A stretch of 64,000 nt of DNA from the NCBI RefSeq assembly GCF_000176915.2, contig NC_014844.1, forward strand, positions 1,426,001 through 1,490,000. The letters are read 5' to 3'. The notes below the pieces were generated by a model. That model was not told the origin of the DNA. It did no database searches and saw only the letters and a program-made list of their open reading frames with translations. The stretch is from Pseudodesulfovibrio aespoeensis Aspo-2 (GTDB lineage: Bacteria > Desulfobacterota > Desulfovibrionia > Desulfovibrionales > Desulfovibrionaceae). Both the position numbers and the translations under genes were made by a program. Below, piece after piece: positions 1-64,000 of the stretch. Each line of letters opens with the position of its first letter. The stretch's first letter is position 1.

Positions 1-1
1 G

Positions 2-670
2 CCCCTGTCCGTGTTCGAAGACAGCATGTCCCTTGGCGTGGCCGTGCCCATGAAGAGTGTGGTTCCGGCCATGGGCAGCGACACCTTTTTACAATTTTTT
101 GGAGGCGGGCTTGTGCTTCTGGCCGCATGCGCGCTGTTTCTGCTGCGCAGGTACCGGGCCAGGATCGAGACCCTGGGCATGCGTCACGGCGCGGCCCGGA
201 CCGCTCAGGACGTGCTGAGTCTCATTGCCGAGGGCGAATGCAGCGTGCTTGAATTCAAGCAGACCATGCGGTTCAACCTCAAGGCGGGCAAGAACGGCAA
301 GGAGATCGAACACGCCATTGTCAAGACCGTGGCCGCCTTCATGAATTCTGAGGGCGGCATGCTCCTGATCGGTGTTGCCGACGATGGCATGGTCACCGGC
401 TTTGGCGAGGACAATTTCGCCAGCGACGACAAGGCGCTGCTGCACCTCAACAACCTTGTGAACCAGTATGTCGGGGCTGAATTCTCGCGCTATGTCGATA
501 CCATGGTCATTGAAGTCAATGGCAGGCCGGTCATCCGCGTCCTGTGCACGCCCGCTTCGGCCCCGGCCATCCTCAAGACGGGCCAGAGCGAGGAGTTCTA
601 TGTGCGCAGCGGCCCGGCCAGCCGCCAGCTCACCCTGAGCCAGTTTTACGAATGGCTCCAGAACCATTGA
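2..670 (+). CDS. AlbA_2-domain membrane protein (5' end outside window)
   Basis: The frame is open from the first base of the window, so the visible part is the C-terminal end of a longer protein. One hydrophobic segment (about bases 86-145, FLQFFGGGLVLLAACALFLL) is followed by an arginine-rich cytoplasmic edge. From about base 206 comes an AlbA_2 (Schlafen-type, divergent AAA_4) domain, recognised from the patterns ESVLEFKQT-like ECSVLEFKQT, FMNSEGGMLLIGV and FYVRSGPASR. Family members bind nucleic acids or act as regulators; here the domain is membrane-tethered and probably sits behind a periplasmic sensor region. A possible internal GTG start at base 11 has no clear ribosome binding site. 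The partner and signal cannot be read from this fragment. Confidence 0.75.
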   Translation, partial: PLSVFEDSMSLGVAVPMKSVVPAMGSDTFLQFFGGGLVLLAACALFLLRRYRARIETLGMRHGAARTAQDVLSLIAEGECSVLEFKQTMRFNLKAGKNGKEIEHAIVKTVAAFMNSEGGMLLIGVADDGMVTGFGEDNFASDDKALLHLNNLVNQYVGAEFSRYVDTMVIEVNGRPVIRVLCTPASAPAILKTGQSEEFYVRSGPASRQLTLSQFYEWLQNH

Positions 671-785
671 TGGTGCTGGCAACGGGCATGGAGAGGCGGA
701 CCAAAAGCCTTTACATCCATGTGAATATCGGCCACACTTCTTCCCTTTCATAAAGACCGGCAATCGATGATGGAGTACACGTACG

Positions 786-1688
786 ATGCCCAAGAATTTC
801 CTGACTATTTTGGATATGCCCAGGGACGAGGCCCGGCAGGTGCTGCTGCGCGCCAAGGAGATGAAGGACGGAAAAGTCCGCACCGACCTCCTGGCAGGCA
901 AGACCCTGCTCCTGATTTTCGAGAAGGCCTCCACCCGCACGCGGGTCTCTTTTGAAGTGGGCGTGCGCCAGCTTGGCGGCGACCCGGTCTTCATCACCTC
1001 GCGTGACTCGCAGTTGGGCCGCAGCGAGCCCCTCAAGGACACCGCGCGGGTGCTCTCGCGCTACGCGGACGGACTCATCGTGCGCACCTTTGGCCAGGAA
1101 AAGCTCGAAACCCTGGTCAAATACGGGACCATTCCGGTCATCAACGCCCTGACCGACGAGTACCATCCCTGCCAGATCATGTCCGACGTGCTGACCATGT
1201 ACGAGCGCACGCCCAGCCTCGACGAGATCAAGGTGGCCTGGATCGGCGACGGCAACAACATGGCCCACTCGTTCATCAATGCGGCGGCCACCTTTGGCTT
1301 TGCCCTCTCCCTGGCCTGCCCGGCGGGATACCTGCCCGACCAGGGTATCCTGGACAAGGCCCGCAGCCTGGGCGCGGACATCACCCTGACCGACGATCCG
1401 GCCAGGGCCGTGGCCGGGGCGCACTATGTCAACACCGATGTCTGGGCATCCATGGGACAGGAAGAGGAGCAGAAGAAGCGCGAGGCCGCCTTTGCCGGGT
1501 ATGCCGTGGACGATGTGCTCATGGCCAAGGCCGCGCCGGGCGCCTGCTTCATGCACTGCCTGCCCGCCCACCGGGGCGAGGAGGTCAGCGAGGCCGTGTT
1601 CGAGGGGCCTGCCTCCATCGTCTGGGACCAGGCCGAGAACCGGCTGCACATGCAAAAGGCCATCATCGAATGGATTTACAGCAATTAA
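786..1688 (+). CDS. argF: Ornithine carbamoyltransferase
   Basis: Converts ornithine and carbamoyl phosphate to citrulline in cytoplasmic arginine synthesis. The carbamoyl-phosphate motif STRTR is at residues 49-53, HPCQ at 127-130, the ornithine loop SMG at 222-224 and HCLP at 257-260. At 300 residues it has the normal family length. The ATG follows a GGAG ten bases upstream; an ATG pair at 767/770 lies in another frame. It is 30 bases ahead of argG, so argF-argG-argH form the last three steps of arginine synthesis in pathway order and are probably one transcript. Confidence 0.97.
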   Translation: MPKNFLTILDMPRDEARQVLLRAKEMKDGKVRTDLLAGKTLLLIFEKASTRTRVSFEVGVRQLGGDPVFITSRDSQLGRSEPLKDTARVLSRYADGLIVRTFGQEKLETLVKYGTIPVINALTDEYHPCQIMSDVLTMYERTPSLDEIKVAWIGDGNNMAHSFINAAATFGFALSLACPAGYLPDQGILDKARSLGADITLTDDPARAVAGAHYVNTDVWASMGQEEEQKKREAAFAGYAVDDVLMAKAAPGACFMHCLPAHRGEEVSEAVFEGPASIVWDQAENRLHMQKAIIEWIYSN

Positions 1689-1718
1689 AGCTAGATGGAA
1701 TAGCGAGGAAATAATCAG

Positions 1719-2951
1719 ATGAGCAAGCTGGAAAAAGTCGTTCTCGCCTACTCGGGCGGACTTGACACATCGATCATTCTCAAGTGGATCAAGAACAACT
1801 ACGACTGCGACGTGGTCTGCATGACCGCAGACCTCGGCCAGGGCGAGGAGATGGACGGCATCGAGCAGAAGGCGCTGACCACCGGAGCGGTCAAGGCGTA
1901 TGTCGAGGATCTGCGCGAGGAGTTTGTGCGCGATTACGTCTTCCCCATGTTCCGCGCCAGCGCCCTGTACGAGGGCCGCTATCTGCTCGGCACGGCCATT
2001 GCCCGGCCCCTGATCGCCAAGCGCATGGTCGAGATTGCCGAGGTCGAGGGCGCCCAGGCCGTGGCCCACGGCGCCACGGGCAAGGGCAACGATCAGGTCC
2101 GGTTCGAGCTGGCCACCATGGCCCTCAACCCGCGCCTGAAGACCATCGCCCCCTGGCGCGAATGGGACATGAAGTCGCGCACCGATCTCATCAACTACGC
2201 CAAGGAGAACTCCATCCCGGTGCCGGTGAGCCGCGCCAAGCCGTGGTCCATCGACGCCAACCTGCTGCACACCTCCTTTGAGGGCGGCGAGCTGGAAGAT
2301 CCGTGGAACTCTCCGGGCCAGGATTGCCACCGCACCGTCACCCCCTTGGAGAAATGTCCGGATCAGGCCGAAGAGATCACCATCGATTTCGAGCGGGGCA
2401 ACCCCGTGGCCGTCAACGACATCCGGTATTCTCCGGCAGCCCTGCTGGCCAAGCTCAACGAGCTGGGCGGCAGGCACGGCATCGGACGAGTTGACATGGT
2501 CGAGAACCGCTTTGTGGGCATGAAGTCCCGCGGCGTGTACGAGACGCCCGGCGGCACCATTCTGGCCGCCGCCCACCGCGACCTCGAAGGGCTGACCATG
2601 GACCGCGAAATGATGCATTTGCGCGACGGCCTCATTCCCCGCTACGCCGAGATGGTCTATTACGGCTACTGGTTCTCGCCGGAGCGCGAGGCGTTGCAGG
2701 CCATGGTGGACAAGTCGCAGGAGAAGGTCACCGGCACCGTGCGCGTCAAGCTCTACAAGGGCAACTGCGTGCCCCTTGGCCGCAAGTCGCCGTTCTCCAT
2801 GTACAATGCCGATTTGGCCACCTTTGAGGAAGATTACGTCTACGACCAGTCCGATGCTGCGGGCTTCATCAAGCTCGTGGGCCTGCGGCTCAAGGGCCGC
2901 ATGCAGCAGAGCAAGTTTGGCGGCAAAGACGTGGAAGACAGCTGCGAGTAA
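1719..2951 (+). CDS. argG: Argininosuccinate synthase
   Basis: Joins citrulline and aspartate with ATP to give argininosuccinate. The N-type ATP pyrophosphatase P-loop YSGGLDTS is at residues 11-18. Other family segments are present, including [13 protein letters not shown] near 118 and the citrulline/aspartate binding stretch ending in [15 protein letters not shown]. At 410 residues it is close to the usual length of about 400. It sits between argF and argH, with only three bases before the argH start, which indicates co-translation. Confidence 0.97.
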
Positions 2952-2954
2952 GGT

Positions 2955-4343
2955 ATGGCAGACAAGAAGATGTGGGGAGGGCGGTTCTCAGGCGGAACCG
3001 CCGCGTCCATGGAGGCGTATTCCGAGTCCGTGTCCTTTGACTGGCGGCTCTATGCCGAGGACATCCTCGGCTCACAGGCCCATGCCCGCATGCTGGCGCG
3101 CCAGGGATTCCTGACCGACGACGAAGCCGTGCGCATCTGCGACGGGCTGGACGCGGTCCGGGCCGAGATCGAGGCCGGGGAGTTTGTCTGGAAGACCGGG
3201 CACGAGGACGTGCACATGAACATCGAGTCGCGTCTGACCGAGCTCATCGGCCCCCTGGGCGGCAAGCTGCATACGGCGCGCAGCCGCAACGACCAGGTGG
3301 CCCTGGATTTCCGGCTCCATGTGGCGGCTCGGCTGGCGGCCTGGCAGGAGCGTCTGGCCGCGCTGATCAAGGTCTATGCGGACCGGGCCGACGAGCACCG
3401 GGACACCCTGCTGCCCGGATGCACCCACTTCCAGCCCGCCCAGCCCGTGAGCCTCGCCCACCATCTGCTGGCCTACTGCCAGATGTTCAGGCGCGACCAC
3501 GAGCGGCTGGCCGACTGCCTGAAGCGCGTCCGGGTCATGCCCCTGGGCGCGGCGGCCCTGGCCGGGACCACCCATCCGGTCGATCCCGCCTTTGTGGCCC
3601 AACAGCTCGGCATGGAAGCGGTCTTCGCCAACTCCATGGATGCCGTGGCGGACCGCGATTTTGTGCTTGAGGCCGTGTTCGCGGGCAGCGTGGTCATGAC
3701 GCATCTGTCGCGGATGTGCGAGGAGATCATCATCTGGGCCAATCCCAACTTCGGCTATGTCAGGCTGCCGGACGGCTATTCCACCGGCTCGTCCATCATG
3801 CCGCAGAAGAAGAACCCGGACTCCTGCGAGATCATGCGCGGCAAGACGGGCCGGGTGGTCGGCTCCCTGATGGGGCTTCTGGTGCTGGTCAAGGGGCTGC
3901 CCATGACTTACAACCGGGACATGCAGGAGGACAAGGAGCCATTTTTTGACGCGGACAGGACTGTGACCGCGTCCCTTGAGATCATGGCCGGGCTGCTTCG
4001 CGAGCTGGAATTCGTGCCGGAGAGGATGCTGGCCGCGGTGGAGCGGGGCTTTCTCAACGCCACCGAGCTGGCCGACTATCTGGCGGCCAGGGGATTGCCC
4101 TTCCGCGAGGCGCACCACATCACTGGCGCGGCAGTGGGCTATGCCGAGTCCAAGGGTGTGCGGCTTGAGGATTTGAGCCTGGACGAGATGCGCCGGTTTT
4201 CCGCCCTGATAGACGAGGATGTCTACGGGGTGCTGGATTACCGGGCCGCAGTCAGGCGGCGGAACATGCCGGGCGGCACCGGGCCGCAGTCCGTGGCCGG
4301 GCAGATCACAGCGCTCAGGACGTGGCTCGGTTCTGCCGGATGA
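2955..4343 (+). CDS. argH: Argininosuccinate lyase
   Basis: Cleaves argininosuccinate to arginine and fumarate, the last step of the pathway. The fumarase/aspartase superfamily signature [12 protein letters not shown] lies near residue 280 and carries the catalytic serine loop. Further conserved stretches are [14 protein letters not shown] and [13 protein letters not shown]. The N-terminal MWGGRF is typical of bacterial ArgH. At 462 residues the length is normal. It is the last gene of the arg cluster; a gap of 160 bases then separates it from ftsH. Confidence 0.97.
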
Positions 4344-4504
4344 TCTCCGGATCCATTTTTTTTGCGTCGTTTCCCTTGATTTTTCACGCAAGGCCATTAC
4401 TTTAGAAAACTGACAGGCTGTCAACAATCGACCGCGTCCACCTGTCGCGGTCCGCTCAAGAGGGCGCACGTGGCCTGAGGCCGCAACGCCCGGAGGAACA
4501 GTAT

Positions 4505-6553
4505 TTGAACAATCATATGAAAAATCTCGTTGTCTGGGCGATCATCTTCGTTTTGATGGTCGTTCTCTTCAACCTGTTCAACCAGCCCCCCCTGCCGCAG
4601 GATCAGCCCTCGTACAGCGAGTTTCTGTCCATGGTGGACAGCGGCGGTGTGGCAGAGGTGAAGATTCAGGGACAGCGGGTCTCCGGTCTCAAGACCTCTG
4701 GCGAACGGTTCCAGGTCTACACCCCTGACGATCCCAATCTCATCGAGACGCTGATCAAGAAGGGCGTGCAGGTCAAGGCCGAGCCGCCGGACGAATCCCC
4801 CTGGTACATGACAGTGCTGCTGTCCTGGTTCCCCATGCTGCTGCTCATCGGCGTCTGGATATTCTTCATGCGCCAGATGCAGGGCGGCGGCAGCGGCGGA
4901 CGCGGGGCCATGAGCTTTGGCCGCTCCAAGGCGCGTCTCATCACCGGGGAGACCGCCAAGGTCACCTTCGACGATGTGGCGGGCGTGGACGAGGCCAAGG
5001 AGGAGCTCTCCGAGATCGTCGATTTCCTGCGTGAGCCGCGCAAGTTCACCCGTCTTGGCGGACGCATCCCCAAGGGCGTGCTCCTGGTGGGCGGACCCGG
5101 CACGGGCAAGACCCTGCTGGCGCGCGCCGTGGCGGGCGAGGCCGGGGTTCCCTTTTATTCCATTTCCGGTTCCGATTTCGTGGAGATGTTCGTGGGTGTG
5201 GGCGCATCGCGTGTTCGCGACCTCTTTGCCCAGGGCAAGAAGAACGCCCCCTGCCTCATCTTCATCGACGAGATTGACGCCGTGGGCCGTCAGCGCGGCG
5301 CGGGACTGGGCGGCGGGCATGACGAGCGCGAGCAGACCCTCAACCAGTTGCTCGTCGAGATGGACGGTTTCGAATCCAACGAGGGCGTCATCCTGGTGGC
5401 GGCCACCAACCGGCCCGACGTGCTCGACCCGGCCCTGCTCAGGCCGGGCCGCTTCGACCGGCAGGTGGTCGTGCCCAGTCCGGACCTGCGTGGCCGCGAG
5501 CACATCCTCAAGGTCCACAGCCGCAAGACTCCCCTCGCGCCCGAAGTGAATCTGCACATCATCGCCAAGGGTACGCCCGGCTTCTCCGGTGCGGACCTTG
5601 AGAATCTGGTCAACGAGGCCGCGCTCTATGCCGCCAAGCTCGGCAAGGATCATGTCAACATGAGCGACTTCGAGGAGGCCAAGGACAAGGTCATGATGGG
5701 CAAGGAGCGGCGCAGCCTCATCCTCTCCGAGGAGGAGAAGCGGACCACGGCCTACCACGAGGCGGGCCATGCCCTGCTGGCCAAGATACTGCCCGGCACC
5801 GATCCGGTCCACAAGGTCTCCATCATCCCGCGCGGTCGTGCCCTGGGCGTGACCATGCAGTTGCCGGGCGAGGACAGGTATAATTATTCCAAGGAGTTCC
5901 TCAAGAACACCATGGTCGTCCTCATGGGAGGCCGGGTGGCCGAGGAGGTGGTCCTCAACCAGCTCACCACCGGGGCCAGCAACGACATCGAGCGCGCCAC
6001 CAAGACCGCGCGCAACATGGTCTGCATGTGGGGCATGAGCGAGAAGCTCGGCCCTTTGAGCTTCGGTGACAGCCAGGAGCAGGTCTTCTTGGGCAAGGAA
6101 TTGATCCACAACAAGGACTATGGAGAAGAGACGGCCAAGACCATCGACGCCGAGGTCAGTCATTTCGTGGCCCAGGCCCACGAGCGGGCCACCAAGCTGA
6201 TCAGGGAGAACCTGATGCATGTGGAAGCCATCGCCTTGGCCCTGCTCGACCGCGAGACCATCACTGGCGCGGACATTGATCTGTTGATGAAGGGCGAGTC
6301 CCTGCCGCCCATGAACAACGGCGGCTCCACGGGCGCTCCCGGATCGTCCGGCACGTCCGCTTCTGGCGACGCGCCGGTCTACACCGCCGAGGGCAAGGTG
6401 GTCGCCGGGCCGGGCTACACCCCGGTCAGCGAAAAACAGCCCGAGGGCGATGACTTCCTCCTAGAGGAGGACGACGGCAAGACCGGTCAGGCCGAGAAGG
6501 CCGACGGGGACTCCGGCGAGAAGTCGGGCGACGGCAACCCGAAGATTCAGTAA
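4505..6553 (+). CDS. ftsH: ATP-dependent zinc metalloprotease FtsH
   Basis: A membrane-anchored AAA+ protease that degrades damaged membrane proteins and short-lived regulators. Two transmembrane segments (about residues 8-24 and 103-122) flank a small periplasmic domain. Walker A GGPGTGKT is near residue 197, a Walker B with IDEIDAVG follows, and the zinc site HEAGH is near 418. The TTG start at 4505 is preferred because GGAGG lies eight bases upstream; an in-frame ATG at 4517 is the alternative. The tail after about residue 600 is a long Gly/Ser/Asp/Glu-rich extension that is probably disordered. Confidence 0.96.
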
Positions 6554-6576
6554 CCGCACCTGAAGGTCGGCCATTG

Positions 6577-7431
6577 ATGATCGACACGACATGGACAGTG
6601 AAGGGGGGCAGGGTCTTGGGCCCCGCCCCCTTTTTCATTGCCGGGATCGTCAACGTGACCCCGGATTCCTTCTATGACGGGGGGGCGCATGGTGTGGTCG
6701 GGAAGGCCGTGGCCCACGGGCTGACCCTGGCCCGCCAGGGCGCGCACATCCTCGACGTGGGCGGCGAGTCCACCCGGCCCTATGCCGAGACTGTTCCGGC
6801 AGAGGCCGAGATTGCGCGGGTGCTGCCGGTCATCGAGGGGCTGCTGGCGTCGGACGAGCTGTCAGGCGGGTCGGCCCCGGCCATTTCGGTGGACACCACC
6901 AAGGCCGTGGTTGCCGCCAGGGCGCTCGATGCCGGGGCGGTCATCCTCAACGACGTGTCCGCCTTTTCCTATGACCCGGCCCTGGCCGATGTCATTGCCC
7001 AGTACAGGCCCGGCTACGTGCTCATGCACAGTCTGGGCAGGCCAGGGACCATGCAGGATTCCCCGCGGTATGCGGATGTGGTGGACGAGGTCATGGCCTT
7101 TTTCGGGGAGAAGCTTGAGCGGCTCGACGCGCTGGGGCTGCCAGGGGACCGGATCGTGCTCGATCCGGGTATCGGGTTCGGCAAGACCCTTGAACACAAC
7201 CTGACCATCCTGCGGGGCATTGAGCGGTTCAAAGCCTTTGGGCTGCCTGTGTTCATGGGGCTTTCCAACAAATCCCTGTGGCAGGGACTGCTCGGCCTGC
7301 CTGTTGACAGGCGGCAGAACGCCACCCAGGCGGCCACGGCGATCATGGCGGCGAAGGGCGTGCCCATCCACCGTGTTCATGAGGTGGAATCGACACGACA
7401 AACATTGACCATCGTTCATCAAATAGCGTAG
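6577..7431 (+). CDS. folP: Dihydropteroate synthase
   Basis: Condenses p-aminobenzoate with dihydropterin pyrophosphate in folate synthesis. Visible signatures are the N-terminal pterin site NVTPDSFYDGG, then DVGGESTRP, VDTTKA, LNDVSAF and LDPGIGFGKT. The length of 284 residues is typical. A TTG three bases upstream (6574) is in frame, but the ATG at 6577 is the more natural start. It follows ftsH by 23 bases, an arrangement found in many proteobacteria, and precedes cdaA by 8 bases. Confidence 0.95.
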   Translation: MIDTTWTVKGGRVLGPAPFFIAGIVNVTPDSFYDGGAHGVVGKAVAHGLTLARQGAHILDVGGESTRPYAETVPAEAEIARVLPVIEGLLASDELSGGSAPAISVDTTKAVVAARALDAGAVILNDVSAFSYDPALADVIAQYRPGYVLMHSLGRPGTMQDSPRYADVVDEVMAFFGEKLERLDALGLPGDRIVLDPGIGFGKTLEHNLTILRGIERFKAFGLPVFMGLSNKSLWQGLLGLPVDRRQNATQAATAIMAAKGVPIHRVHEVESTRQTLTIVHQIA

Positions 7432-7439
7432 TTAAAAAT

Positions 7440-8189
7440 ATGTTTGAACTTTTCGGGATGGAAATAACCTGGCGCGTCGTGCTCGATATCGGGCTCGTGG
7501 GCGTCATCTATTACAACATCATCCTGCTCGTGCGGGGAACCCGCGCCGCCGCCGTGCTCTACGGCATGGTGGTGGTGCTGATCATCTATTACTTCTCCGA
7601 TCAGTTCAATCTGTACACCCTGAGCACCCTGCTGGGCGAGTTCCTCAGTTCCATCTTCCTCGTGGTGGTCATTCTTTTCAGGACAGACATCCGCAAGGCT
7701 CTGGCCAGCGTCGGCACCAAGCGTTTCTGGACCAAGTCCCAGGTTCGCGACGACACGCTGGAGCACCTGATCAACGCGGCCATGGATATGGCGCGCACTC
7801 ATACCGGCGCCATCATTGTCATCGAGAAGAACATGCCCCTGGGCGATATCGTGGAGCGTGGCATCGAGATCGACGCCAAGGTCAACAAGGAACTGCTGTT
7901 GACGATTTTCTTTGCCGACACCCCCCTGCACGACGGTGCGGTCATCATCCGGCGCGACCGGCTCGTGGCCGCGGCCTGCATCCTGCCCCTGTCGTCCAAG
8001 CTGCGCGGCCAGCCCATGTACGGGACGAGGCATCGTGCGGCCCTGGGCATCAGCGAGGAATCGGACGCGGTCACCGTGGTCGTGTCCGAGGAACGGGGCG
8101 AGGTGTCCGTGGCCATGAACGGGCGTCTGACCACCAGCCTGGACGATGTCCGCCTCAGGCGCGTCCTGCGCAACGCTTTGGGACGGTAG
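7440..8189 (+). CDS. cdaA: Diadenylate cyclase CdaA (c-di-AMP synthase)
   Basis: Makes the second messenger c-di-AMP from two ATP. The N-terminal third is hydrophobic with about three membrane segments, and the rest is a DAC (DisA_N) domain. The catalytic DGA motif (LHDGAV) is near residue 164 and the RHR motif (GTRHRAA) near 197; the domain ends with VVSEERG. At 249 residues the length is slightly under the usual 270. The stop is 4 bases before cdaR, and glmM follows, which is the classical cdaA-cdaR-glmM order best known from Firmicutes. Confidence 0.95.
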   Translation: MFELFGMEITWRVVLDIGLVGVIYYNIILLVRGTRAAAVLYGMVVVLIIYYFSDQFNLYTLSTLLGEFLSSIFLVVVILFRTDIRKALASVGTKRFWTKSQVRDDTLEHLINAAMDMARTHTGAIIVIEKNMPLGDIVERGIEIDAKVNKELLLTIFFADTPLHDGAVIIRRDRLVAAACILPLSSKLRGQPMYGTRHRAALGISEESDAVTVVVSEERGEVSVAMNGRLTTSLDDVRLRRVLRNALGR

Positions 8190-8193
8190 GCAT

Positions 8194-9096
8194 ATGAAGA
8201 ATTGGCAGACCATGCTGCTGGCCCTGGCGCTGGCGATATTCACCTGGTTCCTGGTCACCGGGCGCGAGGTCATCGAGACATGGGTCGAGATGCCTGTCAT
8301 CATGACCAACCCGCCCGAAGGCATGATCATCGAAGAGGGCATGATCGAGAAGATTCAGGTCCGTCTGCGCGGCCCCAAGGGGCTTGTGGGCAGCCTGGCT
8401 TCGCAGACCCTGACCTATCCGCTTGACGTGAGCAAACTCTCCATAGGCCAGCAGGTGGTGGAGATCGACGCATCCAAGCTGCCTTTTTCGTCCACCTACG
8501 AGATCATCGAGGTCAGGCCGAACCGGCTCAAGCTGGTGGTGGACCGGCGCACGACCAAGACCATCCCCCTCGAGGCCGCCTGGTCCGGCCAGCTGAATCC
8601 GGATTACGTGCTGCGGGAGGTCCGTGCCACGCCGTCCGAGGTCGAGATCCGGGGGCCTGAGACCAAGCTGGGCAAGATCACGGCCACCAAGGTGGTGCTG
8701 CACGAGGACTTTCTCGAAAACGTCCCGGAGCAATGGGCCGAGGACGTGGGGGTCGAACTGCCCGACGAGATCAGGGCATCGCCCGGCAAGGTCCGGGTGG
8801 AGGCGTTCTTCAGCGCCAAGACGCGTGAGATATGGGTCAAGCTCCCTCTCTCTTACGATGAACCGCGCGGCTACGGGGTTGCCGTGGCGCAGGACTTCGT
8901 ACGTCTGCTCATCGACGGCCCCATTGCCCTTTTTCGCAACAACGACTACCGGACCGGCATGGTTGCAACCCTCGTCTTCCCGGAGGACATGGCCGCAGGC
9001 CGGCATGAACTCGACTATCAGGTGGCACTGCCCGAGGGGTGTCAGTTGATGAGAAAGAATCCCGAGACCATCTCGATCACACTGACCAGGAAATAA
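8194..9096 (+). CDS. cdaR: YbbR-domain protein (CdaR-type regulator of CdaA)
   Basis: A membrane-anchored protein with one N-terminal transmembrane helix (about residues 5-22) followed by an extracytoplasmic region of tandem YbbR-type beta domains, marked by repeated patterns such as [25 protein letters not shown] and [11 protein letters not shown]. In Firmicutes CdaR binds CdaA and alters its activity; the same role is inferred here from order and spacing. The start at 8194 was chosen because it begins at the membrane anchor right after the cdaA stop. An upstream in-frame start at 8146 would overlap cdaA. Confidence 0.9.
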
Positions 9097-9127
9097 TCGC
9101 CGCTTTCGCGGCACGCTGGAGCATTCC

Positions 9128-10480
9128 ATGAAGCAGAGGCTTTTCGGAACCGATGGCCTGCGCGGCCAGGGCAACATATTCCCCATGACCCCGGAGATCG
9201 CGCTCAAGCTCGGTCTGGCCGCCGGGCAGTACTTTCGCAACGGATCGGGCCGCAACCGGGTGGTCATCGGCAAGGACACGCGGCTTTCGGGCTATGTCTT
9301 CGAGACCGCGCTGACCTCCGGGCTGTGCGCCAACGGCATGGATGTCTTTCTGGTGGGCCCGCTGCCCACCCCGGCCATCTCGTTTCTGACGCGCAACATG
9401 CGCGCCGATCTCGGCGTGGTCATCTCGGCCAGCCACAACCCGTTCATGGACAACGGCATCAAATTCTTCGACCGCGAGGGGTTCAAGCTCCCCGACGAGG
9501 TGGAGGACGAGATCAGCGAACTGGTCATGGCCGAGCATCCCCGCTGGGAGTACCCTGCGCCCGAGGATATCGGCAAGGCGCATCGCATCGTGGACGCGCA
9601 GGGACGCTACATCGTCTATCTCAAGAACAGCTTTTCGCCCAGGTTGACCCTGGACGGCCTCAAGGTGGTCCTCGACTGTGCTCACGGCGCGGCCTACGGG
9701 GTGGCTCCCATGGTTCTGGAAGAGCTCGGGGCCACGGTCATCAAGATCGGTGTGAGTCCCGACGGGTTGAACATCAACCACAAGTGCGGCTCGCTCTATC
9801 CTGAGGTCGTCTCCAACATCGTGGTGGACGAGGGGGCCGACATCGGTATCGCCCTGGACGGAGACGCCGACCGGCTCATCGTCTGCGACGAGAAGGGGCG
9901 CATTCTCGACGGCGACCAGATCATGGCCCTGAGCGCTCTTGAGATGATGGAGAAGGGCAGGCTGCCGAAAAACATGCTCGTGTCCACGGTCATGAGCAAC
10001 ATGGCCCTGGAGCTGTTCATGCGGCAGCACGGCGGCACGCTGCTGCGCACTGCGGTGGGCGACCGCTATGTGGTCGAGGCCATGCGCCGCGAGGGGGCCA
10101 GGCTGGGCGGCGAGCAGTCGGGCCATCTGATTTTCATGGATCATTCCACCACGGGCGACGGACTCCTTGCCGCGCTGCAATTATTGCGTATAATGGTGGA
10201 AAAGGACAAGCCGCTCTCGGAGCTGGCTGGCCTGCTCGAACCCTTCCCCCAGATGTTGCGCAACGTCCATGTGGAGCGCAAGATCCCGTTTGCGCAGGCT
10301 CCCGGCCTCCAGGCCGAGGTGGCCCGCGTTGAACAGGCCCTGCACGGCAAGGGGCGCGTCCTCTTGCGCTATTCGGGCACCGAGGCCGTCTGCCGGGTCA
10401 TGGTCGAGGGGCCGGACCTGGACACGGTGCAGCGGCACGTCATGGAACTGGTCGAGGCCTGCGAAAAGCATCTGCGGTAG
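9128..10480 (+). CDS. glmM: Phosphoglucosamine mutase
   Basis: Interconverts glucosamine-6-phosphate and glucosamine-1-phosphate on the way to UDP-GlcNAc. The N-terminal FGTDGLRG motif is present, the phosphoserine loop ISASHNP places the catalytic serine at residue 102, the metal loop DGDADR follows, and the C-terminal sugar-phosphate site RYSGTE is present. At 450 residues the length is normal. It follows cdaR by 31 bases. In other bacteria CdaA and GlmM interact, so the clustering suggests that c-di-AMP synthesis and cell-wall precursor flow are coupled. Confidence 0.96.
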
Positions 10481-10508
10481 ATTCAAAGCACTTTCACGGA
10501 GGACTCCC

Positions 10509-11381
10509 ATGGAAATCACAAAGGCCGTTATTCCCGTCGCTGGCTGGGGCACCCGCTCCCTTCCCGCAACCAAGAACGTTCCCAAGGAGATGCTGCCCAT
10601 CTTCCGCAAGCCCATCGTCCAGTACATCGTGGAGGAGGGCATTGGCGCGGGCATCACGGACGTGGTCTTTGTCACCAACCAGAACAAGACCATCATCGAG
10701 GACCATTTCGACCGCAACTTCCTGCTGGAGCAGCTCCTGGCCCGCGCGGACAAGCTGGACATGCTGGAGGAGGTCCGCCGCGTGGCCGACATGGTCAACG
10801 TCATCGCCGTGCGCCAGAAGGAGCAGCTGGGCCTTGGCCACGCCGTGCTCACGGCCCGCGAGGTGTGCAAGAACGAGCCGTTCGCGGTCATGCTGGGCGA
10901 CGATCTCATGTTCGGGCGCGACACCGGCATCGGCGAGCTGATCAAGGCCGCCAAGATCGAGAACAAGGCCGTGGTCGGCGTCATCGAGGTGCCGAAAAGC
11001 AAGGTCAGCAAATACGGCGTGATCAAGGGCACCGAGTTTGCCAAGGGCATGTACACGGTCTCAAGTCTGGTGGAGAAGCCCTCGGTGGAGCAGGCCCCGT
11101 CCAACCTCGCCATCATCGGGCGCTATGTCCTGCTGCCGGAGATTTTCGACATCCTCGAAGACCAGAAGGCGGGCGTGGGCGGCGAGATCCAGTTGACCGA
11201 CGCCCTTCAGGGGCTGGCAGATCGCGACAAGCTCATCGCGGTCAAGCTCCAGGGGCAGCGTTTTGATGCTGGCGACTGGGTGGAATACCTGACGGCCAAT
11301 ATCTACTTCGCCCTCCAGGACGAGGAACTGCGCGACGAACTCGTCAAGCGGCTCCAGGAGTTGCTCTCTTGCCCAAGCTGA
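10509..11381 (+). CDS. galU: UTP-glucose-1-phosphate uridylyltransferase
   Basis: Makes UDP-glucose for surface polysaccharides and the UDP-sugar pool. The N-terminal nucleotide-binding stretch KAVIPVAGWGTRSLPATK matches the family, as do KEMLPI, GLGHAVL and EKPSVEQAPSNLAIIGRY. The ATG at 10509 follows a GGAGG and gives 290 residues, the usual size. Longer readings upstream run into glmM. The gene supplies the substrate lineage for the UDP-glucuronate decarboxylase encoded near 33 kb. Its stop overlaps the TTG start of the next gene. Confidence 0.95.
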   Translation: MEITKAVIPVAGWGTRSLPATKNVPKEMLPIFRKPIVQYIVEEGIGAGITDVVFVTNQNKTIIEDHFDRNFLLEQLLARADKLDMLEEVRRVADMVNVIAVRQKEQLGLGHAVLTAREVCKNEPFAVMLGDDLMFGRDTGIGELIKAAKIENKAVVGVIEVPKSKVSKYGVIKGTEFAKGMYTVSSLVEKPSVEQAPSNLAIIGRYVLLPEIFDILEDQKAGVGGEIQLTDALQGLADRDKLIAVKLQGQRFDAGDWVEYLTANIYFALQDEELRDELVKRLQELLSCPS

Positions 11382-12106
11382 TTTCGCTTTTCCTCGGATT
11401 CGCTCTTCTCGGCGGTTTTGCGCTCCCGGCAGCCGCCTTCACCCCGGACAACGGGGAGATTTCGCGGCTGATGCAGAGGCACTATGGCGGACTGACCTCG
11501 TGGGAGGCGGTCATGACCTTTCCCGAACAGCCCGGCGTGTCGGCCCATGTCTGGCACTCGCGCGGCAGATGGCGGCAGGAGTGGCAGGGGGAGGGCGCAG
11601 CCAGGGCCGTGGGCGTGAACGGGCGTGTTGTTGCGGCCTGCACCCAGCAGGGTTTTCCTCTTTCACCGCTTTTCGTCTGGCTGCCGCCCAGTCCGGTGGC
11701 CACCTGGCAATCCTGGGGCGTGGGCATCGCCAGCCGCAGCTTCGGGTTCTGCGGCGATGCGCCCTGCCTCATGCTCGGTGCCGAGCCGGGCGACGAGGTG
11801 TCGCCAGCCGTGCATCTGCACAACGAGAGCGGCACGCCGCTTCTGGTCCGCTACCGCAGCGGGCCAGGGGTGATCACGGTCCGCTTCGGCGAATACCGCA
11901 CCGTGGGCGGATTCCAGGTGCCGCAGCGTCTGTCCGTCGATCTCGGCGGCACGACCCTGGAGGCCAGGGTGGAGTGGATCGCCGTCAATCGGGCTGACAG
12001 CGACTCTCTCTACGCCCTGGACACCCCTGATGTCGCGCCGTGTGCCGAGCCGCCTGCCCCCTTCGGGCTTTTGCGTGATTCATTCCGTACCCCGACCCTG
12101 GAGTAG
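11369..12106 (+). CDS. Secreted protein of unknown function
   Basis: A 245-residue protein with a clear Sec signal peptide (residues 1-23, hydrophobic core followed by ALPAAAF) and therefore periplasmic. The mature part is beta-rich and predicted to be a single domain; phrases such as LMQRHYGGLTSW, RGRWRQEW and GEYRTVGGFQVPQRL recall periplasmic lipoprotein-carrier (LolA-like) folds, but the similarity is too weak to assign. The TTG start overlaps the galU stop by 13 bases, which suggests translational coupling. It precedes priA by 9 bases. Confidence 0.75.
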   Translation: MPKLISLFLGFALLGGFALPAAAFTPDNGEISRLMQRHYGGLTSWEAVMTFPEQPGVSAHVWHSRGRWRQEWQGEGAARAVGVNGRVVAACTQQGFPLSPLFVWLPPSPVATWQSWGVGIASRSFGFCGDAPCLMLGAEPGDEVSPAVHLHNESGTPLLVRYRSGPGVITVRFGEYRTVGGFQVPQRLSVDLGGTTLEARVEWIAVNRADSDSLYALDTPDVAPCAEPPAPFGLLRDSFRTPTLE

Positions 12107-12115
12107 GCCGCTGTC

Positions 12116-14482
12116 ATGGCTGATCTCTGGCAGGTCACCCTCGTCAGTCCGCCGTATCAGGCGCTGACCTACGAGCGGCCCCGGTATTTTCCCGAAATCG
12201 GACCCGGCCAGCGGGTGATCGTCCCCCTTGGGCGGTCCCATCGTGTGGGCGTGGTCATCGGTCCGGCTGCCGAAGCGCCCCAGGGCGTGGTCATCAAACC
12301 CCTCATCTGGCCCCTGGAACCTGCCCCGCTGCTCGACAAGGGGTACATCGAGCTGGTCCACAATCTGGCCACCCGGCAGATGGCCCGGCCCGGGCGCATT
12401 CTCGAAACGCTGCTGCCGCGCGGCCTGCGCACGGCGGCGGTGGTCTTTCGCGTGGATCGCCACGTGGCCGACCGCCCCCTGCCGGGCACGGTCCGGCCCG
12501 CCGATCTCGCCCGGCTGCCCCTGGCGGACCGCGAGGCGCTCATGGAGCTGTGGCTTGCCGGGCGCATGCGCGTGCGCGTCAATATCAAGCGCGAGGAAGA
12601 GGAGCGGTTTGCCTCCCTTGTCTCGGACCCGCCCTGGGCCGTGCGCCCCAATGCCAAGCGGCAGATCAGGATTCTCGAACACCTGCTCGACAACGGGCCG
12701 CAGAGCCTCTTCTCCCTGCGCCACGCCCTGGGCGAGTGGGCCGTGACCACGGTGGCAAAGATGGAAGGCGTTGGGCTGGTCGCCCTGGGCGAGCTGACCG
12801 CGGACCGGCTGGCCGAGGTGGACGCCGGGCCAGGCCGGTGCCAGGGAATTGAACCGGCTGCCTTTGCCCTGACAGACGAGCAGCGCGTGGCCCTGGACGA
12901 ACTGATTGTCACCATGGACGGCTCCGGCGGGGCGCATCTGGTCCACGGCGTGACCGGCAGCGGCAAGACCGTGCTCTATCTCGAACTGGTCCGCGCCTGT
13001 CTGGCGCGGGGCCGCTCGTCCATGCTGCTCGCGCCGGAGGTGGCCCTTTCGTGCAGACTCTTCCGCACGGTGGCCGAGCATTTCCCGCAGCAGCGCGTGG
13101 TCTTTTACCACGGTTACCAGAGCCCCATGAAGCGCGAGACAGCCTTTGTGGACGCGGCGCGCGGCGACGGGCCGGTGATCGTGATCGGCACGCGGTCCGC
13201 CCTGTTTCTGCCGGTACCCGACCTTGGACTGGTGGTGCTTGACGAGGAACACGACGAATCCTTCAAGCAGGAGGAGCGGCTCTCCTACCACGCCAAGGAA
13301 GTGGCCTGGTTCCGCGTGGAGCGCAGCGGCGGTCTCCTGGTGCTTGGCTCGGCCACGCCGGATGTGAAGACCTTTCACGCCGCCCGGACCGGGGCCATCG
13401 CGGTCTCGACCCTGACCCGGCGCGTGGGCGAAAGCGTGCTGCCCGCCGTGGAGCTGGTGGATATCTCGGCCATGGCCGGTTCGGCCCAGCCCTTTGCGCC
13501 CGCCACCATCGAGGCTGTCAGGCAGACCGTGGCCGAGGGGCATCAGGTCATCGTCATGCTCAACCGGCGGGGCTATGCGCCGCTCATGTACTGCCTCGAC
13601 TGCGCCGAGACCGTGCGCTGCCCGGAGTGCGAGGTGGGCATGACCTACCACAAGGGGCGCGAGCGGGTCATCTGTCACTACTGCGGCCTTTCGCATTCCT
13701 ATCCGCTGTTGTGCGCCAAGTGCGGCGGCGGCAACTTCGTGCCCATGGGGGATGGGACCGAGCGGCTTGAGGAGTACCTAGGCGAACTGCTGCCCGACGG
13801 GGTTACGGTGCTGCGGCTCGACCGCGACGCCACCCGGCGGCAGGAGCGCATGGAGGAAATCCTCGGTGCCTTTGACCGGGGCGAGGCCCAGGTGCTGGTG
13901 GGCACGCAGATGATCTCCAAGGGACACCATTTCCCCGGAGTGACGCTGGTGGTGGTGGCGGACGGCGACCTCGGCCTGAGCCTGCCCGATTACCGCTCCA
14001 CGGAGCGGACCTTCCAACTGCTGGTGCAGGTGGCCGGGCGGGCAGGGCGCGGCGATGATCCGGGCCGGGTGCTCATCCAGACCCGCAACCCCGGCCATCC
14101 CATCTGGCGCGATGTGCTTTCCGGCGATTACCCGGCGTTTTTCGAGCGCGAGATCGGGCGGCGCAGACTCTTCGGCTACCCGCCGTTTTCCAGGCTCGCC
14201 CTGGTGCGCATCAGCCATCCGGCGGACTACGCCGACGGACCCGCCGCCCTGGAGCTTTTTGCCAAGGTGCTGTCGGAAAAAGCGTCCGGCCTGGGCATTG
14301 TGGCCCTTGGTCCGGCCCCGGCTCCCTTTGGCATGCTGCGCGGCAGGAAGCGGTTCAACTGCCTGTTCAAGGGCGACGACTGGGGCCGTGTGCGGACCCT
14401 GTACGCGCATCTGGTCCAGGCCAATCCCTGTCCGGACAAGATTCGTCTGGGGCTCGACCTGGACCCGCTGACCACCCTGTGA
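12116..14482 (+). CDS. priA: Primosomal protein N' (PriA helicase)
   Basis: A 3'-5' DNA helicase that restarts stalled replication forks. The N-terminal DNA-binding domain is followed by Walker A in GVTGSGKT (about residues 279-286), a DEEH box (about 375) and helicase motifs NRRGY, GTQMISKGHHFPGV and QVAGRAGRG. Between the helicase lobes, four Cys pairs (CLDC, CPEC, CHYC, CAKC) make the paired zinc sites typical of PriA. At 788 residues the length is normal. Neighbouring genes give no functional link. Confidence 0.95.
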   Translation: MADLWQVTLVSPPYQALTYERPRYFPEIGPGQRVIVPLGRSHRVGVVIGPAAEAPQGVVIKPLIWPLEPAPLLDKGYIELVHNLATRQMARPGRILETLLPRGLRTAAVVFRVDRHVADRPLPGTVRPADLARLPLADREALMELWLAGRMRVRVNIKREEEERFASLVSDPPWAVRPNAKRQIRILEHLLDNGPQSLFSLRHALGEWAVTTVAKMEGVGLVALGELTADRLAEVDAGPGRCQGIEPAAFALTDEQRVALDELIVTMDGSGGAHLVHGVTGSGKTVLYLELVRACLARGRSSMLLAPEVALSCRLFRTVAEHFPQQRVVFYHGYQSPMKRETAFVDAARGDGPVIVIGTRSALFLPVPDLGLVVLDEEHDESFKQEERLSYHAKEVAWFRVERSGGLLVLGSATPDVKTFHAARTGAIAVSTLTRRVGESVLPAVELVDISAMAGSAQPFAPATIEAVRQTVAEGHQVIVMLNRRGYAPLMYCLDCAETVRCPECEVGMTYHKGRERVICHYCGLSHSYPLLCAKCGGGNFVPMGDGTERLEEYLGELLPDGVTVLRLDRDATRRQERMEEILGAFDRGEAQVLVGTQMISKGHHFPGVTLVVVADGDLGLSLPDYRSTERTFQLLVQVAGRAGRGDDPGRVLIQTRNPGHPIWRDVLSGDYPAFFEREIGRRRLFGYPPFSRLALVRISHPADYADGPAALELFAKVLSEKASGLGIVALGPAPAPFGMLRGRKRFNCLFKGDDWGRVRTLYAHLVQANPCPDKIRLGLDLDPLTTL

Positions 14483-14552
14483 CGCGCCTCGACAACCGGT
14501 GCGGTTTGCGGCTACAGTGGGTCACTCCATCGCCAATAAAGAGAGTCTTTGC

Positions 14553-15062
14553 ATGAAAATACTGCCCTATTGCCTGCTCGGTCTGTGCCTTGCCCTGGTC
14601 TGGACCGGGTCTGCTTCGGCCCAGGCCTCCAAGGTCGGCTTTGTCAATCCCCAGCGCATCATCAACGAGTCCAAGGTCGGACGCATCGCCCAGGAGGATC
14701 TGGCCCGGCTCGGCAAGGAGAAGGACCGCCGCGTGCGCGAATCCCTGCAACGGCTGGACGCCATCAAGGCGGAACTGGGAAAAGGCACTCTGTCGGTTTC
14801 CGAGGAGCAGGCCAGTGAGCGGAGCCTGCGGCTGGCCGCCCGCGAATACGAGACCCTGGTGGAGGAGAGCAACGCGGACATCCAGTCCGAGGAGCGGCAG
14901 TTGATCCAATTCGTCATGCGCCGGGCCGACTCCATCCTGCGCCGCATCGCCGAGGAGATGGGGTTCACCATGATCCTCACTGATCCGGAGATCATCGGCT
15001 ATGTGGCCAGTTCCATGGACATCACGGACCGTGTCATCACCGAACTCAACAGCATGATATAG
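14553..15062 (+). CDS. OmpH/Skp-family periplasmic chaperone-like protein
   Basis: A 169-residue protein with a signal peptide (residues 1-24, cleavage after SASAQA). The mature part is a long charged alpha-helical coiled coil framed by the OmpH patterns KVGFVNPQRIINES near the N-terminus and a C-terminal region for a beta body. Skp/OmpH proteins hold unfolded outer-membrane proteins in the periplasm. The start at 14553 was chosen over an upstream in-frame one because it begins at the signal peptide. It is followed 10 bases later by the SH3-repeat gene. Confidence 0.85.
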   Translation: MKILPYCLLGLCLALVWTGSASAQASKVGFVNPQRIINESKVGRIAQEDLARLGKEKDRRVRESLQRLDAIKAELGKGTLSVSEEQASERSLRLAAREYETLVEESNADIQSEERQLIQFVMRRADSILRRIAEEMGFTMILTDPEIIGYVASSMDITDRVITELNSMI

Positions 15063-15072
15063 ACGGTACCCA

Positions 15073-16491
15073 ATGCGAAAGACGTGCATCCTCTCCCTGA
15101 CGGCCCTGTGCCTGCTGCTGGTGACGGCGGCGACAGCCGCGGCCTTTGGCGAAATCCGCTACCCGGACCGCCCGCTCAACCTGCGCTCCGCCCGATCGGC
15201 CCAATCCCAATGGGTGGGCAGCCTGCATCCCGGTCAGAAGGTCCGGATCTCCTTCATGAAGGACGGCTGGGTGGCCGTGTTCGAGCCGGGCGAGACCCGG
15301 GCCGACGAGGCCTTTGCCGTGGGCTATTCCAACGTCAAATTCCTGCTTCCCAAGCCCACGCGGGTGGAGCCGGAAACCTGGGGCGAACTCATGGTCACCC
15401 CGCGCACGCTCAACATCCGCGACGGCGCGTCGGTCGGCTCCCGGCTTGTGGGCAACCTGGAGGCCATGGAGCGCGTCAAGGTGGATTTTCCCGAAGGCGA
15501 TTGGATCATGGTCTTTCATCCCGACGCCACCATCCGCTCCCAGATGAACGCGCGCGGCTACTGCTCGGCCAAGTATTTCGAGCCGGCGGCGCAGGCCGCT
15601 TTGGTCCCGGACGAGCGTCAGCAGACTGTTTCGGGCAGGGATGAAGCACAGCAGGCTGCACCCATGCCCATTGAGGACGACTCGACGAGCGTGAGCGGGG
15701 CCGCCGAGGTGCGGGCAGCGGTGCAGCCGCCCCAGCCGGCTGTTGCGGTCGAGGAGCCAACCCCGTCGTCATCTTCCGGCGACTGGGGCAAGACCGTCAC
15801 CCTGCAATCGGATGTCAACCTGCGCACCGAGCGCACGTCCGGATCGGTCCAGGTGCGCACCCTCAAGGCGGGTGAAAGGGTGCGTGTGGATTTCCTGAAG
15901 AACGGCTGGTACGCGGTGTTTGAGGAAAACGAGGTGCTGCGCAGTGAAAACCGCGCCCTGGGCTATGCCCTGCGCGGCCTGATCGAGGGCGAGGATGTCG
16001 GTCAGAACGCCGCTTCCCCGGAACCCGTCGCGCCCGTGGCCCCTGAGGCGAAGACAGCGCCGCCGCAGCCCGCCCAGTCGCCGCAGCCCGCCCAGCCGAT
16101 GGTCGTCCAGGAGTCAGGCAAGCAGACCATGGTCATCGACCGGTCCAAGTTTGCGGGCAGCAAGAGGCCCGATCCGTCGCCCAACAAGACCGCCCACGGC
16201 TATCAGTACCGATTGCTCGAAAAATCCGAGACCAAGAAATACGGCGTGACCTGGATCACCCTCAAGATATTCTTGTCCACGACCAAGCTGCCCGAGGCCA
16301 CCCAGCTCAAGGATTTCTGCACCACCCTGTGGAGCGAGCACCGCCGGGCCACGCGCAACCTCGTGGTCCTCGTGTATCTGCCGGGCATGGATACGGACGA
16401 TCTCGCCTACGGCGTGGTCACCTTCGACGACAAGGCCATGCTCGAATTATGGGTCAGACAGGTGGCTCTGTTCGGAACGAAGTTCCTCTGA
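15073..16491 (+). CDS. Secreted protein with three bacterial SH3 domains
   Basis: A 472-residue exported protein with a signal peptide at residues 1-24. Three SH3b-type units are visible, each with a LNLR/LNIR/VNLR core (near residues 36, 116 and 253), followed by a KVRISFMKDGWVAVF-like second half. Pro/Gln/Ala-rich linkers separate unit 2 from unit 3 and unit 3 from the last domain. The final 110 residues form an alpha/beta domain of unknown type. SH3b domains commonly bind peptidoglycan or other wall polymers, so a cell-wall role is likely. It ends just before a bidirectional terminator. Confidence 0.8.
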   Translation: MRKTCILSLTALCLLLVTAATAAAFGEIRYPDRPLNLRSARSAQSQWVGSLHPGQKVRISFMKDGWVAVFEPGETRADEAFAVGYSNVKFLLPKPTRVEPETWGELMVTPRTLNIRDGASVGSRLVGNLEAMERVKVDFPEGDWIMVFHPDATIRSQMNARGYCSAKYFEPAAQAALVPDERQQTVSGRDEAQQAAPMPIEDDSTSVSGAAEVRAAVQPPQPAVAVEEPTPSSSSGDWGKTVTLQSDVNLRTERTSGSVQVRTLKAGERVRVDFLKNGWYAVFEENEVLRSENRALGYALRGLIEGEDVGQNAASPEPVAPVAPEAKTAPPQPAQSPQPAQPMVVQESGKQTMVIDRSKFAGSKRPDPSPNKTAHGYQYRLLEKSETKKYGVTWITLKIFLSTTKLPEATQLKDFCTTLWSEHRRATRNLVVLVYLPGMDTDDLAYGVVTFDDKAMLELWVRQVALFGTKFL

Positions 16492-16522
16492 GCGCACCCG
16501 CCAGCGGACCAAACGGAAAAAG

Positions 16523-16560
16523 AAAGGCGCGGCTGTGCATACAAGCCGCGCCTTTTCTCT
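16523..16560. terminator. Bidirectional intrinsic terminator
   Basis: A perfect 12-base stem (16523-16534 with 16544-16555) is flanked by A on the left and T on the right. It lies between two convergent genes, the SH3 protein and the zinc-ribbon protein, so it can end both transcripts. Confidence 0.85.
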
Positions 16561-17000
16561 TACATCATTTCCCGTTCGACAAAGAGGGGGATGGTCTTTT
16601 TCAGGGCGGTGCGCAGGGCTGCGGGCCGCTTCTTGGGTGCGCCGTTCTTGGCCGGGATCATGTAGAGCCCCCGGCAGCTGAGGCATTCCCAGTGGTTCTC
16701 GCGCTGCTGGAGGTTGACGAGCAGTCCCTCACGGTCATAGCAGACCTGGCAGTAGGGGCCTTTTTTCTCATCCCCGTCCGCGAGCCAGTATTTCTGGCCG
16801 TCAAACCGCACCTTTTCCGCCAGATCAAGGACCGCCGCCACTTCTTGGAGCTGGGTCTTGAGGGCTTCGTTTTCCTCGCACACGGCCAGGAATTCGTCCT
16901 GGAGGCTTTTCAGGACGGCCTCGGCCTCCCTGAATTTGCCCTCGCGGCAAAGGAGCAGGGTGCGCTTGAATCCGGTAGCCTGGAACAGTGTCGATGACAT
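16560..17000 (-). CDS. Small zinc-ribbon / coiled-coil protein of unknown function
   Basis: A 146-residue cytoplasmic protein. Residues 20-60 form a helical, probably coiled-coil region. After this comes a rubredoxin-like zinc site made of two Cys pairs, YCQVCY and WECLSC, separated by about 20 residues. The ATG has GGAGAA eight bases upstream. The C-terminus is basic. The layout resembles small zinc-binding proteins of unknown role common in Desulfovibrio-type genomes. It faces away from the thiamine operon, with a shared upstream region of about 150 bases. Confidence 0.7.
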   Translation of the reverse strand: MSSTLFQATGFKRTLLLCREGKFREAEAVLKSLQDEFLAVCEENEALKTQLQEVAAVLDLAEKVRFDGQKYWLADGDEKKGPYCQVCYDREGLLVNLQQRENHWECLSCRGLYMIPAKNGAPKKRPAALRTALKKTIPLFVEREMM

Positions 17001-17116
17001 GGAGCACTTCTCCGGTTGGTTATTCTCTTACGGCTTCCTTATCGGCCACGTTGCACAGGCACTTTAGGATGCATCTGTCGATTTTTACATGTTGGTTGAT
17101 ACGGTGGCATCGCGTC

Positions 17117-17145
17117 TTTACATGCCGGTTGGTTTGGCATAGGGT
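17117..17145 (+). promoter_or_regulatory. Candidate promoter of the thiamine operon
   Basis: TTTACA at 17117-17122 and TAGGGT at 17140-17145 are 17 bases apart. The predicted transcription start falls at about 17152, exactly where the riboswitch aptamer begins. The fit of position supports it although the -10 box is poor. Confidence 0.45.
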
Positions 17146-17151
17146 TCTGGC

Positions 17152-17240
17152 AGCTAGGGGTGCCTCGTCGAGGCTGAGATGGGCGTTTGCCTGACCCTTT
17201 GAACCTGATGCGGGTAATCCTGCCGTAGGGAAGCTGCAGT
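17152..17240 (+). ncRNA. TPP (THI-box) riboswitch aptamer
   Basis: The aptamer is recognised from the conserved THI-box segments in order: AGGGGTGC at the start, CTGAGATG in the pyrimidine-sensing arm, ACCCTTTGAACCTGAT, and CGGGTAATCCTGCCGTAGGGA in the pyrophosphate arm, closed by the AGCTGCAG end. Binding of thiamine pyrophosphate represses downstream genes. It sits 89 bases ahead of thiS, and a strong terminator lies between them. Confidence 0.95.
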
Positions 17241-17260
17241 AAATCTGTGTTTTTACCAGT

Positions 17261-17300
17261 ATGCGCTTGTCCCTTCATGGCAGGCGCATTTTTGTTTTTT
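17261..17300 (+). terminator. Riboswitch-controlled intrinsic terminator
   Basis: An 11-pair stem (17261-17271 with 17279-17289, two G-U pairs) closes a short loop and is followed by a T-rich tract with eleven T in thirteen bases. It lies 20 bases after the TPP aptamer and before thiS, so the expression platform most likely works by transcription termination when TPP is bound. Confidence 0.85.
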
Positions 17301-17328
17301 GTTGCCGGACGGCGCGAGGGAGCAGGGC

Positions 17329-17529
17329 ATGATTGTCATGGTCAATGGAAAGGAAATGGAGATCGCCCCGGAGCAGACCGTGCTCGGCCTGCTTAACGCC
17401 ATGAGCGTTGCGCCGGACACGGTGGTGGTCGAGTGCAATGGCGGGATTGTCCCATCAGCCGCATTTGCCCGGACCGGTTTGAGTGACGGCGATCATCTTG
17501 AAGTGCTGCGCTTTGTGGGCGGCGGCTAG
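17329..17529 (+). CDS. thiS: Sulfur carrier protein ThiS
   Basis: A 66-residue ubiquitin-like protein that carries sulfur as a C-terminal thiocarboxylate for thiazole synthesis. The chain ends in VGGG, giving the required Gly-Gly terminus, and it has the beta-grasp pattern MVNGKEMEI and [14 protein letters not shown]. The ATG at 17329 was chosen because it gives the usual length; the in-frame start 30 bases earlier would lie at the terminator. It is the first gene after the TPP riboswitch. Confidence 0.93.
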
Positions 17530-17542
17530 ACAGGAGAGGGCA

Positions 17543-18325
17543 ATGACAAGCGACGGATTTGAAATAGGCGGCGCGACCCTTGAGAGCCGGTTGTTCACCG
17601 GCACCGGGAAATACGCAGACGACTCGGTCATCCCGGAGGTCTGTACGGCCTCGGGTTCGCAGGTGGTCACCGTGGCCCTGCGCCGGGTGGACCTTGACTC
17701 GGCCACGGGCAATGTCATGGACTGCATCCCCAAGCACATGCGGCTGTTGCCCAACACTTCAGGCGCCAGGACCGCCGACGAGGCGGTGCGCATCGCCCGG
17801 CTGGCACGGGCTATGGGCTGCGGCGACTGGGTCAAGGTCGAGGTCATCTCCGACAACCGCTACCTCCTGCCCGACGGCTACGAGACGTGCCGGGCCACGG
17901 AGATTCTCGCCTCCGAAGGGTTCGTGGTCCTGCCCTACATCAACGCGGACCTGTATGTGGCCCGCAGTCTGGCCGATGCCGGGGCCGCGGCGATCATGCC
18001 CCTTGGCGCGCCCATCGGCACCAACCGGGGGCTCAGAACCCGCGAGATGATCCGCATCCTCATCGAGGAGATGGACCTACCGGTCATCGTGGACGCGGGC
18101 ATTGGCCGCCCCTCCGAGGCGTGCGAGGCCATGGAGATGGGCGCGGCGGCCTGTCTCGTGAACACGGCCATTGCCACGGCAGGCGATCCGGTGACCATGG
18201 CCCGTGCCTTTGGCCGGGCGGTCCGGGCCGGGCGCGAGGCATATCTGGCGGGCCTTGGCGCGTCACGCGGCCTGGCCTCGGCCTCGTCGCCGCTGACAGG
18301 CTTCCTGGGCGAGGCGCAATCATGA
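17543..18325 (+). CDS. thiG: Thiazole synthase ThiG
   Basis: Builds the thiazole phosphate ring from deoxyxylulose phosphate, dehydroglycine and the sulfur on ThiS. TIM-barrel family signatures are FTGTGKY at the start, the Schiff-base lysine region WVKVEVI (about residue 98), [11 protein letters not shown], and [11 protein letters not shown]. The start at 17543 has GGAGAGGG upstream and gives 260 residues, the normal size. The stop overlaps the ATG of thiH, consistent with ThiG and ThiH working as a pair. Confidence 0.95.
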
Positions 18326-19479
18326 GTTTCTACGCCCAGTGCGCGCAGTATGGGGCCATGCCTCTGGCCGGACGGTTTGCCGCCGTCACCGGCGACGACG
18401 TGCGCCGCGTCCTGGCCGGGCCATGCCGCGCGCCCGGCGATCTGCTGGCCCTGCTCAGCCCGGCTGCCACGCCGTTTCTGGAGGAAATGGCCGGGCAGGC
18501 CAGCCAATTGACGCTCCAGCATTTCGGCAGGACCATCCAGCTGTTCACGCCGCTCTATCTCTCCAATCACTGCGCCAACCACTGCGTTTACTGCGGGTTC
18601 AACGCCACCAACGTCATCCCGCGCTCCCAGCTCACGCTGGAACAGGTGGAGATCGAGGCCAGGGCCATCGCGGCCACCGGCCTGCGCCAGCTGCTCATCC
18701 TCACGGGCGAGTCGCGGGCCAAGGCGTCGCCCGAGTACCTGGAGGCATGCCTTGGCGTGCTGCGTCGCCATTTTCCTTCTGTCTCCATAGAAATATACGC
18801 CATGGAACAGGACGAATACGAGCGCATGATCCGGGCCGGGATCGACGGCCTGACCCTGTTTCAGGAGACCTACGACGAAGTGTTGTATGCACAGCTCCAC
18901 CCGCGCGGTCCCAAACGCGACTACCGCTTTCGGCTCGACGCGCCGGAGCGGGGGTGCCGGGCCGGGATGCGCGTGGTCAACATCGGCGCGCTGCTCGGTC
19001 TTGGCGACTGGCGCAAGGACGCCTTGCTGACCGGCCTGCACGCCGCCTATCTGCAACGGAAATATCCCGAGGTGGACATCGCCGTGTCCCTGCCGCGCAT
19101 GCGGCCCCACGCGGGTGCGTTCCAGCCCGCGTCTCTCGTCTCTGATGCCGATCTGGTCCAGATCATGCTCGCCTTCCGGCTCTTCCTGCCCCGCCTGGGC
19201 ATCACCATCTCCACCCGCGAGACGGCCCGGCTGCGCGACAACCTGCTGCCGCTGGGCGTCACGCGCATGTCCGCCGGGGTGTCCACCGCCGTGGGCGGCC
19301 ACTCGCAGGAAGGCGACAAGGTGGGCCAGTTCGAGATCAGCGACGACCGTAGCGTGGACGCGATGTGCGCCATGCTCAAGGCGCGCGGCTTCCAGCCCGT
19401 GTTTGCCGACTGGCAGCCCCCGGCGGACCGCCCTGTGGCCTGGCAGCGGGCCGATCGGCGGCAGGGATGCGCGCCATGA
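18322..19479 (+). CDS. thiH: 2-iminoacetate synthase ThiH (radical SAM)
   Basis: Cleaves tyrosine with a radical SAM mechanism to give dehydroglycine for ThiG. The cluster motif CANHCVYC puts cysteines at residues 84, 88 and 91. Other ThiH patterns are [22 protein letters not shown] and the C-terminal FADWQP. At 385 residues it is full length. Using ThiH instead of the oxygen-dependent glycine oxidase ThiO fits an anaerobe. It overlaps thiG by four bases and thiF by four. Confidence 0.95.
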
Positions 19480-20105
19480 ACGCCGCCGAGCAAGGCATCG
19501 CGGTCCATCTGGGCGCGGCGCGGCTGCGTCATCTCCAGTCCGTGACCGTGGGCATCGCCGGGGTCGGGGGGCTGGGCAGCAACTGCGCCATGCTCCTGGC
19601 GCGCAGCGGGTTCAAGCGGTTCGTGCTGGTCGATTTCGACTGCGTGGACGGCTCGAACCTCAACCGGCAAACGTATGGCGCGGACCAGATCGGCCAGCTC
19701 AAGGTGACGGCCCTGTCGCACAACCTGCTGGCCGTGAATCCGGACCTGTGCATCGACCCGCGCACCGTGCGCGTCACGCCTGAGAGCATGGAGGCCGTGT
19801 TCGCGGGGTGCGACGCGGTGGTCGAGGCCTTTGACGATCCGCAGTGCAAGCGTGCGCTGGTGGAAGCGCTGGTCCCCACAGGCGTGCTGGTGGTGGCTGC
19901 GTCCGGCATCGGTGGCCACGGCAATGCGGACGCCATTGTCACCCGCCGGGTGCGCGACAATTTCATCATGATCGGGGACATGGAGACCGAATGCTCCGCA
20001 GAGCACCCGCCGCTTGCGCCGCGCGTGGCCCTGGCCGCCGCCAAGCAGGCGGACGCGGTGCTGAGTCATTTTCTCAACATATTCAACGGGCAAGGAGGCG
20101 CATGA
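19476..20105 (+). CDS. thiF: ThiS adenylyltransferase ThiF
   Basis: An E1-like enzyme that adenylates the C-terminus of ThiS before sulfur transfer. The ATP-binding Rossmann loop GVGGLGSN is at residues 29-36, followed by VDFDCVDGSNLNRQ with the conserved Arg/Gln. The protein is short (209 residues) and lacks the paired CxxC zinc motif of the E. coli type, as in the second ThiF family found in many anaerobes. An alternative ATG lies nine bases upstream at 19467. It overlaps thiE by four bases. Confidence 0.93.
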   Translation: MNAAEQGIAVHLGAARLRHLQSVTVGIAGVGGLGSNCAMLLARSGFKRFVLVDFDCVDGSNLNRQTYGADQIGQLKVTALSHNLLAVNPDLCIDPRTVRVTPESMEAVFAGCDAVVEAFDDPQCKRALVEALVPTGVLVVAASGIGGHGNADAIVTRRVRDNFIMIGDMETECSAEHPPLAPRVALAAAKQADAVLSHFLNIFNGQGGA

Positions 20106-20770
20106 TGGGCGCGCGAGAAATCACCCGTCAGTCCATTCTGGACACCGACATCTATTGCCTGACCGCCGAGAAGTTCTCGCGCGGCAGGAGCAACGTCGAG
20201 GTGGTCCGGGCCATGCTCAATCATGGCATCCGGCTTGTCCAGTATCGCGAGAAGGACAAGAAAATGGGTTCCAAGTACGAGGAATGTCTCGAAATCCGCC
20301 GCATGACCCGCGAGGCCGGGGCCGCCTTCGTGGTCAACGACGACATCGACCTTGCCGTGCTGGTGGGGGCGGACGGCGTGCATATCGGCCAGGAGGATTT
20401 GCCGGTGGAGGCCGTGCGCCGTTTGGTGGGCGAGGGCATGGCCATCGGCCTGTCCACACACTCGCCCGAGGAGGCGCTGGCCGCCGTGCAGCGCGGGGCC
20501 GACTACATCGGCGTGGGGCCGATCTTTCGCACCTTTACCAAGGAGGATGTCTGCGACCCCGTGGGCTACGAATATCTGGAATACGTGGCCCGCGAAATCG
20601 ACATCCCCTTTGTCGCCATCGGCGGCATCAAGCGGCACAACGTGGCCGAGGTGGTGCGCCGTGGAGCGCGCTGCGTGGCCCTGATCACGGAAATAGTCGA
20701 GGCCGACGACATCGGCACCGCAATCAGCGAACTGCGTGAGGCCATGCAGTCCGCCAAGGAGCAATCATGA
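20102..20770 (+). CDS. thiE: Thiamine-phosphate synthase ThiE
   Basis: Joins the pyrimidine (HMP-PP) and thiazole phosphate to thiamine phosphate. TIM-barrel motifs present are [61 protein letters not shown] and PFVAIGGI. The length is 222 residues. A double ATG at 20102/20105 makes the exact start uncertain by one residue. It is coupled to thiF and thiC by short overlaps. Confidence 0.95.
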
Positions 20771-22071
20771 AATACACGACCCAGATGGACGCGGCCCGCA
20801 AGGGCATCGTCACCCCCCAGATTGAGACCGTGGCCCGCAAGGAGAACATGCGCGTGGAGGATCTCATGGAGCGCATGGCCCGCGGCGCGGTGATCATCCC
20901 GGCCAATCGCAACCACGTCAATCTCGACCCCGAGGGCGTGGGCGAGGGCATGCGCATCAAGATCAACGTCAACCTCGGCATTTCCAAGGATTGCAGTGCC
21001 ATCGAGCCGGAACTGGACAAGGTGCGCGCCGCGCTCGACCTCAAGGCCGAGGCCATCATGGACCTGAGCTGCTACGGCAAGACCCAGGAGTTTCGCAAAC
21101 GGCTGGTGGAGATGTCCCCGGCCATGATCGGCACCGTGCCCATCTACGACGCCGTGGGCTTCTACGACAAGAACCTTCAGGACATCACGGTGGACGAGTT
21201 CTTTGACGTGGTCCGCAAGCACGTCGAGGACGGCGTTGACTTCCTGACCATCCACTGCGGCCTGAACCGGCACACTGCCGAGAAGATCAAAAAGGCCAAG
21301 CGGCTGACCAACATCGTCTCGCGCGGCGGTTCCCTGCTCTTCACCTGGATGGAGATCAACCAGGCCGAGAACCCGTTCTATGAGCACTTCGACCGGCTGC
21401 TTGACATCTGCGAGGAGTACGACGTGACCCTGAGCCTTGGCGATGGCTGCCGCCCCGGCTGCCTGCACGACGCCACGGACGCCTGCCAGGTGGAGGAACT
21501 GATCACCCTGGGCGAGCTGACCAAACGCGCCTGGGAGCGCAACGTCCAGGTCATGATCGAGGGGCCGGGCCACATGGCCATGAACGAGATACCGGGCAAC
21601 ATGATGATGGAAAAACGGCTCTGCCACGGTGCGCCGTTCTACGTCCTCGGCCCGCTGGTCACGGACGTGGCTCCGGGCTACGACCATATCACCGCGGCCA
21701 TCGGCGGGGCCATCGCGGGCATGTCCGGTGCGGACTTCCTGTGCTACGTCACCCCGGCGGAGCACCTGCGCCTGCCCACGCTGGACGACATGAAGGAAGG
21801 CATCATCGCCACCCGCATTGCGGCCCACGCGGCGGACGTGGCCAAGGGCTACCCCGGCGCGCGCGCCTGGGACGACTCCATGAGCAAGGCCCGCGCCGCC
21901 CTCGACTGGCCCGGCATGTTCGACCTGGCCATGGACCCGGTCAAGCCGCGCCAGTATCGCGAATCCTCCAAGCCGGAACACGAGGACTCCTGCACCATGT
22001 GCGGCAAGATGTGCGCCGTGCGCAACATGAACCGCATCCTTGAGGGCAAGGATATTCAGCTGGACGATTGA
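20767..22071 (+). CDS. thiC: Phosphomethylpyrimidine synthase ThiC (short form)
   Basis: Converts aminoimidazole ribotide to the HMP-phosphate pyrimidine of thiamine by radical SAM chemistry. At 434 residues it is the short form lacking the N-terminal domain of the E. coli enzyme. The C-terminal cluster cysteines are at 409, 412 and 416 (CTMCGKMC), a CX2CX3C spacing, one residue tighter than the CX2CX4C of the long form. BzaF, a paralogue making a B12 lower ligand, is the alternative reading, but the position in a TPP-riboswitch operon favours ThiC. No thiD or thiL is in the window. Confidence 0.92.
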
Positions 22072-22118
22072 TCCGGTTCAGGGATTGATCCGGCTGGGCT
22101 TTGCCCGGCCAATGGCGT

Positions 22119-22147
22119 AAAAGGGGCGGCACAAGTCGCCCTTTTTT
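22119..22147 (+). terminator. Terminator after the thi operon
   Basis: A stem of A/G-rich bases at 22119-22128 pairs with 22137-22146, with one bulged G, and ends in a run of six T (22142-22147). It closes the thiS-thiC transcript. Confidence 0.75.
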
Positions 22148-22161
22148 CGTGAGGAGGTTCC

Positions 22162-22917
22162 ATGCCCCGACCGTTCAGATTCGCGGCCCTGGTTTTCTGC
22201 ATCGGGCTGCTCATGCATACGCCGGGTTTTGCCGGTCCTGGTTCGCCCATCGGCAGCGACACGCGTCAGCTGCTCGTGGTCACCACCCTGGGCTGGGACG
22301 CCACCGACGCCCGGCTCGCGCTCTATGATCGGGCCGAACCGGGCGCGCCCTGGCAACTGCGGCTCGGCCCGCTGCCTGCCGTGGTTGGCCGCGCCGGTCT
22401 GGCCTGGGGCATCGGCCTGCACCCCGACCCTCCCCCGGACGCCCCCCGCAAGCGGGAAGGGGACGGCAAGGCCCCGGCTGGCGTCTTTGGCCTGGGCCAA
22501 ACCTTTGGGGCCGCGCCCCCGGAATCCGCCACGCCCCGGCACATGCCCTACATCCGGACCACCCCCACGCTTCAATGCGTGGATGACCCGGCCTCGTCCC
22601 TCTACAACCGGCTCGCGGATACTGCCGCGACCCCGCCCACCTGGGCCAGCGCCGAAACCATGGCTCGCCCGGACGGCCTCTACCGCCACGGCGCGGTGGT
22701 CCTGCACAACGACGCCCCGCCCAAACCCGGCTGCGGCTCCTGCATCTTCCTCCATATCTGGGAGGGGGCCGTTATCCCCACCAGCGGCTGCACGGCCATG
22801 GCCGAGACCGATCTGATCGCGTTGCTCAAATTATTGGATCAAAAGTCGAATCCCCTGCTTGTCCAGCTTCCTGAGGTGGAGTATGAGGAGAGAAAAGAGG
22901 GGTGGGGGTTGCCTTGA
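22162..22917 (+). CDS. Secreted L,D-transpeptidase-like (YkuD) protein
   Basis: A 251-residue exported protein with a signal peptide at about residues 1-24. The active-site pattern of YkuD enzymes is visible as LHIWEG followed by SGCTAM, giving the histidine near residue 198 and the nucleophilic cysteine near 210. Such enzymes crosslink peptidoglycan or attach proteins to it. A Pro-rich insertion (near residues 90-110) and extra cysteines in PGCGSC are unusual. The ATG follows GAGGAGG closely. It stands alone after the thi terminator. Confidence 0.82.
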   Translation: MPRPFRFAALVFCIGLLMHTPGFAGPGSPIGSDTRQLLVVTTLGWDATDARLALYDRAEPGAPWQLRLGPLPAVVGRAGLAWGIGLHPDPPPDAPRKREGDGKAPAGVFGLGQTFGAAPPESATPRHMPYIRTTPTLQCVDDPASSLYNRLADTAATPPTWASAETMARPDGLYRHGAVVLHNDAPPKPGCGSCIFLHIWEGAVIPTSGCTAMAETDLIALLKLLDQKSNPLLVQLPEVEYEERKEGWGLP

Positions 22918-22950
22918 TGGTGAGGCTGTCTCCATTGGGAGAAGAGTGGG

Positions 22951-23949
22951 ATGTTCTTCGGGGGGGGAATGAAAATATATTGGATCATTGCCATGGCTGT
23001 GATCGGGTTGTCGCTGGGAAGCACTCCCTGCCAGGGGCGGGAGAAGGTTCTCGTGATTCACAGCTACGACCAGGAATTGGACTGGACCAGGCAGTGCAAT
23101 CGGGGGATATCCGGCGTCCTCGCCGACACTGTCGCCCTGGAGTATGTCTATCTTGATACCAAGAGAATCCCGCAATCGGAATTTCAACAGAGGGCTGATG
23201 AAGCGATTGAAATCTTCCGTCGGGTCGCCCCGGACGTGGTCATGCTCGGCGACGACAATGCCTTGCGCCTGCTCGGGCCATTGATCGCTGAGACAGGAAC
23301 GCGGGTTGTGTATTTTGGCATCAACGGCAACCCTCGCAGCTATTTTACTTCAATGCCGGAAAACGTGATCGGCATACTTGAACGCATACAGCTGTTCCCG
23401 TGGGCTCGATATCTGACTGAGATTGTCCCTGAAGTGAGAAACATGCTCGTGCTTATGGATGATAGTACATCATCCAGGGGGCTTGTTGAGGTGACATTCG
23501 CCGGGAGGAGGCAGTTGGAGTTCAACGATTGCACCATCAGCTACAAAACCACGAGCAGTTGGGCGCAGTGGCAGCGTATCGTTCTGGAACCGGACGCGTA
23601 CGACGTGATCCTCACGCCCCTTTACCACGCCTTGAAAGATGACACCGGGGCGCATGTTTCATACGCAGAGGTCATCCGCTGGACCTCCAAGAACAGTGCG
23701 GTGCCTGTCTTTGCAACCCAGGACTATGCCGTTGGCGATGACGGAGTGGTTGGGGCCTGTACCATTTTTGGAGAAGACCATGGCCGCATGGCCGCGCTCC
23801 TGGTCAAAGGCATTCTTGAGGGAGAGGATCTTCTTGAATTGTCAGTGGCAAAGGATCAAAAAGGGACATTTTACTTCAACAAGAAGCAACTGCACCGTTT
23901 TAGGCTGACGCTCCCGCCGAGCATCCGGGATCAGGTCATTTACCGTTGA
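22951..23949 (+). CDS. Orphan periplasmic substrate-binding protein (ABC_sub_bind type)
   Basis: A 332-residue exported protein. After a signal peptide (core IYWIIAMAVIGLSLG) it shows the two-lobed binding-protein pattern of the COG2984 family: VLVIHSYDQELDWT, VVMLGDDNALRLLGPLI, VVYFGINGNPRSY and PVFATQDYAVGDDGVVG. No permease or ATPase gene lies near, so it may work as a sensor input or with a distant partner. The start is either ATG 22951 or ATG 22969; the second leaves a cleaner signal peptide (MKIYWIIAM). Confidence 0.75.
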   Translation: MFFGGGMKIYWIIAMAVIGLSLGSTPCQGREKVLVIHSYDQELDWTRQCNRGISGVLADTVALEYVYLDTKRIPQSEFQQRADEAIEIFRRVAPDVVMLGDDNALRLLGPLIAETGTRVVYFGINGNPRSYFTSMPENVIGILERIQLFPWARYLTEIVPEVRNMLVLMDDSTSSRGLVEVTFAGRRQLEFNDCTISYKTTSSWAQWQRIVLEPDAYDVILTPLYHALKDDTGAHVSYAEVIRWTSKNSAVPVFATQDYAVGDDGVVGACTIFGEDHGRMAALLVKGILEGEDLLELSVAKDQKGTFYFNKKQLHRFRLTLPPSIRDQVIYR

Positions 23950-24011
23950 TGGTTGGCATCAATCGGATCGGCAGTTATCCAAAGAAGCCTGTTTTTCTGT
24001 TGTGGCAAACG

Positions 24012-24042
24012 AAAACCGGTTGCATCATGTTGATGCAACCGG
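24012..24042 (-). terminator. Terminator of the first initiator tRNA gene
   Basis: A perfect 12-pair stem (24016-24027 with 24031-24042) and a 3-base loop are followed on the minus strand by TTTT. On the plus strand CTGTTTT also follows, so it may also end the binding-protein transcript. Confidence 0.8.
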
Positions 24043-24046
24043 CTGT

Positions 24047-24138
24047 TTTCTCTGGTAGCGGGGATAGGACTTGAACCTATGGCCTTCGGGTTATGAGCCC
24101 GACGAGCTACCAACTGCTCCACCCCGCGTCACGTGAGA
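24047..24138. repeat. 92-bp perfect direct repeat, copy 1
   Basis: Contains the whole initiator tRNA plus 6 bases on its 3' side and 10 bases on its 5' side. It is identical to 27718-27809 and in the same orientation. The sequence outside differs at once on both sides. The two copies bracket the repeat-peptide operon. Confidence 0.9.
24053..24128 (-). tRNA. Initiator tRNA-Met (CAT), copy 1
   Basis: The 76-base sequence folds into a standard cloverleaf with anticodon CAT and an encoded CCA end. Two initiator hallmarks are visible: an unpaired first position (C1 against U72) and three consecutive G-C pairs in the anticodon stem (GGG and CCC around CTCATAA). It is identical to copy 2 at 27724-27799. 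It has its own promoter and terminator. Confidence 0.95.
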
Positions 24139-24142
24139 GGTG

Positions 24143-24173
24143 TGTATAGGCCCCCCCGGCCTGGGATTGTCAA
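24143..24173 (-). promoter_or_regulatory. Candidate promoter of tRNA-fMet copy 1
   Basis: On the minus strand, a perfect TTGACA (24168-24173) is followed 19 bases later by TATACA (24143-24148), or 18 bases later by CTATAC. The spacer is slightly long and GC-rich. The -10 ends 14 bases before the mature tRNA. Confidence 0.6.
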
Positions 24174-24449
24174 CCCGAGAAAGGAAATATTCCCGGGAAG
24201 AGTGTCTCCGGTGCGGTATTCGGACGACGGAATCCGCTTCATGACAGTGCTGTCGTCAGCCGCAGGTTGTTCCCAGGAGTGAAGTACGCGAAGACCGCAG
24301 CCCGCCGTTTGGTTCAGGAGAATGTGCCGTGCACGATGCGAGACCGTTCTTCCATCGGAAAGGACATGCTGCTGTTCAGAGTGGCGGCTCCGACGCAGGC
24401 GCGTTGCTCCCCGGTTTGTGCTGGGAGCGGCGCGCTGCCGCCACCGACT
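24174..24449. other. Non-coding stretch downstream of the GNAT gene
   Basis: No convincing gene, terminator or repeat is seen here. Open frames on the plus strand continue into the antisense of the acetyltransferase gene and lack family signatures. A 10-base palindrome lies at 24190-24199 only. Confidence 0.5.
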
Positions 24450-24977
24450 CTAGTTTTGATCCTTCCGGCCGTCCTGCCCGCCCGCGGTCAGCATTTCCGT
24501 ATCGATTTCGAGGAAAATGTCCGCCGGGGTCTGGTTGAGGCGAGACGTTTCGTCGTATTCGCGGAAGCCCTGTCGCATGAGCAGGCCGAGGGCGGCCGTA
24601 TTGTCCCGCGCGCAGTCCGTGGTGATCCTTCGGATTCCGAGGCGGCGGCAGTTGGATGCGATGGCGTGGAGCAGGGCCGAGGCGATTCCCCGACGCCGGT
24701 GGGCCGGGACGACCACGGCCGAGGTCAGGTGCGCCCTGCCTTCGGGAACGAGCTGCGTCAGCGCCGCGTCGATGTAGGACATGGCCCCGGCCAGCGTGCC
24801 GTCCCGTTCGGCGATGAACACCGCGCCCTGCTCCAGTTGCCTTTCGAGCAGGTGTAGGTATCCCCGCGCCGCATCGTCGCCCGGCGGGACGTTCCATTCG
24901 TGCAGCAGGTTTTCGTAAAGGCGGCTGATGGCCTCGATGTCCGTCCTCGTCGCCGTTCTTATGTCGTGCTTTCGCAT
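24450..24977 (-). CDS. GNAT-family N-acetyltransferase
   Basis: A 175-residue single-domain acetyltransferase. The acetyl-CoA motif A is visible as SAVVVPAHRRRGIASALLHAI (Q/RxxGxG/A type, RRRGIA), followed by the N-T-AALGLLMRQGF motif B. Its ATG overlaps the end of the deaminase-like gene by 19 bases, so it is the last gene of the four-gene operon that starts with the repeat peptide. A role in acetylating the mature product, either as tailoring or as self-protection, is an inference from position only; GNAT substrates cannot be read from sequence. Confidence 0.85.
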   Translation of the reverse strand: MRKHDIRTATRTDIEAISRLYENLLHEWNVPPGDDAARGYLHLLERQLEQGAVFIAERDGTLAGAMSYIDAALTQLVPEGRAHLTSAVVVPAHRRRGIASALLHAIASNCRRLGIRRITTDCARDNTAALGLLMRQGFREYDETSRLNQTPADIFLEIDTEMLTAGGQDGRKDQN

Positions 24978-25975
24978 CGTCCCGCTCCGATGAAACAGGA
25001 TTGGAATGAGTTTGCCGCCAATCGGCGCAGCTCCGGGATGTCCATGCCATATTCGCGGCCCGCCTTGCAGTATTCGGAGACGAGGTCGCAGCCGAATATC
25101 GCGGGATCATCCGTGTGCAGACTCACGTTCAGTCCCGCTTCAAGCATGGCGCGAAGGGGATGCGCTCCCGGAGGCACGACGCCCAGGCGTTCGTTGCTCG
25201 TCAGGCACACCGTGACGGGCGTGCGGTTCCTTGCCAGGAGCGCCGTCGCCTTGGGTTCCTCAAGCACCGTCGTCGCATGTTCGACGCGGTCCGGTCGCAG
25301 CGCCAGGAGCGTTTCGAGGATCGTGCCCCGGACCTGCTCGCCGACATGTACGCTGGTGCGATACCCCAGCGCTCGCGCCGATTGGAACACTTGGGTGAAG
25401 GCGCTCGGCGGATGGCTGTTTTCAGCGCCTCCGAGGCCGAATCCAGCGACCACGCCGGGATCGCAGCGGGCCGTCTTGTCGAGGAGCCGCATGGCGTGCT
25501 CCGGGCCCGCGTCCCGGATCATATCCACGACCACGCCTCCGCTCGTGCCGTGGCGCCGGGAGGCCGTATGAAATGACTCCTGGAATGCGCCGAGGACACT
25601 CGCAATGGGGAATTCCGGAAAGAGCGGCAGCGCAACCATGATTTCCACATGGCGGACGCCGAGCGTGTGCGCCCGTTCGAGATAAAGGCAGGCGTGCCGC
25701 CGGATATCGTCCACGGTCCGGATCACGGCTCGGCGTTGGAAGTATTCCCGGACGAAATCGTCCGTGGACATCCGCACCGGAGACGATACGCCCGGCCGGT
25801 CCGTGGGGCCGGCCGGGGCATCGATGGCGCCCAGGAAGTGCACATGCGTTTCCGCCTTGGGCAGAGCGGCCGTCAACTCGGCTAGACTTGGGGCGGCGAT
25901 GACGGACAGTCTCCTCGCGCTTGGCAGATCGGCTCCGGGAATGTCTCGAAGTGCGATTTTTGGGCGGAATTCCAC
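24959..25975 (-). CDS. Adenosine deaminase-family hydrolase
   Basis: A metal-dependent amidohydrolase of the adenosine/AMP deaminase family. All metal and catalytic positions are visible: HVH (residues 44 and 46, in KAETHVHFLGAI), GLGGAEN, HVGE, EHA and TDDPAIF. The annotated GTG at 25975 makes the gene overlap the radical SAM gene by 94 bases; a TTG at 25876, five bases after that gene's stop, would still keep all motifs and may be the true start. Next to a radical SAM enzyme, deamination of the by-product 5'-deoxyadenosine is a possible role. A nucleoside or peptide substrate cannot be excluded. Confidence 0.8.
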   Translation of the reverse strand: MEFRPKIALRDIPGADLPSARRLSVIAAPSLAELTAALPKAETHVHFLGAIDAPAGPTDRPGVSSPVRMSTDDFVREYFQRRAVIRTVDDIRRHACLYLERAHTLGVRHVEIMVALPLFPEFPIASVLGAFQESFHTASRRHGTSGGVVVDMIRDAGPEHAMRLLDKTARCDPGVVAGFGLGGAENSHPPSAFTQVFQSARALGYRTSVHVGEQVRGTILETLLALRPDRVEHATTVLEEPKATALLARNRTPVTVCLTSNERLGVVPPGAHPLRAMLEAGLNVSLHTDDPAIFGCDLVSEYCKAGREYGMDIPELRRLAANSFQSCFIGAGRCESTT

Positions 25976-26829
25976 AATTCCTTCATCCCCGATTCACGCA
26001 GGGAGCCCACCACGGAGGAAGGAACCAGCGAACAGGCCACCATGTCGAGGTTCGGAGCGATGCCCACGTGCGTGCCGCAGGCGGTGCAGCCGTGCCCCTC
26101 GGCCGTGGATTCCCGGAACAGGGAGGTGGCGGTTGGCGAGCACATCATCTGCGGGTGCGAGACACGGATATCCGGGAAATTCCGCATCTGTTCGGCGAGC
26201 AGTGCGTAGGAGTCGCGGAGCTGTTCATCCGTGGGCATGAGGGAGTCGAGCTCTCGTGTGGGACGCTCCGGCGGCATCAGGTTCATGAAGTGGAAGGCCC
26301 GGATGGTCGGGTGGAAGGCATGGAAAAGGTCCCCCAGCCGGTCCTTGTTGACCGTGGTGATCACGGTGGCGATTTGCGGCGTGAGGCCGTTTTCGGCCAG
26401 GGTGTGGATGAACTGCCTCACGGAAGCGGTCTTGCCTCGCGTGCGGTCGTTGACCGCCTCCGAAGGATGGTCCAGCGATACCTGGACGACGAACGGGTGG
26501 ATGTTCTTGTGGCATTCCGCGAGCCGCACCGCGAGTTCCGGCGATTCCGTGCCGTTGGTGAGGACGGAGACGGACATTCTCGTCTGGATGGCGGCCTCCA
26601 GGATGCGGAAGAAGTCCGGGTGCCGCAGCGGCTCCCCTCCGGCCAGCAGCAGGAGGAAGACGCCCATTTCATCCATTTCCGCAAGCAGTTCGAGGAACCG
26701 TTCCGTGTCGATGTGCCGCTCTTCCTTCCAATGGCTCGCATAACAGTAGCGGCACGAAAGGGAACAGCTCGTGGTGATGTCCGCCTGGACCCAGAGCGGC
26801 CCCCGAAGCGTTATTTCGTCTCGTCCCAT
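25882..26829 (-). CDS. Radical SAM peptide maturase with SPASM/twitch-like tail
   Basis: A 315-residue radical SAM protein. The [4Fe-4S]-SAM motif CSLSCRYC gives cysteines at 22, 26 and 29, and LLLLAGGEPLRHPDFF is the GGEP SAM-binding motif. The tail holds six more cysteines (230, 248, 251, 266, 302, 308), with CTACGTHVGIAPNLDMVAC resembling SPASM/twitch domains of RiPP maturases. It has no N-terminal RRE domain of its own; an RRE-like domain is instead fused to the neighbouring repeat peptide. Its ATG overlaps the peptide gene by 19 bases. The likely substrate is that peptide. Confidence 0.9.
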   Translation of the reverse strand: MGRDEITLRGPLWVQADITTSCSLSCRYCYASHWKEERHIDTERFLELLAEMDEMGVFLLLLAGGEPLRHPDFFRILEAAIQTRMSVSVLTNGTESPELAVRLAECHKNIHPFVVQVSLDHPSEAVNDRTRGKTASVRQFIHTLAENGLTPQIATVITTVNKDRLGDLFHAFHPTIRAFHFMNLMPPERPTRELDSLMPTDEQLRDSYALLAEQMRNFPDIRVSHPQMMCSPTATSLFRESTAEGHGCTACGTHVGIAPNLDMVACSLVPSSVVGSLRESGMKELWNSAQKSHFETFPEPICQARGDCPSSPPQV

Positions 26830-27395
26830 AACCCGACCTTGCGCAGGACAGATATGAATTGCTTCTGGACGTCTTCATCTGCCTTGAAGGATCGGAAGAT
26901 GTCCTTCGGCGCCTCGCCCGCTGCGATGGCGGCGATGGCCTTTGCCGCGTCCGCATCGGCCTTGAGCACGACCTGGCTGATGGGATCGAAGACGATTGCA
27001 CCGAATTCCTCTTCGCGGATGATGACCCGGCCCAGCGGGTGCGCCGACTTGACCGGTCCCGTGGTGGCCGACTTCCATTTTTCGGGTTTCGAGGAGTACA
27101 CGGACGGCCAGGTCCGCTCATCCGCCACCTGGTGGACGGCGGGCCACCATTTTGTTTCGGCGCGTTCGACTGGGGCGTGGACCGCCGGCCACCATTTGGT
27201 TTCTGACCGTACCACTTCGGCGTGGACGGCGGGCCACCAACGAGTGGCGCCTTCCTCGACCACGGAGTGGACGGCGGGCCACCAACGAGTGGCGCCTTCC
27301 TCGACCACGGAGTGGACGGCGGGCCACCACTTCGTGCCGGGCTTGCTCGCGTAGAACTCCTGTGTGAGCGTCGCCAGATAGATTTCGACCTTCAT
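26811..27395 (-). CDS. Repeat-core precursor peptide fused to a PqqD/RRE-like domain
   Basis: A 194-residue protein with a strong AGGAGG seven bases before its ATG. Residues 1-20 form a short head. Residues 21-94 are five tandem units of 15 (last 14) residues, each T-K/R-WWPAVH-xxVxxxx; a degenerate WPSVY follows at 96-100 and a lone W at 107. Residues 119-194 look like a PqqD-type RiPP recognition element, with FGAIVFDP, an Ala-rich helix and FISVLRKVGLW. It is followed with overlap by a radical SAM enzyme. The reading as a multi-core RiPP precursor carrying its own recognition domain at the C-terminus is an inference. I know of no described family with this repeat. Confidence 0.82.
   Translation of the reverse strand: MKVEIYLATLTQEFYASKPGTKWWPAVHSVVEEGATRWWPAVHSVVEEGATRWWPAVHAEVVRSETKWWPAVHAPVERAETKWWPAVHQVADERTWPSVYSSKPEKWKSATTGPVKSAHPLGRVIIREEEFGAIVFDPISQVVLKADADAAKAIAAIAAGEAPKDIFRSFKADEDVQKQFISVLRKVGLWDETK
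27114..27335 (-). repeat. Five tandem 45-bp coding repeats (WWPAVH units)
   Basis: Units start at 27335, 27290, 27245, 27200 and 27155 on the minus strand; the last is 42 bases. The first two are almost identical in DNA, while units 3-5 have diverged outside the WWPAVH core. This pattern suggests recent unit duplication with selection on the six-residue core. Confidence 0.9.
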
Positions 27396-27434
27396 CTCGC
27401 ATCCTCCTGTTTATACGATGAAAAACCTGAGGCG

Positions 27435-27473
27435 ATAGCACAAGGCTATTAATTTATAGATAGAATAGCACAA
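27435..27473. promoter_or_regulatory. Candidate operator: 9-bp direct repeat at the operon promoter
   Basis: ATAGCACAA occurs at 27435-27443 and 27465-27473, 30 bases apart (about three helical turns). The second copy overlaps the -10 box and the first lies in the early transcribed region. This suggests a repressor site. Confidence 0.4.
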
Positions 27474-27491
27474 TATCAAAAAAAATGTCAA
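27462..27491 (-). promoter_or_regulatory. Strong candidate promoter of the repeat-peptide operon
   Basis: On the minus strand, a consensus TTGACA (27486-27491) is followed 18 bases later by TATTCT (27462-27467), in an AT-rich patch that stands out from its surroundings. The leader to the start codon is about 60 bases. Confidence 0.7.
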
Positions 27492-27682
27492 TTGGATGCG
27501 CGGAATCGGTTTGTCGATGCCGCGGCTGGTGGCGGACATGCGCGACCGCTTGTGATGGAGCACTGAAAGGAACGGTACGCGGATTGATGCGGAACGATAT
27601 GCTTTTTCGTGGTTGCCGCTGTATCTGGGCGAGAGCGGGAAGGCCAGGAGTCGGGATATGCCGGACGGAGGAGAGGGAAAGG

Positions 27683-27713
27683 AAAAGGCGCTTGGAATGT
27701 CTTCCAAGCGCCT
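27683..27713 (-). terminator. Terminator of the second initiator tRNA gene
   Basis: A perfect 12-pair stem (27686-27697 with 27702-27713) and 4-base loop are followed on the minus strand by TTTT. Its sequence is unrelated to the terminator of copy 1. Confidence 0.8.
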
Positions 27714-27717
27714 GTCA

Positions 27718-27809
27718 TTTCTCTGGTAGCGGGGATAGGACTTGAACCTATGGCCTTCGGGTTATGAGCCCGACGAGCTACCAACTGCTCCACCCCGCGT
27801 CACGTGAGA
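27718..27809. repeat. 92-bp perfect direct repeat, copy 2
   Basis: Identical to 24047-24138, same orientation, offset by 3671 bases. It holds the second initiator tRNA plus 6 and 10 flanking bases. Confidence 0.9.
27724..27799 (-). tRNA. Initiator tRNA-Met (CAT), copy 2
   Basis: Identical over all 76 bases to the copy at 24053-24128, with anticodon CAT, the C1-U72 mismatch, three G-C pairs closing the anticodon stem and an encoded CCA end. It has an independent promoter and terminator, so both copies look functional. Confidence 0.95.
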
Positions 27810-27814
27810 AGGAG

Positions 27815-27843
27815 GTTCTAGGTGGCGGGCCGGTTTTTGTCAA
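27815..27843 (-). promoter_or_regulatory. Promoter of tRNA-fMet copy 2
   Basis: On the minus strand TTGACA (27838-27843) and TAGAAC (27815-27820) are separated by 17 bases and lie 15 bases before the tRNA. Confidence 0.65.
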
Positions 27844-28031
27844 CCACTTATTGAGAGAATGTCAAAAAAGATCGTTGGTCGGAGAGGGTTGTTTTTGAAA
27901 GTCCTTTAAACACGAATGGATAGGGCGGTTTGAGTCTTGGGGGCGCGCAATGCGGCGGGCGCGGGCGCGGGCCGGACGTAGCCAGGTTGGCTGTTTACAT
28001 TGTCCGGCAAATTCCGTAATTCATTTCGCCT

Positions 28032-28754
28032 ATGAGCAACCAAGAGAAATTTTCCGTGGTGCTGCCGGTCTACAACGAGCAGGACAACCTTGAGACCCTG
28101 TTCGCCGAGATCAGGCGGGCGGCGGATTCCACGGGGCGGCCCTGGGAGGCGGTCTTTGTGGACGATTGCAGCACGGACCGTAGCCTCAGCATCATCCGGG
28201 GGCTGGCCGAGCGGCATGCCGAGGTGCGCTATGTCGCCTTTGCCGAGAACCGGGGGCAGTCCGCCGCGTTCTGCGCCGGGTTCGACGCCGCCGACTCGCA
28301 GGTGGTGGTGACCATGGACTCGGACCTGCAGAACGACCCGGCAGACATCCCCAAGATGCTCGCCGCGTTCGGCGACGAGTGCGAAATGGTCATCGGCTGG
28401 CGTGCCAAGCGCAAGGACACGCTGGTCAAGCGGCTCTCGTCGAGGATCGCCAACGCCATCCGCGACTGGTTCACTGACGACGGCGTGCACGACACCGGCT
28501 GCTCGCTCAAGGTCATGCGCGCCGATCTGCTGCGGCGGCTGCCGCGCTTCAAGAACATGCACCGCTATTTCCCCATCCTCATGAAAATGCAGGGGGCGCG
28601 CATCCACGAGGTCAAGGTCAACCACCGCCAGCGCTTCAGCGGCGTGTCCAAGTATGGTACGCTTGATCGCGCCCTGGCCGGGATATACGACCTCATCGGC
28701 GTGCAGTGGCTCATCAAGCGCCACATAGACTACGCGGTGAAGGAAAAGAAATAA
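28032..28754 (+). CDS. Family 2 glycosyltransferase (dolichyl/undecaprenyl-phosphate sugar synthase-like)
   Basis: A 240-residue cytoplasmic GT-A enzyme without obvious C-terminal membrane helices. Motifs are VVLPVYNEQDN, VFVDDCSTDRS, RGQSAAFCAGFDAA and the metal-binding TMDSDLQNDP. The C-terminal RQRFSGVSKYG matches the ArnC/DPM1 group, which moves a sugar from a nucleotide to a polyprenyl phosphate. The next gene, a small LAB_N membrane protein, is only 4 bases away and could be its membrane partner. Lipid A or O-unit decoration is the likely context. Confidence 0.88.
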   Translation: MSNQEKFSVVLPVYNEQDNLETLFAEIRRAADSTGRPWEAVFVDDCSTDRSLSIIRGLAERHAEVRYVAFAENRGQSAAFCAGFDAADSQVVVTMDSDLQNDPADIPKMLAAFGDECEMVIGWRAKRKDTLVKRLSSRIANAIRDWFTDDGVHDTGCSLKVMRADLLRRLPRFKNMHRYFPILMKMQGARIHEVKVNHRQRFSGVSKYGTLDRALAGIYDLIGVQWLIKRHIDYAVKEKK

Positions 28755-28758
28755 GCCC

Positions 28759-29058
28759 ATGCGGCTGCCTGCCTTCTGGTGGCTTCTGGCCCTCCCGGTC
28801 GTGATCCAGGGGGCTTTTTTCGTGCGATTGTGCGTTGTGCGCTTGCGCGGCAACGCGTTACAACCCCTGTCAGGGCGCATGGTCCTGCTGCTCGCCGCGT
28901 CGGGTCTGGCCGGGCTGGCCTATGGCGTGGTCCAGAGCGATCCTCTGTTTGTGGTCGGGCAGGCGTGCCTTTTGATTGTCTACTACAGGATGCGAACCCC
29001 CGGAGCGGCACCAAGGGGCGAAAGCGCAAGCCCGCCAAGGGCTGAAGAGCGAGAATGA
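28759..29058 (+). CDS. Small membrane protein with LpxB N-terminal-like (LAB_N) domain
   Basis: A 99-residue protein with about three hydrophobic segments. FFVRLCVVRLRG near the start and SDPLFVVGQ with YYRM later match the LAB_N domain, found at the N-terminus of some lipid A disaccharide synthases and also as stand-alone proteins. Stand-alone versions often sit beside ArnC-like glycosyltransferases, as here. The C-terminal 20 residues are charged and probably disordered. It overlaps the next gene by four bases. Confidence 0.72.
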   Translation: MRLPAFWWLLALPVVIQGAFFVRLCVVRLRGNALQPLSGRMVLLLAASGLAGLAYGVVQSDPLFVVGQACLLIVYYRMRTPGAAPRGESASPPRAEERE

Positions 29059-29780
29059 GCGACACGAAATATCGTGACAACAGGAAGGGGCTCAGGGCCG
29101 TGGTCAAGGGGCTGGTCATGCTGGCCGGGCTTGGTCTGGCCGTGTATCTGGGCCGCAGCCTCGGCCTGGACGACATGCTCAGGAACACGCAATGGTTCAA
29201 TGATCATGTGCTGGGGACCGGCCCCATGTCGGTGTTCATCTTCCTGGTGGTGGGCGCGGTGTTTACCTCGGTCGGGCTGCCGCGTCAGGTGATCGGGTTT
29301 CTCGGCGGATTCGCCTTTGGCGCGGTGGGCGGCACGCTGCTCTCCACGCTGGGCTCCGGGCTGGGGTGCGCCCTGGCCGCCGGATACGCCCGCTGGGGCG
29401 GTCGCGAGTTCGTGGCCCGCAAGCTGGGCAGCCGCATCCGGCGGGTGGATGGATTCCTCCGGTACAAGCCGTTTCGCACGGCCCTGGCCATCCGCTTTTT
29501 CCCCTTTGGCAGCAATGCGTTGACCAATCTAGCCGCCGGGGTCAGTGCCATTCCGCTCGGGCCGTTCATTCTCGGCTCGACCCTGGGCTATATCCCGCAG
29601 AATTTCATCTTCGCCCTGTTCGGGGCGGGCATGAACAAGGATTCCACCATGGGCATGGCTTTGTCCATCGGCATGGGCATCGTCTTGTTCGTGGGGTCCA
29701 TCTGGCTGGGCACCGCTGTCTACCGCAGCTACCGGGCCGAGGTGGCCGACGCCGGGCTTCCTGTCAACGGGGACGACTAG
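29055..29780 (+). CDS. TVP38/TMEM64-family (DedA-like VTT) membrane protein
   Basis: A 241-residue membrane protein with about six hydrophobic segments. The family core is visible as GLPRQVIGFLGGFAFGAVGGTLLSTLG, with RFFPFGSNALTNLAAG and TLGYIPQNFIFALFGAG later. Proteins of this VTT superfamily help move lipids such as undecaprenyl phosphate across the membrane. Its coupling to a polyprenyl-phosphate glycosyltransferase and LAB_N protein fits a lipid-carrier role. It converges on the PAP2 gene with a 12-base gap. Confidence 0.85.
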   Translation: MSDTKYRDNRKGLRAVVKGLVMLAGLGLAVYLGRSLGLDDMLRNTQWFNDHVLGTGPMSVFIFLVVGAVFTSVGLPRQVIGFLGGFAFGAVGGTLLSTLGSGLGCALAAGYARWGGREFVARKLGSRIRRVDGFLRYKPFRTALAIRFFPFGSNALTNLAAGVSAIPLGPFILGSTLGYIPQNFIFALFGAGMNKDSTMGMALSIGMGIVLFVGSIWLGTAVYRSYRAEVADAGLPVNGDD

Positions 29781-29792
29781 GCCGGGTCCGGG

Positions 29793-30383
29793 TCAGTCTT
29801 GACGGAGCAAACGGCTCAGGCCGTAGCGCCAGACCATCCACACCACCAGGGCCACCGCCAGCCCGAGCAGCCATCCGGCCAGAATGTCCGTGGGGTAGTG
29901 CTTGCCCACATAGAGCCGGGAATAGCCCACCAAAAGCGGCAGCAGCAGGGGCCATTTGCCCAGCGCGGGCCACAGCAGGCACATGAGCGCGGCCAGACAC
30001 ATGGTGTTGGCCGCGTGGGCCGAAGGGTAGGAGGTGCCTTCCTCCTTGGTCTGGGCGAAATCCGGCGACCGCTGCTCCCAGTGGCCGTGAGCCTGATGAA
30101 AGGTGCCGGCCACCGCATTGAGGGGCCGGACCCGTTTGACCTGGGACTTGACCATGTCGGTGGAGAGGTTGGCCAAGCCCATGGCTATGAAAAGGATGAT
30201 GAAATAGACGAGCTGCCGCCGCCCGGAGCGGATCACGGCATAGATGGCGGCCAGCCCCAGGCAGAGCATGAGCGCGGTCATGGACGAGAGCAGGGGCATG
30301 ATCAGGTCGAACAGGGCGCAGCGCCATTCCTGGTTGACGAGCAGGAACAGCTTGAGGTCCAAGGCGGGCGTGAGGAAGAACAT
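29793..30383 (-). CDS. PAP2-family membrane phosphatase
   Basis: A 196-residue polytopic membrane protein with the three PAP2 motifs: KRVRPLN (K-x6-RP type), PSAH, and SRLYVGKHYPTD with the catalytic histidine. The family dephosphorylates undecaprenyl pyrophosphate, phosphatidic acid or lipid A. The ATG at 30383 follows AAAGGAG. Facing a glycosyltransferase/TVP38 cluster, a job in lipid carrier recycling or lipid A phosphate trimming is likely, but the substrate is not readable. Confidence 0.9.
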   Translation of the reverse strand: MFFLTPALDLKLFLLVNQEWRCALFDLIMPLLSSMTALMLCLGLAAIYAVIRSGRRQLVYFIILFIAMGLANLSTDMVKSQVKRVRPLNAVAGTFHQAHGHWEQRSPDFAQTKEEGTSYPSAHAANTMCLAALMCLLWPALGKWPLLLPLLVGYSRLYVGKHYPTDILAGWLLGLAVALVVWMVWRYGLSRLLRQD

Positions 30384-30489
30384 CTGGCTCCTTTGGGCGT
30401 GGAAGTCCCGGTTTCATACCGTTCTTCGCCGCGTTCGGCAACAACCTCCGCCTTGTCAAACTCCGAAATATCGTTCACAAGGGGTGCCT

Positions 30490-31620
30490 ATGCAGACATC
30501 CGAGAGAAAAGGGCGTCTGGCCCTGGTCATGCCGCGACTGAGCCGGTATGGCGGGGCCGAATCCTTTGCCTGGCGTCTGGGCGAAGCACTTGCCCGGCGC
30601 GGCCACGCCGTGGACTTCATCTGCGCCCGCTGCGAGGCCGAGCCGCCCGAGGGGGTCACCCCGGTGGTGGTGGGCCGTTTCGGCGGTCTGCGCGTGATCA
30701 AGATCCTTTGGTTCGCCCTGATGGCCGAGCGGGCGCGCCGCACGGGCGGGTATGATCTCGTCTTTGGCATGGGCAAGACCGTCAACCAGGATATCCTGCG
30801 CATCGGCGGTGGCCCAATCTCCATGTTCTGGAAGCTCTCCAGGCGCGCCTGGCCAGCCGGATTTCCCCGTTGGTTCAAGATGGCGCGCCGCCGCCTCGCC
30901 CCGGCCAACTGGGCCATCCACCTGCTGGACACCGTCAGGCTGAGGCGCACTCCGCGCATCGTGGCGGTTTCCCACCTCGTGCGCGACTGGACCGTGGCCG
31001 CGCATCCGCACCTGGACCCCTCGGCCATCGACGTGATCTACAACAGGCCGGACCTGAGCCGGTTCTCGCCTGTGGACGAGGCCGGGCGGCAGACCTTGCG
31101 GGAGGCGGCTGGCATCGGGCCGGATCAGGTGGTCATCGGCACGGCGGCCACCAATTTCGCGCTCAAGGGCGTGCGCTCCCTGCTCATGGCCCTGGCCCGG
31201 CTGCCGGAGAACCATGTCCTGCATGTGGCCGGTGGCCGCAAGCCGGGCAAGTACCTGCGTCTCGCCCGTGAGCTGGGCGTGGAGGACCGTGTCCGCTTCC
31301 TGGGTCGAGTAGACGATATGGCGTCCTTCTACCGCTGCATCGATGTCTTTGTGCTGGCGACCTTTTACGACGCCTGTTCCAATGCCGTGCTCGAGGCCCT
31401 GGCCTGCGGCTGCCGCTCGGTGTCGAGCGCGCTCAACGGCAGCGCCTGTTTTCTGCCCGACCGCTGGGTGTTCCCCGATCCCGCCGACGTGCCGGAGCTG
31501 GCCGCGATTCTCTTGCGGGTGTCGGGTGAGGATCGTCCGGCTCCCTTTGTCTGGCCGCAGGATGTACCCTGCGGCCTGGACCCCTATGTGGAAATGATCG
31601 AACAGACTCTCTCCAGATAA
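30490..31620 (+). CDS. Family 4 glycosyltransferase (WaaG-like)
   Basis: A 376-residue GT-B enzyme. The N-terminal VMPRLSRYGGAESFAWRLGEAL and the segment GMGKTVNQDILRIGGG resemble LPS core glucosyltransferases. The donor-site signature is DACSNAVLEALACG in the C-terminal domain. The ATG at 30490 was chosen from the domain start; an in-frame extension upstream would cover the intergenic region shared with the PAP2 gene. It is followed 5 bases later by another glycosyltransferase, so the two likely act on the same LPS or capsule. Confidence 0.88.
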   Translation: MQTSERKGRLALVMPRLSRYGGAESFAWRLGEALARRGHAVDFICARCEAEPPEGVTPVVVGRFGGLRVIKILWFALMAERARRTGGYDLVFGMGKTVNQDILRIGGGPISMFWKLSRRAWPAGFPRWFKMARRRLAPANWAIHLLDTVRLRRTPRIVAVSHLVRDWTVAAHPHLDPSAIDVIYNRPDLSRFSPVDEAGRQTLREAAGIGPDQVVIGTAATNFALKGVRSLLMALARLPENHVLHVAGGRKPGKYLRLARELGVEDRVRFLGRVDDMASFYRCIDVFVLATFYDACSNAVLEALACGCRSVSSALNGSACFLPDRWVFPDPADVPELAAILLRVSGEDRPAPFVWPQDVPCGLDPYVEMIEQTLSR

Positions 31621-31625
31621 ATCCC

Positions 31626-32639
31626 ATGAAAACAGTGTTTCTCGTCCCGTGCGGGACGCGGCGTTCCCATGCCGCCTACAGGGTCGCGCCCCATGTGGCG
31701 GCCGGTCGGGCAGCCGGTCTTGATGTCTGCATGCTGGAGGTGCCCGCGTCGGGTTTTGCCCGCTATCGGTTCTTCAGCCGACTGCCTGGGGCCGACGTGA
31801 TTGTGGTCCACCGCGAGCTTATCTCCAGGGGCGAGCTGCGGACGCTTCGGCGGCTTGCTCCGAAACTGGTCTACGATTTTGCCGACGCGGTCTGGACCCT
31901 GCCCGCCAGGGAACAGGACGGCGGGGGGGCCAGACGCCGCATGGCCATGCTTGCCCGCAGATTCAGGCGGATCTGCGCCGAGGCGGACCTGTGCCTTGTG
32001 GAAAACATGGCCCAGGCCAAGGCGGCGGCCCCGTTTCAGGATCAGGTGCGGATCGTGCCGACGCCCCTTGATGCGGCCCGGTATGCGCCGCGTCCGGACA
32101 CCGACGGCAGCGCCCCCGGCCACGGCGGCCCCATCCGCGTTGGCTGGATGGTCACGGGCGGCGACAGGCACTGCCTCGGCGAGATCGTGGGCGGGCTGGC
32201 CGATAAGGGGGTGGGCATCCAGTTTTCCATTGTATCGGATTCTCCCTATGATGGACCGGGCAGGGATTTCGTCTTCTGGTCGCTGCCCGAAAGCGCAAGC
32301 GAGATCGCCCGGCTCCAGACCATGGACATCGGGCTTGCCCCGTATCCTGACGATGGCCATTCGCAGGCGGTCAGCGGGCTGGACGTGCTGCGCTACATGG
32401 CTTGCGGCGTGGTGGTGGTCGCCTCGGACAAGGGCGGCGCGGGCGAGATCGTGGACCACGGCATCGACGGATTCCTGGCCCGCGACATCGAGGAGTGGAC
32501 GCGCCATGTTCTCCATCTGGCCCGTGACCATGACCTCAGACACAGGATGGCCGAGGCCGCCCGGCTCAAGGTCGTGAACCAGTACGGGCTGGCTTCGGTC
32601 GCGGGCCAGCTGTGGGACGCGCTGGGCATCCCGCGCTAG
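31626..32639 (+). CDS. Glycosyltransferase (GT-B, group 1-like)
   Basis: A 337-residue protein of the GT-B type. The acceptor-side half contains DVIVVHRELISRGEL and KLVYDFADAVW, typical of putative group 1 transferases. The donor half contains GWMVTGG and the sequence HSQAVSGLDVLRYMACGVVVVASDKGGAGEIV, which is the conserved sugar-nucleotide loop. It pairs with the preceding WaaG-like gene. The acceptor is unknown. Confidence 0.82.
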   Translation: MKTVFLVPCGTRRSHAAYRVAPHVAAGRAAGLDVCMLEVPASGFARYRFFSRLPGADVIVVHRELISRGELRTLRRLAPKLVYDFADAVWTLPAREQDGGGARRRMAMLARRFRRICAEADLCLVENMAQAKAAAPFQDQVRIVPTPLDAARYAPRPDTDGSAPGHGGPIRVGWMVTGGDRHCLGEIVGGLADKGVGIQFSIVSDSPYDGPGRDFVFWSLPESASEIARLQTMDIGLAPYPDDGHSQAVSGLDVLRYMACGVVVVASDKGGAGEIVDHGIDGFLARDIEEWTRHVLHLARDHDLRHRMAEAARLKVVNQYGLASVAGQLWDALGIPR

Positions 32640-32661
32640 CGCAACTGGCGAATTGCAATGA

Positions 32662-32688
32662 AAAAGCCGGGTCGCCCCGGCTTTTCTT
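32662..32688. terminator. Bidirectional terminator between convergent genes
   Basis: A perfect 10-pair stem (32662-32671 with 32676-32685), loop TCGC, has A-rich and T-rich flanks. It lies between the glycosyltransferase and the UXS gene. Confidence 0.85.
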
Positions 32689-32690
32689 GT

Positions 32691-33650
32691 CTAGGCTGTT
32701 TCAAGGCAGCGTCTGAAGTATTCCACGGTCTTGACCAGTCCCTGCCTGAGCGGGATTTTTGGTTCCCAGCCCATGGCCTTGCGGGCCAGGGTGATGTCCG
32801 GTTTGCGCTGCATGGGATCGTCCGAGGGCAGGGGCTTGAACACGATCTGCGACTTGGACCCGGTCAGGTCGATGACCTCGCGGGCGAGCTCAAGGATGGT
32901 GAACTCGCCGGGATTGCCCAGGTTCACGGGGCCGGTGAAGTCGTCAGGCGTCTTTTCCATCAGGCCGATGATGCCGTCCACCAGATCGTCCACATAGCAG
33001 AAGCTGCGGGTCTGCTCGCCCTTGCCGTAGACCGTGATGTTCTCGCCGCGCAGCGCCTGGACCACGAAGTTGGAGACCACCCGGCCATCGTCCATGGCCA
33101 TGCGCGGTCCATAAGTGTTGAAGATGCGTCCCACTTTGATGCGCAGGCCGTGCTGGCGGTTGTAGTCGAAGAACAGGGTCTCGGCGCACCGTTTGCCCTC
33201 GTCGTAGCAGGCGCGGATGCCGATGGGGTTGACGTTGCCCCAGTAGTCCTCTGTCTGCGGGTGCACGGCGGGATCGCCGTAGACTTCACTGGTGGACGCC
33301 TGGAATATCTTGGCCTTGATGCGCTTGGCCAGCCCCAGCATGTTGATGGCGCCGTGGACCGATGTCTTGGTGGTCTGCACCGGGTCGAACTGGTAGTGGA
33401 TGGGCGAGGCCGGGCAGGCGAGGTTGTATATTTCGTCCACCTCGGCGTAGAGCGGAAAGGTCACGTCGTGCCGGAGAACCTCGAAATAGGGGTTGTCCAT
33501 CAGGTGCAGGATGCTCTCCTTGCGCCCGGTGTAGAAGTTGTCCACGCAGAGCACCTCGTGCCCCATGGCGAGCAGGCGCTCGCAGATGTGTGAACCGAGG
33601 AAGCCCGAGCCGCCGGTGACGAGAACGCGTTTTTTCTTCATTGTGATCAT
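32691..33650 (-). CDS. UDP-glucuronate decarboxylase (UXS-type NAD-dependent SDR)
   Basis: An extended short-chain dehydrogenase that turns UDP-glucuronate into UDP-xylose. The NAD loop GGSGFLGSH, the [10 protein letters not shown] motif, [10 protein letters not shown], and the TSEVYGDP...YDEGKRCAE catalytic Ser/Tyr/Lys set are all typical of UXS. At 319 residues it is the soluble form. Starts at 33650 or 33641 differ by three residues. The nearest related genes are the two glycosyltransferases facing it and galU near 10.5 kb. Confidence 0.9.
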
Positions 33651-33839
33651 CTTTCAAAATAGTCCCGATTTGTCAATATGTCTGGCAAATATTACTATTT
33701 ATGGTCTGTTATGGGCAATGTAGTCCGATTTTACCGAAAAAACTGGGTCGTGTTGAAAAGAAAACTGTGCAAAAGGTTGACTGATATCGAAAGCCATGAG
33801 ATTCAACTAGGTAAAACTTTATGGTCTGGAAGTATATAA

Positions 33840-34559
33840 ATGATTGTAAACATTGCTGAATGTCTTGACGGAGCGCGACGCGCGCGTGGCGTTGCCGTGG
33901 TTATCGACGTATTCAGGGCTTTTTCGGTCGCCTGCTACGCTGTGGACAACGGGGCGCAAGACTATCTTGCCGCGGCCGATGTGGATCTGGCCCGGCGGCT
34001 GGCCGGGGAGCATGGCGGTATCCTCATGGGCGAACGCGACTGCATCATGCCCAAAGGGTTCGACTACGGCAACTCGCCCACCGAGATAGAGCACGCGGAT
34101 TTTTCCGGCAGGACGGTGGTGCACACCACCAGCGCCGGAACGCAGGGACTGCTGGCCTGCACCGGGGCCGACGAGGTGCTCACCGGCTCTTTTGTCAACG
34201 CCGGAGCGCTGGTCGAGTACCTGCGTGTCCGCAATCCCGAGGTCGTGACCCTGGTGGCCATGGGCACGGCTGGGGTCATGCGCGCCCAGGAGGACATGAT
34301 GTGCGCCATGTACCTGAAGAACGCGCTGGAGGACTACCCCAACAGCTTCGAGACCCTGAAGTCGTTTTTGGCCCAGGTGGACAGCGCGCAGAAGTTCTTC
34401 GACCCGGAAAAGACCTATGCGCCGGAGCGGGATTTCGAGCTGTGCATGGCCCTTGACCGTTTTGATTTCGTGCTCAGGGCCTCGCCCTATGTGGATGGGG
34501 CGGTCAGGCTGGAGCGGGTTTTGCCTGTGCCGTCCGATGCCGGACGGACTGATTTGTGA
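33840..34559 (+). CDS. ComB-like 2-phosphosulfolactate phosphatase family protein
   Basis: A 239-residue protein of the ComB family: VVIDVFRAFSVACYA, MGERDCIMPKGFDYGNSP, HTTSAGTQGL and DRFDFVLRAS. In methanogens and some bacteria ComB acts in coenzyme M or sulfolactate metabolism. No ComA/ComC partner is visible, and the protein sits just ahead of a response regulator, so the true substrate is uncertain. The ATG start is in AT-rich DNA with a weak ribosome binding site. Confidence 0.8.
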   Translation: MIVNIAECLDGARRARGVAVVIDVFRAFSVACYAVDNGAQDYLAAADVDLARRLAGEHGGILMGERDCIMPKGFDYGNSPTEIEHADFSGRTVVHTTSAGTQGLLACTGADEVLTGSFVNAGALVEYLRVRNPEVVTLVAMGTAGVMRAQEDMMCAMYLKNALEDYPNSFETLKSFLAQVDSAQKFFDPEKTYAPERDFELCMALDRFDFVLRASPYVDGAVRLERVLPVPSDAGRTDL

Positions 34560-34569
34560 GAGCGAGCCG

Positions 34570-35895
34570 ATGCAAAAAGTTCTTATTGTTGATGATTCGC
34601 AGACCAATCTGACCCTGCTCGACCACATGCTGCGTCGGCAGGGGTGTGAAATCGTCCAGGCCAGGGGCGGCCACGAGGCCTTGACCCTGGCGGGCGAGCA
34701 CGAATTCGCCCTGATCCTGCTCGACATCCAGATGCCGGGCATGAACGGCTATGAGACGGCCATGCACCTCAAGCAGTTGCCGCGGGGCAGGCATGTCCCC
34801 ATCATCTTCATCACCGCCATCTATCAGGACGAGGAAAATGTCAGGATGGGCTACGAGACCGGGGCGGTCGATTACCTTTTCAGGCCCGTCAACGTGCAGA
34901 CCCTGACGAGCAAGGTGCAGGTGTTTCTCCAGATGCACCGCCAGAAAGTGCTGCTTGAGCGCGAGATAGAGAGCCGTGTCCAGTCCGAGCGCTCGCTGCG
35001 GCAGGCCGAGGAAAAATACCGCTCCATCTTCGAGCGCGCCGTGGAGGGCATCTTTCAATGCACGCCGGACGGCACCTTTACCGAAGTCAACCCGGCCATG
35101 GCCCGGCTTTTCGGCTTTGACGACCCGGCCGGGATGATCGGGGTCGGTGGCCTGCGGCGGCAGCTCATGGTCGAATCCGACGATATGAACCGGTACATGG
35201 GCATTCTGCGCCGTGACGGCTATGTTTCCAGTTTCGAGTTCAGCGGACGCCGCCGGAACGGGGACACGTTCTGGTGCTCCGAAAGCTCCCGGCTGGTGAC
35301 CTTCGACAACGGCACCGAGCTTGTCGAAGGCGTTCTGGAGGATGTGACCAGACGAAAGCAGACCGAGCTTGAACTCAAGCATCTGGCCACCATCGACAGC
35401 CTGACGGGCGTCTACAACCGGCATCTCTTCTTCGACCGCCTCGAGCACGCCCTGGTCACGGCCAAGCGGACCGATTCCATTGTGGCGGTCCTGTTCATTG
35501 ATCTTGACGAGTTCAAGCGGGTCAACGACACCTACGGTCACCACGCGGGCGACGAACTGCTGCGCATGGTGGCGGGGCGGCTGCAAAAGCGCGTCCGCGA
35601 GGCAGACACCCTGGCCCGCTTGGGTGGAGACGAGTTCGGCGTGCTCCTCGAATGCCTCGACGACCAGAATGGGGCGCTGACCGTGGCCCAGAGCCTGCTG
35701 GAGGTCATGACCACCCCCTATGTCATCACCGGCGAGCACATCCGGGTGGGGGCGACCGTGGGCATCAGCTTCTTCCCGGACGACGGCAAGGATGGCGTCT
35801 CCCTCATCAGCCGGGCGGATTCCGCCATGTATGGCGTCAAGCGGCGCGGCGGGGTCAGGTTCGGCACCTTCAGGGAGTGCGGCGTTCCCAGGTAG
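34570..35895 (+). CDS. Response regulator with PAS and GGDEF domains (diguanylate cyclase)
   Basis: A 441-residue signalling protein. Residues 1-120 are a receiver domain (VDDSQTN, the phosphoacceptor aspartate in LILLDIQMPGMNGYE). A coiled-coil linker of about 30 residues leads to a PAS domain (about 140-265). The C-terminal GGDEF domain has the intact motif GGDEF and the inhibitory I-site READ five residues before it. It should make c-di-GMP under phosphorelay control. No EAL domain is present, and no kinase gene is adjacent. The start at 34570 is 10 bases after comB-like. Confidence 0.92.
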   Translation: MQKVLIVDDSQTNLTLLDHMLRRQGCEIVQARGGHEALTLAGEHEFALILLDIQMPGMNGYETAMHLKQLPRGRHVPIIFITAIYQDEENVRMGYETGAVDYLFRPVNVQTLTSKVQVFLQMHRQKVLLEREIESRVQSERSLRQAEEKYRSIFERAVEGIFQCTPDGTFTEVNPAMARLFGFDDPAGMIGVGGLRRQLMVESDDMNRYMGILRRDGYVSSFEFSGRRRNGDTFWCSESSRLVTFDNGTELVEGVLEDVTRRKQTELELKHLATIDSLTGVYNRHLFFDRLEHALVTAKRTDSIVAVLFIDLDEFKRVNDTYGHHAGDELLRMVAGRLQKRVREADTLARLGGDEFGVLLECLDDQNGALTVAQSLLEVMTTPYVITGEHIRVGATVGISFFPDDGKDGVSLISRADSAMYGVKRRGGVRFGTFRECGVPR

Positions 35896-35991
35896 CCGCT
35901 TTCCGGTTTTTTGCCCGCGCCCGACCCGAGGCCCTGTAGGGATATCGCAAAAAGTCTGTTGACCATTATACTCCATGTGTTTAGATGGGGT

Positions 35992-36813
35992 ATGGTGGTC
36001 CTTTCATTTTTTCTTCGGGAGCGGGCGAAATCCCTGGGGCGGAACCTGGCCCTGGTTTGCCTGCTTGTCCTGGTTCCCTGTCCGCCCTTTGCGGCGGAAC
36101 AGGCTCCCTTGCGCGTTGATTATCCCGACTTTTGGCCGTTCTTCTCGCGGGATGACGCCGGAAAAATGACCGGATTCTTCTACGAGATCGTCAGCGAGGC
36201 CCTGGGCCGGATCGGAGTCGAGACGGCTTGGCACGCCTATCCGTGGGGCCGTTGCCAGACCAACGTGCAAGGCGGCGAGGCGGACGCCATGATCACGGTC
36301 CCGACAGCGGAGCGGCTGGCCTACTCCCGGACACATTCCGACCCGTTCTACCGCAAGCAGCTGGTAATCTTCACCTGTGCCGACCATCCAAGGATCAGTG
36401 AGATCAAGGCCATCACCGGCATCGACGACATCCGGGACGGCGGTTTTTCGGTAATCACCTACATGGGTAACGGGTGGAACGAGGAAAACATCAGCGTGCG
36501 CGGCATCAAGACCTACGAAACGCCCAACCTCAAGGGCGTCTGGCTCATGCTGGCCCAGATGCGCGGGGACATCGTCATCGAGTGGCCCGGCGGGGCGTGG
36601 CCCGACATCCGTGCGGTCGGAGTCGAGCGGGATGTCATCCAGACAGGCGTTGTCCTGGAATCCATGCCCTTTCACCTCCTGGTCGGGAATGATTCGCCCT
36701 ACGCGGACCGGCTTGCGGAATTCAACGAAACCATCCTTGTCATGCAGCGGGACGGGACCATGGAGCGCATCATTGACCAATATGTCCGAGAGGTGGATTG
36801 GAGCGGAAGGTAA
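35992..36813 (+). CDS. Periplasmic solute-binding protein (SBP_bac_3-like)
   Basis: A 273-residue protein with a long hydrophobic signal segment (NLALVCLLVLVPCPPFAAE). The mature part follows the family 3 amino-acid-binding pattern: LRVDYPDFWPFFSRDDAGKMTGFFYEI, AYPWGRCQTNVQGGEADAMITVPTAERLAYS and a C-terminal MQRDGTMERIIDQY. No transporter is near, so it could feed a sensor; such orphan SBPs are common in Desulfovibrio-type genomes. ATG 35992 gives a proper signal peptide; the longer in-frame reading begins in DNA that overlaps the preceding gap. Confidence 0.8.
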   Translation: MVVLSFFLRERAKSLGRNLALVCLLVLVPCPPFAAEQAPLRVDYPDFWPFFSRDDAGKMTGFFYEIVSEALGRIGVETAWHAYPWGRCQTNVQGGEADAMITVPTAERLAYSRTHSDPFYRKQLVIFTCADHPRISEIKAITGIDDIRDGGFSVITYMGNGWNEENISVRGIKTYETPNLKGVWLMLAQMRGDIVIEWPGGAWPDIRAVGVERDVIQTGVVLESMPFHLLVGNDSPYADRLAEFNETILVMQRDGTMERIIDQYVREVDWSGR

Positions 36814-36890
36814 TCCGCTCCGTCGCTGCGGCCTATGCCGGGCCAGTGTTTTCGTCACCAATTGAACACCATCGCGGCCCAATCACGCCT

Positions 36891-36920
36891 GGCCCGACCG
36901 CATCCGGTCGGGCCTTTATT
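36891..36920 (+). terminator. Terminator of the solute-binding protein gene
   Basis: A perfect 10-pair GC stem (36891-36900 with 36905-36914), loop CATC, followed by TTTATT. Confidence 0.8.
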
Positions 36921-37045
36921 CTGTCTTCCGAAGAATCGTCGCCTATGCCGGCAGATCCGGGCTCCCGATGGCGTGTGTTTTCTCGACTTTATCAAGACTC
37001 CTGGCACAGTCTGTAATATCAAGCACTTACAACTTCGGAGCTTCG

Positions 37046-37085
37046 CGAAAAAAAGGGCGATCTACTTGACTAAACCCTTTTTTCG
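37046..37085. promoter_or_regulatory. A/T-armed hairpin in the nuo leader region
   Basis: CGAAAAAAAGGG (37046-37057) can pair with CCCTTTTTTCG (37075-37085) around a 17-base loop that contains TTGACT (37066-37071). It could be an attenuator, a terminator, or a promoter-embedded regulator site for nuo. Confidence 0.35.
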
Positions 37086-37163
37086 GGGCATGGGAGTGCG
37101 TATCCTCGGAATTTAAGTATTGTTCCGTGGTTCCATGCACTATTTACCTTTAAAGGACTGAGT

Positions 37164-37519
37164 ATGGTTTTCAATTGGCTGCATTTTTCCATCGTGTTGT
37201 TCTTGCTTGCGGGGCTCATGTTCGCCTGCGGGCCGCTGATACTTGCGGTCCTGTTCGCCCCCAGGGCGAGAGGCGGGGACACTGGCATGCCGTACGAGTG
37301 CGGCATGGTCCCCTACGGGAGTTCATGGGCGAGATGGGGGGTGTCGTATTATGTGTACGCCCTGATCTTCCTCGCCTTTGACGTGGATGTCCTTTACCTG
37401 TTCCCGGTCGCCACGGCGTATGCTGACGCCGAAGGCTGGGTTTCCTTTGTGAAGGTCTTCATCTTCCTGTTCTTCCTTATTCTTTCGGTCGTCTATTTCT
37501 GGGCGAAAGGGGTGTTTAC

Positions 37520-37541
<22 letters not shown>
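37164..37541 (+). CDS. nuoA: NADH-quinone oxidoreductase-like subunit A
   Basis: A small three-helix membrane subunit at the quinone-site end of complex I. The conserved loop with YECGMVPYG and [29 protein letters not shown] is intact. AAAGGA lies six bases before the ATG. At 125 residues the length is normal. It is the first gene of the operon and overlaps nuoB by 22 bases. Confidence 0.95.
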
Positions 37542-38065
<524 letters not shown>

Positions 38066-38067
38066 TC

Positions 38068-38595
38068 ATGCTTCAGGCACTTGCAGGCATTCCCACCCAA
38101 CTGGTGGCCAGGCAGGACAAGGGCGCGACGGGCAACGTCTGGTCCGTGTTCCTGGTTCCCGGGCAGATCGTCAAGGCGGCCCGGAAGCTCATCGAGGCCG
38201 AATACTCCCTGGAAGACATCCTGGCTCTGGATTTCAACGAGGGATTTTTGGTGCTCTATCATTTCAACCGCTGGACCATCGACGAGCGGGTGACGCTTCG
38301 CGTTCTCATCCCCAGGGACAACCCAGTCGTGCCGTCCATCGCCTCGGTCTATGATGGCGCGGAGTGGCACGAGCGGGAGACCCGCGACTTTCACGGCATC
38401 ATCTTCGAGGGCAATCCGAACCTCGTGCCGCTGCTCATGCCGGTCGAGAGCGCGGATTTGCACCCCCTGGTCAAATCCGACAAGGCCCGGCTGTCCATCA
38501 AGGATGTCCTGAGCCTTGGCGAGGTCGTTTCCTCGACCGGGGTCATAGACGCATTGTTTGCGGTAGCGGAGGCCGGGGAGGCCTCCGACGCGTAG
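38068..38595 (+). CDS. nuoC: NADH-quinone oxidoreductase-like subunit C
   Basis: A 30-kDa-type subunit of the connecting module. The motif WHERETRDFHGIIFEGNPNLVPLLMP is the family signature (WxERExxDxxGIxFxGHP-like). The ATG at 38068, right after the nuoB stop, gives 175 residues; a longer in-frame start overlaps nuoB. It is not fused to NuoD, which is a separate gene 41 bases later. Confidence 0.93.
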   Translation: MLQALAGIPTQLVARQDKGATGNVWSVFLVPGQIVKAARKLIEAEYSLEDILALDFNEGFLVLYHFNRWTIDERVTLRVLIPRDNPVVPSIASVYDGAEWHERETRDFHGIIFEGNPNLVPLLMPVESADLHPLVKSDKARLSIKDVLSLGEVVSSTGVIDALFAVAEAGEASDA

Positions 38596-38636
38596 GCCGG
38601 GGCAACCGGTCGGTATATAAACCGGACTGAGAGTTT

Positions 38637-39809
38637 ATGTCGGCTTACCAAAACATGGACCAGATGAAGGGTGATTTCTACACCCAGAAGTTTGAGGCCG
38701 GAAAGCAGGACGGAACCCTGATCATCAACATGGGTCCGCAGCATCCGTCAACGCACGGCGTGCTTCGGATCGTGATCGAGGTGGACGGCGAGTACATCGT
38801 CCGCGCCGAGCCCGTATTGGGCTACCTGCACCGCATGCACGAAAAAATGGGCGAAACCCAAACCTGGGGCGGTTTCATCCCCAACATGGGACGCGTCGAC
38901 TACGGACACCCCATGGCCTGGAACTGGGCCTACGTGGGCGCTGTCGAAAAACTGATGGGCATCGAGGTGCCCGAGCGCGCGCAGTATCTGCGGGTCATCA
39001 TGACCGAGCTCAACCGCCTCACCTCCCACCTGTTGTGGTGGGGCGCCTACATCCTCGACCTGGGCGCGTTCACGCCCATCATGTACGCCTTTGACGATCG
39101 CGAAATGCTCCTGGACATCCTGCAGCGCCCCTCGGCCTCCAGGCTGACCTACAGCAACTTCCGCGTCGGCGGCCTGCAGATGGACATGGACGACAAATGC
39201 ATCGAGCTGATCAAGGCGTTCATCCCGCATTTTCGCAAGCGGTTGCCCATGTACCACGATCTGGTCACGGCGAATATCATTCTCCGTCGCCGCATCGAGG
39301 GCGTCGGCATCATCGACCAGGACATGTGCCGTCGCTACGGCTGCACCGGCCCTGTGTTGCGCGGTGCGGGCGTGCCCTACGACCTGCGCAAGGACGAGCC
39401 GTATTCGGTCTATGACCGGTTCGACTTCGAGATCCCGACCCAGGAATCGGCCTGCTCGGCGGGCCGCTACCTGGTCCGCGTGGCGGAGATGGAGCAGAGC
39501 CTGCGCATCATCGAGCAGGCCCTGGAGCAGCTCCCCGGTGCCGAGGGCAAGTATATCGTGGACAAGGCCCCCAAGCCCGCCATGAAACCCCCGGCGGGCG
39601 AGGCCTACTTCGCGGTCGAGGGCGCGCGCGGCAAGATCGGCGTCTACATTGCCTCTGATGGAAACAAGGTCCCGTACCGCGTCAAGCTGCGCGCACCGGG
39701 CTTTTCCAACATGCACGCGTTCGCCGAGGCCGCCACTGGCACCATCCTGGCCGACGCCGTGGCCATCCTGGGAAGCCTGGACCTGATTATCCCTGAACTC
39801 GACAGGTAG
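38637..39809 (+). CDS. nuoD: NADH-quinone oxidoreductase-like subunit D
   Basis: The 49-kDa-type subunit forming the quinone cavity. Signatures are NMGPQHPSTHGVLR near residue 31, GYLHRMHEKMGE, and CTGPVLRGAG. At 390 residues the length is normal. Sequence is close to [NiFe]-hydrogenase large subunits in origin but lacks the CxxC metal ligands, as expected for complex I. Confidence 0.96.
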   Translation: MSAYQNMDQMKGDFYTQKFEAGKQDGTLIINMGPQHPSTHGVLRIVIEVDGEYIVRAEPVLGYLHRMHEKMGETQTWGGFIPNMGRVDYGHPMAWNWAYVGAVEKLMGIEVPERAQYLRVIMTELNRLTSHLLWWGAYILDLGAFTPIMYAFDDREMLLDILQRPSASRLTYSNFRVGGLQMDMDDKCIELIKAFIPHFRKRLPMYHDLVTANIILRRRIEGVGIIDQDMCRRYGCTGPVLRGAGVPYDLRKDEPYSVYDRFDFEIPTQESACSAGRYLVRVAEMEQSLRIIEQALEQLPGAEGKYIVDKAPKPAMKPPAGEAYFAVEGARGKIGVYIASDGNKVPYRVKLRAPGFSNMHAFAEAATGTILADAVAILGSLDLIIPELDR

Positions 39810-39818
39810 GGTGGATCA

Positions 39819-40793
39819 ATGAACGAATTCATACAGAACCTGATACCACTGGTCATTGCCGTGGTCGGCTCCATGGCCTGGCTGGGCGTCAACGCCCTGG
39901 TGCTGGTCTACTGCGAGCGCAAATTCGCGGGCCACATCCAGCGCAGGCCCGGCCCGTACGAGGTCGGCCCCCATGGCATCCTGCAGACCCTCATAGACGG
40001 CCTGAAACTCATGGGCAAACAGCTCCTGACCCCGGACAACGCGGACGGCTTCCTCTATTGGCTGGCCCCGATTCTGTCCATGATCCCGGTGCTGCTGCTC
40101 TTCATGCCCATCCCGTACGGCCCGATGCTCACCGGCATGGAGGTCAATCTCGGCCTGCTGCTGATCCTGGCCTTCTCCAGCTTCAACGGGCTGGCCGTGA
40201 TCCTGGCGGGCTGGGGCTCCAACAACAAGTGGGGCATCCTGGGCGCGGCCCGCGCCGTGGCCCAGATCGTGGCCTACGAAATTCCGCTGCTGCTGACCGT
40301 GCTGGCCATCGCCTTCATGACCAGCACCCTGAACCTGACCGAGATCACGGCCCAGCAGGCCGGACACATCGGCAACTGGATCATCTGGAAGCAGCCGCTC
40401 GCCTTCATCATCTTCATCTTCGCCATGTTCGGCGAGACCAACCGCGCCCCGTTCGACCTCGCCGAGGCCGAGTCGGAGCTGACCGCCGGATTCCACACCG
40501 AGTATTCGTCCATGGGCTTCGGCCTCTTCTTCATGGCCGAGTACGGGTACATGGTCGTCTTGTGCTCGGTCTGCTCGGTGCTGTTCCTGGGCGGCTTCCA
40601 CGGCCCGATTCCCGGCATCGAGGGCTGGTGGTGGATGTTGGTGAAGACCTACGCCCTGCTGTTCCTCATGATCTGGGCCCGCTGGACCTTCCCCCGCGTG
40701 CGGTTCGACCAGCTTCTCAACATCAACTGGAAATGGCTGCTGCCGCTGGCGACGTTCAACCTGCTGGCCACGGCGCTGATCATGAAGCTGTAG
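39819..40793 (+). CDS. nuoH: NADH-quinone oxidoreductase-like subunit H
   Basis: The membrane subunit that joins the quinone site to the proton channel. About eight transmembrane helices with the conserved ERKFAGHIQRRPGPYEVGPHG loop and the acidic segment GETNRAPFDLAEAESEL TAGFHTEYSS (given here in two parts) that lines the quinone funnel. At 324 residues it is normal. Confidence 0.96.
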   Translation: MNEFIQNLIPLVIAVVGSMAWLGVNALVLVYCERKFAGHIQRRPGPYEVGPHGILQTLIDGLKLMGKQLLTPDNADGFLYWLAPILSMIPVLLLFMPIPYGPMLTGMEVNLGLLLILAFSSFNGLAVILAGWGSNNKWGILGAARAVAQIVAYEIPLLLTVLAIAFMTSTLNLTEITAQQAGHIGNWIIWKQPLAFIIFIFAMFGETNRAPFDLAEAESELTAGFHTEYSSMGFGLFFMAEYGYMVVLCSVCSVLFLGGFHGPIPGIEGWWWMLVKTYALLFLMIWARWTFPRVRFDQLLNINWKWLLPLATFNLLATALIMKL

Positions 40794-40803
40794 GGGTGTA
40801 ACC

Positions 40804-41391
40804 ATGAATGCATTGAGAAAACACGTCATACAGCCGATCATCGACTGTTGGAGTCTGCTGGTGGGGCTCAAGATCACGGGCAAGTACTTCTGCCAGCCCC
40901 TGATCACCGTCCACTACCCGCGTCAGGTCATCGACGATGAAAATCTGTCCACCTACGGCGGGCATGTCGAGCTGATCGGCATGCCCAAGGATCCGGCCAC
41001 GCCCAAGTGCATCTCCTGCATGATGTGCGTGACCAACTGCCCGAGCAACTGCCTCAAGGTCGTCAAGAGCAAGCCTCCGGTGACCACTCCCGAACAGGAG
41101 CAGGCATGGAAGGAGGCCGAGGAGCGGGGGGAGAAGGTCACCAGGCCCAAGGGCCCCAAGTATCCGGCCAAGTTCATGTACGACTACACCCTGTGCAGCC
41201 TGTGCGGCACCTGCATCGACAACTGCCCGGCAAACACGCTCCGGTTCTCCAACAACATATACTGGGTGGCCACGTCCCGGAAAGAGATGCACATCGATCT
41301 TCTCGCCCGGCTCAGGGAGAAGGCGACGGACCTTTCCGCTCCCGCTCCCAAAACCGAAGCCAAGCCGGCTGCGGCGGAGAAGGAGGCTTAA
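40804..41391 (+). CDS. nuoI: NADH-quinone oxidoreductase-like subunit I
   Basis: A ferredoxin-type subunit with two [4Fe-4S] clusters. The motifs CISCMMCVTNCPSNC and CSLCGTCIDNCPANT are complete. Between them is a 40-residue charged insert (KKPVTTPEQEQAW-like stretch with many Glu/Lys). A C-terminal Ala/Lys-rich tail follows. With no NuoE/F/G in the operon, this subunit probably receives electrons from an unlinked donor such as ferredoxin. Confidence 0.95.
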   Translation: MNALRKHVIQPIIDCWSLLVGLKITGKYFCQPLITVHYPRQVIDDENLSTYGGHVELIGMPKDPATPKCISCMMCVTNCPSNCLKVVKSKPPVTTPEQEQAWKEAEERGEKVTRPKGPKYPAKFMYDYTLCSLCGTCIDNCPANTLRFSNNIYWVATSRKEMHIDLLARLREKATDLSAPAPKTEAKPAAAEKEA

Positions 41392-41392
41392 T

Positions 41393-41902
41393 ATGGAAGT
41401 CCTGGCAAAAGTGGCTTTTGGCATCTACACGGCAGTCATCATCGGCGGGTCCGTCTTCGCCGTGTCAAGCACCAGCCTTGTGCGCGCCCTGGTCGGGCTG
41501 ATCACCACCCTGGTCGGCGTGGCGGGCATGTACCTGCTGCTGGCGTCCCCGTTCATGGCCTTCATGCAGCTGCTCATCTATGTGGGCGCTGTCAGCGTTC
41601 TGATCTTCTTCGCAGTGATGCTCACGCGGGCCGAGAGCGGCGGCGACGAGTCCGCCCCCGCGCCCATGAAGACCTATGTCTTCGGGCTGGCGGCCACCAT
41701 CGCGCCTGCGGCAGTGCTCGGCTGGCTGGTCATGACCCGGCCCGTGCAGTCCATCGCGATTCCCACCGAGGTCGACATCAAGCAACTGGGCGAGGGGCTT
41801 CTGGGCACGTATTTCCTGCCCTTTGAACTTATCTCGGTAATTCTCATGGTCGCCATGGCTGGCGCCGTGCTCCTGACCTGGGAGAAGAGGGGGAAGAAAT
41901 AG
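41393..41902 (+). CDS. nuoJ: NADH-quinone oxidoreductase-like subunit J
   Basis: A five-helix membrane subunit. The MxLLIYVGAVSVLIFFAVMLT core (here MQLLIYVGAVSVLIFFAVM) is the family signature. At 169 residues the length is usual. It starts one base after nuoI and ends one base before nuoK. Confidence 0.94.
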   Translation: MEVLAKVAFGIYTAVIIGGSVFAVSSTSLVRALVGLITTLVGVAGMYLLLASPFMAFMQLLIYVGAVSVLIFFAVMLTRAESGGDESAPAPMKTYVFGLAATIAPAAVLGWLVMTRPVQSIAIPTEVDIKQLGEGLLGTYFLPFELISVILMVAMAGAVLLTWEKRGKK

Positions 41903-42211
41903 ATGAGCGCCCTGACCCTATACCAACTTGTTGCGCTGATCCTGTTGTGCGCGGGCCTTTACGGCCTGACCCAGCGGAGAAGCCTCGTCGGCATGCTGAT
42001 CTGCGTTGAGCTGATGCTCAACGGCGCGGGCCTGTCCATCGTGGCGGCTGCCCAGCTCACGGATTTCAGCGCGACCCTTGGCCAGCTCGGCACCCTGTTC
42101 GTCATGGGGCTTGCCGCGGCTGAGGCCACCCTCGTGCTGGCGATAGTCGTGGTCGTTGCCAGGCGGTTCGGTTCCGCCCAAACCAGTGACATCACTACCT
42201 TGAAGGAATAG
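41903..42211 (+). CDS. nuoK: NADH-quinone oxidoreductase-like subunit K
   Basis: A 102-residue three-helix membrane subunit. It has the conserved glutamates of the proton path in LIGVELMLNGAGL-like sequence (here LICVELMLNGAGL) and in GLAAAEATLVLAIVV. The start directly follows the nuoJ stop, so the two genes are coupled. Confidence 0.94.
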   Translation: MSALTLYQLVALILLCAGLYGLTQRRSLVGMLICVELMLNGAGLSIVAAAQLTDFSATLGQLGTLFVMGLAAAEATLVLAIVVVVARRFGSAQTSDITTLKE

Positions 42212-42213
42212 CT

Positions 42214-43764
42214 ATGATGGACGGGGTTACCATAGAGAGTTCCCGGATACTCCTGCCGGTGGTGATCACACTGATCGCGCCGCTCTTTATCTGGCTGAAC
42301 CGCAAAGATGAAAACAAACGTGAGGCCGTCAGCTTTGTCGCGGCAGCCGCCACGTTTCTGTGTGTGTTGTCCATGGCACCCGCCGTGCTGCAGGGCGAGG
42401 TGTGGTACTACCATGTGACGACAATAATGCCCGGCATAACCATAGCGTTCGCCGCGGACGGGCTTGGCATGATCTTCGCCCTGATCGCGTCGTTGCTGTG
42501 GTTCTTCGCCACAAGCTACAACATCGGCTACATGCGCGGGCTCAAGGAGCACGCCCAGACCCGGTACTACATCTGCTTCGGCGTGGCCATCTTCGGTGCC
42601 GTGGGCGTGGCCTTCGCGGCCAACGTGTTCACCCTCTACCTCTTCTACGAGGTCATCACGGTGTTCACGTATCCTCTGGTCTACCACCACGAGGACGCCG
42701 ACGCCAAGATGGGCGCGCGCAAGTACATCGTCTACCTGATGGGAACGTCCAAGCTCTTCCTGCTGCCCGCCATGGTCCTGACCTACGTGCTGGTCGGCAA
42801 CCTGGACTTCCATCTGACCGACATCGTCAACGGCATGTTCTCGCCTGCGGTCGTGGCCGAGCATCCCAGACTGGTGGCGCTCACCTACTGGCTGTACATC
42901 TTCGGTATCGGCAAGGCGGCGCTCATGCCGTTTCACAACTGGCTGCCCTCGGCCATGGTCGCGCCCACCCCGGTCTCGGCTTTGCTGCACGCGGTGGCGG
43001 TTGTCAAGGCGGGCGTGTTCTGCGTCAGCCGCATCGTCCTTTCGGGCTTTGGCACCAAGACGGCGGGCACGCTGACCTTGAGCCAGGTCTTCGTGGGCGC
43101 GCCGGGCACCATGCTCGGCGACACGACCCTGGGCATCGGCACCGCCTATATCGCGGCCTTCACCATCGTGGTGGCCTCGCTCATCGCCCTGACCAAGGAC
43201 GACATCAAGGCGCGACTTGCCTATTCCACGGTGTCCCAGCTCTCCTACGTCGTCATCGGCGTGACCATGCTGACGGACTCGGCGGTGCAGGGCGGGGTGA
43301 TGCACATCGCCCACCACGCCTTCTCCAAGATCACGCTCTTCATGGCCGCCGGCGCAATCTATGTGGCCACGCATCTGAAAAAGATCAGTCTTATGGATGG
43401 TCTTGGCCGCAGGATGCCATGGACATTCGCTGCCTTCGGCCTAGCCTCGCTGTCCATGATCGGCATGCCGCCGGTCTGCGGGTTCGCCTCCAAGTGGTAT
43501 CTGGTCAACGGCACGCTGCAGGCCAACCAGATGCCGCTCCTGGTGGCGCTCCTGGCCAGTACCGCGCTCAACGCGGGCTACTTCCTGCCCATCCTCTACC
43601 GCGCCTTCTTCAAGACGGCGTCGCCCGAGGCGAACATAGCGCAGTACAACGAGGCGTCGAAGACCATGGTCGTGCCGCTGTTCATCACGGCGGTCATATC
43701 AGTGTTACTGGGTCTGTACCCGCAGACTTTCCTGAACTTCGTCAACGTATTCGGCAAGTTCTAG
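42214..43764 (+). CDS. Antiporter-like subunit 1 of the Nuo complex (MrpD-type)
   Basis: A 516-residue polytopic membrane protein of the proton-translocating NuoL/M/N and MrpD family. The channel residues are visible: FYEVITVFTY with its glutamate, FHNWLPSAMVAPTPVSALLHAVAVVKAG with the Lys of the channel, and GVMHIAHHAFSKITLFMAAG. It lies where nuoL is normally found but resembles MrpD or hydrogenase-4 type subunits more. It lacks the C-terminal lateral helix of NuoL. With the three further homologues in this operon it makes a fourth ion-pumping module. Confidence 0.85.
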   Translation: MMDGVTIESSRILLPVVITLIAPLFIWLNRKDENKREAVSFVAAAATFLCVLSMAPAVLQGEVWYYHVTTIMPGITIAFAADGLGMIFALIASLLWFFATSYNIGYMRGLKEHAQTRYYICFGVAIFGAVGVAFAANVFTLYLFYEVITVFTYPLVYHHEDADAKMGARKYIVYLMGTSKLFLLPAMVLTYVLVGNLDFHLTDIVNGMFSPAVVAEHPRLVALTYWLYIFGIGKAALMPFHNWLPSAMVAPTPVSALLHAVAVVKAGVFCVSRIVLSGFGTKTAGTLTLSQVFVGAPGTMLGDTTLGIGTAYIAAFTIVVASLIALTKDDIKARLAYSTVSQLSYVVIGVTMLTDSAVQGGVMHIAHHAFSKITLFMAAGAIYVATHLKKISLMDGLGRRMPWTFAAFGLASLSMIGMPPVCGFASKWYLVNGTLQANQMPLLVALLASTALNAGYFLPILYRAFFKTASPEANIAQYNEASKTMVVPLFITAVISVLLGLYPQTFLNFVNVFGKF

Positions 43765-43773
43765 GGGGATATA

Positions 43774-44034
43774 ATGAGTCATAACGGATTGGGCGAACTC
43801 CTCGCCAAATGGAGAGACAACTGGAAGACGTGGAGAATCATCTTCTTCGTCGTGCTGGGCGTGCTGCTGGTGCTCAACGTTCCTTTTGTCACGCACCACC
43901 CGCACTTCGGCCTCGACAAGTACCCCGGGTTCTTCGCGGGATTCGGTCTTGTGGTCGGTCTTGGGATGGTCATTGTCATGAAGAAAATCATACAGCCGTT
44001 CATCGCCAGAAAGGAGGACTACTATGGAGATTAA
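43774..44034 (+). CDS. Small two-helix membrane protein in the nuo operon
   Basis: An 86-residue protein with two hydrophobic segments (about residues 23-40 and 52-68), a basic first tail and a His pair (THHPHFG) between the helices. It overlaps the following antiporter-like gene by 11 bases, which ties its translation to that subunit. I do not recognise a family. It may be an assembly factor or an accessory subunit bridging the two antiporter-like subunits. Confidence 0.78.
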   Translation: MSHNGLGELLAKWRDNWKTWRIIFFVVLGVLLVLNVPFVTHHPHFGLDKYPGFFAGFGLVVGLGMVIVMKKIIQPFIARKEDYYGD

Positions 44035-45817
44035 TTTCTTCCATCCCTCCATGGCGTTCCTGGCCCTGGCGCTGCTGGTGCCGTTCATTCCCAGGAATCT
44101 GTGGCTGAACAAGGCCTTTCGCGGCGCGCTGGCCCTGATTCCGCCGTTCATCGCCCTGGCGAGCATCATGACCGTGGAGCCGGGCATGTACGGCAATCTC
44201 GACTACCTGAGCCAGTCGCTGGTGCTGGGCCGGGTGGACAAGCTGTCCATCGTCTTCGGCCAGGTCTTCGCGGTCATCGCGGTGGCGGGTGCCATCTACG
44301 GCATGCATGTGGAGGACAGAGGGCACTACGTGTGCGGCTCCCTCTACGTTGCGGGCGGTTTCGGCTGCGTTTTCGCGGGCGATCTGCTGACGGTCTTCCT
44401 GTTCTGGGAGCTTATGAGCATCGGCTCCACCTTCCTGATCTGGCAGGCCCGGACCAAGGAGTCGGTCGGCGCGGGCTTCCGCTACTTCATGTACCACACC
44501 GTGGGCGGCCTGTTCCTGCTGTGCGGCCTGCTGCTCAAATACAAGGCCACCGGCTCCTTTGCCTTCATCGGCGTCGAGCCCGGCGCGGCCCAGCTCTATG
44601 ACTGGCTGATCCTCATCGGCTTCTGCGTCAACGCCGCGGTCGTGCCCCTGCACGCGTGGCTGCCCGACGCCTACCCCCGCGCCTCCATCGGCGGTGCGGT
44701 GTACATGTGCGCCTTCACCACCAAGACAGCGGTCTATGTGCTCTGCCGGGGCTTCGCGGGCTGGGAGATCCTGGCCGTGGCCGGCACCTGCATGGCGGTC
44801 TTCGGCGTGCTGTACGCGTGCATAGAGAACAACGCCAGACGCATCCTCTCCTACCACATCGTCTCCCAGGTGGGATACATGGTGGCGGGCATCGGCATCG
44901 GCACGGCCATGACGCTCAACGGCGCCATTGCCCACGCCTACGCCCATATCCTGTACAAGGGCCTCCTGTTCATGGGCACCGGCTGCCTGCTTTACGCCGT
45001 GGGCACCGCCAAGCTCGACAAGCTGGGCGGGCTGGCCTACCGGCTGCCGTGGGTCATGGTCTGGTACATGGTGGCGGCCCTGTCCATCTCCGGCATGCCG
45101 CTCTTCAACGGCTTCATCTCCAAGACCATGACCATCGCCGGTGCGGCTGAGGCCCACCACACGATCCTGGCTCTTTGTCTGGAGATCGCCGCCGTGGGTA
45201 CCTTCATCTCTGTGGGCATCAAGCTTCCGTACTTCGCCTTCTGGGGCGGCAAGCGGGAGTATGTGGGCGAGGTCAAGCCGATCCCGTTCAACATGTACGT
45301 GGGCATGGGGCTGACCGGCCTGCTGTGCATCGCCCAAGGCGTCTACCCCGACATGCTCTACCGCTACCTGCCTTTTGCGGTCGAGCACGCATACCACCCC
45401 TGGACCATCGACAAGGTCATAAACTCCGGCCTGCTGCTCGGCTTCTCCGGTCTGGCCTTCTACCTGACCCGCGAGATCATCACCCCGCACGCCAAGCTGA
45501 ACCTGGACTTCGACTGGTTCTACCGGCTCATCGGGCGCGTGGTCATGCGGGCCCTGTGCTGGCCGATCTCGAAGGTTGACGACTTCTGGACCGAGGTCTA
45601 CCGCACGGCTGGTCTGCGCTCGCTGATCGGCATGGGCGACGGGACTTCCTGGTTCGACAAGAAGGGCATCGACACTGTGGTGGACGGAAGCGCCTACACC
45701 GTCAGGAACATCGGCAGGGTGGGGGCCAAGGCCCAGACAGCACGCCTGCAGGATTACCTGGCGTTCGCCGCCGTTCTTGGCCTGGGCATTTTTGCCCTCG
45801 TTTGGTACTTCGGCTAA
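44024..45817 (+). CDS. Antiporter-like subunit 2 of the Nuo complex (NuoL/MrpD-type)
   Basis: A 597-residue polytopic protein of the same family as the preceding subunit. Channel elements: FWELMSIGSTFL with the conserved Glu, HAWLPDAYPRASIGGAVYMCAFTTKTAVY, and AHAYAHILYKGLLFMG. After the 14-helix core comes a 130-residue tail with an amphipathic part and a final hydrophobic helix (LAFAAVLGLGIFALVWYF). Such a tail could replace the lateral helix of canonical NuoL. Its start lies inside the 2-TM gene. Confidence 0.85.
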   Translation: MEINFFHPSMAFLALALLVPFIPRNLWLNKAFRGALALIPPFIALASIMTVEPGMYGNLDYLSQSLVLGRVDKLSIVFGQVFAVIAVAGAIYGMHVEDRGHYVCGSLYVAGGFGCVFAGDLLTVFLFWELMSIGSTFLIWQARTKESVGAGFRYFMYHTVGGLFLLCGLLLKYKATGSFAFIGVEPGAAQLYDWLILIGFCVNAAVVPLHAWLPDAYPRASIGGAVYMCAFTTKTAVYVLCRGFAGWEILAVAGTCMAVFGVLYACIENNARRILSYHIVSQVGYMVAGIGIGTAMTLNGAIAHAYAHILYKGLLFMGTGCLLYAVGTAKLDKLGGLAYRLPWVMVWYMVAALSISGMPLFNGFISKTMTIAGAAEAHHTILALCLEIAAVGTFISVGIKLPYFAFWGGKREYVGEVKPIPFNMYVGMGLTGLLCIAQGVYPDMLYRYLPFAVEHAYHPWTIDKVINSGLLLGFSGLAFYLTREIITPHAKLNLDFDWFYRLIGRVVMRALCWPISKVDDFWTEVYRTAGLRSLIGMGDGTSWFDKKGIDTVVDGSAYTVRNIGRVGAKAQTARLQDYLAFAAVLGLGIFALVWYFG

Positions 45818-45843
45818 GCCGGACAATCTAAGGAGAGCTAGTT

Positions 45844-47376
45844 TTGGACTTCGGATATCCGGTACTCACACTGTTGATCCTATTCCCGCTCGTCGCGGCC
45901 TGCGGACTTTTCTTCCTGCGGGCTCCGCAGGTCGTGCGGATGTACACCTTCGTGGTGTCCGTCATCGAGCTGTTGCTGGCCGTGCCATTGCTCGGCTATA
46001 AACCCAACGCGGATTTCCAATTCGTCGAGCGTCTCGACTGGGTCCATCAATGGAACCTCGAATACTTCCTCGGCGTCGATGGAATCAGCATACTCATGGT
46101 CTGGCTGACGCTGGCGGTGCTGCCGCTGTGCGTCATGTGCTCGTGGACCTACATCGGCAAGCGCGTCAAGGAGTTCCACTTCTGCCTGCTGTTCATGACA
46201 TCGGCGGTGCTGGGCGTCTTCTGTGCGCTTGATCTGGTCCTGTTCTACGTGTTCTGGGAGGCCATGCTCATCCCCATGTACCTGCTCATCGCGGTCTGGG
46301 GCGGAGACGACAGGAAGTACGCCTCGCTCAAGTTCTTCCTGTACACCCTGACCGGTTCGACCCTGCTCCTGGCGGCCATCGTGGCCTTCAGGATCACGGG
46401 CGGCACCTTTGCCATTCCCGAACTGATGGAGCAGACCTTCACCTTCCGCTTCCAGTTCTGGGCATTCCTGGCCATGGCCCTGGCCTTTGCCATCAAGGTG
46501 CCCATGTTCCCGTTCCACACATGGCTTCCGGCGGCGCACGTGCAGGCGCCTTCAGCCGGTTCCGTCATCCTGGCGGCAGTGCTGCTGAAGATGGGCACCT
46601 ACGGGTTCCTGCGCTTCTGCCTCCCCCTGACTCCGGCGGCCAGCGAATACTTCGCCCCGATGATGATCGCGATTTCCATCGTCTCCATCATTTACGGCGG
46701 AGCCATCGCCCTGGGCCAGACGGATATCAAGAAGCTGGTCGCCTACTCCTCGGTGGGCCACATGGGCTTTGTCACCCTGGGCATCTTCCTGTTCAACCAG
46801 CGCGGCGTCGAAGGCGCGCTCTTCCAGATGCTCAACCACGGCATCGTCACCGGCGCGCTCTTCATGATGATCGGCGCGGTCTACGAGCGCAGCCACAGCC
46901 GCGACATCGAGAAGAACATGGGCCTTGGCAAGCACATGCCCGCCTTCATGTTCTTCTGGGGTCTCATGGCGTTGGCCTCGTTCGGCTTCCCCGGCACCAA
47001 CGGATTCGTGGGCGAGATCCTGGTCTTTGTGGGCGCGTTCCAGGAATCCATCTGGCTTGGCATGCTCTGCGTGCCCGGCGCGCTGCTGGCCGCGGCCTAC
47101 ATGTTCCGCGTGTCCCTCAAGATGGCCTGGGGCCAGCCCTCCTCCGCCAAGAAGTGGAAGGACCTGAACGCCCGCGAGTGGGTCTATCTGACCATTCCGG
47201 CGGTGTTCGTGTTTTGGATCGGGCTCAACCCGGCCCTGTTCTTCAAGGTCATAGACCCGTCCGTCAACAAGCTGCTTGAAAACTTTGACAAGCGCAAGGT
47301 CGCCCATCTTGAGACCGAGCAGCCCATGCAAACCGCCGCAAACGACATCCTCGGTGTCCTTGCGGGCAAGAAATAG
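45844..47376 (+). CDS. nuoM: NADH-quinone oxidoreductase-like subunit M
   Basis: A 510-residue membrane ion-pumping subunit. NuoM signatures are FYVFWEAMLIPMYLLI, FHTWLPAAHVQAPSAGSVILAAVLLKMG and QMLNHGIVTGALFMMIG. The TTG start is supported by AAGGAG about eight bases upstream. It is the third antiporter-type subunit of the operon and starts 26 bases after the second. Confidence 0.94.
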   Translation: MDFGYPVLTLLILFPLVAACGLFFLRAPQVVRMYTFVVSVIELLLAVPLLGYKPNADFQFVERLDWVHQWNLEYFLGVDGISILMVWLTLAVLPLCVMCSWTYIGKRVKEFHFCLLFMTSAVLGVFCALDLVLFYVFWEAMLIPMYLLIAVWGGDDRKYASLKFFLYTLTGSTLLLAAIVAFRITGGTFAIPELMEQTFTFRFQFWAFLAMALAFAIKVPMFPFHTWLPAAHVQAPSAGSVILAAVLLKMGTYGFLRFCLPLTPAASEYFAPMMIAISIVSIIYGGAIALGQTDIKKLVAYSSVGHMGFVTLGIFLFNQRGVEGALFQMLNHGIVTGALFMMIGAVYERSHSRDIEKNMGLGKHMPAFMFFWGLMALASFGFPGTNGFVGEILVFVGAFQESIWLGMLCVPGALLAAAYMFRVSLKMAWGQPSSAKKWKDLNAREWVYLTIPAVFVFWIGLNPALFFKVIDPSVNKLLENFDKRKVAHLETEQPMQTAANDILGVLAGKK

Positions 47377-47388
47377 GGAGTTGCAGAC

Positions 47389-48816
47389 GTGAATTTCAAC
47401 ATCACTCTGGTTGTCCCGGAACTGTACTTCCTGTGTCTGGTCCTGGTTTTGATGATTCAAAGCCTGGGCGACCGGGAATGGAAACCCGTGGTGGAGAAGT
47501 GGCTGCCCTTTGGCGCAGGCCTCGGCCTCTTCGTCACTGTCACGGGGTACGGCCTGCATGGCACCATGTTCTGGGATGTCTACAAGATCGACATGATGTC
47601 CCAGTTCTTCAAGATCGCCATAGCGTTTGGCTTCTTTGTCACCGTCATCAACGCCTCGCGCCAGCCCACGCTGGCCGAGGGCAAGCGGGCAGACTACTAC
47701 ATGCTGCTCGGCTTCTCGACCCTGGGCCTGATGATGCTCGCCTCGTCCGTCGAGCTGATCACCATCTATCTGGCCCTGGAGCTTGCCTCCTACAGCCTCT
47801 ACGCGGTCATTCCGCTGCGCGCCAAGAGCAAGGGCGCGGCAGAGGCGGGTATCAAGTACATCCTGTTCGGCGCAGTGGCCACGGCCCTGGCCTTGTACGG
47901 CCTGTCCTACATCATGGCCAGCCAGCACACCACCTACATCGCCGAGCTGATGAACAAGTCGTGGACCTTTGCCGACCAGCCCATGGCGGTGGTCGGCCTG
48001 TCCCTGTTCCTGGGCGGCATGTTCTTCAAGCTGGCCCTGTTCCCGTTCCACTTCTGGTGCCCGGATGTCTATCAGGGAGCCAGCAACGAGACCGCTGCGT
48101 TCGTGGCCACGCTGCCCAAGATGGGTGCCATCATCGTGCTGGCGCGCATGGCCGTGTTCCTGAAGCCCGGTCTTGAGATCACCACGCTGCTCGCGGTGCT
48201 CGGTGCGCTCTCCATGACCTACGGCAACCTCGCGGCCCTGGCCCAGACCGACATCAAGCGTCTGCTTGGATTCTCGTCCGTGGCCCACGCCGGATACATC
48301 ATGCTCGGTCTGGTCAGCGGCACCGCCGAAGGCTTGGCTGCCGCCGCCTTCTACGCCCTGGCCTATCTGGTCATGAATCTGCTGGTGTTCTGGGTCGTCA
48401 GTCGCGTGGCCGTGGATGGCCGCAATCTCAAGCTGAACGATCTCAACGGCTTGTACAAGAAAGCCCCGGTGCTGGCCTTTTCCCTGGCCGCCGGGGCCTT
48501 TGCCCTGGTCGGCCTGCCGCCCACCATGGGCTTCATGGGCAAGTTCTTCCTGATCACGTCGGCCTGGGACCACGGCTACAACTGGTTGGTCATCACCCTG
48601 GTGCTCAACTCGGCCATAGCCATCTACTACTACCTGAGCCTGTTCCGGCACGCCTTCACCGAAGACACGGCCCCGGAGCTGACTCCTGCCCCGGACAACA
48701 GCTGGTTTGCATCTGCGGGTGCCGGCCTGCTGGCCGCCGCCGTGCTGCTGATCGGCATGATTCCGGCTCCGCTGTTCAACTACGCGATGGCAGCGGGCAA
48801 GAGTCTGATGCAATAG
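47389..48816 (+). CDS. nuoN: NADH-quinone oxidoreductase-like subunit N
   Basis: A 475-residue membrane ion-pumping subunit. NuoN features are LELASYSLYAVIP, FHFWCPDVYQGASNETAAFVATLPKMG and the C-terminal PPTMGFMGKF. The GTG start (47389) has GGGAG eight bases upstream. It is the last gene before a terminator, so the operon ends with A-B-C-D-H-I-J-K-L1-small-L2-M-N and no E, F or G. Confidence 0.94.
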   Translation: MNFNITLVVPELYFLCLVLVLMIQSLGDREWKPVVEKWLPFGAGLGLFVTVTGYGLHGTMFWDVYKIDMMSQFFKIAIAFGFFVTVINASRQPTLAEGKRADYYMLLGFSTLGLMMLASSVELITIYLALELASYSLYAVIPLRAKSKGAAEAGIKYILFGAVATALALYGLSYIMASQHTTYIAELMNKSWTFADQPMAVVGLSLFLGGMFFKLALFPFHFWCPDVYQGASNETAAFVATLPKMGAIIVLARMAVFLKPGLEITTLLAVLGALSMTYGNLAALAQTDIKRLLGFSSVAHAGYIMLGLVSGTAEGLAAAAFYALAYLVMNLLVFWVVSRVAVDGRNLKLNDLNGLYKKAPVLAFSLAAGAFALVGLPPTMGFMGKFFLITSAWDHGYNWLVITLVLNSAIAIYYYLSLFRHAFTEDTAPELTPAPDNSWFASAGAGLLAAAVLLIGMIPAPLFNYAMAAGKSLMQ

Positions 48817-48843
48817 AGCAGGGTTACCCCATTGATATGACAG

Positions 48844-48873
48844 GGAGCCTCCGCTTGGGGGCTCCTTTGTTTT
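48844..48873 (+). terminator. Terminator of the nuo operon
   Basis: A 9-pair stem (48844-48852 with 48857-48865, one G-T pair), loop GCTT, followed by TTTGTTTT. Confidence 0.85.
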
Positions 48874-48954
48874 GGATATGTGTCAGGGCGATCCGGCAGG
48901 GGGGTGGACGCGGTCTGCCCAGTGCCGTAGACTGGGTCAAACGGAGGACGGGCC

Positions 48955-49530
48955 ATGCACGAGACCAGCCTGGGGGGCACGTTGCGCGACTATCTGAGCG
49001 GCGAGGAGATCGATGAGACCACCTTCGAGGAGTTTCGTCAGGCCCTGGCCCGACTGCTTGTGGAGGAGCAAGGCTACCCCCGCGAACGGATCAGGGCCAA
49101 GGTCAAACTGACCTACTGCATCGACGGTGAGGAATACGAGCGGCCACTCGATTTCGTGGTCTACGATGAAAAGGACAGGCCGATTTTTGTTGTTCTCTTC
49201 TGTGCCGGGAATGTGGGGAGCTTCGAGCGGGAGACCGTGTGCGCGGCCCGGCTGGTGGAGGGTGGCCCAGTGCCATACGCGCTGGTCACGGACACCATGA
49301 ACGCCTCACTCATGGATGTGCGCACCGGGGAGGTGGCTGCCACGGGCATGCACGCGGTCCCAAACTGGGACGCGCTGCTGGAAATGGTACGCAAGGCCGA
49401 TGTCAAGCCGCTCACAGAGGAGCAGCGGGAGCGGCAGACACGAGTTTTTCATACCTATTGCGGATTTCTTTTCGGCACCTGTTGCAGCGAAACCTGCTCC
49501 CTGCCCCCCAAGGACAAAGGCAAGGCGTGA
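48955..49530 (+). CDS. Stand-alone HsdR N-terminal-like domain protein
   Basis: A 191-residue cytoplasmic protein. Residues 20-125 resemble the type I restriction enzyme R-subunit N-terminal nuclease-fold domain: LLVEEQGYPRERIRAKVKL, RPLDFVVYDEKDRPIFVVLFCAG with the D-x-V core, and a helicase-free end. No motor domain or methylase is near. The C-terminus has four cysteines in FGTCCSETC. Such lone domains are common in Desulfovibrio-type genomes and their role is unknown. The GGAGG six bases before the ATG supports the start. Confidence 0.78.
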   Translation: MHETSLGGTLRDYLSGEEIDETTFEEFRQALARLLVEEQGYPRERIRAKVKLTYCIDGEEYERPLDFVVYDEKDRPIFVVLFCAGNVGSFERETVCAARLVEGGPVPYALVTDTMNASLMDVRTGEVAATGMHAVPNWDALLEMVRKADVKPLTEEQRERQTRVFHTYCGFLFGTCCSETCSLPPKDKGKA

Positions 49531-49597
49531 TCCACCCCGATGCCATGACCAGGGTGATCCGGGCCGCGCATGTGTCGAGACTGGCCGGTGTTCCGGG

Positions 49598-49816
49598 CTA
49601 CTCGTCCACGAAGACGATGCATCCTTCGGGGCAGCAGTTCATGATGTCCTGGACCTCTTCCTCGGTCACCTCGGGCCGGCTCACAAAGGGCATGTCCAGC
49701 ACCTCGTCCCAGGCGAACACATCAGGATTGAGTTCTATGCAGCCCTGGCAGGAGCAGCAGTCTCCCAACTCGATGGCTACCTCTCGCAACTGTGTGGTGG
49801 TGTCTTGTGTGTCCAT
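49598..49816 (-). CDS. Small [4Fe-4S] ferredoxin
   Basis: A 72-residue acidic electron carrier. The cluster ligands are in CCSCQGC (residues 20-26) and CCPEGC near 61, the pattern of single-cluster ferredoxins, with a second pair of cysteines available. It lies convergent to the HsdR_N-like gene. As the nuo complex in this window lacks a NADH module, a ferredoxin is a sensible kind of donor, although nothing links this one to it. Confidence 0.88.
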   Translation of the reverse strand: MDTQDTTTQLREVAIELGDCCSCQGCIELNPDVFAWDEVLDMPFVSRPEVTEEEVQDIMNCCPEGCIVFVDE

Positions 49817-49883
49817 GAGTCAATAATAGTTCCTGTTGTTAAAAAAGGCAAGCCCGTCAATACCAAAAAGTTCCGGTGGGTCA

Positions 49884-50840
49884 ATGCCGTCACAAAAGGG
49901 TGCCATGAAATCATTGGAGGCGGTTGCCGAATTTCTCACGACCAGGGGGTGGGTGCTGGTCGACGATCCCGAAGAGCAGATCGTCTCCCTTGGTTCGCGC
50001 TGGAATAATGACAACTATGTGATCACAGCACACGAGCTCTATGGCGAAACCCGGTATTTCCTGCGCCTGGGCCGCTGCGGCGGGCTGGGACGCATGGCGC
50101 GTTTTGACTATGAGTTCGGTGTGTTGCAGTCTGTTGGCCGGTCCGGAGTGACACCCAGGCCGTTTTATTGCGACGCAGCCGCCGTGGTGGGTGGTGAGCC
50201 TGTGGGGGCCTTGCTCATGGAGTATCTGCCCGGTCGTGATTTCGAGGGCGCCGGGGATTGGGAGCTTGTCGCACAGGCCTTGGCCGTGGTCCATGCCCAG
50301 CCGCTGGATTCGCGTCTCCTCGTCAGGAATGATCCTGTCATGGACACATACCGGCTCTGTGCCGGTCCCGATGCGCAGGATACGACCTGCGGCGCAACCG
50401 GGGCGGGAAGGGCAGGCATGGACCGGCACGGGGAGGAATGGCGCGCCGAGTTGCGCTCCCTTGTCCATGAAGCCGGAGCGCTGCTTCGCGACGAGGCGCG
50501 GGTTGTGGTCCATGGCTCGGTGCAACTCACGGATTTCGTGGTGGACGAGGATTGGGGCAGGGCGTGGCTCGTGGATTGGGAAAGCGGAGGAGTGTCCAGC
50601 AGATATGCCGATCTTGGCCTGTTCATCGCCAGAGCTGCCGCAGTCGGTGAGGCGGGCTTTTGCCGGACGGAAGGCGAGCAGCAGGCATTTCTCGCCGCCT
50701 ATGCGCAGGCGGCGGGGCTGACTGTGTCCACGGACGTGATGCTGGCCCGGGCCTCGCTGTTTGCGCGCGTGTGCCGGTTGCAGGGCCTGGTGGCGGGTCG
50801 CACTGAGCACGTTGCGGGCAAGGGGGCGGCTTCAGATTGA
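49884..50840 (+). CDS. Aminoglycoside/choline-kinase-fold protein with an altered active site
   Basis: A protein of about 318 residues of the APH/choline kinase fold. The ATP-side and C-lobe pattern is visible: ALLMEYLPGRDF, QALAVVHAQPL, and the later DWESGG which gives the metal-binding aspartate. The catalytic loop normally reads HGDxxxxN; here it is HGSVQLTDF, so the catalytic aspartate is serine and the asparagine is aspartate. The protein may be a degenerate kinase or use another base. ATGs at 49884 and 49905 are both possible starts. Confidence 0.72.
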   Translation: MPSQKGAMKSLEAVAEFLTTRGWVLVDDPEEQIVSLGSRWNNDNYVITAHELYGETRYFLRLGRCGGLGRMARFDYEFGVLQSVGRSGVTPRPFYCDAAAVVGGEPVGALLMEYLPGRDFEGAGDWELVAQALAVVHAQPLDSRLLVRNDPVMDTYRLCAGPDAQDTTCGATGAGRAGMDRHGEEWRAELRSLVHEAGALLRDEARVVVHGSVQLTDFVVDEDWGRAWLVDWESGGVSSRYADLGLFIARAAAVGEAGFCRTEGEQQAFLAAYAQAAGLTVSTDVMLARASLFARVCRLQGLVAGRTEHVAGKGAASD

Positions 50841-50859
50841 GCCGGGTGTTCGGGCCGGA

Positions 50860-51873
50860 TCAGACGTTGAAGCGGAATTCGATGATGTCACCGTCCCGAA
50901 CTATATACTCCTTGCCCTCCAGGCGGGCCAGTCCCAGTTCCTTGGCCTTCTTGAAAGTGCCTGCCCGCAGGAAGTCGTCGTAGCCGATGACCTCGGCCCT
51001 GATGAATCCCTTTTCGAAATCCGAGTGGATGACCCCGGCGGCCTGGGGTGCGGTGGAGCCCCGGCGCAGGGGCCATGTCCGGCATTCGTCCTCGCCCGCG
51101 GTCAGGTAGGAGATGAGGCCCAGGAGCTGATAGGTCTTGGCGATGACGGTCTCCAGAGCGGACTGAATGATGCCGAGATCATCAAGAAACATGCGCTTTT
51201 CCTCGGGATCTTCCACCTCGGCCAGTTCGCGCTCCAGCTTGGCCGAGGCGGCCATGTGGGCCATGCCGGGGGAGTCCTCGGGCAGGGCTCTCTTTGCCTC
51301 TTCGCCTTCGGAGCAGTTCCAGACGTAGAGTATGGGGCGGGCCGAGAGAAACTTGTACCCCCTGAGTTCGGGCAGGTCGGCCACGGCAGGGTCGAGGCGC
51401 AGCGGGCGTTCCCCTTCGAGCATGGCCATGGCTTTGGTCAGGGCGTCTTCCTCTTTCGGGTCCACCAGGGATTTGTTCTTTCTCTTGTCCGCCGCCAGCT
51501 TTTCCAGCCGTTTTTCGATGACGGCCATGTCTGTGACCATCATGTCCGCCTCGATGGCCTGCCACTGGCGGTGCGGGTCGTTCATGCCGGAAAAGGTGTC
51601 GAGCACGCCAATGAAGCAGTCGTAGGGGCGCACCTCGTTGAGCACGCGTTCGCCCAGCCCAGTCCCCTTGCCCCCGCCGCCGGGGATGTCGAGGTACTCG
51701 ATCTCGCTGTAGGTGACCTTTTTGGGGTCAAAGAGTTCAATGAGCGGGTCGAGGCGGCTGTCAGGCACCTTGACCATGGCGCGGTTGCCTGCGGCTGCGG
51801 CAGAGGGGCCTGCCAAGGCGGCGAAAAGGTCGGTCTTGCCGGACCCGGAAAATCCGAAAATGGCGGTCTTCAT
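50860..51873 (-). CDS. YchF-like NTPase (DUF933/TGS C-terminal domain)
   Basis: A 337-residue cytoplasmic P-loop NTPase. Its first part has GFSGSGKTD as Walker A, DIPGGGGKG as G3, and NCSE in place of NKxD, the specificity change typical of YchF. The C-terminus (GSTAPQAAGVIHSDFEKGFIRAEVI, EGKEYIVRDGDI) is the YchF TGS domain. The P-loop departs from the standard PNVGKST, so this may be a paralogue. The ATG at 51873 was chosen since GGGAG precedes it by eight bases and the P-loop follows directly. Confidence 0.85.
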   Translation of the reverse strand: MKTAIFGFSGSGKTDLFAALAGPSAAAAGNRAMVKVPDSRLDPLIELFDPKKVTYSEIEYLDIPGGGGKGTGLGERVLNEVRPYDCFIGVLDTFSGMNDPHRQWQAIEADMMVTDMAVIEKRLEKLAADKRKNKSLVDPKEEDALTKAMAMLEGERPLRLDPAVADLPELRGYKFLSARPILYVWNCSEGEEAKRALPEDSPGMAHMAASAKLERELAEVEDPEEKRMFLDDLGIIQSALETVIAKTYQLLGLISYLTAGEDECRTWPLRRGSTAPQAAGVIHSDFEKGFIRAEVIGYDDFLRAGTFKKAKELGLARLEGKEYIVRDGDIIEFRFNV

Positions 51874-51995
51874 GAGGCAACTCCCGTGGTCGGTGTTCTG
51901 GTGGCCGACAGAACCTACCAGCATTCGGCGGGATTGCAAAGACGGGATGGGTGACCGCCATTGAACCGGGCGCGGTTTTGCTCTACTGTCCGGCC

Positions 51996-52550
51996 ATGAA
52001 CTTGAGCAAGCATGTTTTTCTCATCGGGCCGCGCGCCTGCGGCAAGACGAGTGTGGGGCGCGCCCTGGCCTGCCGCCTGGGCTGCGGGTTCGTGGACACG
52101 GACCACGCGGTGGTGGCGGCTGTGGGCATGGAGATCGCGGCCTATGTGGCCCAACACGGCTGGGACGCCTTCCGTGACCGGGAGACCGAGGCCCTGGAGC
52201 GGGCGGTAGCGTCCTCGGACGGGGCGGTGGTCGGCTGCGGTGGCGGCATTGTCCTGCGCCAGCGCAACCGCGATATCCTGAAGACCGGGATCACCCTGTA
52301 TCTTGAGGCGTCGGTCAAGACCCTTGCGGCCCGGCTGGCGCAAAATCCCAACGAGGCCCAGAGGCCATCGCTCACCGGCAGGCCTCTCCTCGACGAGGTG
52401 CGCGAAATCCTGGCCGAGCGGGCTCCGCTCTACGAGGCGTGTGCCGACGCCATATTGCCTGAAGCGGAACTGGACCAAATCGTGACCTTGGCCGAGACCG
52501 AGGTCCGCCGCCTTGGCGGGCTTTTTGACGGCAGGGGGGATAGGGAGTAA
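51996..52550 (+). CDS. aroL: Shikimate kinase (AroL-like)
   Basis: Phosphorylates shikimate in aromatic amino acid synthesis. The Walker A in LIGPRACGKTSVG (residues 9-21), the shikimate-binding FVDTDHAV and FRDRETEAL, and GCGGGIVL are present. The length of 184 residues is normal. LIGPR instead of LIGFM is the AroL form. The start at 51996 was preferred over in-frame 51951 because it matches the family N-terminus. It is followed by a potassium transporter gene. Confidence 0.9.
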   Translation: MNLSKHVFLIGPRACGKTSVGRALACRLGCGFVDTDHAVVAAVGMEIAAYVAQHGWDAFRDRETEALERAVASSDGAVVGCGGGIVLRQRNRDILKTGITLYLEASVKTLAARLAQNPNEAQRPSLTGRPLLDEVREILAERAPLYEACADAILPEAELDQIVTLAETEVRRLGGLFDGRGDRE

Positions 52551-52620
52551 CCAATGCGGGTCCGGGAAATCGTGTCGGCCATACTAATGCAATTCACCTC
52601 GCACCGCCCAGGTTGAGAAC

Positions 52621-53985
52621 ATGCGAATAAAACTTCTGTCGCCATACTGGATGCCCGTCTGGTTTTTTGCCGGAACCATCACCATGGGCGCGCTCCTGCT
52701 CCATCTGGATACCGGTCATCCCGGCGGCCCCATCTCCCTGATTGATGCGGTGTTCACGGCCACCTCGGCCATGTGCGTCACCGGTCTGAGCGTGGTGGAC
52801 ACGGGCAGCTTCTTTTCCCTTTCCGGCCAGAACGTCATCCTGGCGCTTTTCCAGCTGGGTGGATTGGGCATCATGACCTTCACCACCCTGATTATCCATC
52901 TGATGGGCCAGCAGGTCTCCCTTGGCGACCGCATTGCCGTGGGCCAGAGCCTGCTGCATGATCCATCCTTCAGCCTGCCCCGGTTCCTGACGCGGGTGGT
53001 GGTCGGAACCCTGGCCCTGGAGGCTGTCGGCGCGGTCTGCCTGTGGCTGATGGACCCGGTGGGGTTTTCGCCCTATTCAGCCATGTTCCACTCGGTCTCG
53101 GCCTTTTGCAACGCCGGGTTCTCGCTGTATCCCGACAGCCTGACCCGCTGGCAGGGCCACGTGGGCATCAATGTCGTCTTCATGGTCCTGATCACGGCGG
53201 GCGGGCTCGGATTCTATGTTCTCAACGAGTGTGCCACGCTGGGCAAATCGCTGCTGCTTGGGCGTCGGCCTCAGCGCCGGGGGGCGCATCTTCTGAGCTG
53301 GCACTCGACAACGGTGCTCCGCACCTCGCTCTTTCTTGTGGTCGCGGGCACGGTGGTCATATTTTTTGCCGAAGGATTGGCCGATACCGGCCCGGCAGAC
53401 CCCGGCCAGCGGCTGCTGACCTCGCTCTTCCAGTCCGTGACCTGCCGCACCGCCGGGTTCAACACCGTGGATATCGGGATGATGTCCAATGTCTCCCTGC
53501 TTTTCATGATGGCGCTCATGTTCATCGGCGGCTCGCCCGGCTCCTGCGCAGGCGGTATCAAGACCACCTCGTTCCGCGCTTTGTGGGGGTTTGTGGCGGC
53601 GCAGTTGCGCGGGCGCGACCAGGTGCGAATAGGACGCTACGCCCTGAGTCAGGGCGCGCTGAACACGGTGTTTTCGCTCTTCATCATCGCCGCCATGCTG
53701 GTGGCCGTGGGGACCATGGTCCTGACATCCCTTGAAACCGTTGGCGAATCCTATCTGATCAGTCGGGACAGGTTCATGATCAACATGTTCGAGGTCATCT
53801 CGGCCTTTGCCACCGTGGGGCTGTCCACCGGGCTGACGCCGACCCTCAACGGCGCGGAAAAGGGCATGATCGTGGTCTTGATGTTCGTGGGCAGGCTCGG
53901 CCCGGTCTGGCTTTTGTCCGCCCTGCACAGCTGGCAGACGGAGTGCCACTACCGCGTGCCCACCGAAACGCTGCCCCTGGGCTAG
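52621..53985 (+). CDS. TrkH/KtrB-family potassium transporter
   Basis: A 454-residue membrane protein with the four-repeat fold of K+ uptake channels. Selectivity-filter stretches are visible as TSAMCVTGLS, SVSAFCNAGFSLY, SVTCRTAGFN and ISAFATVGLSTG, one in each repeat. It needs a cytoplasmic TrkA/KtrA regulator that is not encoded nearby. The length fits KtrB rather than the longer TrkH. c-di-AMP regulates K+ uptake in many bacteria, and cdaA is in this window, so the link is worth noting. Confidence 0.9.
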   Translation: MRIKLLSPYWMPVWFFAGTITMGALLLHLDTGHPGGPISLIDAVFTATSAMCVTGLSVVDTGSFFSLSGQNVILALFQLGGLGIMTFTTLIIHLMGQQVSLGDRIAVGQSLLHDPSFSLPRFLTRVVVGTLALEAVGAVCLWLMDPVGFSPYSAMFHSVSAFCNAGFSLYPDSLTRWQGHVGINVVFMVLITAGGLGFYVLNECATLGKSLLLGRRPQRRGAHLLSWHSTTVLRTSLFLVVAGTVVIFFAEGLADTGPADPGQRLLTSLFQSVTCRTAGFNTVDIGMMSNVSLLFMMALMFIGGSPGSCAGGIKTTSFRALWGFVAAQLRGRDQVRIGRYALSQGALNTVFSLFIIAAMLVAVGTMVLTSLETVGESYLISRDRFMINMFEVISAFATVGLSTGLTPTLNGAEKGMIVVLMFVGRLGPVWLLSALHSWQTECHYRVPTETLPLG

Positions 53986-54044
53986 CGGGGCGGTTCTTCC
54001 AGCGATGCAGTTTCAGGCTCGCGGTTCATGTTCTGGCCCGCGAT

Positions 54045-54512
54045 TCAGCGTTTGGCAGCAGGCTTTTCCGACTGTTTGGCGATCTTTGACGCGGCCTTGG
54101 CCGTACTCAGATCGATGAAACCCAGGGTCAGGCACACGGCCAGATAGTCCATCTGGAGCGTGCCCATCTTGTCCTGAGCCTTCTGGCTTTGCTCCAGGGA
54201 CACCTTGCCCTGGGAGAGGAGGTAGCGGCTGACGCGCTCGGTTTCGTCCGAGCCGTCCATGTCGAGATCGTGGGTGCTGATGGCTTTGATGCCCTCGCCA
54301 TTGTTGCGCAGACTGGCGAGGGCGTGTTCCTTGTCTTCCAGTTCGCGCGTCAGGTCGCGCTTGCGCGCCAGCACGGCTTCATATTTGGCCCGCACAGCCC
54401 TGTTGCGGGTTTCCAGCGCGCCCAGTTCCCTATCGCGCCAGCCGGACATGGCGGCCCGGACGGCAAGAAAAATGCCGAGACACAGGCCGGAGAGGATGAG
54501 GGGGATGGTCAT
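54045..54512 (-). CDS. Membrane-anchored coiled-coil protein of unknown function (A)
   Basis: A 155-residue protein with one N-terminal transmembrane helix (about residues 4-22) followed by a long charged helix that forms a coiled coil (30-75), then a short second part. No known family is recognised. It begins four bases before the end of the upstream gene, so both are co-translated. The pair looks like a two-component membrane scaffold. Confidence 0.65.
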   Translation of the reverse strand: MTIPLILSGLCLGIFLAVRAAMSGWRDRELGALETRNRAVRAKYEAVLARKRDLTRELEDKEHALASLRNNGEGIKAISTHDLDMDGSDETERVSRYLLSQGKVSLEQSQKAQDKMGTLQMDYLAVCLTLGFIDLSTAKAASKIAKQSEKPAAKR

Positions 54513-54754
54513 GGGACGGAGAGTTCCTTCAAGGCAGACAATTGGTCGTCCACCAGCGAAATTTTGTCCGAGAGTTCCCCTATCTGTTGTTCGAGCGCCT
54601 GTATCCGGGTGCCGAAGTGGCGCTCGGCAGCCTCTACCTCTCCGCGTTTGCGGCGCACAGCGTCAGCGCAGTGGTGCTGGTGCACCATGCTCAGGGCCAC
54701 GAGAATGAACCCGGCCATGACCAGGAGGATGGAGGTGGTGCCCGCGTCGATCAT
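54509..54754 (-). CDS. Small membrane-anchored coiled-coil protein (B)
   Basis: An 81-residue protein: a hydrophobic helix at residues 7-24 (SILLVMAGFILVALSMV), a histidine pair (HQHHC), then a coiled-coil tail (42-75). The stop overlaps the start of protein A by four bases. A phage-shock-like or cell-envelope stress scaffold is possible from the layout alone; I do not assign a family. Confidence 0.65.
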   Translation of the reverse strand: MIDAGTTSILLVMAGFILVALSMVHQHHCADAVRRKRGEVEAAERHFGTRIQALEQQIGELSDKISLVDDQLSALKELSVP

Positions 54755-54863
54755 GCCCGGACGGTTCCCGGAGGGTGGTTCGATGGCTGGCTGGAGACGA
54801 TTTGGGGCTGCATGGAGTGGAAGGTAGCGTGGAACGATGAGGCGGGCAAGCCGAACCGGTGGG

Positions 54864-55115
54864 TCATCCCCATGACTGGAGGAAAGTGATCTTCCGGTCC
54901 TTGGGCTGTTTTTTCACGGCGATTTCAAGCCGGAGGGCGTCGCCCTTGCCTGGCGTCTCCACGGCGGCCACCAGGGTGACGGGGGTTCTGGACCGCGTGT
55001 ATCGGGACGCCGTGCCCGCGTTGTGGCGGGCGAGGCGGCGGGCCATGTCGTTGGTCACCCCGCAGTAGAGGGTGTTGTCGGCGCAGCGCAGGAGGTAGAC
55101 GAACCAAGCTTCCAT
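54864..55115 (-). CDS. GIY-YIG nuclease-fold protein (UPF0213/YhbQ-like)
   Basis: An 83-residue single domain. WFVYLLRCADNTLYCGVTNDMARRLARHNAG gives the GIY-YIG-type motif (VYLL...LYCG), with the conserved Arg and the later Glu (RLEIAVKK). Small stand-alone versions act in DNA processing or repair. It faces the Uup-like gene with about 100 bases between. Confidence 0.88.
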   Translation of the reverse strand: MEAWFVYLLRCADNTLYCGVTNDMARRLARHNAGTASRYTRSRTPVTLVAAVETPGKGDALRLEIAVKKQPKDRKITFLQSWG

Positions 55116-55220
55116 GGGCCCAGTGTAGCCGCAAGCGGGCCGCGGGTCAAAAGCCTGCTTGCATAATGGGCGCGCACATTATATTCCCTCATTTCCCATA
55201 CACGAAGGAACCTGCGCACC

Positions 55221-57242
55221 ATGTCACGAATCACTGTCCAGAGTCTTTGCAAGTCCTACGGGGGCGAGTCTGTCTTCGAGGATGTCGCCTTCGAGGTGTC
55301 GCCCGGCATGCGCCTGGCCCTGACCGGTCCCAATGGCTGCGGCAAGAGTACGCTGCTCAAGGTGCTGGCCGGGGAGATAGAGCCCGACCTGGGGCAGGTG
55401 ACCGTGGCCAGGGGCGCGCGCGTGGGCTATGTGGCCCAGGAGATGGCCGGGGATATCCTGGCGCAGCATCTGCTGCCCTGGGTCCTCTCGGCCCTGCCGT
55501 CCTGGAACGAGTTCTGGGAGCAGTGGGAGCAGGCTGTGGCCGATGGCGATTCCCAGCGCATCGAACGGCTGGCCCACCGTCAGGCCGAGTTCGAGGAACT
55601 CCATGGCTACAACCCCGACCACAAGGCGCGGGCCATCCTGACCGGCCTGGGTTTTGCCGAGGCCGATCTCGCCAAGGCCCTGGGCGAGCTCTCGGGCGGC
55701 TGGCGCGAACGGGCCAAGCTGGCCCGGGTGCTGTTGCAGGGGGCCGATGTGCTGCTCCTTGACGAGCCGACCAACCATCTCGACCTGGAGGCGGTGGAAT
55801 GGCTTGAAGACTATTTGCTCAATTATCGCGGCGCGCTCGCCTTTGTGGTCCACGACCGGATCTTCCTCAACCGGGTGGGCACCCATGTGCTCTTCCTTGG
55901 CGCGGGCAGGCCGGTGCTGCGCAAGGGGTCGTTTGACGATTTCCTGCTCTGGGATGAGGAGAACGCGGAGCAGCGGCGCAAGGAAGCGGCCAAGCTCTCG
56001 GCCAAGATCGACAACGAATACAAATATATCAACAAGTTTCGTGTCAAGGCGCGCAAGGCGGCCCAGGCTCAGAGCAAGCTGAAGAAGGTCGGGAAGCTCG
56101 AAGAGGAACTGAGCCAGATCAAGCAGGCCCAGGCCGAGTCCCATCGCGGGCGCAGCCTCAATTTCCGCCTGCCCGAGCCAAGGCGCGGCGACAAGGTGCC
56201 CGTGGCCGTGGTCGATCTGGAGTTCCACTACGATTCGGGCCGCTCGGTCTGGCCCAAGCTCAATTTCCAGCTCTTCCGGGGCAAGAAGGTGGCGCTGGTG
56301 GCCCCCAACGGGGCGGGCAAGTCCACGCTGCTCAAGCTGATCACCGGCGACCTGACGCCGTCGGGCGGCCATGTCAGGATCGGCCCCAACACCCAGGTCG
56401 GCTACTTCAGTCAGCATCAGCACGAGATTCTGAACCTCGACAACACGGTCATCGGCGAGATTCGCAGGCTTTCGGACCCCAAGCTGACCGAGGAGCAGGT
56501 CATGGGCGTGCTCGGCCTGTTCCTGCTGGGCGAGCCGTTTTTCGACCGCAAGGTCAAGGGGCTCTCCGGCGGCGAAAAGAGCCGGTTGCTGCTGGCCAGC
56601 CTGTTTCTGGCCAGGGCTAATTTTCTCATCCTCGACGAGCCTACCAACCACCTGGACATCGAAACCCGCGAAGGACTCATCCGCGCCTTGAAAGACTACG
56701 AGGGCACGTTGCTCTTCGTGGCCCACGACCGGCACCTGCTGGGCGAGGTGGCCGAGGAGATCTGGGCGCTCGACGGCAACGGTGGCGTGGTCCAGTACCT
56801 CGGCGGCTATGAGGGGTACCTTGCCAAGCGCAAGGAGGAGATGTGTCTTGCCGATCCCCAGGCGTGCGAAACGGATGCCGCCTCGGCCCGGACCCGGATG
56901 TCCAAGGACGAGAAGCGGCGCCAGGCCGAGGACCGCAACCGCCTCTACCGCACCCTGAAGCCGCTGAAAAAGGACTATGACAAGCTTGAGGCGGATCTGG
57001 AAAAGGTGCTGGACGAGCAGGCCTCCCTGGAGGCGAAGATCAATGATCCTGCTACCTATGCGAAGCCCGAGGAGGCCCTGAAGGTCAACGCGGCCTATAA
57101 GGAGGCCACTGAATGGGCCGAGAGCCTGATGGTGCGCATGGCCGGGATCGAGGAGCGCATGGAGGCCCTGGCCGTTGAGGCGGGCCTTGATGTCGATGCC
57201 GGAACTGATGCGGCCGATGACATCAAGGTGAGCGTCCGGTGA
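55221..57242 (+). CDS. uup: ABC-F family ATPase (Uup-like)
   Basis: A 673-residue soluble ABC-F protein with two ATP-binding cassettes. Walker A is GPNGCGKST in the first and APNGAGKST in the second; signatures are LSGGWRERAKL and LSGGEKSRLLL; both have DEPTNHLD. A linker of about 80 charged residues joins the cassettes. The C-terminal 100 residues form a charged coiled coil, which is the Uup type that binds DNA or ribosomes. The final codons overlap the start of the Nudix gene. Confidence 0.92.
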   Translation: MSRITVQSLCKSYGGESVFEDVAFEVSPGMRLALTGPNGCGKSTLLKVLAGEIEPDLGQVTVARGARVGYVAQEMAGDILAQHLLPWVLSALPSWNEFWEQWEQAVADGDSQRIERLAHRQAEFEELHGYNPDHKARAILTGLGFAEADLAKALGELSGGWRERAKLARVLLQGADVLLLDEPTNHLDLEAVEWLEDYLLNYRGALAFVVHDRIFLNRVGTHVLFLGAGRPVLRKGSFDDFLLWDEENAEQRRKEAAKLSAKIDNEYKYINKFRVKARKAAQAQSKLKKVGKLEEELSQIKQAQAESHRGRSLNFRLPEPRRGDKVPVAVVDLEFHYDSGRSVWPKLNFQLFRGKKVALVAPNGAGKSTLLKLITGDLTPSGGHVRIGPNTQVGYFSQHQHEILNLDNTVIGEIRRLSDPKLTEEQVMGVLGLFLLGEPFFDRKVKGLSGGEKSRLLLASLFLARANFLILDEPTNHLDIETREGLIRALKDYEGTLLFVAHDRHLLGEVAEEIWALDGNGGVVQYLGGYEGYLAKRKEEMCLADPQACETDAASARTRMSKDEKRRQAEDRNRLYRTLKPLKKDYDKLEADLEKVLDEQASLEAKINDPATYAKPEEALKVNAAYKEATEWAESLMVRMAGIEERMEALAVEAGLDVDAGTDAADDIKVSVR

Positions 57243-57655
57243 CCCGCTCCATGCTGGAGGTGGTGGCCGGAATCGTCTGGCGCGAAGGGAAATACCTGGC
57301 CGTGGAACGTCCCGAAGGGGCCAGGATGGCTGGTTGGTGGGAATTCCCCGGCGGCAAGATCGACCCCGGGGAAACGGGCGGGCAGGCCATTGTCCGCGAG
57401 CTTGAGGAGGAGCTGGGCATTACGCCCCTGGTCTTCGAGTTCTGGCGCGATCTCGTCCACCACTACGACGATTTTTCCGTTCATCTGCATTTCTATCACA
57501 TCCGCGACTACCGGGGCGAGGCGACTCCGCTGGAGAACCAGCGCATGGTCTGGGTCGATCCGGCTCATCCCCCGGTGCTCGATTTTCTGCCCGCCGATAT
57601 GCCCGTGGTCGAGGCCCTGCACGCCGGGTGCGGGCCGTCCGGGTCGCAGGTGTGA
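57239..57655 (+). CDS. Nudix hydrolase (MutT-like)
   Basis: A 138-residue Nudix protein with a perfect Nudix box at residues 39-61 (G-x5-E-x7-REU-x-EE-x-G-U; GKIDPGE then RELEEELGI). The family includes 8-oxo-dGTP sanitisers. WWEFPGGK and the C-terminal MVWVDPAHPPVLDFLPADM match MutT members. The GTG start overlaps the Uup-like stop. Confidence 0.9.
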   Translation: MTRSMLEVVAGIVWREGKYLAVERPEGARMAGWWEFPGGKIDPGETGGQAIVRELEEELGITPLVFEFWRDLVHHYDDFSVHLHFYHIRDYRGEATPLENQRMVWVDPAHPPVLDFLPADMPVVEALHAGCGPSGSQV

Positions 57656-57662
57656 TTCCTTA

Positions 57663-57691
57663 TTGATGATTTTTGGAAGAGGGCATATGCT
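57663..57691 (+). promoter_or_regulatory. Candidate promoter of the metF-asd genes
   Basis: TTGATG (57663-57668) and TATGCT (57686-57691) are 17 bases apart, about 60 bases before the metF start. No riboswitch fold was found in this short leader. Confidence 0.45.
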
Positions 57692-57754
57692 TTTTGCTTA
57701 CCCGCCGGACAGGGCGGTTGAAAAGACGCACCATGAGCCTGCAAGGAGTTTCAA

Positions 57755-58627
57755 TTGCACGTCTGTGATCTGATCGAGAAAAACACCCCCTTCATCTCCC
57801 TTGAGTTTTTTCCGCCCAAGGAGAAGGATGCCTGGCCCGGCTTTTTTGATGTGGTTGAAAAGCTCAAGGATCTCGGTCCGCTGTTCGCCTCTGTCACCTA
57901 CGGCGCGGGCGGTGGCACCCAGGACAACACCCTGGAGATCGCCACCCGCATGAAGCGCGACCACGGCATCGAGCCCATTGTCCACCTGACCAGCGTGGGC
58001 GCGTCGGCGGCAAAGCTCGACACCTTTCTGGCCGGTCTGAGCGCGGCTGGCCTTGAGAATGTCCTGGCCCTGCGAGGCGATCCGCCCAAGGGCCAGGAGG
58101 ATTTCAGCTTTGATTCCCAGGAATTCAAGCACGCCACGGATGTCATCGAGTTCATCAGCCGTCGCTACCCGAACATCTGCGTGGGCGGGGCGGCCTATCC
58201 GGAGTCGCACCCAGAATCGCCGTCCATCCAGTCCGACCTGGACATGGTCAACCTGAAGGTCCGGATGGGCGCAAAATTCCTGGTGACGCAGTTGTTTTTC
58301 GACAACAGGCTCTATTTCGACTATGTCGCCCGGCTGCGCGCCATGGGGGCCGACGTGCCCGTGGTGCCGGGAGTGCTGCCCATCATGAACCTGCGCTCGG
58401 CCAAGTTCATCCTTGGGCTGTGCGGTGCGGCCATTCCGGGCAAATATCTGAGCGCGCTGGAAAAGGCCAACGAGGAGGGCGGCGACGAGGCTGTCTACGC
58501 CCTGGGCATCCGATACGCCATCAGGCAGGCGCAGGAGTTGATCGACGGCGGCGCGCCGGGCGTTCATCTCTACACGCTCAACCGTGCCGAGGCGTGTCTG
58601 GAAATCGGCAAGAATTTGAAGATATAA
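57755..58627 (+). CDS. metF: Methylenetetrahydrofolate reductase
   Basis: Reduces methylene-THF to methyl-THF for methionine synthesis. FAD-barrel signatures are ISLEFFPPKEKD, TYGAGGGTQDNTLEIA, LALRGDPPKGQEDF and PGVLPIMNLRSAKFI. The start is TTG at 57755 with AAGGAG seven bases upstream. At 290 residues it is complete. It is 13 bases ahead of asd. Confidence 0.95.
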   Translation: MHVCDLIEKNTPFISLEFFPPKEKDAWPGFFDVVEKLKDLGPLFASVTYGAGGGTQDNTLEIATRMKRDHGIEPIVHLTSVGASAAKLDTFLAGLSAAGLENVLALRGDPPKGQEDFSFDSQEFKHATDVIEFISRRYPNICVGGAAYPESHPESPSIQSDLDMVNLKVRMGAKFLVTQLFFDNRLYFDYVARLRAMGADVPVVPGVLPIMNLRSAKFILGLCGAAIPGKYLSALEKANEEGGDEAVYALGIRYAIRQAQELIDGGAPGVHLYTLNRAEACLEIGKNLKI

Positions 58628-58640
58628 CAGGGGAAAGAGA

Positions 58641-59672
<1,032 letters not shown>

Positions 59673-59676
59673 TCCC

Positions 59677-60618
59677 ATGGCGCATGTCGTTGACAGACAG
59701 GCCTATCTTGAGGCGATGCTCGCGGCTCCCAGGCCGGGCGTGTCAGAGATTCACGCCTTCTATGAACACAGGATCGGCCACATCTGCACCGACCCCGCGC
59801 TGATGCTCATGCCGTGGGACGATCATCTTGTCCATCGCGGCGACGGCATCTTCGAGACCATGAAGTTCGTGGACCGCAAGCTCTACCAGTTGGAGCCGCA
59901 CATGGAGCGCATGCAGCGCTCCTGCGAGGCCATCTATCTGACCCCGCCCTGTTCCTGGGACGAGATTCGCGGTCTGGTGCTCGACGTGGCCCGGACCGGA
60001 GGCAGGGACATGGGCATGGTCCGCGTCCTGATCGGGCGCGGTCCCGGCGGTTTCGGCATCTATCCGTCCGAATGCCCCGAGGCGAGCCTCTACGTGGTCT
60101 CCTACGACCTGCACCCCAAGCCGGAGTCGGTCTATGAAAAGGGCGTCACCGCCTTCAAGACCTCCATTCCGGCCAAGCAGTCGTATCTGGCGACCATCAA
60201 GTCCATCGACTACCTGCCCAACGTGCTCATGAAGCACGAGGCCGAGGAGAAGGGCTACGACTTCCCGTTCTGCTTCGACGGCAACGGCTTTCTGGCCGAA
60301 GGGGCCACGGAGAACGTCTGCATGGTGTCCCAGGACGGCAAGCTGGTCATCCCGGAGTTTGTCAACGCCCTGGCGGGCACGACCATGCTCCGCGCCGTGG
60401 ACCTGGTCAAGGGTGAAATGTCCATTGTCTTCAGGGGAATAAGCGAGGGCGAGATCCTTGAGGCGCGCGAGGTGATTCTGGTCGGCACCACGGGCGACGC
60501 CATCCCCGTGGTCCGGTTCAACGGCAAGCCCATCCACAACGTCAAGCCTGGTCCGGTGGCAAGGCGGCTGCGCGAACTGCTCCGGCGCGATCTCCAGGAG
60601 AACGGCATCGTCCTGTGA
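59677..60618 (+). CDS. Class IV aminotransferase (branched-chain/D-amino-acid type)
   Basis: A PLP-dependent fold-type IV transaminase of 313 residues. Signatures: HRGDGIFETMKF, LEPHMERMQRSC, the PLP lysine in ATIKSIDYLPNVLMKHEAEEKG (about residue 174), and GFLAEGATENVCMV. It resembles BCAT/D-alanine transaminase and aminodeoxychorismate lyase, which cannot be separated by eye. It starts four bases after asd. A bidirectional terminator follows. Confidence 0.88.
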   Translation: MAHVVDRQAYLEAMLAAPRPGVSEIHAFYEHRIGHICTDPALMLMPWDDHLVHRGDGIFETMKFVDRKLYQLEPHMERMQRSCEAIYLTPPCSWDEIRGLVLDVARTGGRDMGMVRVLIGRGPGGFGIYPSECPEASLYVVSYDLHPKPESVYEKGVTAFKTSIPAKQSYLATIKSIDYLPNVLMKHEAEEKGYDFPFCFDGNGFLAEGATENVCMVSQDGKLVIPEFVNALAGTTMLRAVDLVKGEMSIVFRGISEGEILEAREVILVGTTGDAIPVVRFNGKPIHNVKPGPVARRLRELLRRDLQENGIVL

Positions 60619-60640
60619 CCGCCGATGTCCCCAGGCATCA

Positions 60641-60677
60641 ATAACAAAGGGCCGCTCCCGGAGCGGCCCTTTGTTAT
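60641..60677. terminator. Bidirectional terminator (convergent genes)
   Basis: A long palindrome centred near 60659, with 16 paired bases on each side, has A/T-rich ends. It separates the aminotransferase from the convergent glycosyltransferase. Confidence 0.85.
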
Positions 60678-60696
60678 TGTTGTTGTCGGCGCACGG

Positions 60697-61593
60697 TCAC
60701 GCCCGGCGGGATGACCTGTCGAATTGGCGGATCGCCTCGCGTACCAGTACGTCGGTGCCCATGCTCTTCATGTTGAATTCGTGCATCATCCTGGTTACTT
60801 CGATGGAATCCGGGATGGTCATGAAGTTGAACGCCTGGGCCCAGGGATCGCCCCGGAGGTAGGCGAGCGCCCACCGGACCGTGTGCATGTGGAAATAGGA
60901 CTGGGTGTTGACCACGAGCATGGCCTTGCGGCGTCCGTCCTCGGCCCGCTCCCGGAAGGGGGTCTTGGCATGCTCGCAGGAGGCCAGCGGATAGTTGACG
61001 TGGAAGAACGCGGTGCCCATGGCCGCCGCCTGGACCCACAGGTCCCAGTAGCGGTAGGTGGTGTTGTCCCTGAATCCGTGGATGCGCTCCCACACCTGGC
61101 GGCGCATCATCACAGCCGGGCCGAGAAAGTTCATGGTCTGGAGCAGCGAATCGTCGAAATCGGGCAGTTGGACCAGGCCGGAAGTGACGCCTGAATTCTT
61201 GTCCGGGGCGAGTCGGATGTAATCGGGATACATGATCTCCGCTTCGGGACAGTCCGTGAAGACCGAGAGGGCCGTGGTCAGATACTTGGGGTCCAGACGG
61301 TAGTCGGGCCGCATGAACAGGAGCAGATCGCCTTGCGAACCGGCCACGGTGGAGTTCAGGGTCTCGCCCGGCGCAACGTCCGGGGCGGCTTGCACAAGGC
61401 GGATGGCATCGGTGCCCGCGATGGCGGACCATGCGGAGAGATCAAAAGGGGTGTGGGAACCGTTTCCGGTGACAAGGATTTCAACCCTGTCCAGGCCGGT
61501 GGACTGACGGGAGACCGATTGCAGCATGCGCGGCAGACAGCGGTGGTTTTCCAAGTCGGAAACGATGATCGAGACATGGCTTGCAGCGCCCAT
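60697..61593 (-). CDS. Family 2 glycosyltransferase
   Basis: A 298-residue GT-A type enzyme. The N-terminal VSIIVSDLENHRCLPRMLQSVSRQ and the LLFMRPDYRLDPKYL segment, with a D-x-R/D metal site, mark family 2. HDGFRDNTTYRYWDLWV-like RIHGFRDNTTYRYWDLW follows in the C-terminal half. The acceptor is unknown; it is close to other putative polysaccharide glycosyltransferases in type. Confidence 0.82.
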   Translation of the reverse strand: MGAASHVSIIVSDLENHRCLPRMLQSVSRQSTGLDRVEILVTGNGSHTPFDLSAWSAIAGTDAIRLVQAAPDVAPGETLNSTVAGSQGDLLLFMRPDYRLDPKYLTTALSVFTDCPEAEIMYPDYIRLAPDKNSGVTSGLVQLPDFDDSLLQTMNFLGPAVMMRRQVWERIHGFRDNTTYRYWDLWVQAAAMGTAFFHVNYPLASCEHAKTPFRERAEDGRRKAMLVVNTQSYFHMHTVRWALAYLRGDPWAQAFNFMTIPDSIEVTRMMHEFNMKSMGTDVLVREAIRQFDRSSRRA

Positions 61594-61870
61594 TGTGGCC
61601 CCTTCCGTGGGATAGTCTGACTCAGTGCGAGGGGCCCCGGCACGTTCCGTGTGCGCAATTTGGCTTCCTCGTGTCGTTTTTATCGGTTGTTAAACCGATT
61701 TCTTTAGAGGACAGGTGCAATTTTTTGATATGACCCGTTCGGCCTGATTTTACTCCATCCCTTGCCTCGACTGCATCCTTCACGTATGTATTGCAAAAGT
61801 CACAGGGTATCATGGCCCCTGTTTATCCGGTTGGACTGTTTGCACTCATACTCGATCCTGGTGGTGTTGC

Positions 61871-64000
61871 GTGGCAATTTTCAGTTGTGGGTTCTGCGAT
61901 TACAAGCGGGATGTTCCCGACACGCTCCTTGGGAAAAAGGCGAAATGCCCCCAGTGCGGGCGCGGAGGAGCCGTGGTGGACGGCGATGCGCAGTCCCAGG
62001 ATGTGGACGGGGCTGCCGTACCTGCTGCCGGGCCGCACGGGATGGACCTCGACGCCATCGATGTGACGGATATCGCTGACGAGGTGGCTTCGGACGCCGC
62101 CTCTGGCGACTCTCAGGAAGACATCATCTGCACTGGCTGCGGCTACGCGGTGTCAGGAGGTGGCCGGGCGTGTCCCAAGTGCGGTCGTGCCCTGAAGCGT
62201 CCCGAAGCGTTGCCCGAAGTGTCCGAGGAGGACATCGATGTCAGCGATCTGGCCGAGGAGGGCGCTCCTCAGGTGTGGGATGCCGATTATCCCGATGCAT
62301 CCGCCAGTGGGCTGTCCGGGGTGGACGACACGGGAAGATCCGGCGGTTTCCGCCTGCTTGAGGGGAACTTGCCGCTCAACGTCTTTGCCGGACTGGTTTC
62401 CGGCATTCTGGCCTTTTTCTTCGCCCTGGCCCTGGCCCTGCTGACGTGTTCGCAGCCGGGCATGCAGCCGTTCCTGCCCCATGTCATCGCGATGTCGCTG
62501 GTGGCGACGGCGGTCGGCGGCGTGCTTTTCTCGCTCATGTCGCGGATTCCCTTTGCCCTGGCCGGGCCGGAGACCGTGCTTGCCGCCGCCCTGTTCCTCT
62601 TTGTCGGCTCGATCTACCGGAGCATGGCCGGGCTGTATCCGACCGACGCCATGCTGCCGACCATCCTGGCGGCCATCGTCCTGGCCTCCCTGAGCATCGG
62701 CGCCCTGCTGTGGCTGCTCGGCAAGCTCGGGGCTGCGGAGTATGTCCGCTTCATCCCCATACAGATCATCGGCGGCGTGGTCGGCGGAGTCGGCGTCTTT
62801 GTCCTGCTCGGCACCTTTGACTGGATGGGGCAATTCTCGCTCGACTGGAACAACCTTTTTGCCGCGGTCAGGGATTGCGTTCAGCTTTTCAGGCCCGACC
62901 AGTGCCTGTACTCCATGGGGCCGAGCGTGGCCTTTGGTGTGATCCTGCTGATCGGGCTGGCCCGATTCAAGAATTCGCTGTTCATGCTGGCCATGGTTCT
63001 GGCGGCCTCGGCGGTGGGATACGCCGCCGGCCTCTGGGGTGGCGACTTGCCCATCAGCACCCTCGCCATCACCATTCCCAATCTCGGCGACAACATTTTC
63101 CCCCTTCCGGTCGAGGCCTTGCGTCCAGGGTTTGGCGCCATCGAGTGGGGCGTGATCAAGGATAACGGCCTCTATATCGGGGGGCTGGCCGTCCTCGCGG
63201 TGCTCACCTCCATGTATCGGATCACCAACCTCGAACTCATCCATGGCCGCGAATCGGACCTCAACCAGGAGTACCGCTCCCTTGGCCTGACCAACATCGT
63301 GGCCGGACTGTGTGGCGGCGTGCCTTCGTCCATTTCCTACGGACGCAGCGCGGGTAACCGGGCTGTCGGGGCGCGCGGGCCCGTGGCCGGCATCGTGGCC
63401 GGGCTGCTGTGCGCGGCGGGATTGTACTATGCCGACCGCATCATCCCCATGATCCCCAGGTTCGTGCCCGAGGGCATCCTCATCTATGCCGGGCTCGACC
63501 TCATCCGCGACTGGCTCTTCAGGACGCGTACGGCATTCACTCGCCGCGACGACGTGCTCATGCTCTGGGTCACCTTCCTGACCACGCTTCTGCTCGGCCT
63601 GCTGGCGGGCATCGGCGTCGGGGTCGGGCTGGCCCTGATGGCCACGGTCAGCCGCTACAGCAAGGGCGGGGCCATCCGCAACGTTCTGTCCGGCGTCAAC
63701 CATCGCAGCAACGTGGACCGCGCCCCGGCACAGCAGCGCACCCTCAAGGAATACGGCGACCACATCCACATCCTGCGCCTTCAGGGATTTCTTTTTCTTG
63801 GCTCCATGGAGCGGTTGCTCAAGGTCATCCGGGACCGGCTCGACACGCGCGACATGTTGCCCGTCGAATATCTGGTCATCGACTTCAAGCTGGTGACCGG
63901 GCTGGCCTCGGCTGCGGGCATCGGCTTCAAGAAGCTGCGCAACCTCGTGGAGGAGTATGACCTGGAGATGATCATCACCAGCGCGCCTCTGGAGCTTGAG
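61871..64000 (+). CDS. SulP-family anion transporter with N-terminal zinc-ribbon extension (3' end outside window)
   Basis: A frame of 710 residues that is still open at the window end. Residues 1-30 contain CGFC and CPQC, and residues about 79-100 contain CTGC and CPKC, two zinc-ribbon-like pairs, separated by acidic linkers. Then about 11 hydrophobic segments form a SulP core, with GPETVLAAA, GGVVGGVGVFVLLG and VAGLCGGVPSSISYGRSAGNRAVGARGPVAG. A STAS domain begins near residue 645 and is cut off. The GTG at 61871 was chosen because it precedes the first Cys pair. SulP proteins move sulfate, bicarbonate or other anions. Confidence 0.88.
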   Translation, partial: MAIFSCGFCDYKRDVPDTLLGKKAKCPQCGRGGAVVDGDAQSQDVDGAAVPAAGPHGMDLDAIDVTDIADEVASDAASGDSQEDIICTGCGYAVSGGGRACPKCGRALKRPEALPEVSEEDIDVSDLAEEGAPQVWDADYPDASASGLSGVDDTGRSGGFRLLEGNLPLNVFAGLVSGILAFFFALALALLTCSQPGMQPFLPHVIAMSLVATAVGGVLFSLMSRIPFALAGPETVLAAALFLFVGSIYRSMAGLYPTDAMLPTILAAIVLASLSIGALLWLLGKLGAAEYVRFIPIQIIGGVVGGVGVFVLLGTFDWMGQFSLDWNNLFAAVRDCVQLFRPDQCLYSMGPSVAFGVILLIGLARFKNSLFMLAMVLAASAVGYAAGLWGGDLPISTLAITIPNLGDNIFPLPVEALRPGFGAIEWGVIKDNGLYIGGLAVLAVLTSMYRITNLELIHGRESDLNQEYRSLGLTNIVAGLCGGVPSSISYGRSAGNRAVGARGPVAGIVAGLLCAAGLYYADRIIPMIPRFVPEGILIYAGLDLIRDWLFRTRTAFTRRDDVLMLWVTFLTTLLLGLLAGIGVGVGLALMATVSRYSKGGAIRNVLSGVNHRSNVDRAPAQQRTLKEYGDHIHILRLQGFLFLGSMERLLKVIRDRLDTRDMLPVEYLVIDFKLVTGLASAAGIGFKKLRNLVEEYDLEMIITSAPLELE

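What the first reader, a model, noticed from the sequence alone, without database searches (positions are those of the whole stretch)
24959..27395. Possible new RiPP system: five-repeat WWPAVH peptide with fused RRE-like domain, radical SAM enzyme, deaminase-like hydrolase and GNAT
Seen: four minus-strand genes (27395 to 24450) with overlapping starts. The first encodes five 15-residue units with an invariant WWPAVH core and ends in a PqqD-like domain. The second is a radical SAM protein with a cysteine-rich tail. Known: RREs bind precursor peptides for radical SAM RiPP maturases, and several such enzymes crosslink aromatic side chains. Inference: each unit is a modified core and W/H residues are crosslinked or otherwise altered. 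I know of no described family with this core, though I cannot search.
Basis: partly seen in the sequence, partly recalled or inferred. Interest (0 to 1): 0.95.

Follow-up and report, generated by a model that had tools for sequence, protein, structure and literature searches.

The report
Self-guided multi-copy radical-SAM peptide precursor
A bacterium carries a small gene cluster whose first protein strings together five copies of one six-residue peptide motif, with its own docking-type domain at the end, next to an iron-sulfur radical enzyme that probably modifies each copy; one distant relative with the same layout was found, so it looks like a rare modified-peptide system whose chemistry is still unknown.

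Summary
P1 (26811-27395, minus; 194 aa) has a 22-residue leader, five 15-residue units with invariant WWPAVH, and a C-terminal domain that profile comparison places with PqqD/RRE domains (hhalign score 33.6; best of 200 column shuffles 20.7). It overlaps a 315-aa radical SAM gene (Pfam Radical_SAM and SPASM over cut-off) with no room for an N-terminal RRE, then an adenosine-deaminase-family gene and a GNAT. No Pfam or NCBIfam model hit P1 at E up to 1; none of the 25 best NCBIfam models shown for the radical SAM reached its cut-off. One relative of the same layout was found: a Polaromonas plasmid encodes a 131-aa leader-core-RRE protein 12 bases upstream of a homologous radical SAM gene, with FFGWMH at residues 23-28, where P1 has its first WWPAVH. 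That plasmid has no relative of the deaminase or GNAT, so the minimal unit seems to be precursor-RRE fusion plus radical SAM. Best reading: a multicore RiPP precursor carrying its RRE in cis. The modification is not shown; an aromatic-to-His or beta-carbon crosslink is a guess. The cluster is cargo between two tRNA-Met genes; P1 was found only in this genome among 348 of its order. New variant of a known kind.

The parts
26811..27395 (-). P1: precursor protein, 194 aa: leader, five cores, linker, C-terminal RRE-like domain
   Evidence: ORF; no Pfam/NCBIfam family at E up to 1; homologue in L007
27330..27395 (-). leader, residues 1-22 (MKVEIYLATLTQEFYASKPGTK)
   Evidence: ungapped similarity to the Polaromonas leader; 165 of 200000 permutations score as high with MK fixed
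27105..27329 (-). five 15-residue units, each beginning WWPAVH (27285-27329, 27240-27284, 27195-27239, 27150-27194, 27105-27149)
26814..27059 (-). RRE (PqqD-like) domain of P1, about residues 113-194
   Evidence: hhalign of P1+Polaromonas against 22 PqqD-like domains: probability 87.6, score 33.6; 0 of 200 column shuffles reach it, maximum 20.7; predicted E-E-H-H-H, pLDDT 52
25882..26829 (-). radical SAM protein, 315 aa; CSLSCRYC at residue 22; C-terminal Cys C248, C251, C266, C302, C308
   Evidence: PF04055 1.6e-21, PF13186 23.8 bits over cut-off 21.5; best NCBIfam TIGR03962 MftC 93.4 bits, cut-off 265
24959..25975 (-). adenosine-deaminase-family protein; HVH, HVGE, RVEH and HTDDP motifs kept
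   Evidence: PF00962 2.5e-46; TIGR01430 182.2 bits, cut-off 216.55; aligned to PDB deaminases
24450..24977 (-). GNAT acetyltransferase, 175 aa
   Evidence: PF00583 2.4e-16
27462..27491 (-). sigma-70-like promoter TTGACA-18-TATTCT with TG before the second hexamer
   Evidence: 2 sites found, shuffle mean 1.1, so weak by itself
27403..27408 (-). AGGAGG ribosome-binding site, 7 bases before the P1 ATG
   Evidence: sequence
27724..27799 (-). tRNA-Met (CAT) on the upstream side of the cluster
   Evidence: ARAGORN
24053..24128 (-). tRNA-Met (CAT) on the downstream side; 92 identical bases with the other copy

Best explanation
P1 is a multicore RiPP precursor that carries its own recognition domain. 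The 22-residue N-terminal leader probably adds a strand to the C-terminal RRE-like domain of the same chain (inferred from how known RREs bind leaders), looping the five WWPAVH cores out between them. The radical SAM protein, which has no RRE of its own, docks on this complex and modifies each core in turn (inferred). The two members found share two aromatic residues at core positions 1-2 and His at position 6, so the likeliest product is a bond from an aromatic ring to His or to a beta-carbon inside the hexamer (guess). Cleavage after the T(K/R) before each core would release several copies (inferred; no protease is in the cluster). The deaminase most likely clears 5'-deoxyadenosine or a related nucleoside by-product, and the GNAT caps the product or protects the cell (both weak inferences).
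For: Repeated hexamer invariant while spacers drift; RRE-like domain by profile-profile comparison with shuffle control; radical SAM starts its CxxxCxxC at residue 22, leaving no space for an RRE, and has a SPASM-type tail; overlapping genes suggest one operon; independent homologue with leader, an aromatic-aromatic-x-x-x-His hexamer at the identical residues 23-28, and RRE-like domain, 12 bases upstream of a homologous radical SAM gene; the best NCBIfam scores of the radical SAM include peptide maturases (MftC, StsB).
Against: Only one other member of the same layout was found. The RRE is missed by PF05402 at E up to 10; a plain RRE profile gives the domain only 6.1 bits, reached by 3 of 1000 shuffles (941 scored), and the full protein 3.5 bits, reached by 5 of 1000 (625 scored). 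AlphaFold confidence was low. The core comparison was made after seeing the sequences; by substitution score WGGVLH (residues 72-77, inside the Polaromonas RRE region) is closer to WWPAVH than FFGWMH is (16 against 6). NCBIfam also ranks heme, MoaA and other non-peptide enzymes among its 25 shown hits. No protease or exporter lies among the four genes. Relatives of the deaminase and GNAT are missing from the Polaromonas plasmid.
Confidence: 0.62

Rival explanations
1. The precursor-radical SAM pair makes a small redox cofactor or metal-binding peptide in the manner of PQQ or mycofactocin, with the five repeats simply raising yield; the product stays in the cell.
For: Best family score of the radical SAM is to MftC (93.4 bits) with PqqE and the tungsten-cofactor maturase also listed; no exporter among the four genes; of 17 loci found by profile in the Acidobacteria-centred sample, the nine I put in the tree all fall in one set with MftC.
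Against: Far below the equivalog cut-off (93.4 vs 265); the window protein itself lies outside that MftC set; no dehydrogenase or other user of such a cofactor among the four genes; P1 found in no other genome of the order.
Confidence: 0.25
2. P1 is not a precursor but a repeat protein (binding, scaffold or regulatory) and the radical SAM protein acts on something else.
For: No modification has been shown; tandem W-rich repeats also occur in binding proteins (general knowledge); the RRE assignment is at the edge of detection.
Against: The Polaromonas protein keeps the leader and RRE-like domain but has one core-like hexamer, beside a homologous radical SAM gene; the hexamer is invariant while spacers drift.
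Confidence: 0.13
3. Radical SAM plus deaminase act on nucleotides (viperin-like antiviral chemistry or nucleoside antibiotic synthesis), and P1 is a regulator.
For: PADLOC pVip models hit the radical SAM (69.8 bits, 6.3e-20), and the deaminase is of the adenosine deaminase family.
Against: NCBIfam viperin 51.3 bits against a cut-off of 180, cytosylglucuronate decarboxylase 46.6 against 400; MftC scores higher; SPASM tail present.
Confidence: 0.04

Closest known systems
Mycofactocin maturase MftC with MftA/MftB (TIGR03962 and partners)
   Same: Radical SAM with SPASM-type tail, a PqqD-like RRE and a short precursor in one operon (L141); highest NCBIfam score of the radical SAM
   Different: RRE is a separate protein (MftB) there and fused to the precursor here; single C-terminal core (recalled) vs five WWPAVH; 93.4 bits against cut-off 265
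Darobactin/dynobactin and other radical SAM crosslinked RiPPs
   Same: Trp-rich cores and radical SAM enzymes; darobactin has Trp-Trp ether and Lys-Trp bonds (abstract start seen in the listing, PMC9055067); a His link in dynobactin is recalled
   Different: Not compared by sequence here; single core and no RRE fused to the precursor (recalled)
Polaromonas sp. W10N plasmid pW10NP1 pair (WP_181375059.1, WP_181375060.1; unnamed)
   Same: Leader + hexamer at residues 23-28 + RRE-like domain in one protein, radical SAM gene directly downstream; radical SAM proteins 28-30% identical
   Different: One core-like hexamer (FFGWMH); no relative of the deaminase or GNAT on the plasmid; a divergent methyltransferase gene on the other side
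Small plasmids of Klebsiella (5) and Escherichia marmotae (1) with a radical SAM gene
   Same: Small protein beginning MKIKLL with a Trp-rich stretch, beside a radical SAM gene that matches the window's (5e-20 and 2e-18)
   Different: 74 aa, divergently transcribed, has at most the first half of an RRE; its RRE-profile score is reached by 10 of 1000 shuffles (931 scored)

Membership tests
RiPP (radical SAM type) | Ribosomal precursor with leader and core beside a maturase | tested here: met
   P1 layout and overlap with the radical SAM gene; homologous pair in L007
RiPP (radical SAM type) | Post-translational modification of the core | not testable with these tools
   needs mass spectrometry
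RRE / PqqD domain | Match to PF05402 | tested here: not met
   no hit at E up to 10
RRE / PqqD domain | Profile similarity to PqqD-like domains over the whole domain | tested here: met
   hhalign 66 columns, score 33.6, 0 of 200 shuffles; plain HMM weaker (6.1 bits, 3 of 1000 shuffles)
RRE / PqqD domain | Three strands and three helices | tested here: inconclusive
   E-E-H-H-H at pLDDT 52; only PDB match is an RRE, 5v1u_B, E 6.4
Radical SAM | CxxxCxxC and fold | tested here: met
   PF04055 1.6e-21; CSLSCRYC
SPASM | PF13186 over cut-off | tested here: met
   23.8 bits vs 21.5; of the tail Cys only C248, C266, C302 are shared with Polaromonas, so it may be a one-cluster twitch form
Mycofactocin system | MftC equivalog cut-off | tested here: not met
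   93.4 bits vs 265
Viperin (pVip) | NCBIfam viperin cut-off | tested here: not met
   51.3 bits vs 180; PADLOC pVip 69.8 bits, no cut-off given
Adenosine deaminase | TIGR01430 equivalog cut-off | tested here: not met
   182.2 bits vs 216.55; family PF00962 met
Sactipeptide | Cys in the core as thioether donor | tested here: not met
   P1 contains no Cys

The most novel reading that the evidence does not exclude
A new RiPP class in which the precursor carries its RRE in cis and presents an array of identical cores, each turned by a stand-alone radical SAM enzyme into a small ring joining the aromatic pair to His; the product is released in several copies per chain, and minimal two-gene versions travel on plasmids.
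Probability: 0.3. Interest if true: 0.85.

Novelty: new variant of a known kind. Interest (0 to 1): 0.62.

Why it matters
In the parts of two RRE papers that I read, the recognition domain is a separate protein or fused to a larger biosynthetic protein. A precursor that brings its own would make a two-gene, self-contained modification module, easy to move and to engineer, and its repeated core gives five chances per chain to see the modification by mass spectrometry. It also shows how such systems can escape genome mining: neither P1 nor its relative is caught by the Pfam PqqD model.

Tried and rejected
Flanking tRNA-Met copies as integration scars: rejected. By my reading each copy has its own promoter-like upstream stretch and terminator (terminators of the window copies), and of the 20 relatives I fetched (20 of the 32 other genus genomes with the neighbour gene) 11 have a tandem pair and 9 a single copy.

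Repeats elsewhere: a scan of 84,980 species for two WWPxxH in a row gave 51 stretches, viral contigs 11. Read frame by frame they look to me like chance or low-complexity sequence; in none of the 62 held stretches does an ORF match the three radical SAM queries at 1e-8, and two (L089, L115) resemble P1 only through W-P-H repeats, E 6e-5 and 8e-5.

Radical SAM relatives: own genome only at E 1e-30 in 348 genomes of the class and at 1e-24 in 395 of the phylum. 0 of 300 (order of a Comamonadaceae genome), 0 of 143 (class of a Gammaproteobacterium), 4 of 140 (phylum of a Myxococcales genome), 16 of 145 (phylum of an Acidobacteria genome); searches had no positive control and show little. Of the 21 loci (3.5-3.9 kb each), none has a P1-like ORF and three have a PqqD-like ORF. 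Phage records: 8 weak radical SAM matches, not followed.

A tree of 36 radical SAM proteins leaves the window protein unresolved (weak set 65/55 with Polaromonas, the enterobacterial pair and two others). phmmer of the domain against PDB gave no RRE. AlphaFold of full P1 failed (pLDDT 41). BLASTP of the domain to MftB: no useful match (14.6 bits). A DNA search of E. coli genomes with the E. marmotae pair: no match.
Full report
What is there. Four overlapping minus-strand genes: P1 (194 aa), a radical SAM protein (315 aa), an adenosine-deaminase-family protein (338 aa from a GTG start) and a GNAT (175 aa). P1 has AGGAGG seven bases before its ATG and a promoter-like site upstream (2 found where shuffles give 1.1, so not strong). 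WWPAVH occurs five times in P1's frame and in no other frame of the window. The repeat period is 45 bases. Units 1 and 2 are identical; among units 1-4 the spacers have drifted while the core has not changed a residue, and unit 5 has the same core. A shadow ORF of 477 aa lies on the other strand; the homology below argues for the minus strand.

The C-terminal domain. Pfam and NCBIfam give nothing for it at E up to 10. I collected 22 PqqD-like domains from 21 of the 30 loci returned by a PF05402 search in 99 genomes of the phylum, one locus giving two; nine loci were left out by eye because my ORF choice failed or picked another frame or gene, or because the ORF was fused, extended or a near-copy. 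A plain HMM of these is not decisive: P1's domain gets 6.1 bits, reached by 3 of 1000 shuffles (941 scored); the full protein 3.5 bits, 5 of 1000 (625 scored); the Polaromonas protein 2.9 bits, 0 of 1000 (573 scored); the Klebsiella one 3.7 bits, 10 of 1000 (931 scored). Profile against profile, with P1 and the Polaromonas protein as the query alignment, gives probability 87.6 and score 33.6 over 66 columns; 200 column shuffles reach at most 20.7, the reversed alignment 16.3, P1 alone 25.0 and Polaromonas alone 17.3. The predicted structure is of low confidence but shows two strands and three helices; its single Foldseek match in 350,542 PDB chains is the RRE TbiB1 (5v1u_B), at E 6.4 and probability 0.08. 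I take RRE-like as well supported by the profile test and only hinted at by the fold.

The radical SAM protein. CxxxCxxC starts at residue 22, so it has no N-terminal RRE, unlike SkfB, whose match starts at residue 110 of its chain (that SkfB has an RRE there is recalled). Radical_SAM and SPASM models are over cut-off. NCBIfam listed 68 families and showed 25; none shown reaches its cut-off, the best being MftC at 93.4 of 265 bits. Aligned with the Polaromonas protein, C248, C266 and C302 of the tail are shared.

The relative. On Polaromonas plasmid pW10NP1 a 131-aa 'hypothetical protein' ends 12 bases before a radical SAM gene. The radical SAM proteins are 28% identical over query residues 8-288. 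The two precursors match by BLASTP over the RRE region (14 of 49 identical, E 5e-5 for the single comparison). Their first 22 residues align without gaps; 165 of 200,000 permutations score as high. Both have six residues at 23-28 that start with two aromatics and end with His: WWPAVH and FFGWMH. This last point was noticed after the fact; a hexamer inside the Polaromonas RRE region scores closer to WWPAVH. The whole 20.8-kb plasmid has no relative of the deaminase or GNAT by tblastn at E 0.01. Searches of plasmids with either precursor gave no further member among the rows shown: the Polaromonas protein hits only itself, and of P1's 615 records, all under 60% identity and from enterobacteria, the 20 listed are LPD7 proteins (19) or a TraC primase (1) at E 2e-3 to 8e-2.

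A looser group. Five Klebsiella plasmids of 4.8 kb and one E. marmotae plasmid of 7.7 kb carry a radical SAM gene that matches the window's (5e-20 and 2e-18) beside a divergent 74-aa protein (91% identical between the two kinds) with a Trp-rich stretch. Whether that protein holds half an RRE is open.

Distribution and site. Of 348 genomes of the order only this one has P1 at E 1e-3. Of 20 relatives whose 10-kb region I fetched, none has any of the four genes there at 1e-8. The site lies between two tRNA-Met genes; in the relatives this tRNA is a tandem pair in 11 of 20 and single in 9; starts are 174-341 bases apart in nine pairs, 2.1 kb in one (a repressor-like ORF between) and 4.8 kb in one (carbon-monoxide dehydrogenase-type genes); gene names here are my reading of the ORFs. 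So the cluster is cargo in a variable slot. I saw no integrase in the 3.6 kb, though only the four genes were run against families.

Deaminase and GNAT. The deaminase keeps the HxH, HxGE, H and DD positions when aligned to solved deaminases (which residues are catalytic is recalled); its HFLGA stretch is nearer to 4gxw_A (HLLGA) than to 3ou8_A, the two aligned entries that cover it. It is the only such gene found in this genome and absent from 20 relatives at 1e-10. Radical SAM enzymes make 5'-deoxyadenosine, which is toxic, and a deaminase for it is cited from Methanocaldococcus (passages of PMC6079011). That this deaminase does the same is inference.

Print record. WWPAVH is in no held paper. 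Further searches for precursor-RRE fusions, multicore precursors with RRE, or such repeats in Desulfovibrio showed no description in their listings (30 of 47 listed; 30: 7 of 7; 78: 1 of 1; 107: 15 of 77; 108: none held). I read passages and section 6 of PMC12710340 and passages of PMC7470986; those parts describe RREs as separate or fused to larger proteins. PMC12710340 also notes that 21% of PF05402 proteins are larger than a lone RRE without another Pfam domain, so fused precursors could be hidden there. Supplements were not read.

Verdict. The chemistry, the release step and the roles of the last two genes are unknown.

Noticed in passing
window 24047-24138 and 27718-27809; L156 2174-4203; L161 2165-6918: A tandem tRNA-Met pair is a variable slot in this genus: 9 of 11 fetched relatives with a pair have under 350 bases between the starts, one holds a repressor-like ORF, one what look like cooS/cooC/CRP/TauE-type genes (my reading), and the window the peptide cluster.
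   Followed up: partly
L006 988-2239; L132 2143-3391: Small Klebsiella and E. marmotae plasmids carry a radical SAM gene and a divergent 74-aa Trp-rich protein (91% identical between the two), possibly another compact peptide-modification pair.
   Followed up: partly
L135 3563-4999: A conjugative E. coli plasmid carries a 478-aa radical SAM protein downstream of a recombinase gene; similar hits are listed for other E. coli plasmids and one of Salmonella. Function not clear.
   Followed up: no
L196 1090-1707: One ORF reads through what look like two PqqD-like domains in tandem, next to a radical SAM gene, in a genome of the same phylum.
   Followed up: no
window 27240-27329: Units 1 and 2 of the repeat are identical over 45 bases, suggesting a very recent duplication, so unit number may vary between strains.
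   Followed up: no
L007 4718-5545: A SAM methyltransferase gene lies divergently beside the Polaromonas precursor and may be a tailoring enzyme there.
   Followed up: no
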